Shown here: in pieces, positions 1 through 64,000 of the stretch
How the letters are laid out: every line of letters starts with the position of its first letter
Position numbering within the stretch: position 1 is the stretch's first letter
Source of the DNA: Streptomyces sp. NBC_00239
GTDB lineage: Bacteria; Actinomycetota; Actinomycetes; Streptomycetales; Streptomycetaceae
Reading direction: 5' to 3'
Assembly: GCF_036194065.1 (NCBI RefSeq)
Contig: NZ_CP108095.1
Coordinates: 7,874,001 to 7,938,000, forward strand
Length of the DNA: 64,000 nucleotides
Notes under the pieces: model-generated
The model's input: the letters and a program-made list of their open reading frames with translations, nothing else
What the model was told of the DNA's origin: nothing
The model's database searches: none
Made by a program: the position numbers and the translations under genes

Positions 1-1
1 G

Positions 2-2872
2 GCCTCCCGTTCCGGCCTCCAGCAGGGCACCACGAACGTCGAGCAGGGCACGGCCACGACCTCGGTCGTGTACGACGTCCCGCTGACCGGCGCCAAGGCC
101 CCCTACGCCATGGGTGCCGGCGACGTGAAGGCCTGGGGCCAGACCGACGCGCCGACCGACGGCACCGCCGTCTTCCCGGCGGACGTGGTTCCCGCGTCCC
201 ACTCCGGCGACGTGCTCACGGCCGGCTCGTACGGCCGCGCCGAGGTCACCTACATGGGCGTCTCCGGGCGCTCGGTGAACTCCGCCGCTCCGGGCGGGCG
301 CATCTCCACCACGGAGTACGACCGCTTCGGCAACACCGTGCGCGAGCTGACCGCGGGCAACCGCGAGGTCGCGCTCGGCGTCAGCGCCGGGGACCGCGCC
401 GTCCAGGCCGAGCTGGGCATCGGCTCGCTCACCGCCGCCGACCGCGCGGACCTGCTGGCCACCCGCTCCGTCTACGACGACAAGGGCACGCGCGAGCTGG
501 AGGAGTTCGGCCCGCTGCGGCGGATCGAGCTCACCGCCGACCTGAAGGACGGCGCCGCGGTCCTGGTGCCCAAGGGCACCTCCGTGACCGCCCGCACCTG
601 GACGGTCAACGAGTACGACGCCGGCCGTCCCACCGACGGCACCGCCAAGGTCAAGGACCAGATCACCAAGAGCACCATCGGTGCCCAGGTGCGCGAGCAC
701 CAGACCGTCCTCGGCGAGGGCCGCACCACCCAGACGGTCTACGACTGGGCCAAGGGCGTCCCGACCCAGGCGATCAAGGACCCGGGCGGTCTGGCGATCA
801 CCACGACCACCGAGTACGACGACCAGGGCCGCATCACCAAGCAGCGGCTGCCCGGCGCCACCGGCACCGACGCGGGCACCCGTGTGACCACGTACTGGTC
901 GGCTACCGGTACCGGCGCCTGCCAGGGCCGCCCCGAATGGGCCGACCTGGTCTGCTCCACCGGCCCGGCCGGTGCCATCACCGGCGGCGGCGGCAACCCG
1001 GCCCAGCTCCCGACCACCACCACCGAATACGACTGGTGGGGCAACAACGCGAAGCTGATCGACACCGCCAACGGGGTCACGCGTACCACCACCAACACCT
1101 ACGACGCCGCGGGCCGCATCACCAAGGCGGTCATCTCCGGCGGTACCGGCCAGGCCGTCCCCGAGGCGACCACCGAGTACGACCCGGCCACCGGCAAGGC
1201 CGTCAAGGCGGTCTCCCCGACCGGCGGCACGGTCACCAAGGTCTACGACAAGCTGGGCCGCATGGTGTCCTACACGGACGCCGACGGCGGCACCACGACC
1301 ACCGAGTACGACCTGCTCGACCGCCCGGTGAAGGTCGGCGACAACGCGCCGTCGACCGTCACCTACACCTACGACGCGGCCGTCGAGCCGCGCGGCATGG
1401 CCACCGCCACCACCGACTCGATCGCGGGCGCCTTCCAGGCGACCTACGACGCGGACGGCTCGGTCAGCTCCGAGAAGCTGCCCGGCGGCTACACCGTCAC
1501 CACCACCGAAGACACCACCGGCGCCCCCCTGAAGCGGGTCTACACCCGTGACAGCGACGGCACCGTCGTCTACACCGACACGGTCACGGAATCCATCCAC
1601 GGCCAGGTCACCGACCACAACGGCTGGTCCGAGCAGCTGTACGGCTACGACGCCACCGGCCGGCTGACCTCGGTGGAGGACACCGCGGACACGGTCTGCA
1701 CGAAGCGCACCTACACCTTCGACAGCCGCACCAACCGCAAGTCCCTCACCTCCGCCCCCGGCACCCCCGGCGCCGACTGCCCCACCTCCGGAGGCACCAC
1801 CGCCAACACGACGTACGACAGCGCCGACCGCATCGTCGACGCCGGCTACACGTACGACGCGTTCGGGCGCACCACCGCCCTCCCGGGCACCACGCTCGGC
1901 TACTACGCGAACGACCTCGTCCACCAGCAGATCGCCGGCACCAACCGGCAGACCTGGCAGCTGGACGCGGCGCACCGCCTGCGCAGCTGGAAGACCGAGA
2001 CCGGCTCGGGCTCCACCTGGACCCTGACCGGCTCCAAGGTCAACCACTACGACGGCGACAGCGACAACCCGCGCTGGATCACCGAGGACACCGCCACCGG
2101 TGCGATCTCCCGCAACGTGGAGTCCGCCTCCGGCGACCTGGCCGCCACCACGAGCAAGACCGGCGACACCGTCCTGCAGATCACCACGATCCACGGCGAC
2201 ATCGCGCTCCAGCTCCCGCTGGACACCTCGAAGACGCCGGTGGTCCTCGACAGCGACGAGTACGGCAACCCGCGCGCCGGGCAGCCGGCCACCCGCTACA
2301 ACTGGCTGGGCGCCAAGGAGCGCTCGACCGAAACGCTCACCGGCCTCACCCTGATGGGCGTCCGCCTCTACAACCCGGTCAGCGGCCGCTTCCTGTCGCT
2401 CGACCCGGTCTACGGCGGCGGTGACAACGCGTACGGCTACCCGGGCGACCCGGTCAACGAGTTCGACCTCGACGGCCGGTTCTGGGGCAAGGTCTGGAAC
2501 TGGACCAAGCGCCACAAGGTGGACATAGCCCTCACCGCGGTCAGCTTCGTACCGGGTCTGGGCGCCGCCGCCTGGGCCTACCGGGCCTACCGCATCGTCC
2601 GCGTCGCGCGCGCCGCGAAGGGCATGAGCGGCGGCATCCGTGCCAGCCGCGCCACGTCCTGGCTGGCGGGCCGCATGTGGGTCGGCCGGGGCTCCCGCAG
2701 CTTCGGCCAGGGCCTGGGCCGCATCTCCCGCAACGGCCTGCGCCAGTGGCGGCGTCCGCAGTACAAGGCGGACGGGCACTGGAAGTCCAACTTCCAGTAC
2801 CGCAACTCCGGCAAGGGGAAGTGGAAGAATAACTACCACGTCTACCACCGTCGCCCGTGGTGGCGCCGGTGA
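2..2872 (+). CDS. RHS/YD-repeat polymorphic toxin, C-terminal part
   Basis: The frame is open to the left edge, so the amino terminus lies outside the window; about 956 residues are visible. Seen: repeated YD-type motifs (TTTEYD, EYDxxGR) over most of the length. The RHS core hallmark YNPVSGRFLSLDP is at 2369-2407 and the closing DPVNEFDLDG box at 2447-2476. The last ~131 residues (from 2477) are unrelated to the repeats: a hydrophobic stretch around FVPGLGAAAWAYRAY, then a basic, Trp/Tyr-rich tail ending RRPWWRR. Family knowledge: RHS shells encapsulate a variable C-terminal toxin released after the core. I infer the tail is the toxin; I do not recognise its fold or catalytic residues. A small acidic protein gene follows after 17 bases, as expected for an immunity gene. 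Confidence 0.9.
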   Translation, partial: ASRSGLQQGTTNVEQGTATTSVVYDVPLTGAKAPYAMGAGDVKAWGQTDAPTDGTAVFPADVVPASHSGDVLTAGSYGRAEVTYMGVSGRSVNSAAPGGRISTTEYDRFGNTVRELTAGNREVALGVSAGDRAVQAELGIGSLTAADRADLLATRSVYDDKGTRELEEFGPLRRIELTADLKDGAAVLVPKGTSVTARTWTVNEYDAGRPTDGTAKVKDQITKSTIGAQVREHQTVLGEGRTTQTVYDWAKGVPTQAIKDPGGLAITTTTEYDDQGRITKQRLPGATGTDAGTRVTTYWSATGTGACQGRPEWADLVCSTGPAGAITGGGGNPAQLPTTTTEYDWWGNNAKLIDTANGVTRTTTNTYDAAGRITKAVISGGTGQAVPEATTEYDPATGKAVKAVSPTGGTVTKVYDKLGRMVSYTDADGGTTTTEYDLLDRPVKVGDNAPSTVTYTYDAAVEPRGMATATTDSIAGAFQATYDADGSVSSEKLPGGYTVTTTEDTTGAPLKRVYTRDSDGTVVYTDTVTESIHGQVTDHNGWSEQLYGYDATGRLTSVEDTADTVCTKRTYTFDSRTNRKSLTSAPGTPGADCPTSGGTTANTTYDSADRIVDAGYTYDAFGRTTALPGTTLGYYANDLVHQQIAGTNRQTWQLDAAHRLRSWKTETGSGSTWTLTGSKVNHYDGDSDNPRWITEDTATGAISRNVESASGDLAATTSKTGDTVLQITTIHGDIALQLPLDTSKTPVVLDSDEYGNPRAGQPATRYNWLGAKERSTETLTGLTLMGVRLYNPVSGRFLSLDPVYGGGDNAYGYPGDPVNEFDLDGRFWGKVWNWTKRHKVDIALTAVSFVPGLGAAAWAYRAYRIVRVARAAKGMSGGIRASRATSWLAGRMWVGRGSRSFGQGLGRISRNGLRQWRRPQYKADGHWKSNFQYRNSGKGKWKNNYHVYHRRPWWRR

Positions 2873-2889
2873 GCGAGGGAGGCACACGG

Positions 2890-3216
2890 ATGAGCCAGGA
2901 CCACGCCGCCCTGGACGGGCTCCTGGGCATCGGCGCCGACGCCGAGGGCCGCGCCTTCTACCTGCGCGTGGCCGCCGGCGACATGGCGTACGACCGGGGC
3001 GGGGAGACCTTCGACTACATCCAGGTCTTCCTGTACCAGGAGGCGGCACCCGGCCGGCCCGCGGACGCGAACGACATGTTCGAGACCGACGGTCTGGAGG
3101 AGCTGGCGGACGAGCTGCGCAGCGGCGTGCTCGACTGGTACGACGAGCGGCTCGAGTTCCGTACGCCGACCGGCGAGGAGCTGGAGACCATCCGCTCCGC
3201 GACCGGCTGGACGTAG
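2890..3216 (+). CDS. putative immunity protein for the upstream RHS toxin
   Basis: 108-residue acidic cytoplasmic protein with no signal peptide or membrane segment. The start at 2890 is chosen because GAGGGAGG (2875-2882) stands 7 bases before the ATG; an in-frame start at 2857 would overlap the toxin gene and lacks a ribosome site. I recognise no named immunity family. The role is inferred from position: it is the only gene between the toxin tail and a strong terminator, it is short, and its Asp/Glu excess (e.g. DGLEELADEL) would complement the very basic toxin tail. It could be an unrelated small protein. Confidence 0.7.
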   Translation: MSQDHAALDGLLGIGADAEGRAFYLRVAAGDMAYDRGGETFDYIQVFLYQEAAPGRPADANDMFETDGLEELADELRSGVLDWYDERLEFRTPTGEELETIRSATGWT

Positions 3217-3245
3217 CGACCCGGCCGCCCGGCCGCAGTGAATGA

Positions 3246-3290
3246 CGACGGCCCCGGTACGCACCCACCTGGTGCGTACCGGGGCCGTCG
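3246..3290 (+). terminator. strong hairpin terminator after toxin/immunity genes
   Basis: A perfect 20-bp inverted repeat (arms 3246-3265 and 3271-3290) with a 5-base loop, 29 bases after the immunity stop. No U-tract follows, which is usual for GC-rich actinobacterial terminators. It should isolate the toxin/immunity unit from the acyltransferase downstream. Confidence 0.85.
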
Positions 3291-3572
3291 GCGTTCGTGC
3301 CGGATGCCGGATGCCGGATCGGGCCGGCTCGGGAAGCCGTCGGCCGGTGGTGACGGCGAGCGCGGTGGCGGCGTCGCCACCGGCCGGCGCCGTGACCCAC
3401 CGTCGGTGAAGCCCTCCGGCCCGGCCCCTTACCTTGCGGGGCCGGGCCGGACGGCGTTGATTTGTCCGGTTAATGCAGAGGAATACCCGTACGGCTTCCG
3501 GGGTTTACGGAATCGTTATTCACGTATGCACAACCTTTTCCCAAAATGAAAATGGCGGGTTAAGGTCCTCGA
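3291..3572. other. gene-free leader region before the acyltransferase
   Basis: No supported gene. The final ~110 bases (about 3460-3570) are much richer in A+T than the surroundings, which fits the promoter and leader of the acyltransferase starting at 3573. I see no clear -35/-10 pair. Confidence 0.4.
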
Positions 3573-4739
3573 ATGCTTTCCGCCGCTCATGAAAACGCAA
3601 GGGCCCGTCTCCCCGTCCCGGAGGGGACGGGTCCGCCCGGCATGAGCCAGGCCGGTGCCGCTTCGGCCGCCACGACCGCCGGCCCGGGTCCCGCCGCGCG
3701 GCCTGGCCCCCCGGCCTCCGCGGCCACCCCACGGGACCCGTACTTCGACAACGTCAAATACCTCGCCATCCTGCTGGTGGCGCTCGGGCACGTATGGCCC
3801 CAGGTGATAGAGGACAGCCGGGCCACCCGGGCCCTCTACATGTTCGTCTACACCTTCCACATGCCGGTCTTCATCCTGATATCCGGCTATCTTTCCCGGA
3901 GTTACACCGGGCGCCCGAACCAGATACGCCGGCTGCTGACCGGAGTGGCGCTGCCCTACGTCGTCTTCGAGGTCGCGTACACGCTCTTCGCGAGGTACGG
4001 GAACAACTACCCCGACAAGCCGATCAGCCTGCTCCAGCCCTTCTATCTGATGTGGTTCCTGATCGCGCTGTTCATCTGGCGGCTGACCACTCCGCTGTGG
4101 CGGACGCTGCGCTGGCCGCTGGCGGTCTCCCTGGTCGTCGCGGCACTCGCGACCATCACCCCGGACATCGGTCCGACCCTCGACCTCGTACGGGTCCTGC
4201 AGTTCCTGCCGTTCTTCGTGCTGGGCCTGTGCATGAAGCCCGAGCACTTCCGGTTCCTGCGCAGGCGCGGACCGAGAGCACTCGCCGTGCTCGTGTTCGC
4301 CGGCGCGCTCCCCTTCACCTACTGGGTGACGCCCAGTGTCCCGCTCAACTGGTTCTACCGGTCGAGGAGCGTGCAGGAGATCGGGCTGGCGTGGTGGCCG
4401 GGGCTGATGCGGGCGGGCGTGCTGTTCTGCTGCACGCTGGTGCTGGTGGCGGCGTTCCTCGCCCTGGTCCCCGGCCGCCGGTACTGGTTCACGGTGCTCG
4501 GCGCCGGCACCATCTGCGGGTACGTGCTGCACGGGTTCCTGATCCGCGGCGCCCAGTACGCGGGCCTCTTCGAGCACTACCCGTCGCTGAGCACGCCCCT
4601 CGGCAGGGTCGCGGTGACCGCGGCCATGCTCGTGATCATGACGCTGCTGTGCACACCGCCCGTGCGACGGGTGATGAAGTGCGTGACGGAGCCCGAGATG
4701 AAGTGGGCGTTCCGCCGGGACGCGCCGGCGTCCAAGTGA
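3573..4739 (+). CDS. acyltransferase family 3 integral membrane protein
   Basis: 388-residue polytopic membrane protein of the acyltransferase-3/OatA-WecH type, which transfers acyl (often acetyl) groups onto sugars or other cell-envelope acceptors. Seen: a soluble Ala/Pro-rich head, then the family signature near residues 50-65 (FDNVKYLAILLVALGHVW, with the conserved His) and FHMPVFILISGYL in the next helix, followed by roughly eight more hydrophobic segments to the C terminus. The start at 3573 has AAGG 7 bases upstream; an in-frame ATG at 3642 has no ribosome site. The substrate cannot be told from sequence. It is convergent with a small gene only 19 bases away. Confidence 0.85.
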   Translation: MLSAAHENARARLPVPEGTGPPGMSQAGAASAATTAGPGPAARPGPPASAATPRDPYFDNVKYLAILLVALGHVWPQVIEDSRATRALYMFVYTFHMPVFILISGYLSRSYTGRPNQIRRLLTGVALPYVVFEVAYTLFARYGNNYPDKPISLLQPFYLMWFLIALFIWRLTTPLWRTLRWPLAVSLVVAALATITPDIGPTLDLVRVLQFLPFFVLGLCMKPEHFRFLRRRGPRALAVLVFAGALPFTYWVTPSVPLNWFYRSRSVQEIGLAWWPGLMRAGVLFCCTLVLVAAFLALVPGRRYWFTVLGAGTICGYVLHGFLIRGAQYAGLFEHYPSLSTPLGRVAVTAAMLVIMTLLCTPPVRRVMKCVTEPEMKWAFRRDAPASK

Positions 4740-4758
4740 TCGTTTCCGGGTCGCCGCG

Positions 4759-4947
4759 CTAACGGCGCAGTGCTCGGTACCGCTTCAGCAGGGCGGTGAG
4801 CCTCGCCGGATCGGCGCCGGTGTTGAGTTCGGTCACGAGGTCGTCGGGGCAGAGCTCGTACAGGTCGCCCCACCAGCGGCGGCCGCGGTTGTCCCAGATC
4901 CGGTAGCCGCCGGGGACACCCCGGGGCACGTACCGTCGTCGGCTCAC
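4759..4947 (-). CDS. small conserved-looking protein, unknown function
   Basis: 62-residue cytoplasmic protein rich in Arg, Trp and Tyr, with an aromatic centre (YRIWDNRGRRWWGDLYEL) and a helical tail ending LLKRYRALRR. The GTG at 4947 is preceded at 8 bases by GAAGGGA; longer in-frame extensions read through low-complexity Arg/Pro sequence and look non-coding. I do not recognise the family. It lies downstream of the SMI1-domain gene on the same strand but behind a hairpin, so it is probably transcribed separately. Confidence 0.55.
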   Translation of the reverse strand: MSRRRYVPRGVPGGYRIWDNRGRRWWGDLYELCPDDLVTELNTGADPARLTALLKRYRALRR

Positions 4948-5050
4948 TCGGTGTCGTCCCTTCGTACCGTCGTCCCTCCGCCGTGCTGCACCCATGACCC
5001 TCGGCGGTCGGGCCGGGTGCGCGCAAGGGGATTCCCGGCCGGGGGAGCGG

Positions 5051-5101
5051 GTGCCCGGCCGGCGAACCCGCACGGCGCGGGGTGCTCGCCCGGCCGGGCA
5101 C
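5051..5101 (-). terminator. hairpin terminator of the SMI1-domain gene
   Basis: Perfect 11-bp arms (5051-5061 and 5091-5101), with further pairing of GGCGA to TCGCC just inside after a one-base offset. It lies 13 bases beyond the stop of the minus-strand gene ending at 5114. Confidence 0.65.
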
Positions 5102-5113
5102 GGAGCGCGGGGA

Positions 5114-6865
5114 TCAGGCCAGGTCCGCGGCGAGGTCCGTACGCCAGTGCGCGGACATCCGCTGGTGCAGGATCGCCTCCGCCGCCTGGGGCGCCGGCAG
5201 CAGCACGAACGCGCGCAGCGCCCCGGCCGCCCGTTCCCGCGCGGCCCACGCGCTCAGGTCCGCGTCGGTGACGGGCTGCGGCCGGGGCTCGTACCGGGCG
5301 GCGGACAGGAGCTCGCGGGTCGCCCGGGTCTCGGCGGCCAGGGACCGCATCCGCAGGTCCAGCGGCCCGTCGGCGGCGAGTTCGACGGGCTCGCCGCGGC
5401 CTATCCGGTCCAGCGCCTCGGACACCTCGGGGTGGGCGTCGAGGCCGGTCTCGGCCGCCAGTCGGACGAGCTGGGCGGCCGTCGCGGCGCGCATCCGCTC
5501 CGGCGGAGTCCGCGCGACCAGCCCGGCGAGGTCGAAGTCCCGTACGGACGACACCTCGTGCCCGGAGGCCGGCCGGAGGTCCGCCAGGACCGGCAGCAGC
5601 AGCGCACTGGCCGCCGGCTCCTCGCCTTCCGGGTCCGGGTGCCAGGCGATGCCGTGGTCCACCGCCAGCCCGGCCAGCAGGCGGGTGTACGCGGCGGTGG
5701 ACCCGGGCCACGGGTCCACGCCGATGGCCTGCCAGATCTGCCCGTCGGGGCCGGTCGTGTAGTCCACGCGGGGCGACTCCACGAGATGGGCGGCCTCCGG
5801 CACGGGGATGCCGTCCTCGACGACGGTGACGCGGACCTCGGGCCCCCGCTTGGCGAGGAGCACGCCGCGCGTGCCCCGCGTCAGCCGTCGCAGCACCTCC
5901 GGCCGGTCGAACTGCGGCTCGCCGGCCTCCTGGGTCGCGTACGACCACGCGCCGCAGGTGCCGACCCGTACCAGCGGCCGGTACGCCGCCCAGGGTGCGG
6001 CGGCGGACAGCCGGGCCTGTGCACGGGTGCGCGGCCGGGCCGACTCGGGGACGGCCCCCAGCCTCTCCAGGAGCGCGTCCGGGGACACGCCCGCCACGAA
6101 CACGACGTCGGGCTGTACGGGCTGTGGTTCCTCGGTCCGCGACCAGGTCACCACGGCGTGGAAGCCGTCGGGCGCGGCCGCCGCCGGCTCCTCGACCACG
6201 GGTTCCGGCCGCGGCTCCTCGGAGGCCGCGGCCAGCGCGAGGACGGAGACCGGGTCGGGAATCACGGCCTGCTCGTCGTCCCAGATCAGTACGCCGTCCA
6301 CGGCCAGCGGGATCCGGCCGTCGAAGCGGGTGCCGGCCTCCAGGGCCGAAGCGAAGTCGGCCAGCAGGTCTCCCAGACCCTGCCACGGCGTGAACGAGGG
6401 CGAGTCCTCGTCGAAGTAGCGCCCGATCCGGCCGTGGTGCCGGCCCGGCCGGGTGACCAGGAAGAGGCCGTCGGAGGACTGCCACCCGATGCCCAGCGTG
6501 ATCAGCAGCCGCTCCTGCGGCCAGTACGCGAACTCGTCGCGGGCGTCCTCGTCGTACTCCTCCTCGTCGTCCTCCAGGTCCGCGCCGACGTCCCGCAGGA
6601 ACTCCGTGCTCCGCACGATGTCGTCGACGCCGGACAGCGGGCCGTAGTAGGCGAGCACCGGGGTGCCGTCCTCCAGTTCCACACCGTCGTGGCGGAGCAG
6701 CGACGCCCGCAGTTCCGGCGGGAACGTCACGCCGAGGCGGCGCTCGGCCGCCTCGATGTCCTGCGGCAGCGCGGGCGGCCGCAGCCGGGCCCGGGCGGCC
6801 GGGGCGTGCACGGCGAGCCAGGACTCGATGCGGGTCCAGGACTCTTCGACGAGGGAGGCGTTCAT
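5114..6865 (-). CDS. SMI1/KNR4 (SUKH) domain protein
   Basis: 583 residues, cytoplasmic. Seen: an N-terminal SMI1/KNR4-type domain (about residues 8-150) with the typical IEAAERRLGVTFPPELRASL and HDGVEL motifs. An acidic patch (EDDEEEYDED) follows, then a middle segment resembling DUF6461 (around FVAGVSPDALLERLGA to GTCGAWSYA), and a helical Ala/Arg-rich C terminus. Family knowledge: SUKH domains are common immunity modules against polymorphic toxins and also occur in regulatory proteins. The start is the ATG at 6865. The RNA ligase gene ends 74 bases upstream on the same strand, so the two may be co-transcribed. Link to the nearby RHS toxin is speculative. Confidence 0.75.
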   Translation of the reverse strand: MNASLVEESWTRIESWLAVHAPAARARLRPPALPQDIEAAERRLGVTFPPELRASLLRHDGVELEDGTPVLAYYGPLSGVDDIVRSTEFLRDVGADLEDDEEEYDEDARDEFAYWPQERLLITLGIGWQSSDGLFLVTRPGRHHGRIGRYFDEDSPSFTPWQGLGDLLADFASALEAGTRFDGRIPLAVDGVLIWDDEQAVIPDPVSVLALAAASEEPRPEPVVEEPAAAAPDGFHAVVTWSRTEEPQPVQPDVVFVAGVSPDALLERLGAVPESARPRTRAQARLSAAAPWAAYRPLVRVGTCGAWSYATQEAGEPQFDRPEVLRRLTRGTRGVLLAKRGPEVRVTVVEDGIPVPEAAHLVESPRVDYTTGPDGQIWQAIGVDPWPGSTAAYTRLLAGLAVDHGIAWHPDPEGEEPAASALLLPVLADLRPASGHEVSSVRDFDLAGLVARTPPERMRAATAAQLVRLAAETGLDAHPEVSEALDRIGRGEPVELAADGPLDLRMRSLAAETRATRELLSAARYEPRPQPVTDADLSAWAARERAAGALRAFVLLPAPQAAEAILHQRMSAHWRTDLAADLA

Positions 6866-6939
6866 ACCGTCACCCTACGGACCGTCACTGACAGCGGTCA
6901 GGGACGCGGACGGCTCCGGCGCGTGACCCCGACGCCGGA

Positions 6940-8043
6940 TCAGGCGGGGGCGCGGCGGTCGGCCGCGTCGAACCGGGCGAGCACCAGCGCCCCGTCCCGC
7001 AGGGCCCGTTCCAGGGCCGGCGCCACGCCGTCGTCCAGGCCGCCGACGGCCTCGGCCACTTCCTCGACCGCGTCCCGCACGATTTCGGCGGCGACCTCCA
7101 CGGCCGGGGTGCGCGGCCCCAGTTTGCCGACGGCCGCGGCCGCTCGGGCCGGCGTCAGGAGCGCGGTGACCTGGCCGAGGAGCCAGCCGGGCACGCCGGC
7201 CGCGCCGTCCGCGGGCGCCCGGTAGGGCCGCGAGCCGTCGAAGCGCGCGTCCTCGGCGAAGGCGGGCTGCTTGAACTTGGCCACCGGGCGGGTGCCGGTG
7301 CCGGCGCCGTGCGCGGCGGCACCGCCCGCACCGGAACCGGGCCCGAGGGCGCTTGCCGAGCCGGCGCCCGGTGCCGTGTCCGGGGCGGCTGCGGCGGTGG
7401 ACCACCACGGTCCCGCCGGTTTGACGACGAGACCCTCGGCGAGGTTGCCGGGCAGTGCCGGCAGTCCCAGGAGTTCCGGTACCCGGGTCGTGAACACCGG
7501 GTCCTGTTCCCGCACGTGGGCGAGGGTGCCCCGGGCGATCACCGGGGCGCAGTGCAGGCCCGCGGCGCCGGCCGCCCGGCGCAGCGCCCGGTCGCCGACC
7601 CACAGGACACCGCCGTCGATGCAGAGCGTGGCGTCGAACGGCAGCCAGTGCAGTCCGGGCGCGTACCAGACACCGGTCTGGACGGGTTCCGTCCCGGGCG
7701 CGGGCGGCACGTCGGGGTGCGGGTACCGGCCGCCCGCGAGTTCACCGAAGACGGTGACCGGGGCCGCGGCGTCCGCGCCGTGCTCGCGGCGCAGCGCGGC
7801 GGCGCAGCGCTCCGCGGCGACGGCCAGGGCGGGCCAGATCCGTCCGACGCCGAAGAAGTCGTCGAGGCCGCTCTCGCCGAGCAGTTCACGGCGCTTGGCC
7901 GGGCGCGCCCCGGCGCCGTCACACACGACGGCGAAGTTCGCGCCGTGGACCTTCTCCAGCGCCACCCAGGCGCGGGCCCGCGCCCCGCCCAGCCGGGCGC
8001 GCGAGGGGATCTTCGGGTACGGCGTCCAGTGGCCGTCGCTCAT
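6940..8043 (-). CDS. RNA ligase, Rnl2-type nucleotidyltransferase
   Basis: 367 residues. ATP-dependent RNA ligases join RNA ends through a lysyl-AMP intermediate. Seen: motif I with the nucleophilic lysine EKVHGANF (about residues 30-37), motif III-like VFGELAGG, motif IV AEGLVVKPAG and a late basic motif VAKFKQPAF, in canonical order. An Ala/Gly/Pro-rich insert separates motifs IV and V, and a helical C-terminal domain follows. ATG 8043 has only a weak ribosome site. A better-placed start (8137) opens a different frame that overlaps this gene. Downstream is the SMI1-domain gene. RNA repair is inferred from family; the target is unknown. Confidence 0.85.
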   Translation of the reverse strand: MSDGHWTPYPKIPSRARLGGARARAWVALEKVHGANFAVVCDGAGARPAKRRELLGESGLDDFFGVGRIWPALAVAAERCAAALRREHGADAAAPVTVFGELAGGRYPHPDVPPAPGTEPVQTGVWYAPGLHWLPFDATLCIDGGVLWVGDRALRRAAGAAGLHCAPVIARGTLAHVREQDPVFTTRVPELLGLPALPGNLAEGLVVKPAGPWWSTAAAAPDTAPGAGSASALGPGSGAGGAAAHGAGTGTRPVAKFKQPAFAEDARFDGSRPYRAPADGAAGVPGWLLGQVTALLTPARAAAAVGKLGPRTPAVEVAAEIVRDAVEEVAEAVGGLDDGVAPALERALRDGALVLARFDAADRRAPA

Positions 8044-8137
8044 GCGTTCCGCCGCTCTGGTGCTGCTCGGGCAACCGGCTGTCGGGGTGCGCCCAGAGGA
8101 GCACGTCGGCGGGGCGCCCCGCGGGGGCTTGGGCCAT
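7919..8137 (-). CDS. possible short upstream ORF overlapping the RNA ligase start
   Basis: 72-codon frame opening with an ATG preceded at 5 bases by GGAGG, the best ribosome site in this intergenic region. It encodes MAQAPAGRPADVLLWAHPDS near its start, then runs out of frame through the first ~125 bases of the RNA ligase. The first ~31 codons lie outside the ligase. It may be a small coupled ORF or a decayed gene end. There is no family match I recognise, so this is low confidence. Confidence 0.25.
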   Translation of the reverse strand: MAQAPAGRPADVLLWAHPDSRLPEQHQSGGTHERRPLDAVPEDPLARPAGRGAGPRLGGAGEGPRRELRRRV

Positions 8138-8333
8138 TGGTGCCTCCGTCGGATGTGTGGGCGGGTGAGGGCAGTGATCGTAACGGGCCGCGGCGGCGGA
8201 GGGCCCGCGGATTTTCCGGCCGCCGGGCGGGCCGTGTTCCACGCCCCGTACTACACGGTCCTCGCCCGCACGCCCCGCGATCCGTGGGTCCGTGGCCTCC
8301 GGGGAATACGTCGCGCGGCCTCCCGTTCCCAGG
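8138..8333. other. intergenic region between RNA ligase and monooxygenase
   Basis: Divergent promoter region of about 200 bases between the minus-strand ligase transcript and the plus-strand flavin genes. Nothing else recognisable. Confidence 0.3.
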
Positions 8334-8366
8334 TATAGTTGAATTGTAAACAACCTCGGGAAGGGG
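8334..8366 (+). promoter_or_regulatory. promoter with MarR-like dyad for the flavin operon
   Basis: TATAGT (8334-8339) resembles a -10 element. It is overlapped by an imperfect palindrome, GTTG...CAAC (arms 8338-8341 and 8351-8354, AT-rich centre), and followed by the ribosome site GGGAAGGGGA (8357-8366) before ATG 8371. A repressor bound at the dyad would cover the -10. The regulator itself is not adjacent. Confidence 0.45.
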
Positions 8367-8370
8367 AACC

Positions 8371-9471
8371 ATGCAGTTCGGGATCTTCACCGTCGGTGAC
8401 GTCACGGCCGATCCGACGACCGGACGCACGCCCGGCGAGCACGAGCGGATCAAGGCGATGCTCGCCATCGCGCAGAAGGCCGAGGAAGTCGGCCTCGACG
8501 TCTTCGCCACCGGCGAGCACCACAACCCGCCGTTCGTCCCCTCCTCGCCGACGACGATGCTCGGCTACATCGCCGCGCGCACCGAGAACCTGATCCTGTC
8601 CACCTCGACGACGCTGATCACCACGAACGACCCGGTGAAGATCGCCGAGGACTTCGCGATGCTCCAGCACGTCGCCGACGGCCGTGTGGACGTGATGATG
8701 GGCCGCGGCAACACCGGGCCGGTCTACCCCTGGTTCGGCAAGGACATCCGCGACGGCATCGACCTCGCCGTGGAGAACTACGCGCTGCTGCGCCGCCTGT
8801 GGGACGAGGACGTCGTCACCTGGAAGGGCAAGTTCCGCACACCGCTGCAGTCCTTCACGTCGACCCCGCGCCCGCTGGACGGCGTGGCGCCCTTCGTGTG
8901 GCACGGCTCGATCCGCTCGCCGGAGATAGCCGAGCAGGCCGCGTACTACGGCGACGGCTTCTTCCACAACAACATCTTCTGGCCGGCCTCCCACACCGAG
9001 CAGATGGTCAACCTGTACCGGCAGCGCTACGCCCACTACGGGCACGGCACCCCCGAGCAGGCCATCGTCGGACTCGGCGGCCAGGTGTTCATGCGGAAGA
9101 ACTCGCAGGACGCGGTGCGCGAGTTCCGGCCCTACTTCGACAACGCGCCGGTGTACGGACACGGCCCGTCCCTGGAGGAGTTCACCTCCCAGACCCCGCT
9201 GACCGTCGGCTCGCCGCAGCAGGTCATCGAGCGCACCCTGTCGTTCCGGGACTACGCCGGCGACTACCAGCGCCAGCTGTTCCTGATGGACCACGCGGGG
9301 CTGCCGCTGAAGACCGTCCTGGAGCAGCTCGACCTGCTCGGCGAGGAGGTCGTGCCGGTGCTGCGCAAGGAGTTCGCGAGCCTGCGACCGGCCGGCGTGC
9401 CGGACGCGCCCACGCACTCCGCCCGTGTGGCGGAGGCCCGGACGACCCCGAAGGAGGAGACGCGGGCATGA
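8371..9471 (+). CDS. CE1758-type FMN-dependent luciferase-like monooxygenase
   Basis: 366 residues, bacterial-luciferase TIM-barrel fold (LLM class), using reduced FMN and oxygen to oxidise an unknown small substrate. Seen: N-terminal MQFGIFTVGDVT, the EEVGLDVFATGEHH segment, DPVKIAEDFAMLQHVADG and RVDVMMGRGNTGPVYPWF, all typical of this subfamily. The start is fixed by a strong ribosome site 4 bases upstream. The stop overlaps the start of the FMN reductase (ATGA at 9468), so the pair is translationally coupled: the second enzyme supplies FMNH2 to the first. Confidence 0.9.
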   Translation: MQFGIFTVGDVTADPTTGRTPGEHERIKAMLAIAQKAEEVGLDVFATGEHHNPPFVPSSPTTMLGYIAARTENLILSTSTTLITTNDPVKIAEDFAMLQHVADGRVDVMMGRGNTGPVYPWFGKDIRDGIDLAVENYALLRRLWDEDVVTWKGKFRTPLQSFTSTPRPLDGVAPFVWHGSIRSPEIAEQAAYYGDGFFHNNIFWPASHTEQMVNLYRQRYAHYGHGTPEQAIVGLGGQVFMRKNSQDAVREFRPYFDNAPVYGHGPSLEEFTSQTPLTVGSPQQVIERTLSFRDYAGDYQRQLFLMDHAGLPLKTVLEQLDLLGEEVVPVLRKEFASLRPAGVPDAPTHSARVAEARTTPKEETRA

Positions 9472-10208
9472 AGATCGTCGTCGTATCGGCGGGCCTGAGC
9501 TCGCCCTCCTCGACGCGGCTGCTCGCCGACCGGCTCACGGCCGCGACGCTGGAGCACCTGGACGCCGAGCCCCGGGTGATCGAACTCAGGGACCTGGCCA
9601 CGGAGATCGCGCAGCAATTCGTCACCGGTTTCCCGCCCGCCCGCCTGGCCGCAGCCCTCGACGCGGTGGCCGCCGCGGACGGCCTGATCGCCGTGACGCC
9701 CGTGTTCGCGGGCTCGTACAGCGGCCTGTTCAAGTCGTTCTTCGACGTCATCGACAAGGACGCCCTCACCGGGAAGCCCGTGCTCCTCGGTGCGACCGGC
9801 GGCACGGCCCGGCACTCCCTGGTCACCGAACACGCCCTGCGCCCGCTGTTCTCCTACCTGCGCGCGCTCGTCCTGCCGACCGCCGTGTACGCAGCCTCGG
9901 AGGACTGGGGCGAGGAGGGGCTCGCGCAGCGCATCGGCCGTGCGGGAGCGGAGCTGGCGCGCTTCATGGCACCCGCACCCGAGCCTGCGCCCGTACCCAC
10001 ACCCACACCCACACCCGCTCCCGCGACCGTCGGTTCTGCGACCCCCGAGGCCGCCCGCGACGCGGTCCCTGGTGCCTCCCCCGACGTCAACACCGCCGCC
10101 GCGATCGCGCCCCGTTCGCTCACGGGGGCGATCACGTCGGTGGATCCGCAGGGCGGCTTCACGGTGGTGCCGTTCGAACAGCGGCTCGCCGCGCTCCGGG
10201 CCCGGTAG
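9468..10208 (+). CDS. CE1759-type FMN reductase with Pro/Thr-rich insertion
   Basis: 246 residues. NAD(P)H:FMN reductase of flavodoxin-like fold, partner of the preceding monooxygenase. Seen: VVVSAGLSSPSSTRLLADRL phosphate loop, VTPVFAGSYSGLFKSFFD flavin-site segment, and LLGATGGTARHSL. Residues ~165-225 form a Pro/Ala/Thr-rich linker with a PTPTPTPTP run, encoded by an ACACCC tandem repeat near 9990-10016. The short C-terminal box VVPFEQRLAAL, which in relatives sits directly after the domain, resumes after the linker. The linker looks like an expansion; it should not break the catalytic core. The start overlaps the upstream stop with an AAGGAGGAG site before it. Confidence 0.88.
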   Translation: MKIVVVSAGLSSPSSTRLLADRLTAATLEHLDAEPRVIELRDLATEIAQQFVTGFPPARLAAALDAVAAADGLIAVTPVFAGSYSGLFKSFFDVIDKDALTGKPVLLGATGGTARHSLVTEHALRPLFSYLRALVLPTAVYAASEDWGEEGLAQRIGRAGAELARFMAPAPEPAPVPTPTPTPAPATVGSATPEAARDAVPGASPDVNTAAAIAPRSLTGAITSVDPQGGFTVVPFEQRLAALRAR

Positions 10209-10356
10209 CCGGTTTCAGGACCCCGCCGGGGCGAGCCGGTGCTCGCGTACGCGCAGGTGGAGCGGCGAGGTCCGGCAGCGGGGTCGCCACCCCCCGAGGC
10301 CCGGGCGCGCAGGGTGAGGTCGGTCAGGACGCGGTCGGCCCCGGTGGGTCCCGCGT

Positions 10357-11382
10357 TCAGGAGGCCGCGGCCCGTGAGCTGTCGGCGGTACGGGTGGTCC
10401 GGTCGGGAGCGTCCCGGCCGGGGGCCGCCGTCGCCGGTGCGCAAGCGCCGGCCGGTGAGGCGGGTGCCGGGGCGGAGGGTGCCGGGCGCGGCCGGTAGCG
10501 GGAGACCGCGACGCCGGCCAGGCAGAGCGCTCCGCCGAGCAGGGTCAGCCAGCCGGGTGCCTCGCCCAGCAGGCCCCAGCTCAGCAGCACCACGATCGCG
10601 GGAACGGCGTACGTCGTGGCGCCGAGCCTGCCGGCGGGCATGCGGGCCAGGGCGTAGGTCCAGGCGATGAACGCGAGGGCGGTCGGAACGACGCCCAGGT
10701 AGACCATGTTGAGCGTCGCGGAGAGCGGCGCCCTCGGCAGCTCCGTGACCAGCTGCCCGGCGAAGGGCAGGCAGGCCACCGTTCCCGTCATGCAGCTGTA
10801 CGCGGTGATCTGGAGGGGGGTGCCGAAGGACAGCGCGGGCTTCTGCGCGACGACGCCGGTGGCGTAGGCCACGGCCGCGAGCAGGCACAGGGCGACCCCG
10901 AGGACGGAGGTCGAAGCGCTGCTGTCGCCGGCGGACATGGACAGGCCCACGACGACGGCCCCGACGAAGGAGACGGTCATGCCCGACAGCAGGCGGGGCG
11001 GCAGCGCTTCCCCGAGCAGACGGGCCGCGAGCAGGGCCATCAGGATCGGCCCGGTGTTCACGAGCAGGGCCGCGGTACCCGCGTCGACCAGCCGTTCCCC
11101 CCAGTTCAAGGCGACCGTGTAGCCGCAGAACCACACCAGCCCGGAGATCACGATGCCCCGCCACGCCGCACGGGGCGGCAGGCCCTGACGGCGGATCAGC
11201 AGCAGGGCGCCGAGCACCAGGGAACCGGCCAGCAGTCGGCCGAGGGCCAGGGCCCCGGGGGAGTAGGCGGCGCCCGCGCTGCGGATGGAGACGAAGGCGG
11301 AGGCCCAGGCGAACACCGTGAAGGCAACGGCGCCGCCCGTGAGGAGGCCGGACGGTATCTGACTCGGGCGCAAGGACGTCAT
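10357..11382 (-). CDS. EamA-family (drug/metabolite) exporter
   Basis: 341 residues with about ten hydrophobic helices arranged as two EamA repeats, the DMT-superfamily design for small-molecule or amino-acid export. Seen: AFTVFAWASAFVSIRSAG in helix 1, GLVWFCGYTVALNWGERL and ALLVNTGPILMALLAARL in the first repeat, and YLGVVPTALAFIAWTYAL plus SWGLLGEAPGWLTLLGGALC in the second. The C-terminal ~40 residues are Pro/Ala-rich and probably cytoplasmic. ATG 11382 follows GGGTGAG. It lies 55 bases downstream of an ArsR-type regulator on the same strand and may be controlled by it. Substrate unknown. Confidence 0.85.
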   Translation of the reverse strand: MTSLRPSQIPSGLLTGGAVAFTVFAWASAFVSIRSAGAAYSPGALALGRLLAGSLVLGALLLIRRQGLPPRAAWRGIVISGLVWFCGYTVALNWGERLVDAGTAALLVNTGPILMALLAARLLGEALPPRLLSGMTVSFVGAVVVGLSMSAGDSSASTSVLGVALCLLAAVAYATGVVAQKPALSFGTPLQITAYSCMTGTVACLPFAGQLVTELPRAPLSATLNMVYLGVVPTALAFIAWTYALARMPAGRLGATTYAVPAIVVLLSWGLLGEAPGWLTLLGGALCLAGVAVSRYRPRPAPSAPAPASPAGACAPATAAPGRDAPDRTTRTADSSRAAAS

Positions 11383-11437
11383 GCGCTCACCCTACGACAG
11401 AACACTTCGGCCGTCACCGAAATAAATCGGGGGGCGG

Positions 11438-12187
11438 TCAGCTCCAGGCGTCCGGGGTGATCCCCAACAGGTCCGCGAACGCCCGCTCGCCGGCCGGCGT
11501 CACCTCCAACCCGCGCCCGCCGCCCGCCGGCCGCACCACCCATCCCCGGTCCAGCGCCCGCGCGCACAGCCGCGCCCCCGCGACGCCCCCGAGGTGGCGG
11601 CGGCGCTCCGTCCAGTCCAGGCAGGCGCTCACCGGCCGCCTCCGCCCCTTGTGTTCGAGGTCGACACCCGCTTCCGCGCACCACTGCCGGCCGGCGTCCG
11701 TCAGCTCGAAAACGCCCTCCGTGCGGATCAGCCCGCGCCGCTCCATCGCGTCCGTCACCGCCATCCCCAGGCGCCCCGCGAAGTGGTCGTAACAGGTGCG
11801 GGCGAGAGCCAGCGGATCCGGCGCCGCGACCACGGGCGCCGCGTGCGCCGAGTCCCGGTCCGGAATCGCGTACGAGGCGAGCTCGTCGAGGAGGCGGGCC
11901 GTCGCGGCGTCGGCGATCCGCACGTAGCTGTGCCGGCCCTGCCGCTCGGTCACGCAGAGCCCCGCCTCGGTCAGCCGGGCCAGGTGCCCGCTGACGGTGG
12001 ACGGTGCGACGGCGGTGATCCGGGCCAGTTCGCCCGCGGTCCAGGCGCGCCCCTCCAGCAACGTCATGCAGATGGCGGCCCGCGTCTCGTCGGCCAGCGC
12101 CGCGGCGAAGCCGGCGAGGAGAGCGGCCGGAGCGACGCCGTCCCGCGGCCTTCCGTCCCCGGATGCTCCGGTATGCGACTCGTTCAT
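11438..12187 (-). CDS. ArsR-type winged-helix regulator
   Basis: 249 residues. Seen: an N-terminal winged helix with LADETRAAICMTLLEGRAWT, the recognition helix region VAPSTVSGHLARLTEAGL and wing VTERQGRHSYVRIAD (residues ~30-105), followed by a ~140-residue effector/oligomerisation region found in the longer ArsR-like regulators. I see no metal-binding CVC motif, so a non-metal signal is likely. I chose ATG 12187 because the upstream in-frame extension to 12400 is not protein-like. The EamA exporter follows after 55 bases, suggesting a regulator-exporter unit. Confidence 0.8.
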   Translation of the reverse strand: MNESHTGASGDGRPRDGVAPAALLAGFAAALADETRAAICMTLLEGRAWTAGELARITAVAPSTVSGHLARLTEAGLCVTERQGRHSYVRIADAATARLLDELASYAIPDRDSAHAAPVVAAPDPLALARTCYDHFAGRLGMAVTDAMERRGLIRTEGVFELTDAGRQWCAEAGVDLEHKGRRRPVSACLDWTERRRHLGGVAGARLCARALDRGWVVRPAGGGRGLEVTPAGERAFADLLGITPDAWS

Positions 12188-12362
12188 GCCACCAGCATGC
12201 CCCATCGCTTCGGTCAATGACGAAACATGTCCTGGTTGAGGGCTGGGCGGCCGCGGGCGGATGGCGGTTGGAAGCCGGGCGTAAACGGGACCAGAGCACC
12301 ACACGGCGTGAAATCCCCGCATAGTGATGCCCCGGCAATGACCTGCGAGGAAGGGGAGGGCC

Positions 12363-13340
12363 ATGGGGTACGGAGAGTCCGAAGGGTCCGCGAGGTTCAC
12401 GGAGTCCTCGGGAGCCGTCGGGTCGGCGGGGCCGGTGGCGTCCGGAGGGGCCGTGGTGTCCGCAGGGCGGCCGGCAGTGCCGTCACTGCCGACGGTACGG
12501 GTGGCCGCGCCGCCCTTCGCGGCGGGCCGGCCGCCGGTTCCGGCCGGCCCGGACGGCTACGAGCTGGCGCTGATCCAGGACGGCGGGATGTGGATCGCGC
12601 AGGCGCGCAACGAGACGGAAGTGTCCGCGGGAGACCTCGTGTTGTGGAACCCCTCGCTGCCGCTCGACTGCCGGGGACTCGGCGCCTCCTGCGGCGCACC
12701 CTCGCGGGCCATCGTGCTGCACCTGCCGCGGACCGAGCTGCCCCTTCCCGACAGCAGCGTCGACCGGCTGCTGGCCACGAGCATGCCGGGCCGGGGCGGC
12801 GTCGGCGGGCTGTTGGCGCGCTTCCTCAGCAGCCTCGTACGGGAGGCCCCGGCGCTGTCCGAGCCCGATGCCGTCCGCCTGGGCCGGGTGACCCGGGAAC
12901 TGGCCGCCGTGCTCCTCGCGCACCACGCGGGACTGCACGAGCGATTACCCGACCGGTCCCGCGCCTCCCGCCACCGGGAGCTCCGGGCCCGCATCGAGTC
13001 GTACATCGACGCCCGCCTCGGCGATCCCGGTCTGACCCCGTCGTCCATCGCGGCCCGCCACCACATCTCCGTACGGACCCTGCACTGGCTCTTCCGCGAC
13101 CAGGAGCGGACCGTGGCCGCGGCGATCCGCGACGCGCGGCTGCGGCGGTGCCGGGCCGACCTCGCCGACGGCACCCTGGCCGGGGTGCCCATCCACGCCA
13201 TCGCGGCGCGCTGGGGGTTCACCGGGCCGGCCGCCTTCAGCCGGGCCTTCCGGAGCGCGTACGGCGCCACCGCCGGCGAGTTCCGCGACGCCGCGGCCGC
13301 GGCGGCCGCCGGAGCTGTCGGGGCCGTTGGAGCCGCCTGA
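12363..13340 (+). CDS. AraC-family regulator containing a TTA codon
   Basis: 325 residues. Seen: a low-complexity Gly/Ser head; an AraC-binding-domain-like section (about residues 60-190: GGMWIAQARNETEVSAGDLV, HLPRTELPLPDSSVDRLLA); and two helix-turn-helix motifs at about residues 202-309 (LTPSSIAARHHISVRTLHWL and IHAIAARWGFTGPAAFSRAF). Start ATG 12363 has AAGGGGAGG just upstream. Codon 195 (12945-12947) is TTA, the only in-frame TTA I found in the window. In Streptomyces that codon requires the bldA leucyl-tRNA, so translation is probably restricted to late growth. Targets unknown; ArsR is divergent. Confidence 0.85.
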   Translation: MGYGESEGSARFTESSGAVGSAGPVASGGAVVSAGRPAVPSLPTVRVAAPPFAAGRPPVPAGPDGYELALIQDGGMWIAQARNETEVSAGDLVLWNPSLPLDCRGLGASCGAPSRAIVLHLPRTELPLPDSSVDRLLATSMPGRGGVGGLLARFLSSLVREAPALSEPDAVRLGRVTRELAAVLLAHHAGLHERLPDRSRASRHRELRARIESYIDARLGDPGLTPSSIAARHHISVRTLHWLFRDQERTVAAAIRDARLRRCRADLADGTLAGVPIHAIAARWGFTGPAAFSRAFRSAYGATAGEFRDAAAAAAAGAVGAVGAA

Positions 13341-13362
13341 TCCACCGGGGCCCCGAACGGCC

Positions 13363-13397
13363 GCGGGGCGCAGCCCGGATGATGGGCTGCGCCCCGC
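13363..13397. terminator. bidirectional terminator between AraC and I36-like genes
   Basis: Perfect 14-bp stem (13363-13376 with 13384-13397) and a 7-base loop between convergent genes. Confidence 0.75.
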
Positions 13398-13406
13398 CCG
13401 CGCCGG

Positions 13407-13832
13407 TCAGCAGTTGACGACGAGGGAGCTCAGCCGGTCCTGGTGGTCGGCGCGGAGGTCGCCCCGGAAGCCCCAGGGCATGGTGCCGAGGAATCCGGTG
13501 TAGTCGGTGTTGTAGAACAGGTCCGCGGGGCCCCCGCCCTTGTTCCACGCGGAGCTCGCCTTGTCGTTGAAGGCGCTCGGCACCTTGTTGCGGCCGCACG
13601 ACGGCACCACCCACAGGATGCCGCCGCCCCCGGTGTACTGGAAGAAACAGGTCTGCCCGTTCAGGCAGTTGTCGTAGGCGAGCGCGCCGACGTTCTCCCC
13701 GCTCAGGTGGTAGAGGCCCGCCACCGTGGAGTCCTTGACCACCCGGGTGTCCGCACTGGCGGCCGAGGTTCCTCCGACGACGACCGCGGCGACGGTGGCG
13801 GTCACGGCGAGCGCGGCAATGGACTTTCGCAT
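13407..13832 (-). CDS. small secreted protein, peptidase-inhibitor I36-like
   Basis: 141 residues with a clear Sec signal peptide (MRKSIAALAVTATVAAVVVG, cleavage likely after the ASA near residue 27). The mature protein has four cysteines (DNCLNGQTCFF, PSCGRN, VVNC), suggesting two disulfides. The Gly/aromatic beta-rich pattern QTCFFQYTGGGG and NDKASSAWN resembles the I36 protease-inhibitor/crystallin-like family. The start follows GAGGGGA at 6 bases. It is monocistronic, ending at a terminator shared with the AraC gene. An inhibitor role is inferred from family only. Confidence 0.75.
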   Translation of the reverse strand: MRKSIAALAVTATVAAVVVGGTSAASADTRVVKDSTVAGLYHLSGENVGALAYDNCLNGQTCFFQYTGGGGILWVVPSCGRNKVPSAFNDKASSAWNKGGGPADLFYNTDYTGFLGTMPWGFRGDLRADHQDRLSSLVVNC

Positions 13833-14070
13833 GTTACGTCCCCTCAATGGCTGTTCGTGGTGGTTCATGGCGAGAGGCTCGGTGAGCCCCCGTCTGTTGC
13901 CCTTTCTTCCGGGCTGACACCACCTTGCGGGACGGGGGCCACCGCGGTCATTGGCCGCCGGTGCAGGCTTCCTTTGCAACCGGTGCAGCCCCCCCCGGCG
14001 GTGGCCGGGGGCCGCACCCGGCAGCGGCCGGCCGGGCGGGCCCGCGCCACCGGACCCCTCACCGGAACCG

Positions 14071-15078
14071 TCACAGTGCGTCGTCGCGCAGCCGGAGGAC
14101 GTACGCAGCCGTCAGCGCGACCCCCCGGTCCTCGTCCTGCGACAGCACGGCGAGGGCACGGGACGCCTCAGGCCCCGGGACGCCGGCCAGTGCCTGGGCC
14201 AGCCGCCCACGGGCCGGCGCTCCGCCGGTGTCGTGGGCGAGACGGTCGACGATCCCGGTCGCGATCCGGCCCGCCGTCGCGCCGTCGCCGGCCAGCACGC
14301 TCAGCGCGTCGGCTGCCTCGACGTCGTTCCTCCCCGCCACGACCATGTCGAGGAGCACGGGGACGGCGTCGGCCACCCCACGCGCCCCGAGCACCAGAGC
14401 CGCACACCCGCGGACCACGGTGTCGGGACTCGTGAGGGCCTGCCGGAGGTACGTGGTGGCCTCATCGCCGGCCATCTCGGCGAGGCACCTAACGGCGCGT
14501 TCCCGCACCGCGGCCACCGGTGAGCCGAGGCCCTCGGCGAGCAGCGCCGGACCGCCCTCGCCCGATCGCGCCAGCGCCCACCGGAGGGCGCCGGCGACGC
14601 TCGGGTCCGTCTCGCTCAGCACCGCCTCGACCAGAGCCTCCACCGGTACCGGAACCTCGTCGACCGACGACAGGGCCGCGCGCTGACGCGTGCCGGCGCT
14701 CTTCGAGCCCAGTGCCCGCAGGAGCGCGACGACCTGGAGGGCGTCCTCCCAGTCGGCGGGGTCGGCGGCATCGATCCGCCGCAGCCGCGTGAGCAGTTCG
14801 GTCTCGGCCGCGATGCGTGCGCGTGCCTGGTCGATGAGGTCGCCGACGAGTGCCGAGGGCGTGAAGCCCGGATCGTCGAGGGCGCGCCCGATGTCCCGCA
14901 GCGACAGGCCCAGCGACCGCAGGCTCTCGATGTGGAAGATCCGTCGGACGTCGTCCGCGGAGTACTCCCGATACCCGGAGCCGGTACGGCCGGTAGGACG
15001 CACCAGGCCCAGCGACTCGTAGTGCCGGAGCATGCGGGCACTGACCCCGGACCGTCGCGCCACCTCACCGATAAACAC
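14071..15078 (-). CDS. MerR-family regulator with C-terminal HEAT repeats
   Basis: 335 residues. Seen: an N-terminal MerR winged helix (FIGEVARRSGVSARMLRHYE, GSGYREYSADDVRRIFHIES; residues 1-75), a dimerisation helix (about 90-125), then alpha-helical HEAT/armadillo-type repeats from ~150 to the end (e.g. SPVAAVRERAVRCLAEMAGD, SPDTVVRGCAALVLGARGVA). No cysteines typical of metal sensors are evident, so the HEAT domain probably senses a protein partner. It starts 3 bases after the stop of a separate HEAT-repeat protein and is almost certainly co-translated with it from the promoter at 15776-15806. Confidence 0.88.
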   Translation of the reverse strand: MFIGEVARRSGVSARMLRHYESLGLVRPTGRTGSGYREYSADDVRRIFHIESLRSLGLSLRDIGRALDDPGFTPSALVGDLIDQARARIAAETELLTRLRRIDAADPADWEDALQVVALLRALGSKSAGTRQRAALSSVDEVPVPVEALVEAVLSETDPSVAGALRWALARSGEGGPALLAEGLGSPVAAVRERAVRCLAEMAGDEATTYLRQALTSPDTVVRGCAALVLGARGVADAVPVLLDMVVAGRNDVEAADALSVLAGDGATAGRIATGIVDRLAHDTGGAPARGRLAQALAGVPGPEASRALAVLSQDEDRGVALTAAYVLRLRDDAL

Positions 15079-15081
15079 GCC

Positions 15082-15753
15082 CTATCGTCCCTGCCGGCCG
15101 GAGCCGCCGAGAGCCACGACGCGCTTCGCCTCCTCGATCGCGTACTCGAATCCGGCGTCCGGATCGCGCAGCAGCCGCTCGGTGGCGAGCGCGTGCGCGT
15201 GCACGCGCGGGTCGGAGACCGCCGTGGCGGCACGCAGAGCCGGAACGATCACCTCACCCAGCGCGACCAGCGCCCGGCTGAGGCTCTGCTGCGTCTCCCG
15301 CTCGCCGCGCCCGAGCTGCGTCACCAGCGCCGCGGCCAAGGTGTCCTCCTCGCCCTCCGGTACGAGCACGACCGCGGCCCGCCAGGCGCTCCGAGCCACT
15401 TCGTCGTCCGCGTCCGACAGCAGCGACCGCGTGATCGCCGGCCACGCCCGCCGGTCCCCGATCTTGGACAGCGTGTGCAGCGCCTGGCTCCGAGCCTGGG
15501 CGCGGTCCGAGCGGACGGCGCGGACCAGCACGGGAAGCGTCACGGACACCGGATGGCGGGCGAGCGCCCAGGTCAGCATGTCGCGGACGAAGAACTCGGG
15601 CTCGCTCGCGCACCGTTCGACGAGCGTGTCCACGAAGCGCGGGTCCGGCGCCGTGCCGACCGCCAGAGCGGCCCGCAGGCGCACCGACGAACGGTCGTCC
15701 GCCAGCGCCCGCAGCGCCCGCGCCACCTCTGTGTTCCCTTGCGTGATCGTCAT
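15082..15753 (-). CDS. HEAT-repeat protein, first gene of the MerR operon
   Basis: 223 residues, entirely helical HEAT repeats: RSSVRLRAALAVGTAPDPRF, SEPEFFVRDMLTWALARHPV, SDRAQARSQALHTLSKIGD and following units. Many repeats carry Asp/Arg pairs as in PBS-lyase-type HEAT proteins. ATG 15753 has a near-ideal GAGGAGGTGG site 5 bases upstream. The next gene encodes a MerR regulator whose C terminus is built from the same kind of repeat. An obvious inference is that this protein binds or competes with that regulator. No enzymatic motif seen. Confidence 0.85.
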   Translation of the reverse strand: MTITQGNTEVARALRALADDRSSVRLRAALAVGTAPDPRFVDTLVERCASEPEFFVRDMLTWALARHPVSVTLPVLVRAVRSDRAQARSQALHTLSKIGDRRAWPAITRSLLSDADDEVARSAWRAAVVLVPEGEEDTLAAALVTQLGRGERETQQSLSRALVALGEVIVPALRAATAVSDPRVHAHALATERLLRDPDAGFEYAIEEAKRVVALGGSGRQGR

Positions 15754-15775
15754 CGAGACCACCTCCTCGGCACGC

Positions 15776-15806
15776 AGTGAAGACCTTGTCACCGTGTCAA
15801 GGTCAA
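15776..15806 (-). promoter_or_regulatory. MerR-type promoter/operator of the HEAT-MerR operon
   Basis: On the minus strand, TTGACC (15801-15806) and TTCACT (15776-15781) are separated by exactly 19 bases, the long spacer typical of MerR-controlled promoters. Inside lies a 21-bp dyad (15783-15803) with outer arms ACCTTG and CAAGGT and 9 of 10 paired positions. It is 30 bases upstream of the HEAT gene. This is strong structural evidence for autoregulation by the MerR protein of the same operon. Confidence 0.75.
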
Positions 15807-15906
15807 GCCGAGAGGGCGGTCCGGAACGGGCAGGGCCGACGCGGGCGGCCTTCCGATGCGCGATCATGCGGGTACGGAACGGGCACGGGCACGGGGGAGA
15901 ACCGCG

Positions 15907-16386
15907 GTGGGAAACGAGCGGAAGGCGGAGACCGCGACCGTCGCGGCACTCGTCACGGCCGCGGCGGCGCAGGACCTCAGCGGCGCGCTGTGGCGGCTGC
16001 GCGGGACCGGCCGGCAGCTCGACGCCAACCTGGTGCGCCACCTCCCCGGCGCCGAGGTGGCCGTACACGCCGAGGCCGAGGTCGACGTGATGCTGGTCGT
16101 CGTCGCGGGCGCCGGGGTGCTGACCCTCGACGGCACACCGTCGCAGCTCCACCCCGGATTCCTCGGCCTCCTGCCGCGCGGCGCGTTCCGGGGGCTGTCG
16201 GCCGGCCCGGAGGGGCTGACCGTCCTGACCGTGCACAGCAGGCGTCGCGGGATGACCATCGACCGGCCCGCCCCGCCCCCGCAGTGCGAGGTGCACCTCG
16301 TCTGCGGACAGTGCCACCGCCACGCCATCGAGGTCGACGCCCGCCACTGCTCCGCCTGCGGCGCCCGCCTGCCCGGCCGTTCCTAG
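15907..16386 (+). CDS. cupin-domain protein with C-terminal zinc ribbon
   Basis: 159 residues. Seen: a cupin beta-barrel core (EVAVHAEAEVDVMLVVVAGA, then TLDGTPSQLHPGFLGLLPRG) covering residues ~35-115, and a C-terminal zinc-ribbon-like tail with two CxxC pairs (LVCGQC and HCSACG). GTG 15907 has GGGGGAG 7 bases upstream, better than the ATG at 15856. The metal site of the cupin is degenerate (few His), so a binding or sensory role is as likely as catalysis. It is divergent from the HEAT-MerR operon and shares its promoter region. Confidence 0.7.
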   Translation: MGNERKAETATVAALVTAAAAQDLSGALWRLRGTGRQLDANLVRHLPGAEVAVHAEAEVDVMLVVVAGAGVLTLDGTPSQLHPGFLGLLPRGAFRGLSAGPEGLTVLTVHSRRRGMTIDRPAPPPQCEVHLVCGQCHRHAIEVDARHCSACGARLPGRS

Positions 16387-16395
16387 TGCTGTGAC

Positions 16396-16427
16396 CGCAC
16401 GAGGCCGTTCCCGGGCCGTCTCGTGCG
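16396..16427 (+). terminator. hairpin after the cupin gene
   Basis: An 8-bp perfect outer stem (16396-16403 with 16420-16427), extended by GGCC/GGCC pairing inside, 9 bases after the cupin stop. Confidence 0.6.
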
Positions 16428-16477
16428 CCAACGGAACCCGGTGGCGTCCGGAGCGGAAATCGGGAAGGCTCGCGCGC

Positions 16478-16900
16478 ATGGTTTCGGTATTGCAGAACGT
16501 GGCGATCGACTGTGCGGATGCCTATGAGCTGGCCCGGTTCTGGAGCGGGGTGACCGGCCGTCCGCTGCACCCGGAGGACGAACCGGGTGATCGGGAGACT
16601 CAGGTGATGCTGGCGGAGGGCCCGGTGCTGTACTTCAACCAGGTGCCCGAGGCCAAGACGGCCAAGAACCGGATCCATCTGTGTCTGCGCCCGGAGACCT
16701 CGCGTGAGGAGGAGGTGGAACGGCTGCTGGGTCTCGGTGCCACCCTCGTCGCCGATCTCCGCAATCCCGACGGTTCCGGCTGGGCGGTCCTCGCCGATCC
16801 CGAAGGCAACGAGTTCTGCGTTCTGCGCAGCGAGTCCGACCGGGCCGCCCCCCAGGGCCCGCAGCGCTCCGGGGCGGCAGTGGTGTCACACCCATCATGA
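16478..16900 (+). CDS. VOC-superfamily (glyoxalase-like) protein
   Basis: 140 residues, a single glyoxalase/bleomycin-resistance-like fold of two beta-alpha-beta-beta-beta modules. Seen: VLQNVAIDCADAYELARFW and VMLAEGPVLYFNQVPE in the first half, then RIHLCLRP and LADPEGNEFCVL in the second, the classic closing motif. The start ATG 16478 follows GGGAAGG at 9 bases. Many actinobacterial homologues have no known substrate. The metal-ligand pattern is incomplete, so an enzymatic role is uncertain. It is convergent with the PucR gene. Confidence 0.85.
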   Translation: MVSVLQNVAIDCADAYELARFWSGVTGRPLHPEDEPGDRETQVMLAEGPVLYFNQVPEAKTAKNRIHLCLRPETSREEEVERLLGLGATLVADLRNPDGSGWAVLADPEGNEFCVLRSESDRAAPQGPQRSGAAVVSHPS

Positions 16901-16966
16901 CGACGACTTCCGCGAAGCCCCGAGCCGCCTGGGGGAGGCCGACTGACCTTCCGGCCGACGGCCGGT

Positions 16967-18268
16967 TCACTTCGCGGTGAGGGGGCGGTCCGCGGGCCGG
17001 TCGGTGTCGGTTCCGGCCTGGCGGACGGCGTCGCGGGCGGCCAGGGCGGCGCGCAGCGTCAGGACGTCGGCGCCGCGGGCGGCGTCCAGTCCGGTGAACT
17101 CCGTCGCCTTGCGCAGGCGGTAGTCCACCGTGTTCGGGTGGATCTGGAGCCGGGCGGCTGCCCGGCGCCGGTCGAGGCTGCACGCGAGGAAGACGCGCAA
17201 CGTGTCGATCAGCTCCGGGCGCGCGTCCAATGGGCCGAGCAGTGCGGCGAGTCCTTCCCTGGCCGGGCTCGGGCGGCTCAGCTGGTATTCGAGCAGCACG
17301 TCGTCGAGCAGGTACAGGCCGGGCCCGCGGCCGGACGCCGCCGCCACCTCGCGGACCTCCCCGGCCAGCCGGGCGGCCCCGGCGACGCCCTCCGGCGCCG
17401 CGGCCGCCGCCGCGGCCAGCACCTCGGCGCCGCACGTCCGGCCGAGCTGTTCGACCATCGAGGAGAGCCGGTCCCGGTCCGCGGGGCCGAAGTCGGCGGC
17501 CGGCGTCTCGTACGGGAGGAGCACCAGCCCGCCTTCGGCGGACAGCACGGACAGCGGGACGCCGGTCGTCCGGCGCTGCAATTCGTTGCGCAGCCGCCGG
17601 AGTTTGCGGCGCGCGGCGACCGCGTGGTTCACGCCGGGCACCAGCTCGTCGGGGTGCGGCCCCACCGTGAGGCTCAGTACGAGGTAGCAGGGCGGCAGGC
17701 GGATGCCGGCGCGGTCGGCAGCGGCCTGCGGGCTGCCGCCCTCCAGCAGCCGGGCCAGCAGTGACTGCAGGGCGACCTGTTCGTCGCTCAGCGCCGTCTG
17801 CCGCTCCTGCACGTATCCGGCCGCGACCTCGCAGGTCACCAGCCTGAGGTAGGCGAGCAGCTGACGCTGCACCAGCAGGACGTCGTCCAGGTCGCCCGGT
17901 TCGGCCGTCGGGAAGACCTGGGCGGCGCACTCTTCCGCACCGAGGTGGTAGGCGCTGACCACGGCCTCCAGCGGGACACCCTCGTCGGCGCGCCGGGCCG
18001 ACGACTCGCGGATCTCCGCCTGTTCGGCCGGGCCCGGCAGCTCGCCGGTGCGCAGCACCTCGGCGAAGCTCCGGATGCCGCGGGTCACCTGCTTGGCGAT
18101 GTCCCCGCCCAAGTGTTCCGAAGGAAGCGTTCCGTATACGGGCAGCCGCTCCACGAGCCGGGCCATGACCGCGCGCTCCAACGATCCGGTGGCGGCCTGG
18201 AGCCGCTTGTCGACCGGAACGCCGCCGAACTGCGGCACCGGGACGCGGTCGGCGGCGTTGGACGCCAT
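16967..18268 (-). CDS. PucR/CdaR-family transcriptional regulator
   Basis: 433 residues. Seen: an N-terminal helical sensory region (residues ~20-180), a GGDEF-like middle domain (about 190-330), and a C-terminal PucR helix-turn-helix with SLDRRRAAARLQIHPNTVDY followed by RLRKATEFTGLD (about 365-410). Two overlapping starts exist (GTG 18271 and ATG 18268); the ATG is 6 bases from GAGGTGG and is preferred. It is divergent from the secreted lipase, which it may control. Family members often regulate purine, carbohydrate or secondary-metabolism genes. Confidence 0.85.
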   Translation of the reverse strand: MASNAADRVPVPQFGGVPVDKRLQAATGSLERAVMARLVERLPVYGTLPSEHLGGDIAKQVTRGIRSFAEVLRTGELPGPAEQAEIRESSARRADEGVPLEAVVSAYHLGAEECAAQVFPTAEPGDLDDVLLVQRQLLAYLRLVTCEVAAGYVQERQTALSDEQVALQSLLARLLEGGSPQAAADRAGIRLPPCYLVLSLTVGPHPDELVPGVNHAVAARRKLRRLRNELQRRTTGVPLSVLSAEGGLVLLPYETPAADFGPADRDRLSSMVEQLGRTCGAEVLAAAAAAAPEGVAGAARLAGEVREVAAASGRGPGLYLLDDVLLEYQLSRPSPAREGLAALLGPLDARPELIDTLRVFLACSLDRRRAAARLQIHPNTVDYRLRKATEFTGLDAARGADVLTLRAALAARDAVRQAGTDTDRPADRPLTAK

Positions 18269-18457
18269 CACAATCCACCTCGCAAATCTCTGTTGTTCAC
18301 CCCGCAGACGCGGCGCCTTACCGCATCCATGATGTTTCCGGGAGAAGTCCTACTGGTTGGTAACACGGCTGGCTGGTGGATGGCCAGAACGATGGCGGAT
18401 CCTGCCGCATTGCTCACCGGACCTCCCCGTCCCCCCCACCCAGGAATCGAGGACACC

Positions 18458-19828
18458 GTGTCCAAGGCAGCCGTTCGCCTGCTCGCCCTCGCGGTCGCCA
18501 CCGCGGCGGTGGCCATGACCGCCGCGCCCACGGCCACCGCCGCCGGCTCCGTACCGGCACCGACCGTCAACTCCGCGCCGGCAGCCGCAACCGCATCGGC
18601 AGGCGACGCGTTCTACGCGTACGACGGCGACGAGCCCCTGTCCGCGTTCGCACCGGGCACCGTGCTGAAGACCCGGACGCTGCGGTACCACCTCGTCGGC
18701 ATCCCCACGCCCCTCCAGGCCGTCCAGCTGCTCTACCGCACCACCGACGCCCAGGGCCGGCCCTCCGCCAACGTGACCACCGTGGTGCACGCCCCGACGG
18801 GCGACGGCAGCAAGGCCGTGTCCTACCAGTCGTTCTACGACTCGCTGAACCCGGAGGACGGGCCGTCCCGGGCGATCGCCGGCGGCGTCACGCTCGGCGG
18901 CCTCATCCCCAACGCCGAGGCCGTCCTCCTGGCGCCGCTGCTGGCGCAGGGCTACGACCTCGTCATCCCGGACACCGAGGGACAGCAGGCGAACTTCGCC
19001 GCGGGGCCGGAGTACGGGACCAGCACCCTGGACTCGATCCGCGCCGCGACCAGGGCGGCGGAGAGCCGGCTCGACTCCGCCACCGCATTCGGCCTGATCG
19101 GCTACTCGGGCGGAGCCATCGCCACCAACTGGGCGGCCGCACTCGCGCCGAGCTACGCGCCGGACGTCAACCGCAAGCTGGTCGGCTATGCCGAGGGCGG
19201 CCTGCTCGTGGACCCGGCACACAACCTGAAGTACGTGGACGGCTCACTGGCGTGGTCGGGTGTCATCCCGATGGCGGTCATCGGGGTCTCCCGCTCCTAC
19301 GGCATCGACCTCCAGACCTACCTCAGCAGCTACGGTCTGAAGGTGTACAAGGAGCTGGAACGCGGCTCGATCATCAACGCCCTCGGCCACTACCCCGGGC
19401 TGACCTGGAAGAAGATGGCGAAGGCGGAGTACGCCAACCCCAACTCGATCCCCGAGTTCGTGGACGCCATGAACAAGCTCAACCTCGGCTCGGCCGGCAC
19501 CCCCACCATCCCCGGATTCATCGCCCAGGGCGACGCGGGCGTCCTGGAAGGCACCTTCGGCAGCCGCCCGGGAATCGGCACGGGCGACGGCGTCATGGTC
19601 GCCGGAGACGTACGGACGCTCGCCCGGCAGTACTGTGCGACCGGCAACTCCGCCGTCAAGTACAGCCAGTACGAGCTGCTCAGCCACACGACCGCAGCCG
19701 TCGCCTGGGCGCCCGTCGCCCTGGGCTGGCTGAACGACCGATTCGCCGGCAGGGCGGCCCCGTCCGACTGCGGCCGCATACCCGCCGGAAACTCCCTGGC
19801 CCCGGAGAAGGCGGCGCAGCTGCCCTGA
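18458..19828 (+). CDS. secreted lipase of the LIP family
   Basis: 456 residues with a signal peptide (about 30 residues, ending TAAPTATAA). Alpha/beta-hydrolase fold. The nucleophile elbow GYSGG puts the catalytic serine at residue 217. SYQSFYDSLNPEDGPSRAIA and GYDLVIPDTEG are characteristic of fungal-type secretory lipases (LIP domain). A later IPGFIAQGDAGVLE segment probably carries the acid, and SHTTA near the C terminus the histidine. GTG 18458 is preceded by GAGG at 5 bases; an in-frame extension upstream would bury the signal peptide. It hydrolyses acylglycerols or related esters outside the cell. A terminator follows at 19837. Confidence 0.87.
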   Translation: MSKAAVRLLALAVATAAVAMTAAPTATAAGSVPAPTVNSAPAAATASAGDAFYAYDGDEPLSAFAPGTVLKTRTLRYHLVGIPTPLQAVQLLYRTTDAQGRPSANVTTVVHAPTGDGSKAVSYQSFYDSLNPEDGPSRAIAGGVTLGGLIPNAEAVLLAPLLAQGYDLVIPDTEGQQANFAAGPEYGTSTLDSIRAATRAAESRLDSATAFGLIGYSGGAIATNWAAALAPSYAPDVNRKLVGYAEGGLLVDPAHNLKYVDGSLAWSGVIPMAVIGVSRSYGIDLQTYLSSYGLKVYKELERGSIINALGHYPGLTWKKMAKAEYANPNSIPEFVDAMNKLNLGSAGTPTIPGFIAQGDAGVLEGTFGSRPGIGTGDGVMVAGDVRTLARQYCATGNSAVKYSQYELLSHTTAAVAWAPVALGWLNDRFAGRAAPSDCGRIPAGNSLAPEKAAQLP

Positions 19829-19836
19829 CGTTCCCC

Positions 19837-19882
19837 GCGAGGTCCTGCCGCCCCCGCCGGTGCGCCGGCGGCAGGGCCTCGC
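19837..19882. terminator. bidirectional terminator between lipase and MuiA-like gene
   Basis: A 16-bp stem (19837-19852 with 19867-19882) containing one wobble pair, between convergent genes and ending one base before the minus-strand stop. Confidence 0.75.
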
Positions 19883-19883
19883 C

Positions 19884-21443
19884 TCAGAGGCCGGTGACCT
19901 TGCCCTTCGCCGACAGCTCGTAGACCAGGGTCACCGTACGGCGGCCGCCGGGCGGGACGGTGAGGTCCCAGCGGACGATGCCCTCGGCATCGACCGCGTC
20001 GGGCACCGGGGAGCAGGCCGGGGCGTGCAGGCGCACCTCCACTGCCGACACCTCGGCGACCGGGATCCGCTCCCGCAGGACCAGGAGCTGCTCGCCCAGG
20101 TCGCCGGGGCCGGAGAACCGGGACACGTGCAGGCGGACCGTGCGGGTGACCACCGTCCGCTGGGTGATCCCGGCCGACTCGCGGGACTCCTCCGTGTACC
20201 GCACCACCCGGCAGTCGTCGCTGCTGCCGAAGGCCAGCTCACCGGCAGTGCCGGGTGCGGTGAACTCCAGCGTGCTGCGCCCGCCGAACCCGCTGCCGCG
20301 GACCAGGTCCACGGGCCCGGCGAGCAGGGCGTGCCCCGACCGGTTGTCGAACCGCACCACTCGGGTGACCAGCGGGGACAGCTCGGGCGAACAGGCGTAC
20401 TCGCTGCGTGCGGCCGTGGTGAAGGCGGACACGGGCACGCGGTGGGCGCGGCCGTCCCCGGGCACGGACACGGGCGCGGGGCAGTGCAGCACCCGGGCCT
20501 CGCCACCGTCGTCCACCGCCGGGAGACCCGCCACCGGGGCCGGACCGAGGGTCCCGATCTCCTCCTCGCGCAGCTCGACGTCGATCGTGCGGCGCTCCGC
20601 CGCGGAGCGGTCCTCAAGCGCCAGCCTGTCTTCGAACAGCCGCGGCGGCTCGGTGGCCAGCGCCGACCGGGCCGTCGACAGCGTCAGCCGTACGTCCGAC
20701 CAGTCCTCGCCGGTGCGCTGCCAGACCACGGCGTCGGTCTCCAGCGTCAGGGATTCCCCCGCGAGCACGGCCCGGTAGGCGGGCCGCCACAGCGCACACG
20801 GGGTGAGGTGGCTCAGGCGCAGCTCGACCGGCCCGGCGGCCGCGCTCTCCACGGTCAGCTCGATGTGGCCGACCAGCTCGGCGGGCTGCTCCTCGGAGAG
20901 GTCCATCGCTCGCCGGAGCGCCCCGAGTTCGGCGTCGAGCGTCGACAAGTTGGCCTCCGCCGCGCGGAGTTGTTCGCCGTGCGTGTCTCGTTCCTCGTCG
21001 ACCCGGTCCAGTTCGGCCGTCCAGCGCGGCACTTCGCCCTCACCGCGGCCGGCTTCCTCGCCGATCTCGCGCAGCAGATCGACCGCGAGGCGGCCCAGCA
21101 GGTCGAGGCGGGCGAGCAGCCGGTCGCGTCGCTGCCCGAGGGCGATCCGCTCCTCTTCGAGGGCGTGCACGCGGTGGCGCAGCGCGGAGTCGTCGGGGGA
21201 CGGCCGCGGCCCGCGCGGCGTCCAACTGCGGACGAGCCGCACGTCGAGCACGGCGGCCGGGTGGTCGGCGGTCAGCTCGGCATGCAGGGTCCGGTCGACG
21301 GCCAGCGCACTGACCGGTCCGAGGACCAGCCGCCGGACCCCGGCATCGAGGTCGAGCACGACGGTGCGCTCGACGTGCGCGCGGTCCTCCAGACAGGTCA
21401 CGGCGGTGACGGGAAGGGCGATCGGCTTCGGGGCCGTGGACAC
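19884..21443 (-). CDS. MuiA-like protein (DUF4139), second of a tandem pair
   Basis: 519 residues, probably cytoplasmic. Seen: a beta-rich N-terminal DUF4140-like domain (PVTAVTCLEDRAHVERTVVL; 1-100), a helical coiled-coil stretch (about 95-200), then a DUF4139-type beta domain with the family landmark LTPCALWRPAYRAVL and VVWQRTGEDWSDVRLTLSTA, to the conserved end VRWDLTVPPGGRRTVTLVYE. The family is named after a mucoidy inhibitor from Azotobacter; its molecular role is unknown. GTG 21443 lies 7 bases past the stop of its larger paralogue, so the two form an operon. Confidence 0.83.
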   Translation of the reverse strand: MSTAPKPIALPVTAVTCLEDRAHVERTVVLDLDAGVRRLVLGPVSALAVDRTLHAELTADHPAAVLDVRLVRSWTPRGPRPSPDDSALRHRVHALEEERIALGQRRDRLLARLDLLGRLAVDLLREIGEEAGRGEGEVPRWTAELDRVDEERDTHGEQLRAAEANLSTLDAELGALRRAMDLSEEQPAELVGHIELTVESAAAGPVELRLSHLTPCALWRPAYRAVLAGESLTLETDAVVWQRTGEDWSDVRLTLSTARSALATEPPRLFEDRLALEDRSAAERRTIDVELREEEIGTLGPAPVAGLPAVDDGGEARVLHCPAPVSVPGDGRAHRVPVSAFTTAARSEYACSPELSPLVTRVVRFDNRSGHALLAGPVDLVRGSGFGGRSTLEFTAPGTAGELAFGSSDDCRVVRYTEESRESAGITQRTVVTRTVRLHVSRFSGPGDLGEQLLVLRERIPVAEVSAVEVRLHAPACSPVPDAVDAEGIVRWDLTVPPGGRRTVTLVYELSAKGKVTGL

Positions 21444-21450
21444 GGTTCTG

Positions 21451-23610
21451 TCAGCTCCTGCGGTTGCCGCCGGCCAGGGCCTTGCCGGCCGGGATACGGA
21501 TCTCGTAGCCGCCGTCGAGGGCGACGGCGCCGCCGGACGGCAGATCCACCCTCCAGACGCGGGTCCCCGGTACGTGCCGCTCCGGTCCCGCGCCCCCGCC
21601 CTGCTCGGGAGCCGTCCAGTCGGCCCGCTCCTCGATCCGGACGTCCGATTCGGACGTGACGGGCACCCGCTCGCGGACCTCGACGGTGACGGGCCGCGCG
21701 AGCCGGTTGGCCAACTCCACGTGCACGCGGTGATCGAGCACGGTGGTGTTGCCGCGCAGCCCCGCGGTCGACTCGCGCAGGTGCGTACGGCGGGTGACGC
21801 GGATGCCCTCGGCCGGCCCGAGCCCCACCCGGCGGACACCGCCGGGGGCGAGCGTGGGAAGCGCCGCGGTCAGCAGGAACCGGTCGTCGACGGTGACCTC
21901 CACCGGACCGGCCAGCAGCGCCCGGTCGGTGGCGTTGGACAGCACCAGCGTCCCGTACACGGTCTGCTCCACGGACGGCACACACAGGTACTCGGTGTGG
22001 AGACCGACCGGAATCTCGGTGACGGTGACGGTGTGCCAGGTGCCGTCCGACGGGACGTCCGCGCGGGCGGACGCATCGAAGCGGTGGTCGAACGAACCCG
22101 CCGACTCGCGGGGCCGCACCGCGTGGCCGGGCAGCGGCAGCACTGCCACCGCTTCGGCGCGGCGCCGGTGCTCGGCCGCCACCGCGTCGAAGGAAGAGCC
22201 GGGGAACAGCCGGCCTCTGCGACCGCCGTGCTCCTCCGGGCCGCACAGGACGAGGGCGGCGTAGTCGAGCTCGGCGCCGCTCGGCTGCGGCGGCCCGGCC
22301 GGCGGAGGCGATGGCTTCGGCGCGGGCGGCGCGGCCGCGCCGGGGGCCGCCGGAGCCATGGCGGCGCGGGCTCCGGCGAAGGCACCGTCGCCGGAGCCGC
22401 GCGCGGCCGCGCCGTACGAGCCGCCGGGTGCCGCGAGCGCCGGCGGCGGCGGCCCGCCGTAGGCCTGGGGTGCCGGTGCCGCGGCTCGTAGGGGAGCCGG
22501 AGCGGGTGGCCGTGGTGCGGTTGAGCCGACCGTCGTGGGCAGGGACGGCGATCCGGCCCCGGCCGGCGCGGGTACGGCGGCCGGAGCGGGGGCCGGGCCT
22601 GCCGCGTCGTACCCGGCGAACAGGTCGCCCAGCCCCGCCGGCGGCTCCCGCCAGCCGGAGACCGTGGGGGCGGCCTGACGGCGTCCGACCCGGATCGAGC
22701 GGAGCTTCGGCAGGTCGGTCCGACGCTGTAGGTCGGCGGTGGCCAGGGCGATGCGTACGCCGGTCCAGTCCTCACCGGTGCGCTGGGCGACCGAGGCACG
22801 CAGCATCAGACGGCCGTCGCTGTCGCCCTGACGGTGGGTGAGGCGATAGGACGGCGCCCACACGGCGCCCGGCACGCCGTACTCCAGCTCCAGCGTCAGC
22901 TCCGGTTCCTCCAGGGCATCACCGCTCCCGTCGGCGGAGTCGGCGGAGTCGGCGGGGTCGAGGGAAGCGAGGGAATCGACGGCATCGAGGGAGAGGAGCA
23001 CGGAGACGGTCGTGCTCACGTGCGCTGACGGTGTGTCCGTGGAGGCGCGGGAGAGCCTGTCCGCGGCGACGGCGAGCTCGTGCTCGACGTCCCGCAGAGC
23101 CGCTTCCAGCTCGACGAGGCGGGAGTGCAGGACCGCCAGCCGGCCGTCGACGAAGTCGGCGAGCTCCAGCCACGCGTCGACCGGGGTGCGGCGGTGCGGG
23201 TCGTCCCGCCTGCGCGCCGGCGGGACCGGGTGGAGTTCCCTGATCTCCTTGATCAGACCGATCTGCCGGTCCCGCCGGCCCTGGGCCGCCGCGTGCGCCT
23301 CGCGCAGCCGGTCCACCTCGCGCCGCAACTCGTCGGGCGTGCCGGTGCCGGTGCCGGTTCCGTTTTCGATGGTGGACGGCTCGGCCCCGGCCTCGACTTC
23401 CACCCGGGCCCCGGTGACGCGCCTGCCGGAGGCTCCCAGGACCCGGGCCCGCAGGGAGTCCGGGTCCATCGAGCGGGGCAGTCCCGTCACCCGCACCCGG
23501 CCGTCCGGCGGCACGACGCCCCGGGCCAGGCGGTGGCAGACCGCGCCCTGCGCGTACACCACGACCGAATCGAGGGTCGACCCCCACCTCTGTGCAGGCT
23601 CCACCGTCAT
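21451..23610 (-). CDS. MuiA-like protein (DUF4139), first of a tandem pair
   Basis: 719 residues. Same architecture as the gene downstream: N-terminal domain (SVVVYAQGAVCHRLARGVV), helical section to ~210, then the DUF4139 core with YGVPGAVWAPSYRLTHRQGD and VAQRTGEDWTGVRIALATAD. It is interrupted by a ~130-residue Pro/Ala/Gly-rich insertion (about residues 325-460; PAPAPAAVPAPAGAGSPSLP). The core resumes at ELDYAALVLCGPEE and ends VWRVDLPSGGAVALDGGYEI. The GTGTGTG run near residue 85 is encoded by a short tandem repeat. I infer the two paralogues act as a heteromeric pair. Confidence 0.83.
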   Translation of the reverse strand: MTVEPAQRWGSTLDSVVVYAQGAVCHRLARGVVPPDGRVRVTGLPRSMDPDSLRARVLGASGRRVTGARVEVEAGAEPSTIENGTGTGTGTPDELRREVDRLREAHAAAQGRRDRQIGLIKEIRELHPVPPARRRDDPHRRTPVDAWLELADFVDGRLAVLHSRLVELEAALRDVEHELAVAADRLSRASTDTPSAHVSTTVSVLLSLDAVDSLASLDPADSADSADGSGDALEEPELTLELEYGVPGAVWAPSYRLTHRQGDSDGRLMLRASVAQRTGEDWTGVRIALATADLQRRTDLPKLRSIRVGRRQAAPTVSGWREPPAGLGDLFAGYDAAGPAPAPAAVPAPAGAGSPSLPTTVGSTAPRPPAPAPLRAAAPAPQAYGGPPPPALAAPGGSYGAAARGSGDGAFAGARAAMAPAAPGAAAPPAPKPSPPPAGPPQPSGAELDYAALVLCGPEEHGGRRGRLFPGSSFDAVAAEHRRRAEAVAVLPLPGHAVRPRESAGSFDHRFDASARADVPSDGTWHTVTVTEIPVGLHTEYLCVPSVEQTVYGTLVLSNATDRALLAGPVEVTVDDRFLLTAALPTLAPGGVRRVGLGPAEGIRVTRRTHLRESTAGLRGNTTVLDHRVHVELANRLARPVTVEVRERVPVTSESDVRIEERADWTAPEQGGGAGPERHVPGTRVWRVDLPSGGAVALDGGYEIRIPAGKALAGGNRRS

Positions 23611-23839
23611 GCGCCCCGCCCCCCGCCGTGTTCGTGCCGGAGCGGAGTCTAAGGGTTCCAGGGCCGGGCGCGGCAGCCGATAGGCGGCCCCACCACAACG
23701 ACGGCCCGCAGCCGCGCACCTGACCCTTCCCGGTCAGGCACTGGATCGCGTACGCGTCTCTCAACGGCCGGGGTGTGCTGACCCACTGCGCACGGAAAAT
23801 GCTCGCGGCCGGCGGCGGCTCGCGCCTTAGGCTCGGGGT

Positions 23840-24640
23840 GTGGACCCCGTCGAACTCGCCTGCCTCGTAGTGCCCTTCACGGCACTGCTGTTCGCGTGCG
23901 GCGGGCCGCGGGCGCGCCGGGAAGGACGGCGGCGCCGACCGTGGGCCGGTCTGTGGCCCGCGCGCGCCGTCGACCCGTACCACGCCGCCGTTGTCCGCTG
24001 GTACGGGGAGGACGACATCCAGGCCGCCGCCGCCCGCCTGGTGCTCGACGGGCTGGTGACCGTCAACCACCGGGGCACGCTCACGCTCACCCCGGTCGGC
24101 GCCGACCCCGCGCGCTCGGCCGGGCACCCGCTGCCGGACGCCCTGCTCGCCGCGCTGCGTCGCCGCACCGCGCCCGCCACCCTCGGCAACATCACGCTCC
24201 GGGACACCGAACTCGGCGCCGTACGCGCACAGTTCCACGCGGACGTCCGCCGCTCGCCCGCGGTCGTGGCCCGCCCCGAGGTCCTGATCGCCGTCGCGAT
24301 GTGGCTGCTCCTCGCGGAGTTCGTGGCCTCCTCCTTGGTACTGATCGGCACCGCGCCACAGGGGGCCGGGGAGGGCGCCGCCGCCACCGCCACGTGGTGC
24401 GCGCTGGTCGCCCAGGTCGTCTGGTTCGGCCGGTACGGCCGCCGGCGCGGCGCGGCGGGCCGGATCGCCCCCTACACCGCACGACTCGAGAGGGCCCCGA
24501 GGCATCCGGCGCTCGTCGAACTGGCCCGGCGCGACGGGGAGGCCGTGACGCGGCTGCGCGTCAGCCGCGTGCGCACCCGCCGCACCCGCAACCGCGGCCG
24601 CAGGCGCAACCGGAACAACCCGCCGCGGGTCCGGCGGTAA
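23840..24640 (+). CDS. TIGR04222-like membrane protein
   Basis: 266 residues. Seen: an N-terminal hydrophobic helix, then a helical soluble section with DPYHAAVVRWYGEDDIQAAA and LVLDGLVTVNHRGTLTLT, which resembles the conserved 'gene product with winged-helix-like repeat' pattern of the TIGR04222 family. Two further membrane helices follow (LIAVAMWLLLAEFVASSLVL and AATATWCALVAQVVWFGRYG), then a very basic Arg-rich tail. In other actinobacteria such proteins accompany MuiA-like or secreted peptide genes. Here it is divergent from the MuiA pair by ~230 bases. Start ATG/GTG at 23840 lacks a strong ribosome site. Confidence 0.6.
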   Translation: MDPVELACLVVPFTALLFACGGPRARREGRRRRPWAGLWPARAVDPYHAAVVRWYGEDDIQAAAARLVLDGLVTVNHRGTLTLTPVGADPARSAGHPLPDALLAALRRRTAPATLGNITLRDTELGAVRAQFHADVRRSPAVVARPEVLIAVAMWLLLAEFVASSLVLIGTAPQGAGEGAAATATWCALVAQVVWFGRYGRRRGAAGRIAPYTARLERAPRHPALVELARRDGEAVTRLRVSRVRTRRTRNRGRRRNRNNPPRVRR

Positions 24641-24820
24641 CTCGCTCGCCCTGGCCACGGGCCACCGCTGCACTGTGCCACGTCCCCTTCGGGCCGGCGG
24701 AGCCCCACCGGCCCGGCCGACGAGGAACCGGACAATCAGAAACCAGATCCGGTCACGCAATCTGTCGCACTCGCCAACTGCTGCCATGCTGACCGGGTTT
24801 GACGATCTGGAGGAGGTTCC

Positions 24821-26470
24821 TTGTCTCGAATATCCACGCTGGCGGTCGCGCTCACCAGCGCGTTGGCGCTGGTATCCGGTGTCGCCGTCACGGCGTCGGC
24901 GGCGCCCGCGGCGAACGCCGGAGCGACGGCCGCCGCTTCGACCACCCTGGCCACCGCCGGGGCGCAGGTCGACCCCGTCGACTGGACGCCCTGCAACCCG
25001 GACCCGTCCAAGCCCGACCCGAAGATCTACGACTGCGCCGTGTACCCGGTGCCGCTCGACTACGCGAACCCGTCCGGCGAGAAGATCGGCATCGCCATGA
25101 TGCGCCGGCGGGCCGGTGATCCCGCCAAGCGCATCGGATCGCTCTTCCTGAATCCCGGCGGCCCCGGCGGCAGCGGCTACATGTGGGCCACCACCGCCCG
25201 CTTCGACCCCGGCGTCGTCGACCGTTTCGACATGATCGGCTTCGACCCCCGCGGTGTCGCCCGCAGCAACCCCCTGCGCTGCTTCACGACCAACGAGGAA
25301 GCCGACGGCGTCTTCTCCCGGATGCTCGTCGTGCCCGTCACCCGCACCGAGGTGACCGGCACGCTCGCGGCGACCCGGGACTACACGGGAGCGTGTGCCC
25401 GCAACGCCGGTCCGCTCATCCGGCACATGTCCACCATGAACGTCGTGCGCGACCTCGACCGGATGCGCCAGGCCGTCGGTGACGCGAAGCTGACCTTCGC
25501 CGGGTTCTCGTACGGCACGCTGATCGGCGCCACCTACGCCAACATGTACCCGGACAAGGTGCGCGCGGTCATCGTCGACGGCAACGTCGACCCGAACCTG
25601 CGCCTGCACAACGGCATGGAGTACGACCGCCAGCGCGCAACGGGCGGCTTCGAGCCCGCACTGGCCGAGTTCCTCAAGCGCTGCAAGGCCGCCGCCGTGC
25701 CGCGCTGCGCCTTCGCCGAGGGCGACACCCGCGCGAAGTTCGACGCGATCCGCGACCGCCTGCGCACCTCGCCGGTGAAGCTGCCGAGCGGGGAGGAGGT
25801 CACCCTGAGCACCTTCACCAGTCAGGTGGCCAACGCCCTGTACGCGCAGACCCGGCTGGCGCCCCTGGCGGTCTCGCTCGAGGCGCTGAACCAGGTGATC
25901 CGGCAGCAGCAGGGCCTTGCCCCCGCGGGCGCCAAGCTCGCCTCGCAGGCGGCGGCGGACCGGCTGGCCAAGCTCGCCCCGGCGGCGCTGCGCGAGGCTC
26001 CCGCCGACACCCCGTACACCTCGGACGACTCCTACTTCGGCGTCAACTGCCAGGACAAGCCGTACCCGTCGAACCCGGGCGTGTTCGCGCTCGCGGCCCG
26101 CGTCTGGGAGCGGGGCGCGCCCACCTTCGGCCGCTACCAGGCCTTCGACTCGCCCACCTGCGCGACCTGGCCGTCGCCCGCCCGCACCTCCGAGCAGTAC
26201 GCCGGGCCCTGGAACCGGCGGACCGCGAACAAGGTCATGGTCATCGGCAACACCTTCGACCCGGCCACCCAGTACCGCTTCTCGCAGCGCATGCAGCGGC
26301 AGCTCGGCAACGCCGTGCTGGTGACGGTCGACGTGATCGAGCACTGCGCGATCGGCCGGAGCAAGGCCCTGAACGCGCTAGTGACCTCGTACCTGGTGGA
26401 CGGGACCGCGCCGAAGCCCGGCCAGGTCCTCAAGCCGGACCTGGACCCCTTCCCGCTGCCGGCGACCTGA
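24821..26470 (+). CDS. secreted alpha/beta-hydrolase, tripeptidyl-aminopeptidase type (S33)
   Basis: 549 residues. TTG start with GGAGGAGG 4 bases upstream. A signal peptide of ~30 residues ends in ASAAPAANA. Mature: YPVPLDYANPSG, SLFLNPGGPGGSGY (oxyanion loop) and GFDPRGVARSNPLRC. The nucleophile elbow AGFSYGTLIG has Ser at residue 230. A helical lid follows, then a C-terminal TAP-like domain with VMVIGNTFDPATQYRFSQRM supplying the Asp and VIEHCAIGRS supplying the His. These enzymes remove tripeptides from secreted proteins or peptides. Four or more cysteines suggest disulfides. Monocistronic, ending at the strong hairpin at 26511. Confidence 0.9.
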   Translation: MSRISTLAVALTSALALVSGVAVTASAAPAANAGATAAASTTLATAGAQVDPVDWTPCNPDPSKPDPKIYDCAVYPVPLDYANPSGEKIGIAMMRRRAGDPAKRIGSLFLNPGGPGGSGYMWATTARFDPGVVDRFDMIGFDPRGVARSNPLRCFTTNEEADGVFSRMLVVPVTRTEVTGTLAATRDYTGACARNAGPLIRHMSTMNVVRDLDRMRQAVGDAKLTFAGFSYGTLIGATYANMYPDKVRAVIVDGNVDPNLRLHNGMEYDRQRATGGFEPALAEFLKRCKAAAVPRCAFAEGDTRAKFDAIRDRLRTSPVKLPSGEEVTLSTFTSQVANALYAQTRLAPLAVSLEALNQVIRQQQGLAPAGAKLASQAAADRLAKLAPAALREAPADTPYTSDDSYFGVNCQDKPYPSNPGVFALAARVWERGAPTFGRYQAFDSPTCATWPSPARTSEQYAGPWNRRTANKVMVIGNTFDPATQYRFSQRMQRQLGNAVLVTVDVIEHCAIGRSKALNALVTSYLVDGTAPKPGQVLKPDLDPFPLPAT

Positions 26471-26510
26471 GGCACCCGCCCGGACGCCGACCGGCACCCG
26501 CGACACCACC

Positions 26511-26554
26511 CCGGGCGCGGCGACGGTGGCACCCGCCACCGCCGCCGCGCCCGG
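26511..26554 (+). terminator. hairpin terminator after the S33 peptidase
   Basis: A 20-bp stem with one mismatch (26511-26530 with 26535-26554) and a 4-base loop, about 40 bases after the stop. Confidence 0.75.
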
Positions 26555-26676
26555 CCCGCGTCACCCGAACGGGCACCCACCCGGCTCCTTCGCGTGCGGG
26601 GGACGGGAGCTGTGGTTTCCTGACCACCGCGACGCAATGTTGCCAGGTGACTACACGAGGTGAAGGGAATGGTGTC

Positions 26677-27216
26677 GTGAGCGTTCTGGACATCAAGCTG
26701 GACCGGTCGTTCGACGTCTTCGACTCGGACCGCGACGGGCGGCTCGAAAAGGCGGACGTCATCGGCCTGTCGGACAAGCTCGCCGAATCGCTCGGTGTCG
26801 CCCCGGACGCCGTCAACGTACTGCGGGACTCGCTGTCGGACCTCTGGGACACCGTCTTCCAGAGGATGGACAAGAACGCCGACGGCGGCGTCGACCGGCA
26901 GGAGTTCCGGGCGGCGTTCCGGGCCCGGATCGTCACCGACCAGAACCGGATCTGGGAACGGATCCGGAACATGAGCAACGCCTGGACCGAGCTCGCCGAC
27001 CGCGACGGCGACGGCATGCTGAGCCGGGAGGAGTACACCTCGCTGCTCCACGGCATGTTCCGGCTGCCCCGGGAGACCTTCGACGAGGCGTTCAACCGCC
27101 TGGACGTCGACGGCGACGGGCAGTTGAGCCGTGAGGAGATCAGCTCCGCGATGAAGGAGTACTACACGAGCGAGGACTACTCGGCCCGCGGGAACCAGTT
27201 CTTCGGGCGCCTGTGA
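26677..27216 (+). CDS. four-EF-hand calcium-binding protein (calerythrin-like)
   Basis: 179 residues, cytoplasmic. Four EF-hand loops: DSDRDGRLEKAD (16-27), DKNADGGVDRQE (65-76), DRDGDGMLSREE (108-119) and DVDGDGQLSREE (143-154). All keep Asp at loop position 1 and an acidic residue or Asp/Glu near position 12; loop 1 ends in Asp. The spacing matches the calerythrin/sarcoplasmic calcium-binding group known in Streptomyces. GTG 26677 is 8 bases after GAAGGGA. It lies 229 bases upstream of a flavoprotein gene on the same strand. Calcium buffering or signalling is inferred. Confidence 0.88.
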   Translation: MSVLDIKLDRSFDVFDSDRDGRLEKADVIGLSDKLAESLGVAPDAVNVLRDSLSDLWDTVFQRMDKNADGGVDRQEFRAAFRARIVTDQNRIWERIRNMSNAWTELADRDGDGMLSREEYTSLLHGMFRLPRETFDEAFNRLDVDGDGQLSREEISSAMKEYYTSEDYSARGNQFFGRL

Positions 27217-27445
27217 GGATCGCCTGAGCGCTGTCCGGGCGACGCCTGGGGGCGTGTCCTCCCGCGCCCCCTCCTCGCCCCCTCCCGGCCGGCTCCTCGC
27301 CCCTCCGCAGCGCCCTCCGCGACCCCTCCCCGCCGCCCACCGTCCCGCCTGCCCGCAGTGGCCCCTCCGGAGCCGATTCGTATCGCCTTCCCGCTCGTTG
27401 ACCGGAAGCGAAGCCGATTGATCGCTCACACCCCTGGAGGACCCC

Positions 27446-29050
27446 TTGACGGCCGATGTCGCACTGCCGGTGATCGTTCTCTCCGACCCCGACCCGCTCC
27501 GCCGGCACGAGACGGCCGAGCTGGTCCAAAGCTGGTACCGGACCTCGTTCCGCGTGCTCCAGGTCGGAGGGCCGGCGGAAGTGGTCCGGGCACTGACCTC
27601 GCTGGCCGAACGGAAGGTGCCCGTGGCGGCCGTGCTCGCCGACGAGGCCCCGGACCCGGCCGCCGCACAGCACGCCGGCGTCCGCTGGCTGCCGCTCGCC
27701 GGGCATCGCGGCGCCGCCTCCGACGCCCCCGCCGGGGCGGTGCCGGGCCACGAGAACCCGGCCGAGCACATGCGGGGCGTGCTCGACGATTCCCTCTGCA
27801 CGTGGAACGCCGACTGCCACGGGGACCTGCCGACCGCCGAGGTGCGCGGGAGCCGCTTCTCACCCGCCGCCTACGCGGTACGCGACTTCCTCGCCCGCAG
27901 CGGCGTGATCTTCCGCTGGCTGCCCGAAGAAGCGGTGCAGGACGCCCCGGTGACCGTCCGGCTCGGCGACGGCACCGCGATGGTGGACCCCTCGATCAGC
28001 GAACTGGCCGAGCGGCTCGGACTCATCCGCCCGGCCGCGCAGGACCACTACGACGTCGCGGTCATCGGCGGTGGTCCCGGCGGCCTGTCGGCGGCGGTGT
28101 ACGCCGCCGCCGAGGGCATGAGCGTCGTCGTGATCGAGGACGACGCGCCCGGCGGGCAGGCGGGCTCGACCTCCCGGATCGAGAACTACCTGGGCTTCCC
28201 CGTCGGCCTCACCGGCGGCGATCTCGCCCAGCGCGCGTTGCAGCAGGCCCGGCGGGCCCGCGTCGAGTGGCAGCCCACCCGGGTGGCGAGCCGGGTGACC
28301 CCGACGGGCACGGGCGGGCACGCCGTCGAGTTCGTCAAGGCGGGCACCGACGAGGCGGCGTCGGTGACGGCGGCCGCGGTGGTGGTCGCCACGGGCGTGG
28401 ACTGGAACCGACTGAAGGCTCCCGGCGTCGACCGCCTGCTCAACTCCGGCGTGTACTACGGCTCCTGCCTGTCCGACGCCCCCTCGGCCGCCGGGGAGGA
28501 CGTGTACATGGTGGGCGCGGGCAACTCCGCAGGACAGGCCGCCCTCTACTTCGCCCGCTACGCCCGCACCGTCACCTTGTGCGTGCGGGGCACCGACCTC
28601 GGCGCCGCCATGTCGAGCTACCTGGTGCAGCGCATCGAGCGGACCCCGGGCCTGAAGGTCCTCCTGGGCACCGAAGTGTCCGAATGCCTCGGCGAGACCA
28701 CCCTCACCGGGCTCAGGCTCCGCGACCGCGAGGGCGGCGAGCGCACGGTCCCCGCGCACTGCCTCTACGTCCTGATCGGCGGCCACCCGTCGACGGACTG
28801 GCTCGGCGGCACGCTGAAGCTCGACGACCGCGGCTACGTCCTGACCGGAAGCGGCGGCGCCGGCCCCGACGCGCTGCCGATGGAGACGAGCCTGCCCGGG
28901 GTGTTCGCGGTGGGGGACGTGCGTGCCGGGTCCGTCAAGCGGGTCGGCGCCGCCGTGGGCGAAGGGGCCGCCGTCGCCCAGTCGTTGGTCGAGTACCGGC
29001 GCCGGCACCCCGAGCGCTTCCAGGACGCCCGAGCGGTCTGCGGCTTCTGA
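27446..29050 (+). CDS. thioredoxin-reductase-like flavoprotein with N-terminal pseudo-receiver
   Basis: 534 residues. TTG start with GGAGG 5 bases upstream. Seen: N-terminal ~120 residues resembling a response-regulator receiver (VIVLSDPDPLRRHETAELVQ), a thioredoxin-like middle segment, then from residue ~203 a complete FAD/NAD(P)H module: AVIGGGPGGLSAAVYAAAEG, GGQAGSTSRIENYLGFP, MVGAGNSAGQAALYFARYA and the C-terminal GVFAVGDVRAGSVKRVGAAV. The redox motif is YGSC with only Cys341, where thioredoxin reductases have CxxC; the first cysteine is a tyrosine. So it cannot use a CxxC disulfide in the standard way. Partner unknown. Monocistronic, with a terminator at 29088. Confidence 0.85.
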   Translation: MTADVALPVIVLSDPDPLRRHETAELVQSWYRTSFRVLQVGGPAEVVRALTSLAERKVPVAAVLADEAPDPAAAQHAGVRWLPLAGHRGAASDAPAGAVPGHENPAEHMRGVLDDSLCTWNADCHGDLPTAEVRGSRFSPAAYAVRDFLARSGVIFRWLPEEAVQDAPVTVRLGDGTAMVDPSISELAERLGLIRPAAQDHYDVAVIGGGPGGLSAAVYAAAEGMSVVVIEDDAPGGQAGSTSRIENYLGFPVGLTGGDLAQRALQQARRARVEWQPTRVASRVTPTGTGGHAVEFVKAGTDEAASVTAAAVVVATGVDWNRLKAPGVDRLLNSGVYYGSCLSDAPSAAGEDVYMVGAGNSAGQAALYFARYARTVTLCVRGTDLGAAMSSYLVQRIERTPGLKVLLGTEVSECLGETTLTGLRLRDREGGERTVPAHCLYVLIGGHPSTDWLGGTLKLDDRGYVLTGSGGAGPDALPMETSLPGVFAVGDVRAGSVKRVGAAVGEGAAVAQSLVEYRRRHPERFQDARAVCGF

Positions 29051-29087
29051 CGGACACCACCCGTCCGCGCGCCCTGACCGCCGGGCT

Positions 29088-29113
29088 GCCGTGACCGCAC
29101 GGGCGGTCACGGC
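29088..29113 (+). terminator. hairpin terminator after the flavoprotein
   Basis: Perfect 11-bp stem (29088-29098 with 29103-29113) and a 4-base loop, 38 bases after the stop. Confidence 0.75.
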
Positions 29114-29222
29114 GCACCCCCGGCCGGGGCCGCCGACCGCGCGCGGCGGCCCGTGTGTCGGTGCGCGCGGGCCGGGCCGCCGGTCTATGGTTCAGAGCCA
29201 CCGTCCCCGGAGGGAGCGGCAG

Positions 29223-29825
29223 ATGACCGATACGGCGATGCTCGACCTCGGCCCACAGACCCGGATCGTGGCCGGTCTCGTGGCGGGAGTCCCGGACGCC
29301 CGCCTGACCGACCCGACGCCGTGTCCCGCGTACGCGGTCACCGAGCTGCTGGGCCACCTCGCGGGCCTGGCAGCCGCGTTCCGTGACGCGGCCCGCAAGG
29401 ACCTGGGCGCCACGACGGGCAGCGTCCCCGACGCCGCCGCGCTCTCCCTGCCGGCCGGCTGGCGCGAGGAACTGCCCCGGGTCCTCGGCGAACTGGCCGA
29501 GGCGTGGCGGGACCCGGGCGCCTGGACCGGCATGACCCGCGCGGGCGGCCTGGACCTGCCCGGCGACATCGCGGGCGCGGTGGCCGTGGACGAACTGGTC
29601 ATCCACGGCTGGGACCTGGCCCGGGCCACCGGCCAGGACTACGCGCCCGATCACGCCGCACTGCGCGCCTGCCACGCGTTCCTGCTGGAGGCGGCCGCGG
29701 ACGAGAGCCGCGGCGGGGGCATCTTCGGACCCGTCGTGCCCGTGTCGGACGACTCCCCGCTGCTGGACCGCGCCGTGGGACTCAGCGGGCGCGACCCCCG
29801 CTGGACACCGCCGGCGTCTTCGTAA
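29223..29825 (+). CDS. TIGR03086/DinB-fold metal-binding protein
   Basis: 200 residues, helical-bundle maleylpyruvate-isomerase/DinB superfamily. Seen: LGPQTRIVAGLVAGVPDARL, then LTDPTPCPAYAVTELLGHLA with the first metal-ligand histidine, and the signature VDELVIHGWDLARATGQ with the second. These are the residues that bind a divalent metal in the family. The start has a long purine-rich site (GGAGGGAGCGGCAG). The reaction is unknown; mycothiol-dependent relatives exist in actinobacteria. Convergent with the molybdenum hydroxylase genes, with only 8 bases between stops. Confidence 0.85.
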   Translation: MTDTAMLDLGPQTRIVAGLVAGVPDARLTDPTPCPAYAVTELLGHLAGLAAAFRDAARKDLGATTGSVPDAAALSLPAGWREELPRVLGELAEAWRDPGAWTGMTRAGGLDLPGDIAGAVAVDELVIHGWDLARATGQDYAPDHAALRACHAFLLEAAADESRGGGIFGPVVPVSDDSPLLDRAVGLSGRDPRWTPPASS

Positions 29826-29833
29826 GGGCGGGG

Positions 29834-30811
29834 TCAGCCGGCGCGGCCGAACCCGGCGGGGGCGGGGCCGGCGGCCCGTTCCAGGACCTCCAGGACGGTG
29901 TCGCGGAACAGCGTGGCCTTGTATCCGGTCTGCGGCTGCGGCCGGCAGCGGGCGAGTACCGTCGCGGCCGCCTCCACGAGGGCCTCCGGGGTGGCCTCAC
30001 GGCCGATCAGGGCGGCTTCCACCTCCGTCAGCCGCAACGGGACGCGCGCCACCCCGCCGGCCGCGACGGCGGCGTGCGTGACGGTGTCGCCGTCGAGCGC
30101 GAGCCGGGCGGTGGCCTCGACCAGGGGCCACTCGGCGTGCGCCCGGCTGACCGCCCGGTGGCAGGCGGCACGTTCGCCGGGCAGGGGCGCGGGCAGGCGG
30201 ACCGAGGTGAGGATGCGGTCCGGCGGCAGCAGGTGGTCGGCGTGGTGGAGGCCGTCGCCGTCCCCGTACAGGTCGACGATGTTGCGCGGGGATTCGCCGT
30301 GCACCTCGGCCTGGGCGTCGTAGGTGAGCAGGGCCATCGCGAGGGTGGACGGATGCGGGGCGATGCACGGGCCGTCGCCGCTGACCACGCCGAAGTGGTG
30401 GTCGCCCTCCCGGGCCGGGCAGCCGGTGCCGCCCTTCTGGAGGCAGTCGACGTGCGGATTGCGGAAGTACCAGCAGCGGTTGCGTTGCAGCAGGTTGCCG
30501 CCCAGGGTGCCGGCGGCGCGGATCTGCGGGGTCGCCGCCGTCCCGGCCGCCAGCGCCAGCGCCGGCCAGCCGTCGCGTACCTGCGGATCGGCGGCCAGCT
30601 CGGCGAGCGTCGTCAGGGCGCCGATCCGCAGTCCGCCGCCGGGCAGGGGCGAGGTGCCGCGCAGGTGGCCGGCGCCGCCGAGGTCGGTGAACGGCCCCGG
30701 GGACACGCCGCTGCGCTGCCGGGCGGTGGTGTCGGTGCCACCGGCGCGCAGCTCCCCGCCGGTGGCCAGGACGGCGGCGGAGAGGTCGGTGAGGGCGGGC
30801 TCGGTGCTCAC
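29834..30811 (-). CDS. PaoB/YagS-like FAD and 4Fe-4S subunit of a molybdenum hydroxylase
   Basis: 325 residues. FAD-binding subunit of the xanthine-oxidase family, carrying electrons between the Fe-S and flavin sites. Seen: FAD motifs LRAGGTDTTARQR and AAGTLGGNLLQRNRCWYFR, and four cysteines C113, C123, C131 and C149 spaced as in the subunits that hold an extra [4Fe-4S] cluster (RCWYFR, DCLQK, GCPA, PCIAPHPS). The C-terminal CO-dehydrogenase flavoprotein-like domain begins near residue 220. The GTG start overlaps the stop of the fused upstream gene (GTGA), so the two subunits are co-translated. Confidence 0.88.
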   Translation of the reverse strand: MSTEPALTDLSAAVLATGGELRAGGTDTTARQRSGVSPGPFTDLGGAGHLRGTSPLPGGGLRIGALTTLAELAADPQVRDGWPALALAAGTAATPQIRAAGTLGGNLLQRNRCWYFRNPHVDCLQKGGTGCPAREGDHHFGVVSGDGPCIAPHPSTLAMALLTYDAQAEVHGESPRNIVDLYGDGDGLHHADHLLPPDRILTSVRLPAPLPGERAACHRAVSRAHAEWPLVEATARLALDGDTVTHAAVAAGGVARVPLRLTEVEAALIGREATPEALVEAAATVLARCRPQPQTGYKATLFRDTVLEVLERAAGPAPAGFGRAG

Positions 30812-33381
30812 GTGGCCAGTCCTTCCAGGAGCCGGTCGGGGCGGATGGGCATGTCGTACGGGCGCCAGCCGGTCGCGTCGTGGACCGCGTTGGCCAGGCA
30901 GGCCGCGGTGGGCAGCGTCGCGATCTCGCCGAGGCCGACACCGCCGCCGGGCACGTGCTCGAAGCCCTCCTGATGGAAGTGGACGGTGATCTCGGGGGTG
31001 TCGCCGATGCCCGGGATGCGGTAGTCCTCCAGGTTGTCGGTCAGCACCCGGCCGGTGGCCGGGTCGACGCGCCGCTCCTCGAAGAGGGCGTAGCCGATGC
31101 CCTGGATGACGGCGCCCTCGCACTGGCTGCGGGCGAGGCGGTCCTCGTGGATGCGTCCCGCGGCGATGCCGCTCCACACGCGCAGCGGGCGGATCCGGCC
31201 GAGCCGCGTGTCCACCTCGACCTCCGCGACCTGCACCGATCCGGTGAAGCCGCGGCCGATCGCCACGCCGCCCATGGTCAGGTTGAGGGGGGTGACGAAG
31301 CCCCGGCGGTCGCGGGGGCGCCGGCCGGTCACCGAAACGCCGTGCGCGCTGTCCAGCCGGGCGGTGACGTCACCGCCGCCGAGCGCGTCGCGCAGCCGGG
31401 CGGCGGCCTCCGCCGCGGCGGGCGCGAGGGAGGGCGTGGTGCGGCTGCCGCCGGAGGTGGGGCCGTGCACGGCGTCGCTGTGGCCGACCTCGGCCCGCAC
31501 CCGGGTCTCGGGCACGCCCAGGCCCTCGGCGACGGCTCGGCGCAGGACGGTGCGCGAGCCCGTGCCCATGTCCTGCACGGCGCAGCGGGCGACGACGGTC
31601 CCGTCCTCGACGGTGAGCTCGACCTCGGTGACGGGGTCGACGAAGTACAGCCAGTTGGCCGCCGCGACCCCGACCCCGCGGCGGAACCGGCCGGTGCCGC
31701 CGCGGGGTCCCGACGACCAGACCGGAAGGGTCTCGGCCCGGTCGTACAGGGCGTGCCGCTTGAGGTTGCCGTCCCAGCGGCGGCGCAGGGCGATCGGGTC
31801 CCGGCCGAGCCGGTGGGCCATCTCGTCGACGGCCTGCTCCAGCGCCCAGCACATCGTGGGTCCGCCCGGACCGCGGAACGGGGCGCCCGCCGGCCGGTGG
31901 GTGACCGTGTCGAAGTCGCGCAGCCGGCGCGGGGCCCGGCCGTACACGAACCGGGCCAGGGCCGCGACGGAGCCGCCCACCGAGACCCCGCCGTCGCTGT
32001 CGGCGTCCATGGCCAGGGCGCTCAGATCGCCGTCCTCGTCCGCGACCATCGCCAGCTGGATGCGGGCGCCGGGCCGGTATCCGCCGTCGGTGAGTTCCTC
32101 GTCCCGGTCGAGCACCACCCGCACCGGGGCGTCGTGCAGCCGGGCCAGTTCCACCGCGGCGACGACGTCGGAGGTCAGACCCATCTTGCAGCCGAAACCG
32201 CCGCCTACGTGGACGGCGTTCGCGGTCACCCGGTCGAGGGGCACGCCGAAGCGTTCGGCGGCGAGCTCGGCCACCCGCTTCACCGACTGCGTGGACACCT
32301 CCAGGTGGAGGGCGCCGTCGACCCACCGGGCCAGGCAGGCGTGCGGTTCGAGCGGGGTGTGCGTCTGCGCGGCGGCGGTGAAGACGCCCTCGACCACCCG
32401 CTCCGGGTTCCGGCTGCGGGCCTCGGTGATACGGCGTACGGCGGTGGCGGGTCGCTTGCTCATGGCGGACGGTCCCCGCCGGTTGCCGCGCCAGCGGGCG
32501 GGCACCAGCTGGGGGCTCTCGCCGGAGCCCGGTGCCCGTTTGCGCGCCGCCTTGTCCTCGTAGACGAGCGGCCCCGCGCCGGCCCGGGACTCGCGTACGT
32601 CGAGGGCGGCCGGCAGTACCTCGTAGTCCACCGTGACCCGCGCCGCGGCCGCCCGCGCGGCGGCCCGGTCCGGGGCCGCGACCGCGGCCACCGGCTGTCC
32701 GACGTACCGCACGATCCCGTCGGGAGGCAGCATCGGCACCAGCGGGACGTCGCCGGCCTCCAGGGACCGTACGTGCGCGTGGGCGTGCGGCGAGCGGATG
32801 ATCACACCCTCCAGCAGTCCCTCGGGCCGCAGGTCCGTGGTGTACCGGGCCGAGCCGTCGACCTTCTCCGGGGCCTCGGTGCGCGGGACGGCAGGGGCCG
32901 CGCCGTCCGCCGGCGTCCTGTCGTAGTCGCCCGCGCAGGCCGCCGCCACCGCGCTGAAGATGCGCTCGTAGGCTCCGCAGCGGCACAGGTGGCCGGCCAG
33001 CGCGTCCGCGATCTGCTCCCGCCCCGGGCGGGTGCGGCCGTGCGCGGCCCGCCACCGCGCGAAGAACGCGGCCGCCTCGACGACGAACCCCGGGGTGCAG
33101 TAGCCGCACTGGAGGGCGTCCTCGCCGGCGAAGGCACGCGCCACCGGGTGGCCGGACAGGCCCTCCACCGTCGTCACCCGCCGGCCGGCCAGGGCGACCG
33201 CCGGCGTCAGGCAGGACACCCGGGGCTCGCCGTCGACCTGGATCGTGCAGGCCCCGCACACCCCGCCCGCGCAGACCAGTTTGGTGCCGGTCAGGCCCAG
33301 CCGGTCGCGCACCACCTCCACGGCGGCCGGGTCGTCGTCCACGTCCACCGCGCGCGGGGCGCCATTGACCTCGAACTCCAC
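30808..33381 (-). CDS. fused 2Fe-2S / molybdopterin subunit of a xanthine-oxidase-family enzyme
   Basis: 857 residues. An N-terminal two-cluster ferredoxin module with C37, C42, C45, C57 and C92, C95, C133, C135 in canonical spacing is joined directly to a molybdopterin-binding domain (from ~residue 165: KVDGSARYTTDLRPEGLLEG, THTPLEPHACLARW, HVGGGFGCKMGL, APFRGPGGPTMCWALEQAVD). The catalytic Glu lies in GLGEIATLPTAAC near the C terminus. These parts are usually separate genes in Pao/Yag-type aldehyde oxidases. GTG start with GAGGAG at 8 bases. Substrate is likely an aldehyde or N-heterocycle. No MocA-type chaperone gene is visible in the window. Confidence 0.88.
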   Translation of the reverse strand: MEFEVNGAPRAVDVDDDPAAVEVVRDRLGLTGTKLVCAGGVCGACTIQVDGEPRVSCLTPAVALAGRRVTTVEGLSGHPVARAFAGEDALQCGYCTPGFVVEAAAFFARWRAAHGRTRPGREQIADALAGHLCRCGAYERIFSAVAAACAGDYDRTPADGAAPAVPRTEAPEKVDGSARYTTDLRPEGLLEGVIIRSPHAHAHVRSLEAGDVPLVPMLPPDGIVRYVGQPVAAVAAPDRAAARAAAARVTVDYEVLPAALDVRESRAGAGPLVYEDKAARKRAPGSGESPQLVPARWRGNRRGPSAMSKRPATAVRRITEARSRNPERVVEGVFTAAAQTHTPLEPHACLARWVDGALHLEVSTQSVKRVAELAAERFGVPLDRVTANAVHVGGGFGCKMGLTSDVVAAVELARLHDAPVRVVLDRDEELTDGGYRPGARIQLAMVADEDGDLSALAMDADSDGGVSVGGSVAALARFVYGRAPRRLRDFDTVTHRPAGAPFRGPGGPTMCWALEQAVDEMAHRLGRDPIALRRRWDGNLKRHALYDRAETLPVWSSGPRGGTGRFRRGVGVAAANWLYFVDPVTEVELTVEDGTVVARCAVQDMGTGSRTVLRRAVAEGLGVPETRVRAEVGHSDAVHGPTSGGSRTTPSLAPAAAEAAARLRDALGGGDVTARLDSAHGVSVTGRRPRDRRGFVTPLNLTMGGVAIGRGFTGSVQVAEVEVDTRLGRIRPLRVWSGIAAGRIHEDRLARSQCEGAVIQGIGYALFEERRVDPATGRVLTDNLEDYRIPGIGDTPEITVHFHQEGFEHVPGGGVGLGEIATLPTAACLANAVHDATGWRPYDMPIRPDRLLEGLAT

Positions 33382-33551
33382 GAGACGTACTCCTCAGCCG
33401 TGGGGTGGCGACCGCCGGACCTGGGCCGTAGCGCTCGCCTTCAGCCTCCTTGATAGCCCGCACCCGGGGTCCGCGCAGTTCGGAGCGGCCGATGGGGCTC
33501 ACTGCACCCGGCGGCGGACCATGGACGTGCGGACCTCGCGGGCGCCCCCCG

Positions 33552-34886
33552 TCAGGGGGCGGTGTTCCGGAGCAGTTCGGCGAGCCGCAGCAGCCCCCGG
33601 GTGAGTTCCGGCCGGGAATTCGGCGCACCCAGCCCGATGCGGAAGCCCGGCCGTGCGCCGCCGCCGAACTCGCCCTCGGGCGCGACGGCCACCCCCCGGT
33701 CCCTCGCCCGCGCCGCGAACTCCGCTCCGGTTTCGTCACCGAGGTCCACCCAGGCGTGCGCCCCGCCCACGGCGCAGCGCCGCGCCTCGGGGAGCAGGTC
33801 CCGTACGAGGTCGAGCCGCGCGGCGGACTCGGCCCTGCGCCCGTCGGCCAGCCGCGCGACCAGCCCGTCGACGAGCCAGCGGTGCACGAGGTCCACGGCG
33901 AGGGACGCCGGGGTCCAGGCGCTGCGCCTCGCGGCCGCCGCCATGCCGTCACCGAGCGCGGGCGGGCAGCTCACGAACGCCAGCCGCAGACCGGGGGCGA
34001 CCGCCTTGCTGGTGCTGGCCAGGTACACGCTGTGCCGCGGGGCGAGCGTGCTCACCGGCGGCGGCGCGTCCTTGGCCAGCGGGCCGAAGGGGTCGTCCTC
34101 GACCAGGGTCAGCCCGCGGGCGCGCACCACCTCGGCCAGTTCGGCCCGGCGGCCGGCGGGCATCGTGACCCCCGTCGGATTGTGCAGGGTGGCCGAGGTG
34201 ACCACGACGGAGGCGGACGCCGCCGCGGCGGCCAGCGCGTCCGGGCGCATCCCGTCGCCGTCGTGCGCCACGGGCACCGGCCGCAGGCCGAGCAGCCGGG
34301 CGGCGGCCCTGACCCCGGGGTTGGCCAGGGCGTCGACGGCGATCCGGTCCCCGGCGCGGGTCAGGGAGGTGAGTGCGGTGAACAGCGCGTGCTGGCCGCC
34401 GGAGACCGCGATCACCCGGTGCGTCGGCACCCGCAGACCGAACAGGTCCAGGTAGTCGGCGCCGAGCGCGTCCGCGTCCCGGGCCAGACCGGTGCCCAGC
34501 AGCGTGCCGAGCTGCCCGTGGGTCCAGGCCCCGCCGAGCGCGTCGAGCAGCGCCGACGGCGGGGGAGCGGCCCAGTTCCCGGACAGGTCCACGACTCCCG
34601 CGCCGCCGTCGGCGTCCGCGTCGAAGCCCGCCACCCCCCGGCCGGCCCGTACGAACGTGCCGCGCCCCGCCTCCCCGCTGGTCAGGCCGCGCCGGCTCAG
34701 CTCCGTGTAGGCGCGCGAGACCGTGCCCGGGGTGACGGCGAGCCGGTGGGCCACCGCCCGCACGGTCGGCAGGCGCCAGCCGTCGGGCAGCCGGCCCGCC
34801 TCGATGTCACGGGCGATCCCGTCGGCGAGCCGTCGGTAGAGAGGGCCGCCGCCGGGTGCCGGACGGGGCCGCCAAGTTGTGTCCAT
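33552..34886 (-). CDS. MocR-type GntR regulator with aminotransferase domain
   Basis: 444 residues. N-terminal GntR winged helix (PLYRRLADGIARDIEAGRLP, LPTVRAVAHRLAVTPGTVSR; 15-85) fused to a fold-type-I aminotransferase-like domain that binds PLP as effector. The Schiff-base lysine is in LASTSKAVAPGLRLAF and the PLP pocket in ISGG-like VSGGQHALFTALT and LVEDDPFGPL. MocR proteins often govern vitamin B6, GABA or taurine metabolism. Its ATG (34886) sits in a TTGT/ACAA dyad, 47 bases from the divergent hydrolase-aminopeptidase operon, its probable target. Confidence 0.88.
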   Translation of the reverse strand: MDTTWRPRPAPGGGPLYRRLADGIARDIEAGRLPDGWRLPTVRAVAHRLAVTPGTVSRAYTELSRRGLTSGEAGRGTFVRAGRGVAGFDADADGGAGVVDLSGNWAAPPPSALLDALGGAWTHGQLGTLLGTGLARDADALGADYLDLFGLRVPTHRVIAVSGGQHALFTALTSLTRAGDRIAVDALANPGVRAAARLLGLRPVPVAHDGDGMRPDALAAAAASASVVVTSATLHNPTGVTMPAGRRAELAEVVRARGLTLVEDDPFGPLAKDAPPPVSTLAPRHSVYLASTSKAVAPGLRLAFVSCPPALGDGMAAAARRSAWTPASLAVDLVHRWLVDGLVARLADGRRAESAARLDLVRDLLPEARRCAVGGAHAWVDLGDETGAEFAARARDRGVAVAPEGEFGGGARPGFRIGLGAPNSRPELTRGLLRLAELLRNTAP

Positions 34887-34913
34887 ACAAGAGGCGATTG
34901 TACCGGAACTTGT
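34877..34913. promoter_or_regulatory. candidate MocR operator in the divergent promoter
   Basis: TTGT-6-ACAA (34877-34890) spans the MocR start codon, and two more TTGT copies follow at 34898 and 34910. Repeated short inverted and direct elements like these are how MocR regulators bind. Confidence 0.35.
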
Positions 34914-34933
34914 TTCGCTCTACCGTCTCTCAC

Positions 34934-35869
34934 ATGGGAAAACTCGCAGACTTGCTCGCGGACGAAATCCGCCGGGCAGGCATCCCCGGCGCCGCCCTCG
35001 TGGCCTGGAAGGACGACCGGGTCCTGACCGCGGCCGCCGGGATCGCCGACATCGAACAGCCGTCGTCGCCCGTCACCGTCGACACGCCGTTCCGCATCGG
35101 CTCGACCACGAAGCCGCTCACCACCGCCGCGATCCTGGCCGCCGGCCTCCCCCTCGACGACCCGCTGCCCTGGGGCATGACCCTGCGACGGCTGCTCAGC
35201 CACACCGGCGGCATGCCCACCGACCCGATCACGCCCGGCAACCTGTACGGCCCCACCGCCCCGGACGCCCTGGCGCGCTGGGCCGACGGGCTGCCGCGCG
35301 TACGGCCGGACCGGACGGCCGAGCCCGGCCCCTGGCGGTACAGCAACCCCGGGATCGCCCTCGCCGCCCACGTCGCGGAGCAGGCCACCGGAGTCCCCGT
35401 GGCCGACCTCGTGGACCGGCTCGTGCTGCGCCCGCTCGGCATGACCCGCACGTCCTGGCGGCTTGCCGACGCCGTCGCCTGGGCCCCCGCCCAAGGCCAC
35501 GAGGGCAGCCCTGCAGCCGTCGTACGCCCGGCCTTCGACCACGCGGTGTACGCCGCGGCCGGCTTCGCCTACAGCAGCGCCGCCGACCTCGCGCGCTTCC
35601 TGCGGCACGTCCCCGCCGCCATGCGGGTCCGGCACGCCCGTACGGCGGGCGAGGAGCTCGACGGCTACGGCCTCGGGCTGTACGTCGGCACCCGGCGCGG
35701 GATCCCGCGGCACGGCCATCCCGGCGGGATCCGCGGCTCCGGCTGCCAGCTCCAGGCCACCGACGACGGCCGGGCCGGCGTCGCGCTCGTCCACAACCTC
35801 CAGCCGGACGGCGGCTGGACCTTCGCCGGCGACATACTCGACACCCTCCTGGAGGGCGACTTCCGATGA
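34934..35869 (+). CDS. serine hydrolase of the beta-lactamase/class C fold
   Basis: 311 residues, no signal peptide, so cytoplasmic. Seen: catalytic SxxK in RIGSTTKPLTTAAIL, the YxN motif in WRYSNPGIALAAHV and an HxG motif in RHGHPGGIRG. It has LLSHTGGMPT as in DD-peptidase/esterase relatives. ATG 34934 lacks a ribosome site and lies close behind the divergent promoter, suggesting a leaderless or short-leader transcript. Its stop overlaps the start of an M29 aminopeptidase (ATGA), so the two act together. A role in D-amino-acid-containing peptide degradation is an inference. Confidence 0.85.
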   Translation: MGKLADLLADEIRRAGIPGAALVAWKDDRVLTAAAGIADIEQPSSPVTVDTPFRIGSTTKPLTTAAILAAGLPLDDPLPWGMTLRRLLSHTGGMPTDPITPGNLYGPTAPDALARWADGLPRVRPDRTAEPGPWRYSNPGIALAAHVAEQATGVPVADLVDRLVLRPLGMTRTSWRLADAVAWAPAQGHEGSPAAVVRPAFDHAVYAAAGFAYSSAADLARFLRHVPAAMRVRHARTAGEELDGYGLGLYVGTRRGIPRHGHPGGIRGSGCQLQATDDGRAGVALVHNLQPDGGWTFAGDILDTLLEGDFR

Positions 35870-37023
35870 CCGGCCCCACCACCGCGACGGGCGGCCGCAC
35901 CCGGCCCGCCGACGTCCGCACCGCCCGCCTGGCCCGTACCCTCCTCGAGCACTCGCTCGGCGTGCGGGCCGGCGAGACCGTCCTCATCCGCTCCACCGGA
36001 CCGGCGGGCGAGCCGCTCGTACGCGAGCTGTACGCCCAGTGCCTCGCCCGCGGCGCCCGCCCGTCGGTCTACATCCACCTCGCCGACGAGGACGCCCTCG
36101 TCCTCGCGGCCACCCGGGACCCGGCGCTCCACCGCCGCCCCGACCCGATGCTCGTCCACCTCTACGACACGGCCGACGCGGTCCTGCGCATCGAGGCCGA
36201 GGACAACCCCTTCGCCCTGCGCGACCACCCGCCGGCCGACCAGGAGGCGCGCCAGGAATCCCGCTTCTCCCTCATCCACCAGCAGCTGCGCCGGCTTGCC
36301 GACGGCACGCTCCGCCGGTGCACCACGCACTACCCGACCGAGGGCTACGCCCGACAGGCAGGCTTGTCGCTGGACGCGTACACCGACCTCGTCCACCGCG
36401 TCATGCTCACCGACACCGAGGACCCGGTGGCGGCCTGGCGCCGGGAGCAGAGCCGCCAGCAGCGCATCGCCGACCGGCTCGCCGGCGCCGGCACCCTGCG
36501 CATCGCAGGCGCGGACGCCGACCTGCGGATGTCGCTGCGCGGCCGCCCCGTCGACAACTCCTGCGGCCGCCAGAACCTCCCGGACGGCGAGCTGTGCGTC
36601 GCCCCGCTGGAGGACAGCGTCCACGGCTGGATCCGGGCCAGCGGGCCCGCGTACCTCCACGACACCGAAGTGCGCGACCTGAGCCTGCGCTTCCACGCCG
36701 GCCGGGTCACCGACTGGGAGTGCTCGTCGGGCGCGGCGCAGGTCGCCGCGGCGCTCGCCGTCGACGACGCGGCCGGGCGGATCGGCGAGATCGGCTTCGG
36801 CCTCAACGAACGCGTCGGCGAGCCGGTCGGCTACTCCCTCATCGACACGAAGGCGGCCGGCCTCATGTCGGTCTCCCTCGGCCAGGGGCACACCCCCACC
36901 GGCAGCGCCAACCACTCACCGGTGCACTGGACGTTCCCGGTGGACCTGCGGCGCGGCAGCACGGTCACGTCCGACGGCGAACCGGTCCTCGTGGACGGCC
37001 TCCCGTCCCCGCCGAGCCGGTGA
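35866..37023 (+). CDS. M29-family aminopeptidase
   Basis: 385 residues. Seen: GVRAGETVLIRSTGPAGEPL near the N terminus, then the metal-site segments LPDGELCVAPLEDSVHG, EIGFGLNERV and GQGHTPTG, in the order found in the thermostable metallo-aminopeptidases. The final ligand pair is normally HxD; here the sequence is SPVHWTFPVDL, so the Asp is displaced, and metal binding may differ. ATG 35866 overlaps the upstream stop with GGAGGG at 9 bases. Cytoplasmic peptide trimming is likely, coupled to the preceding hydrolase. Confidence 0.85.
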   Translation: MTGPTTATGGRTRPADVRTARLARTLLEHSLGVRAGETVLIRSTGPAGEPLVRELYAQCLARGARPSVYIHLADEDALVLAATRDPALHRRPDPMLVHLYDTADAVLRIEAEDNPFALRDHPPADQEARQESRFSLIHQQLRRLADGTLRRCTTHYPTEGYARQAGLSLDAYTDLVHRVMLTDTEDPVAAWRREQSRQQRIADRLAGAGTLRIAGADADLRMSLRGRPVDNSCGRQNLPDGELCVAPLEDSVHGWIRASGPAYLHDTEVRDLSLRFHAGRVTDWECSSGAAQVAAALAVDDAAGRIGEIGFGLNERVGEPVGYSLIDTKAAGLMSVSLGQGHTPTGSANHSPVHWTFPVDLRRGSTVTSDGEPVLVDGLPSPPSR

Positions 37024-37094
37024 CCACCACGATCCATCGGGCGCGTGAACGCCAGGTCGGATTCCTGCCAGCGCCGGTGATCGCCTCCTTGTTT

Positions 37095-37114
37095 CATTGA
37101 ATCAGCAACCAATG
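37095..37114 (+). promoter_or_regulatory. candidate operator upstream of the SDR gene
   Basis: Inverted repeat CATTG-10-CAATG in an A+T-rich spot just before the ribosome site GAGGAGGG of the SDR gene. The size fits a TetR-like operator; no such regulator is adjacent. Confidence 0.4.
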
Positions 37115-37128
37115 GCGAGGAGGGTCTT

Positions 37129-37860
37129 ATGGACGGCAAGGCGATTTTGGTGACGGGCGGCAGTCGGGGCATCGGAGCGGCGACCGCGCTGCGGCTGGCC
37201 GAGAAGGGCGCCGACGTGGCCATCACCTACGCCGCCGACGAGACGGCCGCGAAGGAGGTGGTCCGCCGCATCGAGGCGACCGGCCACAGGGGCATCGCCG
37301 TCAAGGCCGACGCCGGCCGGGCCGAAGACGCGGCCGGAGCCGTGGACTGGGCGGCCCACACCCTGGGCCGACTGGACGTGCTCGTCAACAACGCGGCTAT
37401 CGGCGTCCTCGGCCCCCTGGACGCACTGACCCTGCCGGACGTCGACCGCGTTCTCGCGGTCAACGTGCGGGGCGCGTTCCTCGCCGCCCAGGCCGCGGCG
37501 GACCGGATGGGCGAAGGCGGCCGGATCATCAACGTCGGCACCTGCATGACCCAGCGGGTCCCCGGGCCCGGCGGCACGCTCTACACGATGAGCAAGTCCG
37601 CCCTGACCGGACTCACCAGAGCCCTCGCCCGCGAACTCGGCGACCGGGGCATCACCGCCAACATCGTCCACCCCGGTCCGACGGACACCGACATGAACCC
37701 CGCCGACGGACCCCACGCCGCTCCCCAGTCCGCGATGACCGCCCTCGGCCGGTTCGGCCGGCCCGACGAGGTCGCGGCCATGGTCGCCTTCCTCGCGAGC
37801 CGCGAAGCCGCATACATCACCGGTGCCGAGTTCTCCGTCGACGGCGGCCACGCCGCCTGA
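37129..37860 (+). CDS. short-chain dehydrogenase/reductase
   Basis: 243 residues, classical SDR Rossmann fold. Seen: cofactor motif VTGGSRGIGAATAL (residues 8-21), LVNNAAIG, catalytic YTMSK with Tyr and Lys, and NIVHPGPTDTDMNP. The catalytic Ser is not in its usual IINVGS place: the sequence reads NVGTCM, so Thr may substitute. The Arg-free glycine loop suggests NADP(H) through the following basic residue. C-terminal GAEFSVDGGHAA is typical. Substrate unknown. A terminator follows at 37874. Confidence 0.9.
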   Translation: MDGKAILVTGGSRGIGAATALRLAEKGADVAITYAADETAAKEVVRRIEATGHRGIAVKADAGRAEDAAGAVDWAAHTLGRLDVLVNNAAIGVLGPLDALTLPDVDRVLAVNVRGAFLAAQAAADRMGEGGRIINVGTCMTQRVPGPGGTLYTMSKSALTGLTRALARELGDRGITANIVHPGPTDTDMNPADGPHAAPQSAMTALGRFGRPDEVAAMVAFLASREAAYITGAEFSVDGGHAA

Positions 37861-37873
37861 CCCGGGCCGCACC

Positions 37874-37923
37874 CCCCCGCCGCCCCGCCCCGACAGCGCC
37901 TTTCACGGGCGGGGCGGCGGGGG
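37874..37923 (+). terminator. hairpin terminator after the SDR
   Basis: Perfect 17-bp stem (37874-37890 with 37907-37923) and a 16-base loop, beginning 13 bases after the stop. Confidence 0.75.
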
Positions 37924-38028
37924 ACCGATCCGCGGGAGTCACGGCCCGGCGACCGCGACGCCACGTGACGGACCCGGCGCGCACCGCGCCCGTCGGGGGC
38001 CACCGGCGCCCGGAAGTGCTACAACTGG

Positions 38029-40767
38029 GTGCGTGATCCTTTCACGCCACCCGTGCCGGGCACGTCGGTGCGGTCACCCCTGAGCACCAGAACCAGAAGC
38101 GTCGCCAGACAGGTATTCGTCCTCCAGGTGGCGATCGTGGTCTTGCTCGCCGCCGGCGCCCTTCTGGCCCTGGTGCTCCAGTCGCGCCACGACATCGACC
38201 GGGAGGCGCGCAACCGGTCGGTGGCCGTCGCCCAGACCTTCGCCCACTCCCTGGGCCTCCAGCAGGCGCTGAAGGCACCCCACCCGTCGGCCATCCTGCA
38301 GCCGCTCACCGAGGCGACACGTGTCGACGCCGGCGTCGACTTCATCGTGGTGATGGACACCCGCGGCATCCGCTACACCCACCCCCAGCCGGAACGCATC
38401 GGCGAACGGTTCGTCGGGACGATCGGCCCCTCCCTCGCCGGGCACACCTTCACCGAGAGCGTGGACGGCCCCCTCGGCAAGGAGATCCAGGCGGTGGTCC
38501 CGGTCACCGCGCCCGACGGCCGGGTCGTCGCGCTGGTCTCGGCCGGCCTGACCGTCAAGAACGTGACCGGAGCCGTGAACCGCCAGCTCCCCGTGATCCT
38601 CCTCTCGATCGCGACCGGCCTGGCCCTGGCCACCACCGGAACGGCCCTCATCAGCCGGCGGCTGCGCCGCCAGACCCACGGGCTCGGCCCGCTGGAGATG
38701 ACCCGGATGTACGAGCACCACGACGCGGTGCTCCACGCCGTCCGCGAGGGGGTCGTGATCACCGACGGGGAAGGACGGCTGCTGCTCGCCAACGACGAGG
38801 CCAAACGGCTGCTCGGACTGCCGGACGACGCCGACGGACGCCACATCGCCGACGTGCCGGGACTCGACCGCCGGATGGCGGAGCTCCTGCTGTCGGGCCG
38901 GGTGGCCACCGACGAGGTGGTGGAGACCGGAGACCGGCTGCTCGTGGTCAACCAGCGGCCCACCCGCCCCGGCGGACGCGCGGACGGCGGCACCGCCGTC
39001 ACCATCCGCGACTCCACCGAAATGCAGGTCCTGACCACCCGCGCCGACACGGCCCGCCGACGGCTCAAGCTGCTCTACGACGCCGGCGGCGACATCGGCA
39101 CCAGCCTCGACGTGGTGCGGACCGCGGAGGAACTCGCCGCCGTCGTCGTCCCCCGCTTCGCGGACTTCGTCACGGTCGACCTGGCGGACCCGGTGCTCGA
39201 CGGCGACGAGCCCGGCCCGGGAGCCGACATGCGCCGCACCGCGGTCAGCGGCATCCGCCCCGACCACCCGCTCTACCCCCGCGGCAGACTGATCGACTTC
39301 CTGCCCTCCACCCCGCAGGCCCGCGGATACGGCACCGGCGAGGCGGAGCTCGTACCGGACCTCGCCGCCGCCCCCGGCTGGCACGCCCAGGACCCGCCGC
39401 GCGCGACGGCCATCGTCGAGTACGGGATCCACTCGCTCATCGCCGCCCCGCTCAACGCCAGGGGAGTGGTGCTGGGCGTGGTCAACTTCTGGCGGTCGGA
39501 GAAGCCGGAGCCGTTCGACGAGGACGACATGTCGCTGGCCGTGGAACTCGTTGCCCGGGCGGCCGTCAGCATGGACAACGCCCGCCGCTACACCCGCGAA
39601 CACGCCCTCGCCGAGACGCTCCAGCGCAGCCTGCTGCCGCGCGCCCTGCCCGAGCAGAGCGCCGTGGACGTGGCCCACTTCTACCTGCCCGCCCAGTCGG
39701 GGGTGGGCGGGGACTGGTTCGACGTGATCCCGCTGTCCGGCAGCCGGGTGGCGCTGGTCGTCGGAGACGTCGTCGGACACGGTCTGCACGCCGCGGCGAC
39801 CATGGGCCGGCTGCGGACGGCAGTGCACAACTTCTCCTCCCTCGACCTCCCGCCCGACGAGATCCTCGCCCGCCTGGACGACCTCGTGCAGCGCATCGAC
39901 CACGACGGGGACGGCGGCGACAGGCACGACGGCGTGCTGGGCGCGACCTGCCTGTACGCCGTCTACGACCCGGTGTCCCGGCGCTGCACGGTGGCGCGGG
40001 CGGGACACCTGCCGCCGCTGCTGGTCGCCCCCGACGGCACGACGGAGATCGTGGAACTGCCGGCCGGGCCCCCACTGGGTCTCGGCGGCATGCCCTTCGA
40101 GACCGCGGAGCTGCACCTGGCGGAGGGCAGCCAGCTCGTCCTCTACACGGACGGCCTGATCGAGACGCGGACCCGGGACATCGGCGAAGGGCTGGAGCTG
40201 CTGCGCACGGCGCTCAGCCATCCCGACCGCGACCCGCAGGAGAGCTGCCGGGCCGTCCTCGACACCCTGCTGCCGGCCCGGCCGGCGGACGACGTGGCCC
40301 TGCTCGTCGCGCGGACCCGGTCCCTGGGCCCGGACCGGGTCGCCGAGTGGGAGGTGCCGTTCGAGCCGAGCGCGGTCGGCGAGATCCGCAACGCCGCGGC
40401 GCGCCGGGTCGACGCGTGGGGACTGTCGGACCTCGCCTTCGCCACCGAGCTGATCCTCAGCGAGCTGATCACCAACGCCCTGCGGCACGGAAGCGCTCCG
40501 GTCCGGGTCCGGCTGCTGCACGACCACGGCCTGACCTGCGAGGTGTGGGACGCCAGCAGCAACGCCCCGCACCTGCGGTACGCCGCCACCACCGACGAGG
40601 GCGGGCGCGGGCTGTTCCTGGTGGCGCACCTGAGCGAGCAGTGGGGCACCCGGTACACGCCCGAGGGCAAGGTCATCTGGGCGCGGCAGGCCCCGCCGGG
40701 CGGCCCGGGCCTCGTGGGCGGCGCGGAACCGGACCTGTCGGCTTTCCTGGACGTGGAACCGCTCTGA
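38029..40767 (+). CDS. sensor SpoIIE-type phosphatase with PAS, GAF and HATPase domains
   Basis: 912 residues. Order: TM helix ~28-51; extracytoplasmic single-Cache-like domain ~52-186 (GVDFIVVMDTRGIRYTHPQP as in DcuS/CitA sensors); TM helix ~187-207; PAS ~220-330 (AVREGVVITDGEGRLLLAND); GAF ~350-520; PP2C/SpoIIE phosphatase ~535-765 (GGDWFDVIPLSGSRVALVVG with acidic metal ligands, LYTDGLIETR); and HATPase_c ~780-890 (ELILSELITNALRHG, GGRGLFLVAHLSE). Family knowledge: such proteins sense an extracellular ligand and control anti-sigma-factor/antagonist partner switching. GTG 38029 is the start; it has no strong ribosome site. Monocistronic. Confidence 0.9.
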   Translation: MRDPFTPPVPGTSVRSPLSTRTRSVARQVFVLQVAIVVLLAAGALLALVLQSRHDIDREARNRSVAVAQTFAHSLGLQQALKAPHPSAILQPLTEATRVDAGVDFIVVMDTRGIRYTHPQPERIGERFVGTIGPSLAGHTFTESVDGPLGKEIQAVVPVTAPDGRVVALVSAGLTVKNVTGAVNRQLPVILLSIATGLALATTGTALISRRLRRQTHGLGPLEMTRMYEHHDAVLHAVREGVVITDGEGRLLLANDEAKRLLGLPDDADGRHIADVPGLDRRMAELLLSGRVATDEVVETGDRLLVVNQRPTRPGGRADGGTAVTIRDSTEMQVLTTRADTARRRLKLLYDAGGDIGTSLDVVRTAEELAAVVVPRFADFVTVDLADPVLDGDEPGPGADMRRTAVSGIRPDHPLYPRGRLIDFLPSTPQARGYGTGEAELVPDLAAAPGWHAQDPPRATAIVEYGIHSLIAAPLNARGVVLGVVNFWRSEKPEPFDEDDMSLAVELVARAAVSMDNARRYTREHALAETLQRSLLPRALPEQSAVDVAHFYLPAQSGVGGDWFDVIPLSGSRVALVVGDVVGHGLHAAATMGRLRTAVHNFSSLDLPPDEILARLDDLVQRIDHDGDGGDRHDGVLGATCLYAVYDPVSRRCTVARAGHLPPLLVAPDGTTEIVELPAGPPLGLGGMPFETAELHLAEGSQLVLYTDGLIETRTRDIGEGLELLRTALSHPDRDPQESCRAVLDTLLPARPADDVALLVARTRSLGPDRVAEWEVPFEPSAVGEIRNAAARRVDAWGLSDLAFATELILSELITNALRHGSAPVRVRLLHDHGLTCEVWDASSNAPHLRYAATTDEGGRGLFLVAHLSEQWGTRYTPEGKVIWARQAPPGGPGLVGGAEPDLSAFLDVEPL

Positions 40768-40770
40768 CGG

Positions 40771-40812
40771 CCGGAAGGCCGGGCCCGTCACGTGACGGAC
40801 CCGGCCTTCCGG
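40771..40812. terminator. bidirectional terminator between SpoIIE and 2-MIB genes
   Basis: A 42-bp near-perfect palindrome, 21-bp arms with one mismatch, centred between the convergent genes. Confidence 0.8.
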
Positions 40813-40822
40813 CGGTGGCGGC

Positions 40823-41719
40823 TCAGATGCGGTCGGCGGCGATGAGGACGTACTGGAAGGAACCGTCCTTGTACGAGTTGATGAACGCCTCTTCGATACC
40901 GGTGACCAGGGACGACGTGGCCCGCAGCTCCCAGTAGGGCAGGGTGTCGGGAGTCAGGTCGATGACGGCCTGCGGCACGAGACGGTTGTCGGCCATGGCG
41001 CGCAGGTATTCCCGGCGGGAGTGGATGTTGCACTCGAAGTGCGCGTTGATCTGGGAGACCCACTTCGAGGGCTGGCCGTAGCGCGGGTTCCAGCAGCCGG
41101 TGATGGTCACGTAGCGGCCGCCGACCTCGAGGATGCGCGCGTGCTCCGCGAAGAGGTCGTGCAGGTCGACGTACATGCTCGACTCGTTGTTCCACGAGGC
41201 CGCGGCCTGCCCGGTCTCGAAGGGCGTGCTCAGCATGTTGCAGACGCGGGAGCGGACGTGGTCCTCGATGCCGAGTTCACGGGCCCGGTGGTTGGCGAAG
41301 TCGGCCTGCTTCGCCGACAGGGTGACGCCCTCGACCTTGCATCCGAAGCGCTGGTGGGCCATGACCATGGAGCCGCCGCGGCCGCAGCCGGCGTCCACGA
41401 GCGTGTCCTCGCGCCCGATGGAACCGAGGTGGTCGAGGAGGAGTTCGGCCTGCGCCGACTCCAGGCGGTGGAGCTCGGCGATCAGCTTCTTCTCGTACGT
41501 GCTGTCCCCGGTGTCGCCGAGGGCGGCGTGGTCGACGTCGCCGATGCCGTAGTGGTGGTGGTAGAGGCCGTCGACGTCGCCGAGGCGCAGGTTCACGGGC
41601 CTGGCCTCGTTGTTCCAGTAGCGGGCGATGTCTCCCTGATAGGCCGTCGCCGGGCTGGGAATGACCACGGAGGTGCCGGAGGCGGTCGCGGAAGTGGTGG
41701 TGAGATCGGTGCTAGTCAC
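40823..41719 (-). CDS. gpmt: geranyl diphosphate 2-C-methyltransferase (2-MIB pathway)
   Basis: 298 residues. It methylates geranyl diphosphate at C-2 with S-adenosylmethionine, making the unusual C11 precursor of 2-methylisoborneol. Seen: SAM motif I VDAGCGRGGSMVMA, post-motif EGVTLSAKQADFANHRAREL, YHHHYGIGD near the N terminus (part of the GPP pocket signature) and NNESSMYVDLHDLFAEHARI. GTG start, 15 bases after the stop of the synthase gene; the order synthase-methyltransferase is standard. It ends at a palindromic terminator. Confidence 0.93.
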   Translation of the reverse strand: MTSTDLTTTSATASGTSVVIPSPATAYQGDIARYWNNEARPVNLRLGDVDGLYHHHYGIGDVDHAALGDTGDSTYEKKLIAELHRLESAQAELLLDHLGSIGREDTLVDAGCGRGGSMVMAHQRFGCKVEGVTLSAKQADFANHRARELGIEDHVRSRVCNMLSTPFETGQAAASWNNESSMYVDLHDLFAEHARILEVGGRYVTITGCWNPRYGQPSKWVSQINAHFECNIHSRREYLRAMADNRLVPQAVIDLTPDTLPYWELRATSSLVTGIEEAFINSYKDGSFQYVLIAADRI

Positions 41720-41734
41720 GGATAGGTCCCATCC

Positions 41735-42955
41735 TTACCAGAAGTCGGGCAGGCTGTAGCGGTAGGTGTTGGTCATGTGCCAGTAGTGGTTGCCGTCGAC
41801 CCAGACGGCCACGCCCCGCAGGAAGCGCAGCACGCTCGGCACGGGGCAGGCGGCGGCCAGTTCGGCGGCTGCGGCCTCGAAGTCGTGCATGAGGTCGTTG
41901 TGGACCTCGACCGCCTTCAGGTACGCCTCCTTGTCGGAGAGGCCCTCCTTCGCGGCGATCACCACCGGCAGGTTCAGGTGCATGCCGGGGCTCTTGAGCT
42001 CCTTGGTGTACGAGTAAAGGTCGTTGGCGATGGTGGTGGCGTTGCCCGCGAGTGCGATGACGCGCTGCATGGCGGGCTGGGCGTGCAGGTCCGCCGGCAG
42101 TTCGTAGCCGCCGATGGTGTCGGTGATGGTGGGACAGGGGCGGAAGTTGTTGAACTGCCGCATCGCCAGGTACTCGTTCACCTCCGGGACGTAGTCCGTC
42201 TCGGCCCAGGCGGCTTCGGCGAGGTATCCCATGTGCAGCCGGGCCATGTCGTGCCGGAACCGGTCGGCCTGGGACGGGGTGGCCGCCCGGACGAAGTACT
42301 CCATGGCGGAGCGGTACGAACGCCGCGGGGCGTCCGAGAGCAGCGACTCCGCCCACGCGGGCGCGTACTCCTCCGTGGTGTGGACCGGGTCGAGGGCGGT
42401 GTGCGCCAGCAGCAGCCGTCCGCCCAGGCCGACGGGCGAGCCGCCGTGGTCCTCGCAGTAGACGTCGTCGACCACGTTCTCCGCGACCATCAGCCGCGTG
42501 GCGACCATCAGGTGGTCCACGGTCGGCGCGTCCGGATGGCAGGCGACCATGTAACGGCCCACGGAGAAGCCGTCGAACTGGTCCTCCCACTCAGGGGGGT
42601 ACGCCTGGACCTCGTCCACCGCCCACCGCTTGATCCTGCGGCTGACCTCCTCCACCCGCGCCGGGTCGGGCTCGGGCACCGGGTGGTGGTAGAGGCCCGG
42701 GATCGGGGTGCCGGCCGGGGGTGCCTCGGGGGTCGCGGGCGTCGGCGGCTCCTCGCGCGGGGCCAGGCGCAGGCTCGTCGTGCCGGGGCCGCTGGGACCG
42801 CGCAGGATCCGCTCCAAGGCCGGGTTCGGCTGCGGTGCGGGCGGTGCGGGCAGGGTGGTCCGGGCGGCGTCGGCGTCGGCGAGGACGTGGGCCCCGAGGT
42901 GGGCCGCGGCGGCGGGCAGGCTCGATTGCAGAGGGGAAAGCCCAGGATCGGGCAT
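41735..42955 (-). CDS. tpc: 2-methylisoborneol synthase
   Basis: 406 residues. Class I terpene cyclase that turns 2-methyl-GPP into the earthy odorant 2-methylisoborneol. Seen: a disordered Pro/Ala-rich N-terminal ~110 residues, then the alpha-helical domain with the acidic metal motif VVDDVYCEDHGG (about residue 159) and the NSE triad NDLYSYTKE (about residue 309). ATG 42955 has AAGGAG at 6 bases; an upstream in-frame extension has no ribosome site. In most Streptomyces 2-MIB operons a cyclic-nucleotide-binding gene precedes the synthase; here none is present. Confidence 0.93.
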   Translation of the reverse strand: MPDPGLSPLQSSLPAAAAHLGAHVLADADAARTTLPAPPAPQPNPALERILRGPSGPGTTSLRLAPREEPPTPATPEAPPAGTPIPGLYHHPVPEPDPARVEEVSRRIKRWAVDEVQAYPPEWEDQFDGFSVGRYMVACHPDAPTVDHLMVATRLMVAENVVDDVYCEDHGGSPVGLGGRLLLAHTALDPVHTTEEYAPAWAESLLSDAPRRSYRSAMEYFVRAATPSQADRFRHDMARLHMGYLAEAAWAETDYVPEVNEYLAMRQFNNFRPCPTITDTIGGYELPADLHAQPAMQRVIALAGNATTIANDLYSYTKELKSPGMHLNLPVVIAAKEGLSDKEAYLKAVEVHNDLMHDFEAAAAELAAACPVPSVLRFLRGVAVWVDGNHYWHMTNTYRYSLPDFW

Positions 42956-43690
42956 CCGTGACTCCTTGGTGAGGTGGGTGGGCTCGTCCGGATCCGGGGG
43001 GCTTGGCCGGCCCGGGAGGGCTGGGCCGACGCGGCCCGCGGCATGTCCGCCAGACACCCCCTAGTCGCCGTGACGGTTCTGCCGCTGCGCTGCCGGGGGT
43101 GTGTCAACGGTCATCGGGCGAGCTCTCCTTCGCGATGCGGGCCGTCGGCGGCTGCGCGCGGTACCGGTGAAAGGGGAACAAAAGGCAGGGAAGTTCCCCG
43201 GATCCGCCAAGATCCTGGGGAACAGTAACGGCCGGTACCCCCGGCCAACGCGGCGAGTTCGCCGTCATTACCTCGATGCAGTGATCTTGTCCCGGGTGAG
43301 GTTTGCCCCGTCAACCGTCGGTATTCGGACCTGGTCACGGGCGTGCCCCGGAGCGTCGGTCCCCGTACGAATCCGGCCCCGCCCGTCGGCGGCAATCGCC
43401 TGGCCTGGTCCCGGGCTCGGTGCGGCGCGGCGTGCGCGGCCCGGCCCGCGGCCGGGCCCGGGCGGGATCATGGCCGGATGTCCCGCCCCGGGGCGCGGAG
43501 CGGCTGCCGGATCAGGCCGGCGGGATCAGCAGGGCCGCGGCCGAGCGGGCCCGTTCCAGGGCCGCCGCGCGGTCCGCGCCGGGCTGGCCGGGGCGCGCGG
43601 GCCCAGGGACAGGTACAGCTCGAGGAACAGGGCGAGCTTGCGGGGTGCGGCGCCCCGGGGCCCGGCATCTCCACACCCGGCCTCCCGGCC
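42956..43690. other. 735-base gene-free region upstream of the 2-MIB operon
   Basis: No complete gene. On the minus strand an ATG at 43114 with GAAGGAG upstream opens only 17 codons (stop at 43061), perhaps a leader peptide or the remnant of a lost gene. A second stretch at about 43510-43680 (minus) reads protein-like only in pieces, e.g. ending AALERARSAAALLIPPA, with the preceding part in another frame, so it looks like gene debris. The 2-MIB promoter must lie here. Confidence 0.4.
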
Positions 43691-44462
43691 TCACCTTCCC
43701 GTCAGCGGTGGCCCGGACGTCACGGGAGCCGACGGGAGCCGTTGGATGGCGACCATCGCGGCGTCGTCGCCGAGCGTTCCGCCCGCGGCGTGCGTGATCA
43801 GATCGTCGTGGAGGCGGGCGAGCAGGTGGTGCGGACCGGCTCCGTCCCAGCGGCCGACCCGCTCCGCCAGCGGGTAGAAGACCCCGGCGTCGTCGCGGGC
43901 CTCCAGCACGCCGTCCGTGTAGAGGAGAACGATGTCACCGGGCGCGAAGGCGAACACTTCCGCGACGGGACGGGCATCGGCGAGGGACCCCAGTCCCAGC
44001 GGCGGCGCCGGATGCGCCACGTCCAGGGACGCGACGCGGCCACCGCGCACCAGCAGCGGCGGCGGATGGCCGCAGGTCACCAGGTGCAGGACCGACTCGT
44101 GGTCGGGGATGTCGAGCACCGTCGCGGTGACGAAGCTCTCGCCCGCGTCACCGGGGCCCGGACGCGACCCGTCCGGGTATTCCAGGGCCGGCGTCACCGC
44201 GGTCTCCAGATATGCCGCGAGCCCCGCCAAGGCGCCCTCCTGGTGTGCGGCCGCCCGGAAGGCCCCGAGGACGAGCGCGGCGTCACCGACCGCGTCCAGG
44301 CCCTTGCCGCGCACGTCCCCGATGATCAGCCGGGTGCCCTCGGGGGGTGCGGGCCGCCGCGTACAGGTCCCCTCCGATCTGCGCCTCCGCCTCCGCCTCG
44401 GCCGCGAGGTACAGCGAGGCGATGCGCAGCGGACCGAGCCGCTCGGGGAGCGGGCCGGAATG
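43691..44462 (-). pseudogene. decayed PP2C/SpoIIE-family phosphatase
   Basis: The C-terminal phosphatase domain is intact in one frame (TRLIIGDVRGKGLDAVGDAA, LVTCGHPPPLLVRGG, IVLLYTDGVLEARDD). The segment that should precede it (LPERLGPLRIASLYLAAEAE, then QIGGDLYAAA) is in a different minus-strand frame. The switch falls at a run of six G (44342-44347, plus strand): removing one base joins the two. No start codon or upstream sensory domain is present; a DJ-1-type gene begins 60-odd bases beyond on the other strand. Either a 5'-truncated pseudogene with a frameshift, or partly a sequencing slip in the G-run. Confidence 0.75.
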
Positions 44463-44528
44463 CGGGCGGCCCGCCCGGGTAGGCGCACGGCGTGCCCGCA
44501 GACCGACCCACCGAAGGAAGTGAGCGAC

Positions 44529-45092
44529 GTGCGCATCGCGTTCCTGACCGCGCCCGAGGGCGTGGAGGAGATCGAACTGACCGCGCCCTGGAACGCGGTC
44601 GAGAAGAGCGGCTGGACCGCGCAGCTGGTCTCGACCGAGCCCGGACGGGTGCAGGCGTTCAAGCACTTCGACAAGGCCGGCACCCATCCCGTCGATCACG
44701 TACTCGCCGGTGACACCTCGGACGCCTTCGACGCGCTCGTACTGCCCGGCGGGGTCGCCAACCCCGACGCCCTGCGCATGAACGAGCGGGCGGTCGGGTT
44801 CGTACGGAGCTTCTTCGAAGCGGGCAAGCCGGTCGCGGCGATCTGCCACGCGCCGTGGACCCTCGTGGAGGCGGACGTCGTACGGGGCCGGACGCTGACC
44901 TCGTGGCCGAGTCTGGCGACCGACATCCGCAACGCGGGCGGCACCTGGGTGGACGAGAAGGTGCAGGTCTGCCACGCGGCGCCCGCGACGCTCGTCACCA
45001 GCCGCAAACCGGCCGACCTCGACGCGTTCTGCGCCGCCCTCGTGAGCGAGTTCACCAGGCGGTTCGCCGACGCCCGGCACGCTCCGGCGTGA
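44529..45092 (+). CDS. DJ-1/PfpI-family protein
   Basis: 187 residues, cytoplasmic. Seen: N-terminal RIAFLTAPEGVEEIELTAPW, DALVLPGGVANPD and the nucleophile elbow AAICHAPWTLVEADVV with the reactive cysteine followed by His, the PfpI/Hsp31 signature. Such proteins are deglycases, chaperones or stress peptidases. GTG 44529 stands 8 bases after GAAGGAAG; an in-frame GTG at 44520 overlaps that site and is less likely. It is monocistronic, with the phospholipase gene starting 78 bases downstream. Confidence 0.88.
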   Translation: MRIAFLTAPEGVEEIELTAPWNAVEKSGWTAQLVSTEPGRVQAFKHFDKAGTHPVDHVLAGDTSDAFDALVLPGGVANPDALRMNERAVGFVRSFFEAGKPVAAICHAPWTLVEADVVRGRTLTSWPSLATDIRNAGGTWVDEKVQVCHAAPATLVTSRKPADLDAFCAALVSEFTRRFADARHAPA

Positions 45093-45170
45093 GGCCGATA
45101 CGAGCGTGCGTGAGGGCGCCCGGGCGTGAGGGCGTGCGAGCGGGGTAGGCGCAGGCCGGAGGCCCATACC

Positions 45171-46811
45171 GTGAGATACGCAGACTGGCTGCTGACAGCC
45201 AACGAACGGGGCAATGCCGCGACGCGCCTGGACCGGCGCCACCCGGACGGGTCGGCCTGGTCGGAGGGCAACCGCGTACGGGCCCTGGTGCACGGCGCGA
45301 CGTACTTCGCGGAGCTGCTGGCCGGGATCCGCGCGATGCGGGCCGGCGACCTGCTCCTGTTCACCGACTGGCGCGGCGACCCCGACGAGCGGCTGGACGG
45401 ACCCGGCACCGAGATCGGCGCCGTCCTGCGCGCGGCGGCGCAGCGCGGCGTCGTCGTCAAGGGGCTGCTGTGGCGCTCGCACCTGGACGGCCTCCACTTC
45501 AGCGAAGCGGAGAACCGCCACCTCGGCGAGGAGATCGAGGAGGGGGGCGGCGAGTGCCTGCTCGACCTGCGGGTACGGCCCGGCGGGTCACACCACCAGA
45601 AGCTGGTGGTGCTGCGCCACCCCGGTCGCCCCGAGCGGGACGTCGCCTACGTCGGCGGCATCGACCTCTGCCACAACCGCAACGACGACGCCACCCACCG
45701 CGGAGACCGCCAGTCGCTGCCCATGGCCCGTGCGTACGGGCCGCACCCGCCGTGGCACGACGTCCAGCTCGCGCTGCGCGGACCGGCCGTCGGCGACCTC
45801 GAAGCCGTGTTCCGCGAGCGCTGGCAGGACCCGGCGCCACTCAGCCGCAGCCCCTTGATCCGCTTGCGGGAACGGATGCACGCGGAGGACACCAGAGCGG
45901 ACGCGCTGCCGCCGCAGACCGCCGATCCGGCACCCTGCGGCACGCACACCGTGCAGGTGCTGCGCACGTACCCGAACCGTCTGCTGTACGGATACCCCTT
46001 CGCCCCCGACGGCGAGTTCAGCATCGCCCGGGGCTACACGAAGGCGCTGCGCCGGGCCCGGACCCTGATCTACCTGGAGGACCAGTACCTGTGGTCCCCC
46101 CGCGTGGTGGACTCCTTCGCCCGGGCGCTGAGCGCGCACCGGCGGCTGCGGCTGATCAGCGTCATCCCCACGGTCCCGGAGCAGGACGGGTGGCTCACCC
46201 GCCCGATGAACCTGATCGGGCGGATCACGGCCCTGCGCGAACTGCGCCGCGCCGGCGGCGACCGGGTCGCGGTCTACGGCCTGGAGAACCCCGCCGGAAC
46301 CCCCGTCTACGTGCACGCCAAGGTGTGCGTGATCGACGACGTGTGGGCGTCCGTCGGCTCCGACAACATCAACCTCCGTTCCTGGACGCACGATTCGGAA
46401 CTCGGCTGCGTCGTCCTCGACCGGACCCGGGACACGCGCGCCCCGTCCGACCCGGCAGGCCTCGGCGACGGTGTGCGCGACTTCGCCCGCGAGCTGCGCC
46501 TGGAACTCATGCGCGAGCACCTGGACGCAGAAGTGGACCCGGAGGCGGAGGCGGAGGCCGGACCGGGGGAGCGGGCGCGGGACGCGCTGTGTGACCCCGA
46601 GGACGCGTTCGACGCGTTCCGGGAGGCGGCCGCCGCCCTGGACGCCTGGTACGAGGGCGGCTGCCGCGGTCCACGGCCGCCGGGCCGGCTGCGGCGGTAC
46701 GCCCCGCCCGAGCTGCCCGCGGTGCAGCGGGCCCTCGCGACCCCGCTGCACCACGTCCTGGTCGACCCGGACGGACGCCCGTGGGGGCTGCGCCGCCGCA
46801 AGGCCTTCTGA
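45171..46811 (+). CDS. phospholipase D-family phosphatidyltransferase/hydrolase
   Basis: 546 residues. Seen: two HKD motifs of the PLD superfamily, the first degenerate around SHHQKLVVLRHP and VAYVGGID, the second complete in YVHAKVCVIDDVWASVGSDN. IYLEDQYLWSPRVVDSFARA is typical of bacterial PLD enzymes, which cleave or exchange phospholipid head groups (cardiolipin-synthase-like). No signal peptide, so it is probably membrane-associated from the cytoplasm. GTG 45171 has GGAGG at 8 bases; the upstream extension to 45126 is Arg-rich and unlikely. An acidic/Ala-rich stretch (EAEAEAGPGE) precedes the C terminus. Confidence 0.85.
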   Translation: MRYADWLLTANERGNAATRLDRRHPDGSAWSEGNRVRALVHGATYFAELLAGIRAMRAGDLLLFTDWRGDPDERLDGPGTEIGAVLRAAAQRGVVVKGLLWRSHLDGLHFSEAENRHLGEEIEEGGGECLLDLRVRPGGSHHQKLVVLRHPGRPERDVAYVGGIDLCHNRNDDATHRGDRQSLPMARAYGPHPPWHDVQLALRGPAVGDLEAVFRERWQDPAPLSRSPLIRLRERMHAEDTRADALPPQTADPAPCGTHTVQVLRTYPNRLLYGYPFAPDGEFSIARGYTKALRRARTLIYLEDQYLWSPRVVDSFARALSAHRRLRLISVIPTVPEQDGWLTRPMNLIGRITALRELRRAGGDRVAVYGLENPAGTPVYVHAKVCVIDDVWASVGSDNINLRSWTHDSELGCVVLDRTRDTRAPSDPAGLGDGVRDFARELRLELMREHLDAEVDPEAEAEAGPGERARDALCDPEDAFDAFREAAAALDAWYEGGCRGPRPPGRLRRYAPPELPAVQRALATPLHHVLVDPDGRPWGLRRRKAF

Positions 46812-46887
46812 AGGCAAGCCTTCTGACGCCTGCCGCGTCGGCGCTCGTCACCGGGGGAGTGCGTCACCCGGCCACCGCGGTCGTTCA

Positions 46888-46923
46888 CGTCACTCGCGTC
46901 ACTCGCGTCACTCGCGTCACTCG
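46888..46923. repeat. 9-bp tandem repeat, four copies
   Basis: Four exact copies of CGTCACTCG, overlapping the 3' end of the hemerythrin gene. On the minus strand each copy carries an in-frame TGA, so copy-number change would not alter the protein. Confidence 0.8.
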
Positions 46924-47417
46924 CCGACGATCCTGCGTACGTTCTCGATCCGGCCGCAGTCGGACGACAGGTGCTTCTCGCGTTCCCGCAGGAACGCGGC
47001 GCCCAGTTCCGCCCGCCGCTCGTCGGGGACGTTCTCCCGGGCGTCGTTGAGGATCGTGCGCTCCTCCTCGTCGAGGTGGTGCGAGACCGCCTTGGCCAGG
47101 TCCTCCAGCCGCGAGTCCCACGTCTCGGAGCCGACCTCGTCCACCTCCAGCAGAGCCAGCAGCGCCTTGTTGCCCTCGGCGTGTTCCTCCGTGCCGTGCT
47201 CCACTTCCTCGTTGTCGACGTTCCGGAATCGTTTGAGCGCGCCGTATACCTGGGATTCCTCCGCCTCGCCGTGTGCGATGAGCAGGGCCGAGAACTTCTC
47301 CAGTGCCCCTGCCCGGTCGGCCTCGACGCTCCGCATCCGTCGGAACAGGTCCTCCATCGTGCGATGGTCCTTGAGGATCACCGCCACGACGTCCTCGTCC
47401 TTCGCCGCACCTGCCAT
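46917..47417 (-). CDS. hemerythrin-domain protein
   Basis: 166 residues forming the four-helix hemerythrin HHE fold, which can bind a di-iron centre to sense or carry oxygen or nitric oxide. Seen: VILKDHRTMEDLFRRM (first His), LLIAHGEAEESQVYGAL (His and Glu), EEHAEGNKALLALLEVDE and AVSHHLDEEERTILNDA. Start ATG 47417 follows AAGGAGG at 8 bases. It lies 56 bases after a minus-strand anti-sigma-type ATPase and may share its transcript, hinting at a stress-response unit. Confidence 0.87.
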   Translation of the reverse strand: MAGAAKDEDVVAVILKDHRTMEDLFRRMRSVEADRAGALEKFSALLIAHGEAEESQVYGALKRFRNVDNEEVEHGTEEHAEGNKALLALLEVDEVGSETWDSRLEDLAKAVSHHLDEEERTILNDARENVPDERRAELGAAFLREREKHLSSDCGRIENVRRIVGE

Positions 47418-47473
47418 TCCATTCGCCTCCTTGATCGGGGAACTCACGGGTCGGCTGCCCCTGTGCGGGCCTT

Positions 47474-47890
47474 TCATGCGGAGTGCGCTCCGCACGAGGG
47501 GACGCGGACGTGGACGGTCTTGCCGTACCCCACGCCGTGGTGGCGGATCCGTATGTCGGTCCCGAGGCGGTTGACCAGGTGCCAGCCCCACCCGCCCTCG
47601 CCCTGACGGCCGGGCTGTCGGGGCTTCGGCTCCGCGCTGCTCGGGTCCGTGACGTCGATGTCGACGCCGTCGGGCCGCAGCCGCAGGTCCAGCGCACACG
47701 GGCCGGGCGTGTGGCGCACGGCGTTGGTGACGAGTTCGCTGATCACCAGCAGGGCGGAGTCCACCGCGAACGGCTCGAGTGCCGGCCGGCCCTGCTCGGG
47801 CGCCGTGAGGAAGCCCAGGGCCGCGTGCCGGGCCTCGGCGGCCGCGCGCCGGCCGTCCAGCACCAGATGCAGTGTCGATCGGACAGGCAT
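47474..47890 (-). CDS. HATPase-type anti-sigma/regulatory kinase-like protein
   Basis: 138 residues, stand-alone GHKL ATPase domain like RsbW/SpoIIAB. Seen: N-box LLVISELVTNAVRHTPG (Mg2+/ATP) and DVTDPSSAEPKPR, then G-box GEGGWGWHLVNRLGT in place of the usual GGRGLxLV. In Streptomyces such proteins are anti-sigma factors or their paralogues in partner-switching. ATG 47890 follows GGGAG. Upstream lies a DUF3040 gene separated by ~200 bases; the hemerythrin gene is next downstream. Confidence 0.85.
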   Translation of the reverse strand: MPVRSTLHLVLDGRRAAAEARHAALGFLTAPEQGRPALEPFAVDSALLVISELVTNAVRHTPGPCALDLRLRPDGVDIDVTDPSSAEPKPRQPGRQGEGGWGWHLVNRLGTDIRIRHHGVGYGKTVHVRVPSCGAHSA

Positions 47891-48090
47891 GGGACTCCCG
47901 CAGCTCGCGTTCGAGGGTCGAGCCGGTCGGGGCGGGTCGGGGCCGGTCGGGGACCGGGGGCTGTTCGAGGCTCGACCCCTGACATCTGGCACCTGCCCTG
48001 TCCCCCACCGCTCACTCACGGTGCGCCTCGACGAAGTCCGCGCGGCGCCGACACCGCACACCGGGCGACCGGACGCGACGGGGGCGCCCC

Positions 48091-48465
48091 TCAGGCGACC
48101 GTGGGGCCGCGGCCCCCGCCGTCGGACCTCCGGCGGTTCGCGGCGGCCGCCGCCCTGCGGCACCAGCGGATCACGAGGAGGAGCAGGCAGACCAGGGTGA
48201 GGAACCAGGCGGCGGCGAAGGCCCAGATCAGCGCCGGGGACGAGGTGGCCGCCGCCCGCGCGCACAGTGCCGTGCTGGCGAGGCCGAAGAACGCGGCCCA
48301 CAGGCCCAGACCGTGCGGCGCGCGCCCTTCCCCGGCGTCCGTCCAGGGGCGCAGGCCGCGGCGCAGCGTGCGCAGCCGGTGGTCCAGGAGCCGGTCGGTA
48401 CGCAGTTCCTCTTCTATCTCGTGGAGGATCCGTCGCTCCTGCCGCGAGAGCTCGGGCCCGTCCAT
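48091..48465 (-). CDS. DUF3040-family small membrane protein
   Basis: 124 residues. N-terminal amphipathic LSRQERRILHEIEEELRTDR is the DUF3040 signature; two membrane helices follow (LGLWAAFFGLASTALCARAA and LIWAFAAAWFLTLVCLLLLV), and the C terminus is basic. Function unknown; the family is widespread in actinobacteria and often near stress or sigma-factor genes. ATG 48465 is preceded by GAGAGGGAG. Confidence 0.82.
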   Translation of the reverse strand: MDGPELSRQERRILHEIEEELRTDRLLDHRLRTLRRGLRPWTDAGEGRAPHGLGLWAAFFGLASTALCARAAATSSPALIWAFAAAWFLTLVCLLLLVIRWCRRAAAAANRRRSDGGGRGPTVA

Positions 48466-48936
48466 CTCACCGCTCCCTCTCCCGTCCTGCCTTCTCTCCT
48501 GGCGTCCTCCCCGCGCCTACCGGGCGGCTACCCGGGCCGGTGCACCGCAATCGCCGTCTGCCGTCTGCCGTCTGCCGCCCGGCGGCCGGAACCGGCAGGC
48601 AGGGCGATGGCGGGGCTCGCCGGCCCGCGCGCCGACCGCGCGCCGACCGCGCGCCGACCGCGCGCGGGACGCGCGCATGCCGGAGGCCGGCGGGGGAAGA
48701 CGCCCGGCATGACGGCGACCGGGCGGCAGTGGCGCGGGAGCCGGGGTCCATGTGAGGGATCGCCGTCCGGTCGCACGTCATGCGACTCCGGCCCGGCGCG
48801 GTCCGCCGCCCGCTTCTCCACCGTTCTCGCCGCGCATGCCGGTCTGACTCCCCCTGGTCCCTGATGCGTGGTCAAATCGAACGCGCCTCAGGGTAGATGA
48901 GGACAGCAGAAGCGATGCCGGCTCCGGCGCGGGGCG
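48466..48936. other. 471-base gene-free region with tandem repeats
   Basis: No supported gene on either strand. It holds two short tandem arrays: three copies of GCCGTCT (48553-48573) and three-plus copies of CCGCGCGCCGA (48625-48664). The left end is the promoter region of the DUF3040 gene. Confidence 0.5.
48625..48664. repeat. 11-bp tandem repeat
   Basis: Three full copies and one partial copy of CCGCGCGCCGA in the gene-free region. Confidence 0.75.
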
Positions 48937-49341
48937 TTACCGGTCCGGATGCGCCGCCCGCCACTCCGCGGCCGCCGCGTCCACGTCGAACGGCGTCAGG
49001 TTCAGCGGGGGTCCGGCCGGCGGGCGGGCCAGGGCCTCGGCGATCCTGGTGTTGATCTCGCCCAGGATGCGGCGGAGCTGCGACTCGGAGACGGCCGTAC
49101 GGGCGGCCTCCGCCGCGTCCTCGGCCGCCTTGCGCAGGGCCAGGGCCGGTGGCAGCACCGAGACTCCCTCGCGGTGCATCTTCTGCCTGATCCACCACAG
49201 CTCGTCGTACGGCGCGGCATCGTCCGCGAGCGGCTTGCCGAAACCGGACAGCCGGGAGAACTCGCCGCGCTCGGCGGCCTCGCGGATCTGCCGGTCCACG
49301 AACGACTCGAAGCTGACTCCGGGCGGTTTGCGTTCGGTCAT
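48937..49341 (-). CDS. DUF1992 (DnaJ-C28-like) protein
   Basis: 134 residues. The conserved core reads ESFVDRQIREAAERGEFSRL, then SGFGKPLADDAAPYDELWWI and RQKMHREGVSVLPPALALRK, the hallmark of the domain shared with eukaryotic DNAJC28. A helical C terminus ends INTRIAEALARPPAGPPLNL. Function unknown. The chosen ATG 49341 has GGAGG only one base upstream, which is too close, so the transcript may be leaderless. Just upstream are two 15-bp direct repeats (CCAGCGTACGAAACC at 49346 and 49363). Confidence 0.85.
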   Translation of the reverse strand: MTERKPPGVSFESFVDRQIREAAERGEFSRLSGFGKPLADDAAPYDELWWIRQKMHREGVSVLPPALALRKAAEDAAEAARTAVSESQLRRILGEINTRIAEALARPPAGPPLNLTPFDVDAAAAEWRAAHPDR

Positions 49342-49345
49342 GCCT

Positions 49346-49377
49346 CCAGCGTACGAAACCGCCCAGCGTACGAAACC
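49346..49377. repeat. 15-bp direct repeat, period 17
   Basis: Two exact copies of CCAGCGTACGAAACC (49346-49360, 49363-49377) directly before the DUF1992 start and beside the ArsR operator. They may be protein-binding sites in the divergent promoter. Confidence 0.6.
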
Positions 49378-49390
49378 CCCGCGCGGCAGA

Positions 49391-49446
49391 TTCCAAAAGA
49401 AATTCTGCAAAAATACTTTTGGAAAGTGGCGCCGCCGCTCTACCCT
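49391..49446 (+). promoter_or_regulatory. promoter/operator of the ArsR-MFS operon
   Basis: A perfect 9-bp inverted repeat, TTCCAAAAG (49391-49399) and CTTTTGGAA (49416-49424), with a 16-base spacer, in a strikingly A+T-rich island. TTGGAA inside the right arm (49419-49424) is a plausible -35, with TACCCT (49441-49446) 16 bases further as -10. The ATG at 49454 would then be at or next to the transcript start (leaderless). A repressor on the dyad would block the promoter. Confidence 0.65.
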
Positions 49447-49453
49447 CCTGAAC

Positions 49454-50125
49454 ATGGTCAGCGAAGAACAACGACGCGTACTCGATCCCGAGCAGGACGC
49501 GGCAGCCCTGAAGGCGCTCGCGCACCCGCTGCGCATCCGGCTGCTCGGCATCCTGCGGCAGGACGGCCCGGCCACCGCCAGCGAACTCGCGGTCGCCACC
49601 GGGGAGTCGTCCGCATCCACCAGCTATCACCTGCGGGTCCTGGCCAAGCACGCGTTCATCGCCGAGGCCGAGCACCGTGACGGGCGCGAGCGCCGCTGGC
49701 AGGCGGTCCACGCCGTGACCTCCTGGAGCAACGGGGCCATGGAAGCCTCTCCGGTCAGCCGCACCTGGCTCAGCGTCTCGCGCCGGGCCCAGATCGAGCA
49801 CCTGGGGGCTTCTCTCGTCCGGCACGAGGCCGACATGGCCGACGGACGGCTGGGACCGGAGTGGGTGGAGCCGGCCGGGATCAGCGACCTGATGCCCCGC
49901 CTGACCCCCGAGTCGCTCACCGAACTCTGGGACGCGCTGAACGGCAAGCTGGACGAACTGACCGCCCGCGATGCCGGCGACCCGCGCGCCGCACAGGTCG
50001 TCCTCCTCGCCGCCGGGCTGCCGCTGGCGCCGCGCACCCCCGGAGCGGAGCAGGAAGCCGCCGAATCCGGAGCACAGCGGCAAGCTGCCGCCCCCGCGCG
50101 GCCGGACAGCGAGGACGCGTCGTGA
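49454..50125 (+). CDS. ArsR-type winged-helix regulator
   Basis: 223 residues. Winged helix at ~15-95: LKALAHPLRIRLLGILRQDG, TASELAVATGESSASTSYHL, RVLAKHAFIAEAEHRDGRER. The C-terminal ~120 residues are helical with a Glu/Ala-rich end and no metal-binding cysteines. It overlaps the MFS gene by 4 bases (GTGA), so both are made together. The dyad upstream is the obvious autoregulatory site. The effector is probably the drug or metabolite exported by the transporter. Confidence 0.88.
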   Translation: MVSEEQRRVLDPEQDAAALKALAHPLRIRLLGILRQDGPATASELAVATGESSASTSYHLRVLAKHAFIAEAEHRDGRERRWQAVHAVTSWSNGAMEASPVSRTWLSVSRRAQIEHLGASLVRHEADMADGRLGPEWVEPAGISDLMPRLTPESLTELWDALNGKLDELTARDAGDPRAAQVVLLAAGLPLAPRTPGAEQEAAESGAQRQAAAPARPDSEDAS

Positions 50126-51492
50126 CCAAGGCGCCGGGCATATCCGCCGCACGCCGCCGCTACGTCACGGTCTGCGCGCTCTTCTGGTTCCCGCTGGGCC
50201 TCACCATCGCCCCCGCGATCCTGCTCTTCACCGAACGCGGCATGACCCTGGCAGCCATCGCCGGCTTCTTCGCCGCGCACTCCCTCACCGCGGCGGCACT
50301 CGAACTGCCCACCGGAGGCCTCTCCGACGTGCTGGGACGCCGTGTCGTCCTGGCCGCGGCCGGCCTCCTGAACATGGCCGCCCTGACCCTCCAGGGTCTG
50401 GGCACCGCCCCCTGGCTGCTCGGCCTGGGCATGGCCCTGATGGGTGCGGGCCGCGCCCTGTCCAGCGGCCCCGCCGAAGCCTGGTACGTCGACACCGTCC
50501 ACGCGCACTCCGGCCCCGACGCCGACCTGCGTACCGGCCTGGCCCGGGGCTCCTCGGCGACCTCCGCCGCGCTCGCCGCCGGCACCCTGCTCGGCGGCGC
50601 CCTGCCCTGGCTGCTCGGGCGCGGCCCCGACCTCGGCGCCCGGCTGAGCGAAGCCACCTCCGGGCTGGTGCTGCCCCTCTCCGTCCCGCTGCTGCTCGGC
50701 GCGGCGGTCGAAGTCGCCTTCGTGCTGTACGTCCTGACCGCCCTGCCCGAACCTCCCCGGCCGGCGGCCACGCTGCGCACGGTACTGCGAGGCGTCCCCG
50801 CCGCCGTCGCCGGCGGGCTGCGCCTGGGCGGCCGCGACGTGCTGGTCCGCCGGGTGTTCCTCAGCGCCGCGGCCGCGGGCAGTGCCCTGGCCACGATCGA
50901 ACTGCTCACCCCGGGCCGCGCCGCGGCCCTCACGGGCGCGTCGGAGTCCGGGGCGGTGCTCTTCGCCGCACTCGCCTGCGCCGGATTCGTCTGTGCGGGT
51001 CTGGGCAGCCACTTCGCACCGCTGACCGCCCGGCTCGCGGGCGGCGGCGAGCGCGCGGTGATGGTGAGCCTCGGCGCCGCCGCGTGCGGCCTGCTCCTGC
51101 TCTGCGCCACCACGGCGTCCACCGGAGCGGTCGCCGTGGTCCTCGCGGCTGCGGGCTACGGCCTGGTCTACCTGGGGCTCGGCGCGGCAGGACCGAACGA
51201 GAACGACATCCTGCACCGCCGGGTCGCCGCTGCGGGCCGTGCCACCGCACTGTCCGTCCAGTCCCTCGCCCTGCAACTGGTGGGCGCCCTCACCGGGTTG
51301 ACCGTCGGCGTCCTCCCGTCGGGCCCACTGCCCTGGCTCCTGGGAGGCGCCGCCCTGCTGGCGGGAGCACTCCTGTGGGCCCGCCGCAGCGGGCCCACGG
51401 CCCCCATCGCGGCCGAGGACGCGGCCACGGCCGAGGACCCGGCCGCGCGGCCGCGCGTGCCCGAGGCAGCCACCGGTACCTCACCCGGGTGA
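50122..51492 (+). CDS. major facilitator superfamily transporter
   Basis: 456 residues with about twelve membrane helices. Seen: the MFS loop motif LPTGGLSDVLGRRVVLAAAG between helices 2 and 3, LMGAGRALSSGPAEAWYVDT, and a C-terminal half starting near residue 235. A proton-driven exporter of small molecules is likely. GTG start overlaps the regulator stop. The Ala/Glu-rich tail after the last helix is cytoplasmic. The operon ends at the hairpin 51512-51560. Confidence 0.88.
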   Translation: MTKAPGISAARRRYVTVCALFWFPLGLTIAPAILLFTERGMTLAAIAGFFAAHSLTAAALELPTGGLSDVLGRRVVLAAAGLLNMAALTLQGLGTAPWLLGLGMALMGAGRALSSGPAEAWYVDTVHAHSGPDADLRTGLARGSSATSAALAAGTLLGGALPWLLGRGPDLGARLSEATSGLVLPLSVPLLLGAAVEVAFVLYVLTALPEPPRPAATLRTVLRGVPAAVAGGLRLGGRDVLVRRVFLSAAAAGSALATIELLTPGRAAALTGASESGAVLFAALACAGFVCAGLGSHFAPLTARLAGGGERAVMVSLGAAACGLLLLCATTASTGAVAVVLAAAGYGLVYLGLGAAGPNENDILHRRVAAAGRATALSVQSLALQLVGALTGLTVGVLPSGPLPWLLGGAALLAGALLWARRSGPTAPIAAEDAATAEDPAARPRVPEAATGTSPG

Positions 51493-51511
51493 CCACCCTC
51501 TGACCGCATGA

Positions 51512-51560
51512 CGGACAGGCCGTCCCGCACCACGGACGGTGGTGGGGGACGGCCTGTCCG
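51512..51560. terminator. bidirectional terminator between MFS and sulfonate-binding genes
   Basis: A 22-bp stem with one internal mismatch (51512-51533 with 51539-51560), between convergent genes. Confidence 0.8.
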
Positions 51561-51571
51561 GAACCGCGGGG

Positions 51572-52681
51572 TTACTTGGCGCCGAGGCCGGCGTCGGGGA
51601 CGGCGGGCTTGCCGGCGGCCTTGAGGACCTTGTTGAGGAGGGTGAGGTCGTAGATCCCGGCGAGTTCGGGTTCCTTGATGAGTCCGGCCTTGACGGCCCA
51701 TGCGGACTGGGTCTTGAGGGTGGCGGCGAGGGGGTCGTCGGTGACCTGGATGCTCTTCCAGGCGGGGTCGATGACCTCGGGCTTGAGTGCCTTGCCGCTG
51801 AGTTCCTTGAGGGCGGCGTTGGCGGCGGCCTTGGCCTGGTCGGGGTTGGCGGTGATCCAGGCGTTGGTCTTCACGGTGCCGGTCAGGACGGCTTCGACGA
51901 CGTCGGGGTGGTCCTTGAGGAAGGTCTGGGACACGATGACGTTCGTGATGACGAACTTCTTGTCGGGCCACAGGCTGGTTTCGTCGAGGAGGACCTTGGC
52001 GCCTTCGGCGACGAGCTTGGAGGCGGTGGGTTCGGGGACCCAGGCGCCGTCGATGGAGCCGGACTTGTAGGCGTCGGGGGTGACCTTGTTGTCGGTGCGG
52101 ACGACGGAGACGTCGCCCTTGCCGCTTTCGGGGTCGACCGTCCAGCCCTTCTCGCCGATCCAGTTGAGGAAGGCGACGTCCTGGGTGTTCCCCTTCTGGG
52201 GGGTGGCGATCTTCTTGCCCTTGAGGTCGTCGAGGGTTTTGATCTTGTCGGGGTTCACGACGAGCTTGACGCCGCCGGAGGCGGCGCCGGAGACGATCCG
52301 CAGGTTGCTGCCCTTGGACTTGACGTAGGCGTTGATGGAGGGCGAGGGGCCGATGAACCCGATGTCCAGAGAGCCGCCGTTGAGCGCCTCGATCTCGGAG
52401 GGGCCGGCGTTGAAGGTCTGGGCCTTGATGGTGGTGGCGCCGAGTTCCTTCTGGATCAGGCCTTCCTTGATGCCGACCAGTGCGGTGGCGTGGGTGAGGT
52501 TCGGGAAGTAGCCGATCCGCACCGAGTCGGCGGAGAGCTTCTTGCCGCCGGTGGCCGCGACGTTGGTCTTGTCGTCGTCCTTCTTCGCGTCCGAGCCGTA
52601 GCCGCAGGCCGTCAGCAGGAGGGGCAGCGCGGCGGTGACGGCGAGGGCGCGCAGGAGGGTGACCGGTCTTGCGGCAGACAT
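51572..52681 (-). CDS. sulfonate/taurine-type ABC transporter binding lipoprotein
   Basis: 369 residues. Signal peptide with lipobox LLLTACGY (Cys26), so membrane-anchored outside the cell. The mature part matches the SsuA/NMT1-like periplasmic-binding fold: SVRIGYFPNLTHATALVGIK, FNAGPSEIEALNGGSLDIGF, GPSPSINAYVKSKGS and WVPEPTASKLVAEGA. Probable ligand is an alkanesulfonate or similar organosulfur compound. ATG follows AAAGGAC. No permease or ATPase gene is adjacent: the next gene is convergent, so it must use a transporter encoded elsewhere. It is downstream of a cysteine-type leader peptide. Confidence 0.88.
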   Translation of the reverse strand: MSAARPVTLLRALAVTAALPLLLTACGYGSDAKKDDDKTNVAATGGKKLSADSVRIGYFPNLTHATALVGIKEGLIQKELGATTIKAQTFNAGPSEIEALNGGSLDIGFIGPSPSINAYVKSKGSNLRIVSGAASGGVKLVVNPDKIKTLDDLKGKKIATPQKGNTQDVAFLNWIGEKGWTVDPESGKGDVSVVRTDNKVTPDAYKSGSIDGAWVPEPTASKLVAEGAKVLLDETSLWPDKKFVITNVIVSQTFLKDHPDVVEAVLTGTVKTNAWITANPDQAKAAANAALKELSGKALKPEVIDPAWKSIQVTDDPLAATLKTQSAWAVKAGLIKEPELAGIYDLTLLNKVLKAAGKPAVPDAGLGAK

Positions 52682-53004
52682 GGAAGTGTCCTTTCACGGA
52701 AGGGCTGTCGGGGGTGGTGCGGAGTCGAACGGGGCGTGGCGGGGCGGTCGGCGCGCACGGCACCCGCTCCCGGCCGCCGGTGGGTGACCTGTCGTCACAG
52801 GTCGGGAGGCGCAACGGTGTCGCGGATACCGCGGGAGGGGGTGTCGGGCGCTGCCGTCCGGCGCGCACCGCGCTCACGAGCGCGCGGGGCGGGGAGGTCG
52901 CGGCCGAGGGGTTCGCCCGCCTGCGGAGCGCAGGGTGACGGGCGTACGGAGGTGCGCCGCGCGGAGCCGGACCCCGAGGACGGGATCAGGCCTTGCGGAC
53001 GGGG
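52682..53004. other. leader region between leader peptide and binding protein
   Basis: 323 bases with no gene. It contains one clear hairpin (52786-52803) described separately. If the leader peptide controls the binding protein, the structural switch should lie here. Confidence 0.4.
52786..52803 (-). promoter_or_regulatory. hairpin in the sulfonate-binding gene leader
   Basis: Perfect 7-bp stem (GACCTGT with ACAGGTC) and a 4-base loop, 105 bases upstream of the start codon. No U-run follows. Candidate attenuator element, low confidence. Confidence 0.35.
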
Positions 53005-53106
53005 TCAGGCAGGCCGACAGATGGCGCTGGACGTACGGAGCAGGTCGATGTGCCGGCGGCTGGTGAACGCGGGCAGCAGGCGGCCCGCAAGACGCAGTGT
53101 TCGCAC
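53005..53106 (-). CDS. cysteine-type leader peptide
   Basis: 33 codons. GTG start with GGGAGG 5 bases upstream. The peptide has the pattern of actinobacterial 'putative leader peptides' found upstream of cysteine and sulfonate genes: a basic head, then TSRRHIDLLRTSSAICR with a single late Cys (and Arg-His) just before the stop. I read the frame codon by codon; it is uninterrupted. Known members act by ribosome attenuation in response to cysteine or sulfur supply. It sits directly below the Rrf2-type palindrome at 53131-53151, and the sulfonate-binding gene follows. Confidence 0.8.
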   Translation of the reverse strand: MRTLRLAGRLLPAFTSRRHIDLLRTSSAICRPA

Positions 53107-53130
53107 GGCCACCTCCCCGGATTCCTAGTT

Positions 53131-53151
53131 TTCCTACCTGGTTGGTAGGCA
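53131..53151 (-). promoter_or_regulatory. Rrf2-type operator upstream of the leader peptide
   Basis: A 21-bp palindrome: arm TTCCTACC, 5-base spacer, arm GGTAGGCA (7 of 8 paired). It ends 25 bases before the leader start, so it overlaps the promoter. It matches the element at 55130-55150 at 16 of 21 positions. Confidence 0.7.
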
Positions 53152-53263
53152 TATTGGCAGACGGTGCCGCACACCCCAAGGGGTTGCCCACATGCCGGAC
53201 GAAAGTATCTCGCCAGATGAGAACATGCAGGTCAGAGGGTGGATCGAAGTGAGTCGACCGGGC

Positions 53264-53722
53264 TCAGGGATTGGTCCAGGCGTCGGGAACGCGGGTCAGC
53301 GCGGACACGCCGGCCGGCAGCTCGTGCGACGCGACGTCGGCGAGCGTCACACCTTCGAGGATCTCGCGCACGTTGGACCGCAGTGCGATCCACAGGGGGA
53401 GGAGCGACTGCGCGGGGCCGGTGTACGACAGGTCCGGAGGCCTGACCCCGCGGACCGACACGAGGGGCCCGTCCACGACCCGGATCACATCGGCGATGCT
53501 GATGGACCGGGCGGGCTTGGCCAGCCGGTAGCCGCCGTTGCCGCCGCGCTGGCTGAGCACCAGACCGCCCCGCCGCATGTCGTTGAGGATGCCCTCGAGG
53601 AACTTGTGCGGGATGTCCTGGGCGTCGGCGATGGCCTCGGCCTTGAGCGGGCCGTCGTCCTGTGACGCGGCGAGCTGCAGTGCGGCCCGTACCGCGTAGT
53701 CCGCCCTGGCTGAGATCCGCAT
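53264..53722 (-). CDS. Rrf2-family repressor without Fe-S cysteines
   Basis: 152 residues. Seen: RISARADYAVRAALQLA, EAIADAQDIPHKFLEGIL and the wing LVLSQRGGNGGYRLAKPARS, all classic Rrf2 winged-helix features. The C-terminal loop where IscR/NsrR have three cysteines reads VRGVRPPDLSYTGPAQSLL, with none, as in the cysteine-metabolism branch (CymR-like). Start: ATG 53722, or GTG two codons earlier. A GATAAT -10 element lies 7 bases upstream (53729-53734), pointing to a leaderless transcript in addition to read-through from the monooxygenase gene 34 bases before. Confidence 0.88.
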   Translation of the reverse strand: MRISARADYAVRAALQLAASQDDGPLKAEAIADAQDIPHKFLEGILNDMRRGGLVLSQRGGNGGYRLAKPARSISIADVIRVVDGPLVSVRGVRPPDLSYTGPAQSLLPLWIALRSNVREILEGVTLADVASHELPAGVSALTRVPDAWTNP

Positions 53723-53756
53723 GTGCACATTATCCCGTACGGATCCGGCCCCCGCG

Positions 53757-54968
53757 TCAGTGGAAGGCGGCGGCTCCCACCGTGCGCTGGGAGCCGTTGA
53801 GGTAGTGCTCGCCGATGGAGCGCAGGCGGTGCGCGGCCGGCCGGTGGGCCGTGAGGACGCGCGCGTTGCGCCAGAAGCGGTCCAGGCCGGGTGCGTCGGC
53901 GAGTTCCAGCACCCGGGTGGTGATGTGCAGGGCGGCCTTCGACGTCACCGTCTCGGCCGTGGCGACCAGCGCGGCGACGGCCGCGGGCTCCTCCGGATCC
54001 AGGTGCGCACCGGTGTCGAGGGCCTGCGCCATCACGTCCGTCGCCCGGTCGACGACGGCCGTGGCCGTGTGTGCGGCCGAGGCGAGTTCCCCGTACGTCA
54101 GGAAGAGGTCCGGGTCCTCGCCGGGCAGCCGGTGCGCGTGGCCGCCCCTGCTGAGGTCGCGCGCTTCGGTGAGGGCGCCCTCGGCGATGCCGAGGGCGAC
54201 GTGGCACAGCGCGAGCCGCAGCGCGGGCTCGGCGAGCGCGGTGAAGGGCGCGGTCGACTCGTCGTCGTCCGGCCGGCGGCCCAGCACCTGTCCCGGCGCG
54301 ACGGCCACCCGGTCGAGGACGACCTCGCCGGCGCCGGCGACGCGCTGCCCGAGGCGGTCGCGGGCGGGCTCGACGCTCACGCCCCGCGCGCCGAGCGGGA
54401 TGCGTACGACCAGGACGTCACCGGTCACGACGCAGACGGCGTCCACCACGATCTGGTCGGCGACGGCCACCGCCGTGTCCACGGAGCGGCGCCCGTCCAG
54501 CACGTGGCCGGCGGTCCGCGGCCGCAGCGTGAGGTCCGGTCCGTCGATGCCGCCGTCGGCCGCAGGGGTGCGGATCGCCCCGGTCCACAGCCACTGCTCG
54601 TCCACCGACGCCTCCTCGAGCGCGGTCGCGTGGTGGTGACTCGCGTAGAACCGGCCGCTCCACGCGTGGACGTAGTGGCGGGCGAGTACGGCGCCGACGG
54701 AACTGTCCGCCGCGGCGACCTCCCGTATGACGGCGCATCCGGTACGCCAGTCGGCCCCGCGGTCCGGACCCGGCGGAGTGAGGGACGCCAGCAGGCCGGC
54801 CTCGCGCAGCCGGGCCCGCTCGTCGGTCGGAGGCCGGCCCGCCTGGTCGCGGGCGATGGCGTCCGCGGCGAGGTCGTCCGCCACGTCACGGGCGGTACGC
54901 AGGAGCGCGCGGCGCCGGCCGGCGGAACGCGCACCGGCCGTGCTCGGGGTGGTCGGCACGGGCGTCAC
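53757..54968 (-). CDS. SfnB/DszC-like flavin monooxygenase (acyl-CoA dehydrogenase fold)
   Basis: 403 residues with the acyl-CoA-dehydrogenase three-domain layout: N-terminal helices, a beta middle (GPDLTLRPRTAGHVLDGRRS, VTGDVLVVRIPLGARGVSVE), and a C-terminal four-helix bundle (TYGELASAAHTATAVVDRAT). The catalytic acid region and lack of an acyl-CoA-loop fit the reduced-flavin monooxygenases SfnB/DszC that desulfonate or oxidise organosulfur compounds; context supports that. The GTG start overlaps the stop of a 25-codon ORF (GTGA). Upstream is the palindrome 55130-55150. Rrf2 gene follows after 34 bases. Confidence 0.8.
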   Translation of the reverse strand: MTPVPTTPSTAGARSAGRRRALLRTARDVADDLAADAIARDQAGRPPTDERARLREAGLLASLTPPGPDRGADWRTGCAVIREVAAADSSVGAVLARHYVHAWSGRFYASHHHATALEEASVDEQWLWTGAIRTPAADGGIDGPDLTLRPRTAGHVLDGRRSVDTAVAVADQIVVDAVCVVTGDVLVVRIPLGARGVSVEPARDRLGQRVAGAGEVVLDRVAVAPGQVLGRRPDDDESTAPFTALAEPALRLALCHVALGIAEGALTEARDLSRGGHAHRLPGEDPDLFLTYGELASAAHTATAVVDRATDVMAQALDTGAHLDPEEPAAVAALVATAETVTSKAALHITTRVLELADAPGLDRFWRNARVLTAHRPAAHRLRSIGEHYLNGSQRTVGAAAFH

Positions 54969-55042
54969 CGACAGGCCCGGGCGCCGCGGTGCGGCTCGGG
55001 AGCCGGCCGGCGGGCGCGGTCAGACGGGATGCCGGTGGTCAT
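54965..55042 (-). CDS. possible 25-residue leader ORF of the monooxygenase
   Basis: 25 residues: ATG preceded by CGGAG at a suitable distance, ending with Cys-Arg and a TGA that overlaps the GTG of the monooxygenase. It does not carry the RRHIDL signature of the other leader. Translational coupling is suggested by the overlap. Low confidence. Confidence 0.35.
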   Translation of the reverse strand: MTTGIPSDRARRPAPEPHRGARACR

Positions 55043-55129
55043 GTGGGCTACTCCGGAACGTTGTTGGGTGGCCTCGGGCGGTTGCCGGGAGAAGGCGGCG
55101 CGCGGCGCGCGACCGCAAGAACCCCACCT

Positions 55130-55150
55130 TTCCTATCGGATTGATAGGAA
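55130..55150 (-). promoter_or_regulatory. Rrf2-type operator upstream of the monooxygenase
   Basis: A 21-bp palindrome: arms TTCCTATC and GATAGGAA perfectly complementary, spacer GGATT. It lies ~90 bases upstream of the 25-codon ORF and matches the element at 53131-53151 at 16 of 21 positions. Confidence 0.72.
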
Positions 55151-55284
55151 TACTCTCCGAAGGTTGACGCCTCAGCAAGAGTGCGGCCGGATCGTGGACA
55201 GATCCGTCTTGAATAGAGAGATACCGCAGATCAGAGGCCTGCTGAGGCACCGACACCCGAGCCCGACTGCCCGCTCGCCGGGGG

Positions 55285-56112
55285 TCAGCCGCGGGTGTCC
55301 GCGACCCCGCTCGCGAGCCCGCCCGCGCCCTCGTCCCCGCGCACGTGCAGGCCGAATCCCGTGCGGCCCGCGGGCTCCAGGCCCTCCTTCAGCTGCAGCG
55401 AGGGGATCTCGTAGTCACCGAAGTTCTGCCGCCGGAACGCGATCGGCTCGGTCGACTCCAGGGTGTGCAGCCGCTGTTCCCAGGCCTTCGCGACGTCCGC
55501 GTACTCCTCTTCGGTCATCCGGTCGGTGCCGTGCAGCACGAACGGCGGCAGCGCCTCGATGCCCGTGTGGTAGAGGATGCCGTGCTGGATCGGGAACAGC
55601 AGGTCGTCGATGGGGCCGTTGATCCCGCGCGCGGCGTAATGCGACTCCGGGCCGCCGACGGTCACCGACAGCAGGGCCTTCCGGCCCGCGAGGGTCCCTT
55701 CGCCGAAGCGCTCGCCGTACTTGGTGGCGCTGTGCTCGCCGACGCCGTACGCGAAGCGGTGGGTGAACACCCGGTCCACCCAGCCCTTGAGGATCGCGGG
55801 CATCGTGTACCACCACATCGGGAACTGGAAGACGACCGTGTCGGCCCACAGCAGCTTCTCCTGCTCGGCGAGGACGTCCGGGGTGAGCGTCCCGGCCCTG
55901 AAGGCCCGGCCCGAGTCCAGCGCGACCTTCAGCGGACTCGACGCGTGGGGACCGTAGTCCGCGGCGTCCACGACCGCCTTCCAGTTCATCGCGTACAGGT
56001 CGCTCACCCGTACCTCGTGCCCGGCTGCCTCCAGCGTGGACACGGCGAGGTCCTTCAATGAGCTGTTGAGCGACTTCGGCTCGGGGTGGGCGTGGACGAT
56101 CAGCGTCTTCAC
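55285..56112 (-). CDS. NQO-type NAD(P)H:quinone/FMN oxidoreductase
   Basis: 275 residues, flavodoxin-like fold of the MdaB/KefF/NQO1 group, reducing quinones by two electrons. Seen: TLIVHAHPEPKSLNSSLKDL phosphate loop, ADTVVFQFPMWWYTMPAILK and DRVFTHRFAYG, LLSVTVGGPESHY and GILYHTGIEALPPFVLHGTD. The C-terminal ~50 residues extend beyond the core. ATG 56112 is divergent from an XRE/MmyB regulator, with a dyad between them. Confidence 0.9.
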   Translation of the reverse strand: MKTLIVHAHPEPKSLNSSLKDLAVSTLEAAGHEVRVSDLYAMNWKAVVDAADYGPHASSPLKVALDSGRAFRAGTLTPDVLAEQEKLLWADTVVFQFPMWWYTMPAILKGWVDRVFTHRFAYGVGEHSATKYGERFGEGTLAGRKALLSVTVGGPESHYAARGINGPIDDLLFPIQHGILYHTGIEALPPFVLHGTDRMTEEEYADVAKAWEQRLHTLESTEPIAFRRQNFGDYEIPSLQLKEGLEPAGRTGFGLHVRGDEGAGGLASGVADTRG

Positions 56113-56153
56113 GGGAACTCCTCGGGATCGGATGCCTTCGATCCTGGGCGACG

Positions 56154-56178
56154 CGGCGCCCGGTGTTCAGGGGCGCCG
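56154..56178. promoter_or_regulatory. dyad in the NQO/XRE divergent promoter
   Basis: Perfect 8-bp arms (56154-56161 and 56171-56178) separated by 9 bases, midway between the divergent starts; a plausible operator for the XRE regulator. Confidence 0.45.
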
Positions 56179-56251
56179 TTTCCGTCGGACGGGACTTCCT
56201 GGTACCGGCAGGGCCACCTTCACGGGCGTCGGCGCGGCCATACTGGCAGGC

Positions 56252-57184
56252 ATGGACGATCTTGCGGGCTTCCTGCGGACCCGGCGCTCCCGGGTCGATC
56301 CGGCCGCCGTCGGCATCACCGCCGACAGCCGGCGCCGGGTCGAAGGGCTGCGCCGCGAAGAGGTCGCGCACCTGTCCGGAGTCAGCGTCGACTACTACGT
56401 ACGCCTGGAGCAGGGTCGCGCGACCCAGCCCTCCGAGCAGGTCCTCGACGCGCTCGCCGGCGTCCTGGGCCTCGACGAGACCGAACGCGGGCACCTCCAC
56501 CGGCTCGCCCGGCAGCGCCGCCGCCGTGCGAAGGCGCCGGGCGGGAGGGTCCGGCCGGAGGTGCTGCGGGTCCTGGACCTGGTCGTCGGCGCACCCGCGC
56601 TGATCATGGACCACCGCCTCGACGTGCTCGCCGGGAACCGCCTCGCCGGGCTCCTGTACGGCCGGCCGATGCCTGGCCTGAACACCGCCCGGCACATCTT
56701 CCTGGAGGAGGCCGAGCGCGGCCTCTACGCGGACTGGGAGAACTGCACCCTCGACGTGGTCGGGCACCTGCGCCTGGCCGCCGGCAAATATCCCGACGAC
56801 CGCCGACTGGCCTCGCTCATCGGCGAGTTGGCGATGGGCAGCGAGCGCTTCCGGCGGCTGTGGGCCCGCGCGGACGTGCGCGCCCGCTCCCACGGACGCA
56901 AGGGCTACCGGCACCCGCTGGTCGGACTGCTGGAACTGCACCAGGAGAACTTCGCGCTGCCGGACGCGTCGGGCATGGAACTGCTGGTGCTGTCCGCCGC
57001 CCCCGGCAGCCCCGCCGAGGACGGACTGCGCCTCCTCGCGGGCCTGGGCGCGGCCGACGCCGAAGGGCGACCCACGGCGAACGGCCGGCCCGAGGATCAG
57101 CCCGTGGAGCCCGTGAACGCCGCGATGGTGCCGAGGGGAGTCCATCCGTCGGGGCCGGAGGGGTCGCCGCCGTTGAAGAGGTAG
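56252..57184 (+). CDS. XRE-type regulator with MmyB ligand-binding domain
   Basis: 310 residues. N-terminal HTH_XRE: LRREEVAHLSGVSVDYYVRL, EQGRATQPSEQVLDALAGVL (residues 28-75). The MmyB-like effector domain spans ~105-270 (LDVLAGNRLAGLLYGRPMPG, RLASLIGELAMGSERFRRLW). The natural-looking domain end is near residue 275; the frame continues ~35 more residues that overlap the 3' end of the convergent SGNH gene by 88 bases. It likely represses the divergent NQO gene; fatty-acid-like ligands are known for the family. Confidence 0.88.
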   Translation: MDDLAGFLRTRRSRVDPAAVGITADSRRRVEGLRREEVAHLSGVSVDYYVRLEQGRATQPSEQVLDALAGVLGLDETERGHLHRLARQRRRRAKAPGGRVRPEVLRVLDLVVGAPALIMDHRLDVLAGNRLAGLLYGRPMPGLNTARHIFLEEAERGLYADWENCTLDVVGHLRLAAGKYPDDRRLASLIGELAMGSERFRRLWARADVRARSHGRKGYRHPLVGLLELHQENFALPDASGMELLVLSAAPGSPAEDGLRLLAGLGAADAEGRPTANGRPEDQPVEPVNAAMVPRGVHPSGPEGSPPLKR

Positions 57185-58656
57185 GCGGAGGTGCTGCCGT
57201 TGGCGGCCGTGTGGAGGTAGTCGGCGTGGTGGTCACCGTTGATGTCGGCGAGGTGGACGCGGGTGTGGTCGGTGGTGATGCCGGTCGCGATGCGGCCGAC
57301 GTGCTGCCAGCCGCCGTGGCGGTCGCCGCCGCGGTTGAGGTAGGTGGTGACGGCGCCGTCGGGGCCGATCGCGTGGTAGTCGGCGCGGCCGTCGGCGTCC
57401 TGGTCCGCCAGGCGCACGCGCGTACGGTCGGTGGTGACGCCGGTGGCGACCTGCCCGAGGCCTGCCCACCCGCCGGAGCCGGCGGGGTCCCCGCCTCGGT
57501 TGAGGTACACCGTGACGCTTCCGCCGTCGGCGACGGTGACGTAGTCGGTGCGGCCGTCGCCGTCCCAGTCGGCGAAGCGGACCTGTTCCTGGCGGCCGGT
57601 GGTACCCGAGGCGACCTCGCCGATGCGGTGCCAGCCGTTCGGTCCGGTCACGTCGCCACCGCGGTTGAGGTAGGCGGTCACCGCGCCGCCGGGAGCGATG
57701 TACAGGTAGTCCGCGCGGCCGTCACCGTCGAAGTCGGCCAGGCGCACGCGGGTGCGGTCACTCGTGACGCCGGTGGCGACCCGGCCGATCTCCTGCCAGC
57801 CGCCGGGGCGGTTCAGGCGCGCCCGTACCTCACCGTTGTCGGCGATCGCCAACTGGTCGGTGCGGCCGTCGCCGTCGAAGTCGGCCCAGCGCAGGGGCCC
57901 GGTGCCGCCCGCTTCGGTACCGGCACGGGGTACGGGGCCACGGCTCGCCCAGCCGTCCGTGACGGCCTGTTCGACGCCTCGGTGGTAGGCGTCGGCCATC
58001 TTCCGGTAGCCGGCGTCGTTGGGGTGGAGGCCGTCGGGCAGTTCGGTGGCCACGTCGAGCCGGGGCGGTTCGACGTAGTGGAAGCGCTCGCCGGCCGCAC
58101 GTCGCGGGCCTTCCTGAGCACTGATGAGACGGTTGAACTCGGCGACCTGCCGGCCGACGTCGGAGGTGTCGGGGAGCAGGCCCTGGACGATGACGGTGAC
58201 GCCGGGCCGGTTCTGCCGGATGCGGTCGACCAGGCCGCTCAGGCCCAGCGCGGCGTCGGCGGGGTCGGCGGCATGGAACTTGAGGTCGTTGATGCCCAGG
58301 TGCAGCAGGACGACGTCGGGGTCGGCCGCGGACTGCCAGCGGTCGATGTTGGCGCGGACCTGGCCGATGGTCCATCCGCTGTGGCCCTCGTTGTCCGGGT
58401 CGGTGAGGGCGCCGAACGAGCCGGAGCCGACGAAGTCGGGGGAGTACCGGCCCTGGCTCCGCATCAGGCTCCACAGCGGGGAGCGGTATCCGGCTCCGTC
58501 GGAGCTGTTCGCGCCGGCGGTGATCGAGTCGCCGAGCGGCATGATCCTCACCAGGGGCGGGGACGGCTCGGGTGCGGCGGCCGCCGGGGCGGCGCCGAGT
58601 GCGATCGCGCAGAGCCCTGCGACGAGAGTGATGCTGAGCGACGTGGTGCGTTTCAT
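57097..58656 (-). CDS. secreted SGNH/GDSL hydrolase with FG-GAP repeats
   Basis: 519 residues with a signal peptide (about 28 residues, ending GAAPAAAA). SGNH esterase domain ~30-245: PLGDSITAG (Ser), HLGINDLKF (Asn block) and DGLHPND (Asp and His). C-terminal FG-GAP/VCBS array ~265-515 of five repeats of ~47-50 residues, each with WADFDGDGRTD-like calcium loops and YLNRGGD. Start ATG 58656 has only a distant GAAGG. Its repeats resemble those of the gene upstream. Likely an extracellular carbohydrate or lipid esterase; the array may bind surfaces or calcium. Confidence 0.88.
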   Translation of the reverse strand: MKRTTSLSITLVAGLCAIALGAAPAAAAPEPSPPLVRIMPLGDSITAGANSSDGAGYRSPLWSLMRSQGRYSPDFVGSGSFGALTDPDNEGHSGWTIGQVRANIDRWQSAADPDVVLLHLGINDLKFHAADPADAALGLSGLVDRIRQNRPGVTVIVQGLLPDTSDVGRQVAEFNRLISAQEGPRRAAGERFHYVEPPRLDVATELPDGLHPNDAGYRKMADAYHRGVEQAVTDGWASRGPVPRAGTEAGGTGPLRWADFDGDGRTDQLAIADNGEVRARLNRPGGWQEIGRVATGVTSDRTRVRLADFDGDGRADYLYIAPGGAVTAYLNRGGDVTGPNGWHRIGEVASGTTGRQEQVRFADWDGDGRTDYVTVADGGSVTVYLNRGGDPAGSGGWAGLGQVATGVTTDRTRVRLADQDADGRADYHAIGPDGAVTTYLNRGGDRHGGWQHVGRIATGITTDHTRVHLADINGDHHADYLHTAANGSTSAYLFNGGDPSGPDGWTPLGTIAAFTGSTG

Positions 58657-58789
58657 TGCTGGTGGGGCCTTCGTCGTGCGGGCCGGGGCTACCGGCTTGA
58701 TCGGGGGACGGGCGTGGGGCGACCGGGCAGGAGCGCGGACCGCACGGTGGTCACCCGGCGGGGCCGCCCGACACGGCGTCCCCACAAGT

Positions 58790-58825
58790 CTGCCCGCCCG
58801 GTCCGTGGTCGGCTCGGGCGGGCAG
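58790..58825 (-). terminator. hairpin terminator after the trypsin-like gene
   Basis: Perfect 11-bp stem (58790-58800 with 58815-58825), 73 bases past the minus-strand stop. Confidence 0.6.
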
Positions 58826-58897
58826 GTCCCGCGGCTGCCGCCGGCCTGCCGGGCGTGCCGGAAGGAGAGCGGTGGCTGCGGGTGGGGGCGTCCGTCC

Positions 58898-60469
58898 TCA
58901 GACGCCGTAGGCGACCTTGCCGATGTTGGTCCAGCCGTTGGGGCCGGACGGGTCGCCGCCGTTCCAGGCGTACACGGTGGCGCTGTTGTCGGCCCCCATG
59001 TGGATGTAGTCGGCGTGGGTGTCGCCGGTGAAGTCGACGAACTGGACCTTGGTGTGGTCGGTGGTCACACCGCTCGCGATCCGGCCGGCGACCTGCCAGC
59101 CGCCGCCGACGTCGCCGCCGCGGTTGCGGTAGAGGTCGACCTTGCCGTCGGCGTGGATGACGTGGTAATCGGCCTTGCCGTCGCCATCGTTGTCGGCGAA
59201 GCGGATACGGCTGCGGTCGCTGGTGACGCCGGTGGCGCCCCGGCCGATGCCCTGCCAGCCGGTGCTGCCGGCCGGGTCGCCGCCACGGTTGAGGTAGACG
59301 TCGAAGGCGCCGGCGTCGTTGAAGACGAGGTAGTCGGTGCGGCCGTCGCCGTCCCAGTCGGCGAAGCGGACCTTCCCGGCGTCCGAGGTGACACCGGTGG
59401 CCACCTCGCCGATGCCCTGCCAGCCGCCGCCGATGTCGCCGCCGCGGTTGAGCCAGACGTGCACCGAGCCGTTGGGGTTGATCACGATGTAGTCGAACTT
59501 GCCGTCGCCGTCGAAGTCGGCCAGGCGCACCCGGCTGCGGTCGGTGGTGATCCCGGTCGCGACGCGTCCGAGCGCCTGCCAGCCGCTGCCGCCGGGCACG
59601 TCACCGCCCTTGTTCAGCCAGACGGACACGGCGCCGTTGTCGTCGACGCTGATGTAGTCGGGCTTGCGGTCGCCGTCCCAGTCGGCCCAGCGGATACGGC
59701 CGCTGCCACCGGCCTCGTTCACGGCTGCCGAACGCCGCGAGGTGAACTGGCCGATCCAGTCGGCGAGGTCGTCGGTGCGGACGGAGAGGGCGCCGGTGCG
59801 GGTTTCGGTGGAGGCGGTGCCGAGGCAACCACCCTGCCAGGAGCGGCTGTTGACGCCGACGAGTTCACCGGCCGCGTTGAAGAGCGGGCCGCCGGTGTCG
59901 CCCTTGCAGAGGACGTCGGCGCCCTTGCCGGTGATGGTGAGGGCGGTGGCGTCGGAGGCGTTGAGCGCGAAGGTGCCCGTGTGGAGCTTATCGGGGACCC
60001 ATTCGGTCTTCGTTCGTCCGAAGCCGACCGCGGTGAGGTCGGTGCCGGTCGTGGGTGCGGTGGTGGCGCGCTTGATGCCGGTGATGGCGAAGGCGGGGGT
60101 GGCGAGGCGGGCCATGACGAGGTCGCGGTCGCTGCGCGGGGCGAGTTCGACGATCTCCACGGTCTTGCCGTCGGAGAGCGTGGCGAGTGACTTCAGCGCC
60201 GGCTTGCCGGCGGGGACCGTGGTGCCGGGCGTGTTGGCGAAGCAACTGGCGGCGGTCAGGATCCAGCGGGCGTCGACCAGGGTGCCGGTGCAGGCGCGGG
60301 AGGTGGCCTCGTCGCCGATGGTCAGTTTGGCGACCGACTTGTACGTGTCGGTCGGGGCTTCGGGGCCGGTGAGGGCGAGGGCGGGGGCGGCGGAGATCAG
60401 GCCGGCGGCGACCGCGGTGGCGGAGAGCAGGACGGTCATCCGCGCCGGGCGCAGACGGGGTGCGAGCAT
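58898..60469 (-). CDS. secreted trypsin-like pseudoprotease with FG-GAP repeats
   Basis: 523 residues with a signal peptide (about 33 residues, ending APALA). The S1 peptidase fold runs ~38-250: CTGTLVDARWILTAASCFAN, RSDRDLVMARLATPA and VLCKGDTGGPLFNAAGELVG. The catalytic His of LTAAHC is replaced by Ser (TAASC) and the catalytic Ser of GDSGGP by Thr (GDTGGP); only Asp remains, so it is probably inactive as a protease. FG-GAP repeats (five, with DFDGDGKFDY-type loops) fill ~265-520. ATG 60469 follows AAGGAAG. The upstream gene, a small secreted protein, is 77 bases away. Confidence 0.9.
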   Translation of the reverse strand: MLAPRLRPARMTVLLSATAVAAGLISAAPALALTGPEAPTDTYKSVAKLTIGDEATSRACTGTLVDARWILTAASCFANTPGTTVPAGKPALKSLATLSDGKTVEIVELAPRSDRDLVMARLATPAFAITGIKRATTAPTTGTDLTAVGFGRTKTEWVPDKLHTGTFALNASDATALTITGKGADVLCKGDTGGPLFNAAGELVGVNSRSWQGGCLGTASTETRTGALSVRTDDLADWIGQFTSRRSAAVNEAGGSGRIRWADWDGDRKPDYISVDDNGAVSVWLNKGGDVPGGSGWQALGRVATGITTDRSRVRLADFDGDGKFDYIVINPNGSVHVWLNRGGDIGGGWQGIGEVATGVTSDAGKVRFADWDGDGRTDYLVFNDAGAFDVYLNRGGDPAGSTGWQGIGRGATGVTSDRSRIRFADNDGDGKADYHVIHADGKVDLYRNRGGDVGGGWQVAGRIASGVTTDHTKVQFVDFTGDTHADYIHMGADNSATVYAWNGGDPSGPNGWTNIGKVAYGV

Positions 60470-60546
60470 GGTTCTTCCTTCGGTGAACGGGTGCGCGGGG
60501 AAGTGAACGGGTGCCGTACGGCGGCCGCTTGGGCGCCGTGCGGGTG

Positions 60547-61068
60547 CTACTTGGAGGTGCGGATCTCCATGAGCATGAACTCGCGGCCCTGCTCGTCGGC
60601 GCTCTCGCCGACCGCGGTCCAGGAGTTCTTGTTGACGTCCCACGTCTTCTCTTCCGCGCCGACCTTCATGTCGACCTGGGCGGCGTAGTCGTTGCCCTTG
60701 ACGGCGAAGACCGAGGGGATCTCCAGGGTCAGGTAGCCGGTGGTGCCGGTGACCTTGAAGCAGATCTTCTCCTTGGCGCGGGACCAGACCTCCAGGAGGT
60801 TCGTCGCGCTCGCGCAGTCGGCGAGGAGGATGTGGCCGTCACCGCGCTTGAGGGTGATGTTCTGCTCGGCGAGGATCTTGTCCGCGTTCGGGTAGCCGAA
60901 GTCCTCGATCGCGTACCCGGGACCCTCCTCGGCGATGCCCTTCATCGCGGTGACGTCCGCAGCGCCGCCCTCGGTGGCGCCACCCGCCCCGGCGATCGCC
61001 AGCCACGCCAGCGCGCCGGCGGCCGTGGCCGCGGCCACCGTACGGACGACATTCTTCCGTGCCTTCAT
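60547..61068 (-). CDS. small secreted protein, unknown function
   Basis: 173 residues: signal peptide (about 30-34 residues, TVAAATAAGALAWLAIAGAG), then a mature domain with two cysteines (LLADCASATN and EKICFKVTGTTGYLTLEIPS) that may pair. No family recognised. The start follows GGGGTAGGG. It is the first gene of a probable operon with the pseudoprotease (77 bases between), preceded by the large A+T-rich dyad at 61147-61183. A binding partner of the pseudoprotease is possible. Confidence 0.75.
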   Translation of the reverse strand: MKARKNVVRTVAAATAAGALAWLAIAGAGGATEGGAADVTAMKGIAEEGPGYAIEDFGYPNADKILAEQNITLKRGDGHILLADCASATNLLEVWSRAKEKICFKVTGTTGYLTLEIPSVFAVKGNDYAAQVDMKVGAEEKTWDVNKNSWTAVGESADEQGREFMLMEIRTSK

Positions 61069-61146
61069 CCCTACCCCAGTCTTCAGTTCCGGTTCACTGA
61101 CCGGAAAGCCCCCAACTTCCTCCGGGATCTTAGACCCATGCCTGGA

Positions 61147-61183
61147 GCAGAAATCAAGTCGGAAAAATGAAATTGATTTCTGC
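61147..61183 (-). promoter_or_regulatory. 11-bp-arm dyad upstream of the secreted protein
   Basis: GCAGAAATCAA (61147-61157) and TTGATTTCTGC (61173-61183) are perfectly complementary with a 15-base spacer. It lies 79 bases upstream of the start at 61068, in A+T-rich DNA. Likely a large operator. Confidence 0.6.
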
Positions 61184-61606
61184 ACTTCAGATGTCGTACG
61201 GGTGGGCTTGTGGGCGGCGAAGGGTGCTGGCGGGATTCCGGGATGTGTGACCTGGCTCATGCCTGATGGAGGCGCTGGCCAGGCGATATGTGCAACTCGG
61301 GGAGCTTGTAGGTGATTTGCCTCGGCGGTTCGCGTCTTCGTGAAGCCCGCTCGGGGTGGCTGAATAAACGTCCGTTGATTCCGCATCATCTACCGTCTGG
61401 CCAAAGTCGCCTGTTCGTCGTAGAGTCAGGTTGCGTGCCTGCCTCGTGCAGCCCGCAATGCGTTCCACCACCGGCGATGGGAATGCGTCGTACTCTTTTC
61501 CACCCGGGAATTCGCCCCATCCTTGCGGCGCGCGGCCAATCCGACCGACGCCCGCGATGTCAGGGCCGCTCGCCGGCTTGCCGGCCCGGACCCCGTGAAA
61601 CGGGAC

Positions 61607-61635
61607 GACCTCCCGCGCGTACGGCGCGGGAGGTC
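61607..61635 (-). terminator. hairpin terminator of the MFS gene
   Basis: Perfect 12-bp stem (61607-61618 with 61624-61635) with a 5-base loop, 73 bases after the minus-strand stop at 61709. Confidence 0.7.
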
Positions 61636-61708
61636 TACGGTCTGCCCGGGCGGGCGTTCACCGGGCCGTCAGGACCCGTTGTCGGGGGGTCCCTTGCAAA
61701 GGTCGGCC

Positions 61709-62956
61709 TCAGCCCACCGGAGCCGGGGCCGGCTCCGCGCTCTCGCGGGCGGGTGCCGTGCGGCGCGCCCAGGCGACGGCGGGACCGATCGCGGTGGTGC
61801 CGGCCAGGAAGATCGCGGCCATCGCCAGCCAGCCGAGGGACTCGTCGACCGAGACGAAGAAGGAGACCACGGCCGGCCCGAGCGTGGCCTGAATGACCAC
61901 GTGCAGGTGGAACGCGCCCAGGTACTCACCGCGGTTGGCGTCCGGGGCCAGGCCGAAGCCGAGCCCGAAGCCGCTCGCGGACTGCCACAGCTCGGCCGCC
62001 GTGAAGAGCAGGACCGCGACGACCGCGACCGCCCCGGTCGCCCAGCTGCCGCTCAGCCCGGCCACGGCCAGCGCGGCGCACGCCGCCACGCTCACCAGAC
62101 CGGCCCTGCGGGCCGCCCGTACCGAACCGTCCAGCGTGTCCGCGCCCTTGGCAGCCGCGACCTGGCACAGCACGACCAGGACGGTGTTGACCGCGAGGAT
62201 CAGGGGCACGACACCGCGCGGCAGATCGGTGTTCTCCACGATCCACAGGGGGATGCCGACGAGGAGCACGGCGCTGTGCAGGGCCAGCAGACTGGACGCG
62301 GCGATCACGCTGAGGAACGGCCGGTCCCGGAGCACCTTGAAGCGTCCGCCGCCGGCGTTCGGCCGCGCCTGGGAGGCAGGCAGCCGCAGCACGAGGGCGG
62401 CCGCGAGCAGGAACGTCAGTCCGTTGCCCAGGGGCAGTACCTCCAGCCAGCCGCCGCCCAGCCCGATCAGCCCGGCCGCCGCCAGCGCACCGCCGGAGAA
62501 GCCGACGTTGAAGAGGGAACGCAGGGCCGCCCGGGCGGTGACCCGCTCGGCCTCCGGCACCAAGTCCATGATCAGCGCGCCGAAGGCGGGACCGCAGCCG
62601 AACTCCAGCGCCCCGACCGCGATCACCACCGGGTAGAACGTCCACGCCGAGCCCACCAGCGGGTACAGCGCGTACAGGCCGGCCAGCACGGTCAGCAGCA
62701 CGCCCAGCATCTGCCGGGCCCCGAACCGGTCGGCCACCCGCCCCAGGAGGATGCTGGACACGAACCCGCTGAGGCCGGCCAGTGACAGGCCCAGACCCAC
62801 CACGACCACGGGCAGTTCCGCGACCACGACGAAGTAGACGGCCGAACCGGCCATGAAGAGGCCGCTGCCCAGGCTGTCCACGAAGTGCAGTGCGCCCAGG
62901 GTGCGGGCGGGGCCCCGCAGCGAGGAGAAGTTGCTCTGGATGAAGGATCTCAGCAC
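61709..62956 (-). CDS. major facilitator superfamily transporter
   Basis: 415 residues with about twelve membrane helices. Seen: LHFVDSLGSGLFMAGSAVYF in helix 1, LLGRVADRFGARQMLGVLLT (MFS loop motif), EAERVTARAALRSLFNVGFS and AELWQSASGFGLGFGLAPDA. The profile fits drug-exporter-like MFS proteins of streptomycetes. ATG 62956 is in the promoter-proximal position 86 bases after the stop of an M16 peptidase gene, so both may be co-transcribed. Substrate unknown. Confidence 0.88.
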   Translation of the reverse strand: MLRSFIQSNFSSLRGPARTLGALHFVDSLGSGLFMAGSAVYFVVVAELPVVVVGLGLSLAGLSGFVSSILLGRVADRFGARQMLGVLLTVLAGLYALYPLVGSAWTFYPVVIAVGALEFGCGPAFGALIMDLVPEAERVTARAALRSLFNVGFSGGALAAAGLIGLGGGWLEVLPLGNGLTFLLAAALVLRLPASQARPNAGGGRFKVLRDRPFLSVIAASSLLALHSAVLLVGIPLWIVENTDLPRGVVPLILAVNTVLVVLCQVAAAKGADTLDGSVRAARRAGLVSVAACAALAVAGLSGSWATGAVAVVAVLLFTAAELWQSASGFGLGFGLAPDANRGEYLGAFHLHVVIQATLGPAVVSFFVSVDESLGWLAMAAIFLAGTTAIGPAVAWARRTAPARESAEPAPAPVG

Positions 62957-63042
62957 GGACGTTCCGATCGTCGGGTGCGGTCAGGGGGGAGGGGAGGGAC
63001 GGGCCGGCGGTCAGGGGCGGGCAGTGAGGCGGGCCAGGCGGG

Positions 63043-63999
63043 TCAGGGGCGTACGGGCGGGAGGCCGTCCGGCGCGCCGGGCGTCACCACGACTCCCGTC
63101 AGGCCGGGCTCCTGGAGGTACGTACGGGCCGCGCGCGCGACGTCGGCGGGGGAGAGGGCGCGTACCCGGGGCTCGTAGCCGCCCAGCCACCGCGCCGGCA
63201 GGCCGCTCGCCAGGGTCCCGGCGAACACCGAGGCCAGCCCCGAACGCGACGAGCAGGACATCGCCATCGAGCCCACCGCGAAGTTCTGCGCACTGAGCAG
63301 CTCCCGCGGCGCGAACGCCCCGGCGGCCAGCCGCTCCAGCTCCTCGTCGATCAGTACGAGGGCCCGCGCGGCGCCGTCGGTGCGGACATCGGCCTCCAGC
63401 GTGAAGGCAGCCGTGCTGCCCAACGGGTCGAGCACCGCGCGCGGCGCGTACGAGAGCCCCTCGCGCTCGCGCAGCACCAGCGTCAGCCGGCTGCCGAACC
63501 AGCCGCCGAGCATCAGCACGGCCAGCTGCAGCGCCGGATAGTCCGCGTGCGTACGGCCCGGCACCTGTCCGCCCAGCCGGATCAGCGCCTGCGGGGCGCC
63601 CGGGGCGAGCACGGTCGCCGCGCCGCCGCCCGGCCGATCCGCCGGCGGGTACGCCGTGCGCGGCGCGCGGGCGGACGGCCGCGGCAGCAACGGGGCGGCC
63701 GCCGCGAGGAGTTCCTCCACGGGGCCGCGGCCCACGACCACGCCGCGCCGGGCCGACGCCGGGGCACTGCCCAGCAGCGCCGCCAGCCGCTCGCCCGTCA
63801 CCTCTCCCGCGTCCGCCGCGGTGGCGGTACGGCCGTAGGGGTGGGTCCCGTACACGGCGGAGAGGAAGCCGGTCCGGGCGACGACCGCCGGCAGGGCCGC
63901 GGTCGCGGCGGCCCGGTCCCGTACGGTGCCCGCGGCCCGCGCCACGCGCTCGTCCCCGAAGAGGTCCGGTGCCTCCAGCGCGGCGCCGACCGACGTGCA
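63043..63999 (-). CDS. M16-family metallopeptidase-like protein, C-terminal part
   Basis: The frame is open to the right edge, so the N-terminal half (where the HxxEH zinc site would be) is outside the window; about 318 residues are visible. Seen: VYGTHPYGRTATAADAGEVT, VVVGRGPVEELLAAAAPLLP, LMLGGWFGSRLTLVLREREG and LSYAPRAVLDPLGSTAAFTL, which is the C-terminal M16 domain carrying the R/Y substrate-binding pair. Whether it is an active subunit or an inactive partner cannot be told here. Confidence 0.85.
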   Translation of the reverse strand, partial: CTSVGAALEAPDLFGDERVARAAGTVRDRAAATAALPAVVARTGFLSAVYGTHPYGRTATAADAGEVTGERLAALLGSAPASARRGVVVGRGPVEELLAAAAPLLPRPSARAPRTAYPPADRPGGGAATVLAPGAPQALIRLGGQVPGRTHADYPALQLAVLMLGGWFGSRLTLVLREREGLSYAPRAVLDPLGSTAAFTLEADVRTDGAARALVLIDEELERLAAGAFAPRELLSAQNFAVGSMAMSCSSRSGLASVFAGTLASGLPARWLGGYEPRVRALSPADVARAARTYLQEPGLTGVVVTPGAPDGLPPVRP

Positions 64000-64000
64000 C

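Follow-up and report, generated by a model that had tools for sequence, protein, structure and literature searches.

How Streptomyces and other Actinomycetes switch the use of organic sulfur on and off has been little described in the open-licence PMC literature searched, and the locus considered here raises the question of whether one regulator could govern sulfonate uptake and an organic-sulfur monooxygenase from a pair of matching sites. It lies in a stretch of 64,000 nucleotides from Streptomyces sp. NBC_00239, all of which is referred to below as the window. An earlier sequence-only reading had proposed a single Rrf2 repressor acting at two palindromes on organosulfur genes, a view that the comparative tests support. 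Our main reading, held with a probability of roughly 0.75, is that an autoregulated, cysteine-free, CymR-like Rrf2 dimer represses from both palindromes, with a leader peptide adding further control of ssuA. Regulator and site are found together again in related bacteria, an arrangement that would work in the manner of the cysteine regulator CymR of Bacillus. A defined regulator, a searchable operator and a set of targets (ssuA, TauE, sulfatase and DszC-like genes) would make the proposal testable in laboratory strains.

Genes of the Locus

The four genes of interest are located on the minus strand. The presumed rrf2 operon opens with a gene (53757..54968, start approximate) for a DszC/SfnB-like flavin monooxygenase of the acyl-CoA dehydrogenase superfamily. 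Its relationship to both namesakes, already noticed in the sequence-only reading, holds, but the protein scores below both equivalog cut-offs (127.5 bits against 430.9 for SfnB TIGR04022, and 143.8 against 850 for DszC NF043015), and it is called neither SfnB nor DszC here. Next comes a cysteine-free Rrf2-family regulator (53264..53728), whose likely start at 53722 (MRISARADY) gives 152 amino acids, the same length as most database relatives among the matches listed. It belongs to the superfamily according to Pfam Rrf2 PF02082 (114.5 bits, cut-off 30) and also exceeds the cut-off of TIGR00738 (111.4 bits against 73.3).

The leader open reading frame (53005..53106, MRTLRLAGRLLPAFTSRRHIDLLRTSSAICRPA) is preceded by GGGGAGG, which resembles a ribosome site, and at 37.4 bits it clears the cut-off of 27 for NCBIfam NF042934, the 'putative leader peptide' family, while its match to the Ms4527A Cys-rich leader NF042936 is partial (23.1 bits, cut-off 45). 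Leaders of the type LTSRRHIDLxRTSSAICRP follow rrf2 in at least 31 of 80 relatives by hand count, a lower bound because the search demanded H[IV]DL. Conservation and NF042934 thus back the cysteine-type leader that had been proposed, with the correction that it carries a single Cys codon near its end and no run. The region between the leader and ssuA was inspected for an attenuator and showed no unusual RNA structure (z −0.77). Finally, ssuA (51572..52681) encodes an aliphatic sulfonate substrate-binding lipoprotein (TIGR01728, 206.9 bits, cut-off 163.5); ssuB and ssuC are absent beside it, and an ssuABC set is found at another locus of the same genome.

Paired Palindromes and Promoters

The two palindromes, TTCCTACCTGGTTGGTAGGCA at 53131-53151 and TTCCTATCGGATTGATAGGAA at 55130-55150, are identical at 16 of 21 positions and, when re-read from the sequence, have the arms CCTAYC and GRTAGG around a 5-base spacer exactly as had been reported. 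Predicted operator 1 (55130..55150, no strand assigned; TTCCTATC-GGATT-GATAGGAA) is located in the promoter that serves the sfnB-like/rrf2 operon, and predicted operator 2 (53131..53151, likewise without strand; TTCCTACC-TGGTT-GGTAGGCA) in that of the leader/ssuA unit, so that the palindromes do precede the monooxygenase and the leader. The regulator gene had been placed between them, which is correct, although the sfnB-like gene lies between them too.

Allowing up to one mismatch, CCTAYC-N5-GRTAGG matches the window twice, both times exactly (shuffle mean 0.17; 1 of 100 shuffles gave two matches), and these are also the only two exact matches in the 9.3-Mb genome. With one mismatch the genome contains 11 such places against 29 for the reversed control, and the shorter CCTA-N9-TAGG occurs 4 times against 45. 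The latter is the core conserved in relatives, with T/A outside it, whereas the longer arms hold for the window.

The geometry of the two promoters is alike, since each operator starts on the last base of a −10-like element. On the basis of sequence and alignment, promoter 1 would consist of a −35-like TTGCTG (55173..55178, minus strand) and, after a 17-bp spacer, a −10-like GAGTAT (55150..55155, minus strand) that shares its last base with operator 1. In promoter 2, the putative −35-like TTGGGG (53174..53179, minus strand) is part of a CTTGGGG conserved in 62 aligned promoters and is also separated by 17 bp from a −10-like CAATAT (53151..53156, minus strand), which lies in a conserved TCTGCCAcgAT block and shares its last base with operator 2. 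A second conserved block extends into the −35 of both promoters (TCCACGATCCGG...CTTG at 55176..55198 and TCCGGCATGTGGGCAACCCCTTG at 53177..53199, minus strand) and may be the element of another regulator.

Conservation of the Sites with the Regulator

Across 151 Streptomyces genomes, the site pattern is present in 50 of the 87 that carry an orthologue of the Rrf2 gene and in 6 of the 64 that do not (p = 3.9e-10, a value that, like the other co-occurrence p values, is too small because relatives share ancestry), and 37 of the 87 have no strict site. The mean number of sites per genome is 1.06 with the orthologue and 0.09 without it, compared with 1.31 and 1.39 for the reversed control. Among the matches listed, the orthologue-bearing genomes account for 72 sites: 35 at most 5 kb from the orthologue, and 37 farther off or on another contig. 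Remote sites of the latter kind number at least 37 with the regulator against 6 without it (p = 6e-5), or 28 against 4 once look-alike classes are removed (p = 3e-4).

Of 80 named orthologous loci, 62 have a site, exact or one base off, in the 300 bp that follow rrf2, where about 2.2 would be expected, and the remaining 18 have none within one mismatch in the 300 bp tested. Site 2 occurs without mismatch past rrf2 in 38 of 80 relatives and in none of 1600 shuffles. Both sites are exact in Streptomyces virginiae NRRL ISP-5094 (L007). Relatives also have sites upstream of SfnB-like genes. The sequence-only reading had suggested scanning for the motif at orthologous loci, beside the regulator and near sulfur genes; the motif is kept at these loci, it accompanies the regulator across genomes, and its sites recur beside ssuA, TauE, sulfatase, GST-like and DszC-like genes, as detailed below.

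Gene Neighbourhoods of the Sites

Twenty Streptomyces regions were hand-chosen among the sites listed; one of them (L175), chosen for its rrf2 context, has no site, which leaves 19. An ssuA, TauE, sulfatase or DszC-like gene adjoins the site in 12 of these (L156, L157, L158, L161, L162, L163, L167, L168, L170, L171, L172 and L174), and a GST_C-type gene is beside it in four (L160, L164, L166 and L173). Two regions (L159 and L169) have neither a named sulfur gene nor a GST_C-type gene, and L165 is cut by a contig end. Genes were called with a simple codon-composition script; the site falls within the 5' end of a called reading frame in L161 and L173, and a Trans_reg_C gene separates the site from the DszC-like gene in L163 and L174. 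Several of the chosen regions represent ssuA clusters and not targets at a distance, and the 19 comparison loci for the neighbour test, all from the genome of the window and fetched for other reasons, constitute a weak control. A second set of 20 regions was likewise hand-chosen among the sites listed. Outside Streptomyces, a TauE, SsuA or sulfatase homologue adjoins the site in 6 of 30 loci fetched, and the other 24 have none of the tested sulfur genes adjoining.

The sulfate-assimilation locus of the same genome (L275) has a leader and no operator near its promoter; one match with a single mismatch lies inside a reading frame about 3 kb upstream of the leader. Computed matches at this locus are limited to ssuA, ssuC and the leader motif, while its sulfite reductase-, CysC-, CysD-, CysN- and SsuB-like genes were assigned by visual judgement of their size and of short motifs. 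With no operator close to the promoter of the sulfate locus, the regulon appears to be small in this genome, and a global sulfur regulon is not supported.

Proposed Mechanism and Alternatives

When sulfur is plentiful, the Rrf2 dimer would bind operators 1 and 2, repress from both, and shut its own gene together with the organic-sulfur genes. Operator 1 stands at the head of the sfnB-like/rrf2 operon, which implies that the regulator would repress itself and the flavin monooxygenase for organic sulfur compounds; operator 2 heads the leader/ssuA unit, which implies repression of sulfonate uptake. Each operator meets its −10-like element and extends over the probable start of transcription, so that a dimer bound there would prevent initiation. 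Under cysteine shortage the repressor would release the DNA and, as the second layer, slow translation at the late Cys codon of the leader would increase ssuA expression. As in Bacillus, the cysteine-related signal may come from O-acetylserine or through a CysK partner.

A more tentative reading, which we regard as possible though clearly less probable, is that the protein belongs to an actinomycete clade of cysteine-free Rrf2 proteins, separate from CymR, that supplies the missing organosulfur regulator, senses through its own ligand pocket and is stacked on the leader. If so, sulfonate uptake would be under double control, once at initiation and once in the leader, and neither an Fe–S cluster nor a thiol nor a CysK partner would serve to read the signal. 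A homologue (E ≤ 1e-25) was found in 65 of 91 sampled genera of the class; among 80 relatives, 76 have no cysteine and four have one.

It is unlikely that the palindromes belong to another transcription factor, with Rrf2 merely travelling with sulfur genes. The second conserved promoter block hints at such a factor; of the 33 genomes that carry the more distant Rrf2 type alone, only 11 have sites, and only 1 of 14 non-Streptomyces Rrf2 neighbourhoods has one within 1.5 kb. Nevertheless, sites and regulator go closely together across genomes, even where the site is remote from rrf2, CCTA/TAGG palindromes of this size fit CymR-type proteins, and in three genomes outside Streptomyces (G372, G319 and G377) an Rrf2 homologue of 51–57% identity has a site about 150 bp or less from its own gene.

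Slightly less probable still is that Rrf2 activates, or acts either way depending on site position. By hand count, 25 of 40 relatives' sites upstream of SfnB-like genes sit just before a TTGAC-type −35, and only 4 of 40 have the geometry of the window. Against activation, both window operators lie at the −10-like element over the likely start, the usual position for a repressor, and CymR is described as a repressor in passages of PMC3828012 and PMC2869319. That the palindromes are local chance inverted repeats, to which the two further genomic CCTA-N9-TAGG occurrences, neither of which adjoins a tested sulfur gene, might point, is rejected on their conservation (62 of 80 loci), co-occurrence, promoter placement and mere two exact genomic sites.

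Relation to Known Systems

CymR of Bacillus and Staphylococcus aureus is an Rrf2 repressor of cysteine metabolism that works with CysK and responds to O-acetylserine, and its operators are CCTA...TAGG-type palindromes of similar size. The window protein shares its fold, as B. subtilis CymR (2y75) is the top match of the fold search at about 32% identity, with a modest structure model (mean pLDDT 69.6). CymR is also the best-scoring named NCBIfam equivalog, but the score of 90.2 bits against a cut-off of 195 (NF047409) led us to reject the name despite the CymR-like working proposed. Passages of PMC3828012 have CymR regulating sulfur genes including ssu, and a passage of PMC9338935 describes it as lacking an Fe–S cluster. 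The small regulon, with no operator at the sulfate locus promoter, differs from CymR, and the absence of cysteine means that the window protein has no thiol switch of the S. aureus type.

The locus had also been called an undescribed small regulon; smallness stands, and novelty was overstated, given the CymR-like protein, the catalogued leader type and an existing suspicion in Rhodococcus. No description of the regulon in Streptomyces was found in the open-licence PMC titles and abstract starts listed. In Rhodococcus, a CymR/Rrf2-type sulfur regulator is already suspected in passages of PMC8557817 and PMC9426449. The former links an actinobacterial Rrf2 protein to the sulfur source through protein abundance, homology and annotation, and its passages give neither an operator nor neighbouring sulfur genes; its likeness to the window protein is tentative. 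In ten regions, homologues of the window protein adjoin CysD/CysNC-like genes in two and ssuA in one. The present locus is also relevant to the repression of biodesulfurisation by cysteine in Rhodococcus; there, the passages of PMC9426449 only suspect a CymR homologue. Cysteine-responsive leaders of Mycobacterium (Ms4527A type; Canestrari 2020) likewise precede sulfur genes, but the window leader differs in having one Cys codon, placed late, where those have a run, and in its ribosome-site-like GGGGAGG instead of a leaderless start.

The window protein also shares the Rrf2 fold and winged helix-turn-helix with IscR, NsrR and RsrR, and T. potens IscR is its best match in a PDB sequence search (81.6 bits, above CymR). 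It differs in lacking the three cluster cysteines, as had been noted, because its translation contains no cysteine at all, and Fe–S sensing was rejected on this ground. NsrR and RsrR are Fe–S Rrf2 regulators studied in Streptomyces. The other strong Rrf2 protein of the same genome has a Cys-rich stretch, CEGSTPCPLRSAC, and an NsrR-like look.

Operators, promoters and the regulator

The best reading of the Rrf2 system in the window is a CymR-like repressor that probably controls its own gene together with organosulfur scavenging, a leader peptide adding a second layer of control. On the minus strand, operator 1 (55130-55150) is followed by the sfnB-like monooxygenase gene, rrf2, operator 2 (53131-53151), the leader ORF and ssuA, which encodes the aliphatic sulfonate substrate-binding lipoprotein. 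The two palindromes, to which the sequence-only reading had assigned a single Rrf2 repressor, are as it described them, sharing 16 of 21 bases with the arms CCTAYC and GRTAGG around a 5-base spacer. This exact pattern occurs only at these two places in the 9.3-Mb genome, while the looser form CCTA-N9-TAGG has four matches versus 45 for the reversed control; the tested sulfur genes were not found beside either of the two extra places.

Both operators directly follow promoter-like elements on the minus strand, namely TTGGGG, 17 bases and CAATAT at operator 2, and TTGCTG, 17 bases and GAGTAT at operator 1; in each case, the base that ends the -10-like element is also the first of the operator. 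An Rrf2 dimer on the operator would cover the transcription start, provided that the start positions inferred at both operators are right. In an alignment of 62 relatives of operator 2, conservation is strong in the CTTGGGG block, the TCTGCCAcgAT block and the operator, weaker in the spacer and almost absent from the leader flanks. Moreover, a conserved TCCA..AT block (TCCA.cAT.tGa.Ca.CC; 53177-53199 and 55176-55198) lies directly upstream of the -35 elements at both promoters; the 23-base pattern built from both blocks is matched exactly nowhere else in the genome, and the block is a possible candidate site for a second regulator.

The sequence of the regulator matches, among solved structures, T. 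potens IscR (4cic, 81.6 bits), S. aureus CymR (71.9 bits) and B. subtilis CymR (69.9 bits), and a structure model with a modest mean pLDDT (69.6) returned B. subtilis CymR as its first fold-search match. The protein contains no cysteine, as is also the case for 76 of 80 relatives (the 80 best of 202 named, all Streptomyces except one listed as actinobacterium) and, thus, both an Fe–S cluster and a thiol switch are unavailable to it. According to a passage of PMC3828012, B. subtilis CymR forms a complex with CysK, and this complex depends on the levels of cysteine and O-acetylserine. The other strong Rrf2 protein of the genome has a Cys-rich stretch and looks NsrR-like. As a kind, the system is already known; the literature titles, abstract starts and passages covered contain no description of this combination of operator, regulator and targets for Streptomyces. 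In Rhodococcus IGTS8, a CymR homologue is suspected from protein abundance and homology, as stated in passages of PMC8557817 and PMC9426449.

Conservation and co-occurrence in Streptomyces

Of the 80 relatives, 38 have a site without mismatch in the 300 bases that follow rrf2 and another 24 have one with a single mismatch; dinucleotide shuffles yield 0/80 for sites without mismatch and 2.2/80 for sites with at most one. By our count of 40 aligned upstream sites, 25 stand directly before a TTGAC-type -35, only four (L005, L007, L010 and L018) have the promoter geometry of the window, ten show a third setting and one stands apart; therefore, the upstream operator is constant in gene order, not always in promoter. 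In the loci L013 and L017, RRRHVDLRRVASAVCRP-type leader ORFs are found about 20 bp away from the upstream site on the opposite (minus) strand, which suggests an operator common to divergent genes.

In a survey of 151 Streptomyces genomes (orthologue, Rrf2 match scoring 200 bits or more; site, TNCCTA-N9-TAGGNA), sites occur in 50/87 genomes with the orthologue versus 6/64 without it (Fisher p 3.9e-10). The trend is the same for sites that are on another contig or over 5 kb away from rrf2 (at least 37 versus 6, p 6e-5) and after subtraction of other palindrome classes from these (28 versus 4, p 3e-4), all p values being too small by an unknown factor because the genomes are related. Mean sites per genome are 1.06 with and 0.09 without the orthologue, compared with 1.31 and 1.39 for the reversed control. 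By Rrf2 type, sites are present in 39/54 genomes with a closer orthologue (at least 230 bits), in 11/33 with only the distant type and in 6/64 with none. In G117 (near C1:7629766) and G020 (C140:422), sites have an incomplete rrf2 match at a distance of about 1 kb or less (86% and 77% identity, respectively, across part of the protein), with a fuller, more distant copy elsewhere, possibly reflecting local decay of rrf2. A different palindrome, TACCTAACRYGTAASTAGGRA, recurs among G022, G066, G082, G090, G125 and G126, and is found in Streptomyces whether or not the genome has the Rrf2 orthologue.

In 19 hand-chosen Streptomyces site regions, ssuA, TauE, sulfatase or DszC-like genes adjoin the site in 12, a GST_C-type gene in four and neither kind in two, one region being cut off. 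Small proteins whose match is limited to the OmpR-type DNA-binding part (L163 4183-4749, L174 3765-4454 and L156 5747-6277), with no receiver-domain match seen, adjoin operators and DszC-like or sulfatase genes.

Leader peptide and ssuA

The leader ORF matches the NCBI 'putative leader peptide' model, and nothing unusual was found in the RNA structure of its region. Attenuation that depends on cysteine has been reported for mycobacterial short ORFs with contiguous cysteine codons (Canestrari 2020, summarised in PMC9031893), and cysteine leaders without terminators had been predicted for Mycobacterium cys operons in 2005 (PMC1262725). The window ssuA has no ssuBC alongside; the closest ssuC of the genome is in the sulfate locus (L275), adjoining another ssuA, where the leader motif is present and no operator was found near the promoter. 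These two ssuA copies, ~5.7 Mb apart, have 1043 bases in common at 99.3% DNA identity (window 51566-52608; L275 about 11412-12455) and diverge in the flanks and at the start of the gene, over some 70 bases. At the protein level, ssuA compared from seven relatives, in part incomplete, show 76-84% identity. Judged from these sequences, the pair looks like a recent gene conversion.

Sites and homologues outside Streptomyces

The picture beyond Streptomyces is thinner. Homologues at E<=1e-25 are present in 165/246 genomes and 65/91 genera of a class-wide sample, and a site adjoins an Rrf2 homologue (51-57% identity) in G372, G319 and G377; among 14 non-Streptomyces Rrf2 neighbourhoods (L189-L202), just one has a site. 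TauE, SsuA or sulfatase homologues lie beside the site in 6/30 fetched non-Streptomyces loci, including L204, where the site is inside the 5' end of a called ORF, versus 0/19 comparison loci, all from the window's own genome; the tested genes are absent from the other 24. More cases with such neighbours were seen in the hand-chosen regions L242, L244, L246 and L247. In ten regions surrounding homologues in other genera, the gene row includes CysD/CysNC-like genes in two (G296 and G313, by sequence motif) and ssuA in one (G180), neither being seen in the other seven. G218 has a site ahead of a row in which ssuA and an Rrf2 homologue stand together. G300 (L233-L236), from another family, has seven sites, some closely spaced; genes for SBP_bac_5 binding proteins, a luciferase-like monooxygenase and an SfnB-like protein lie in their vicinity, so that the regulon may be larger there.
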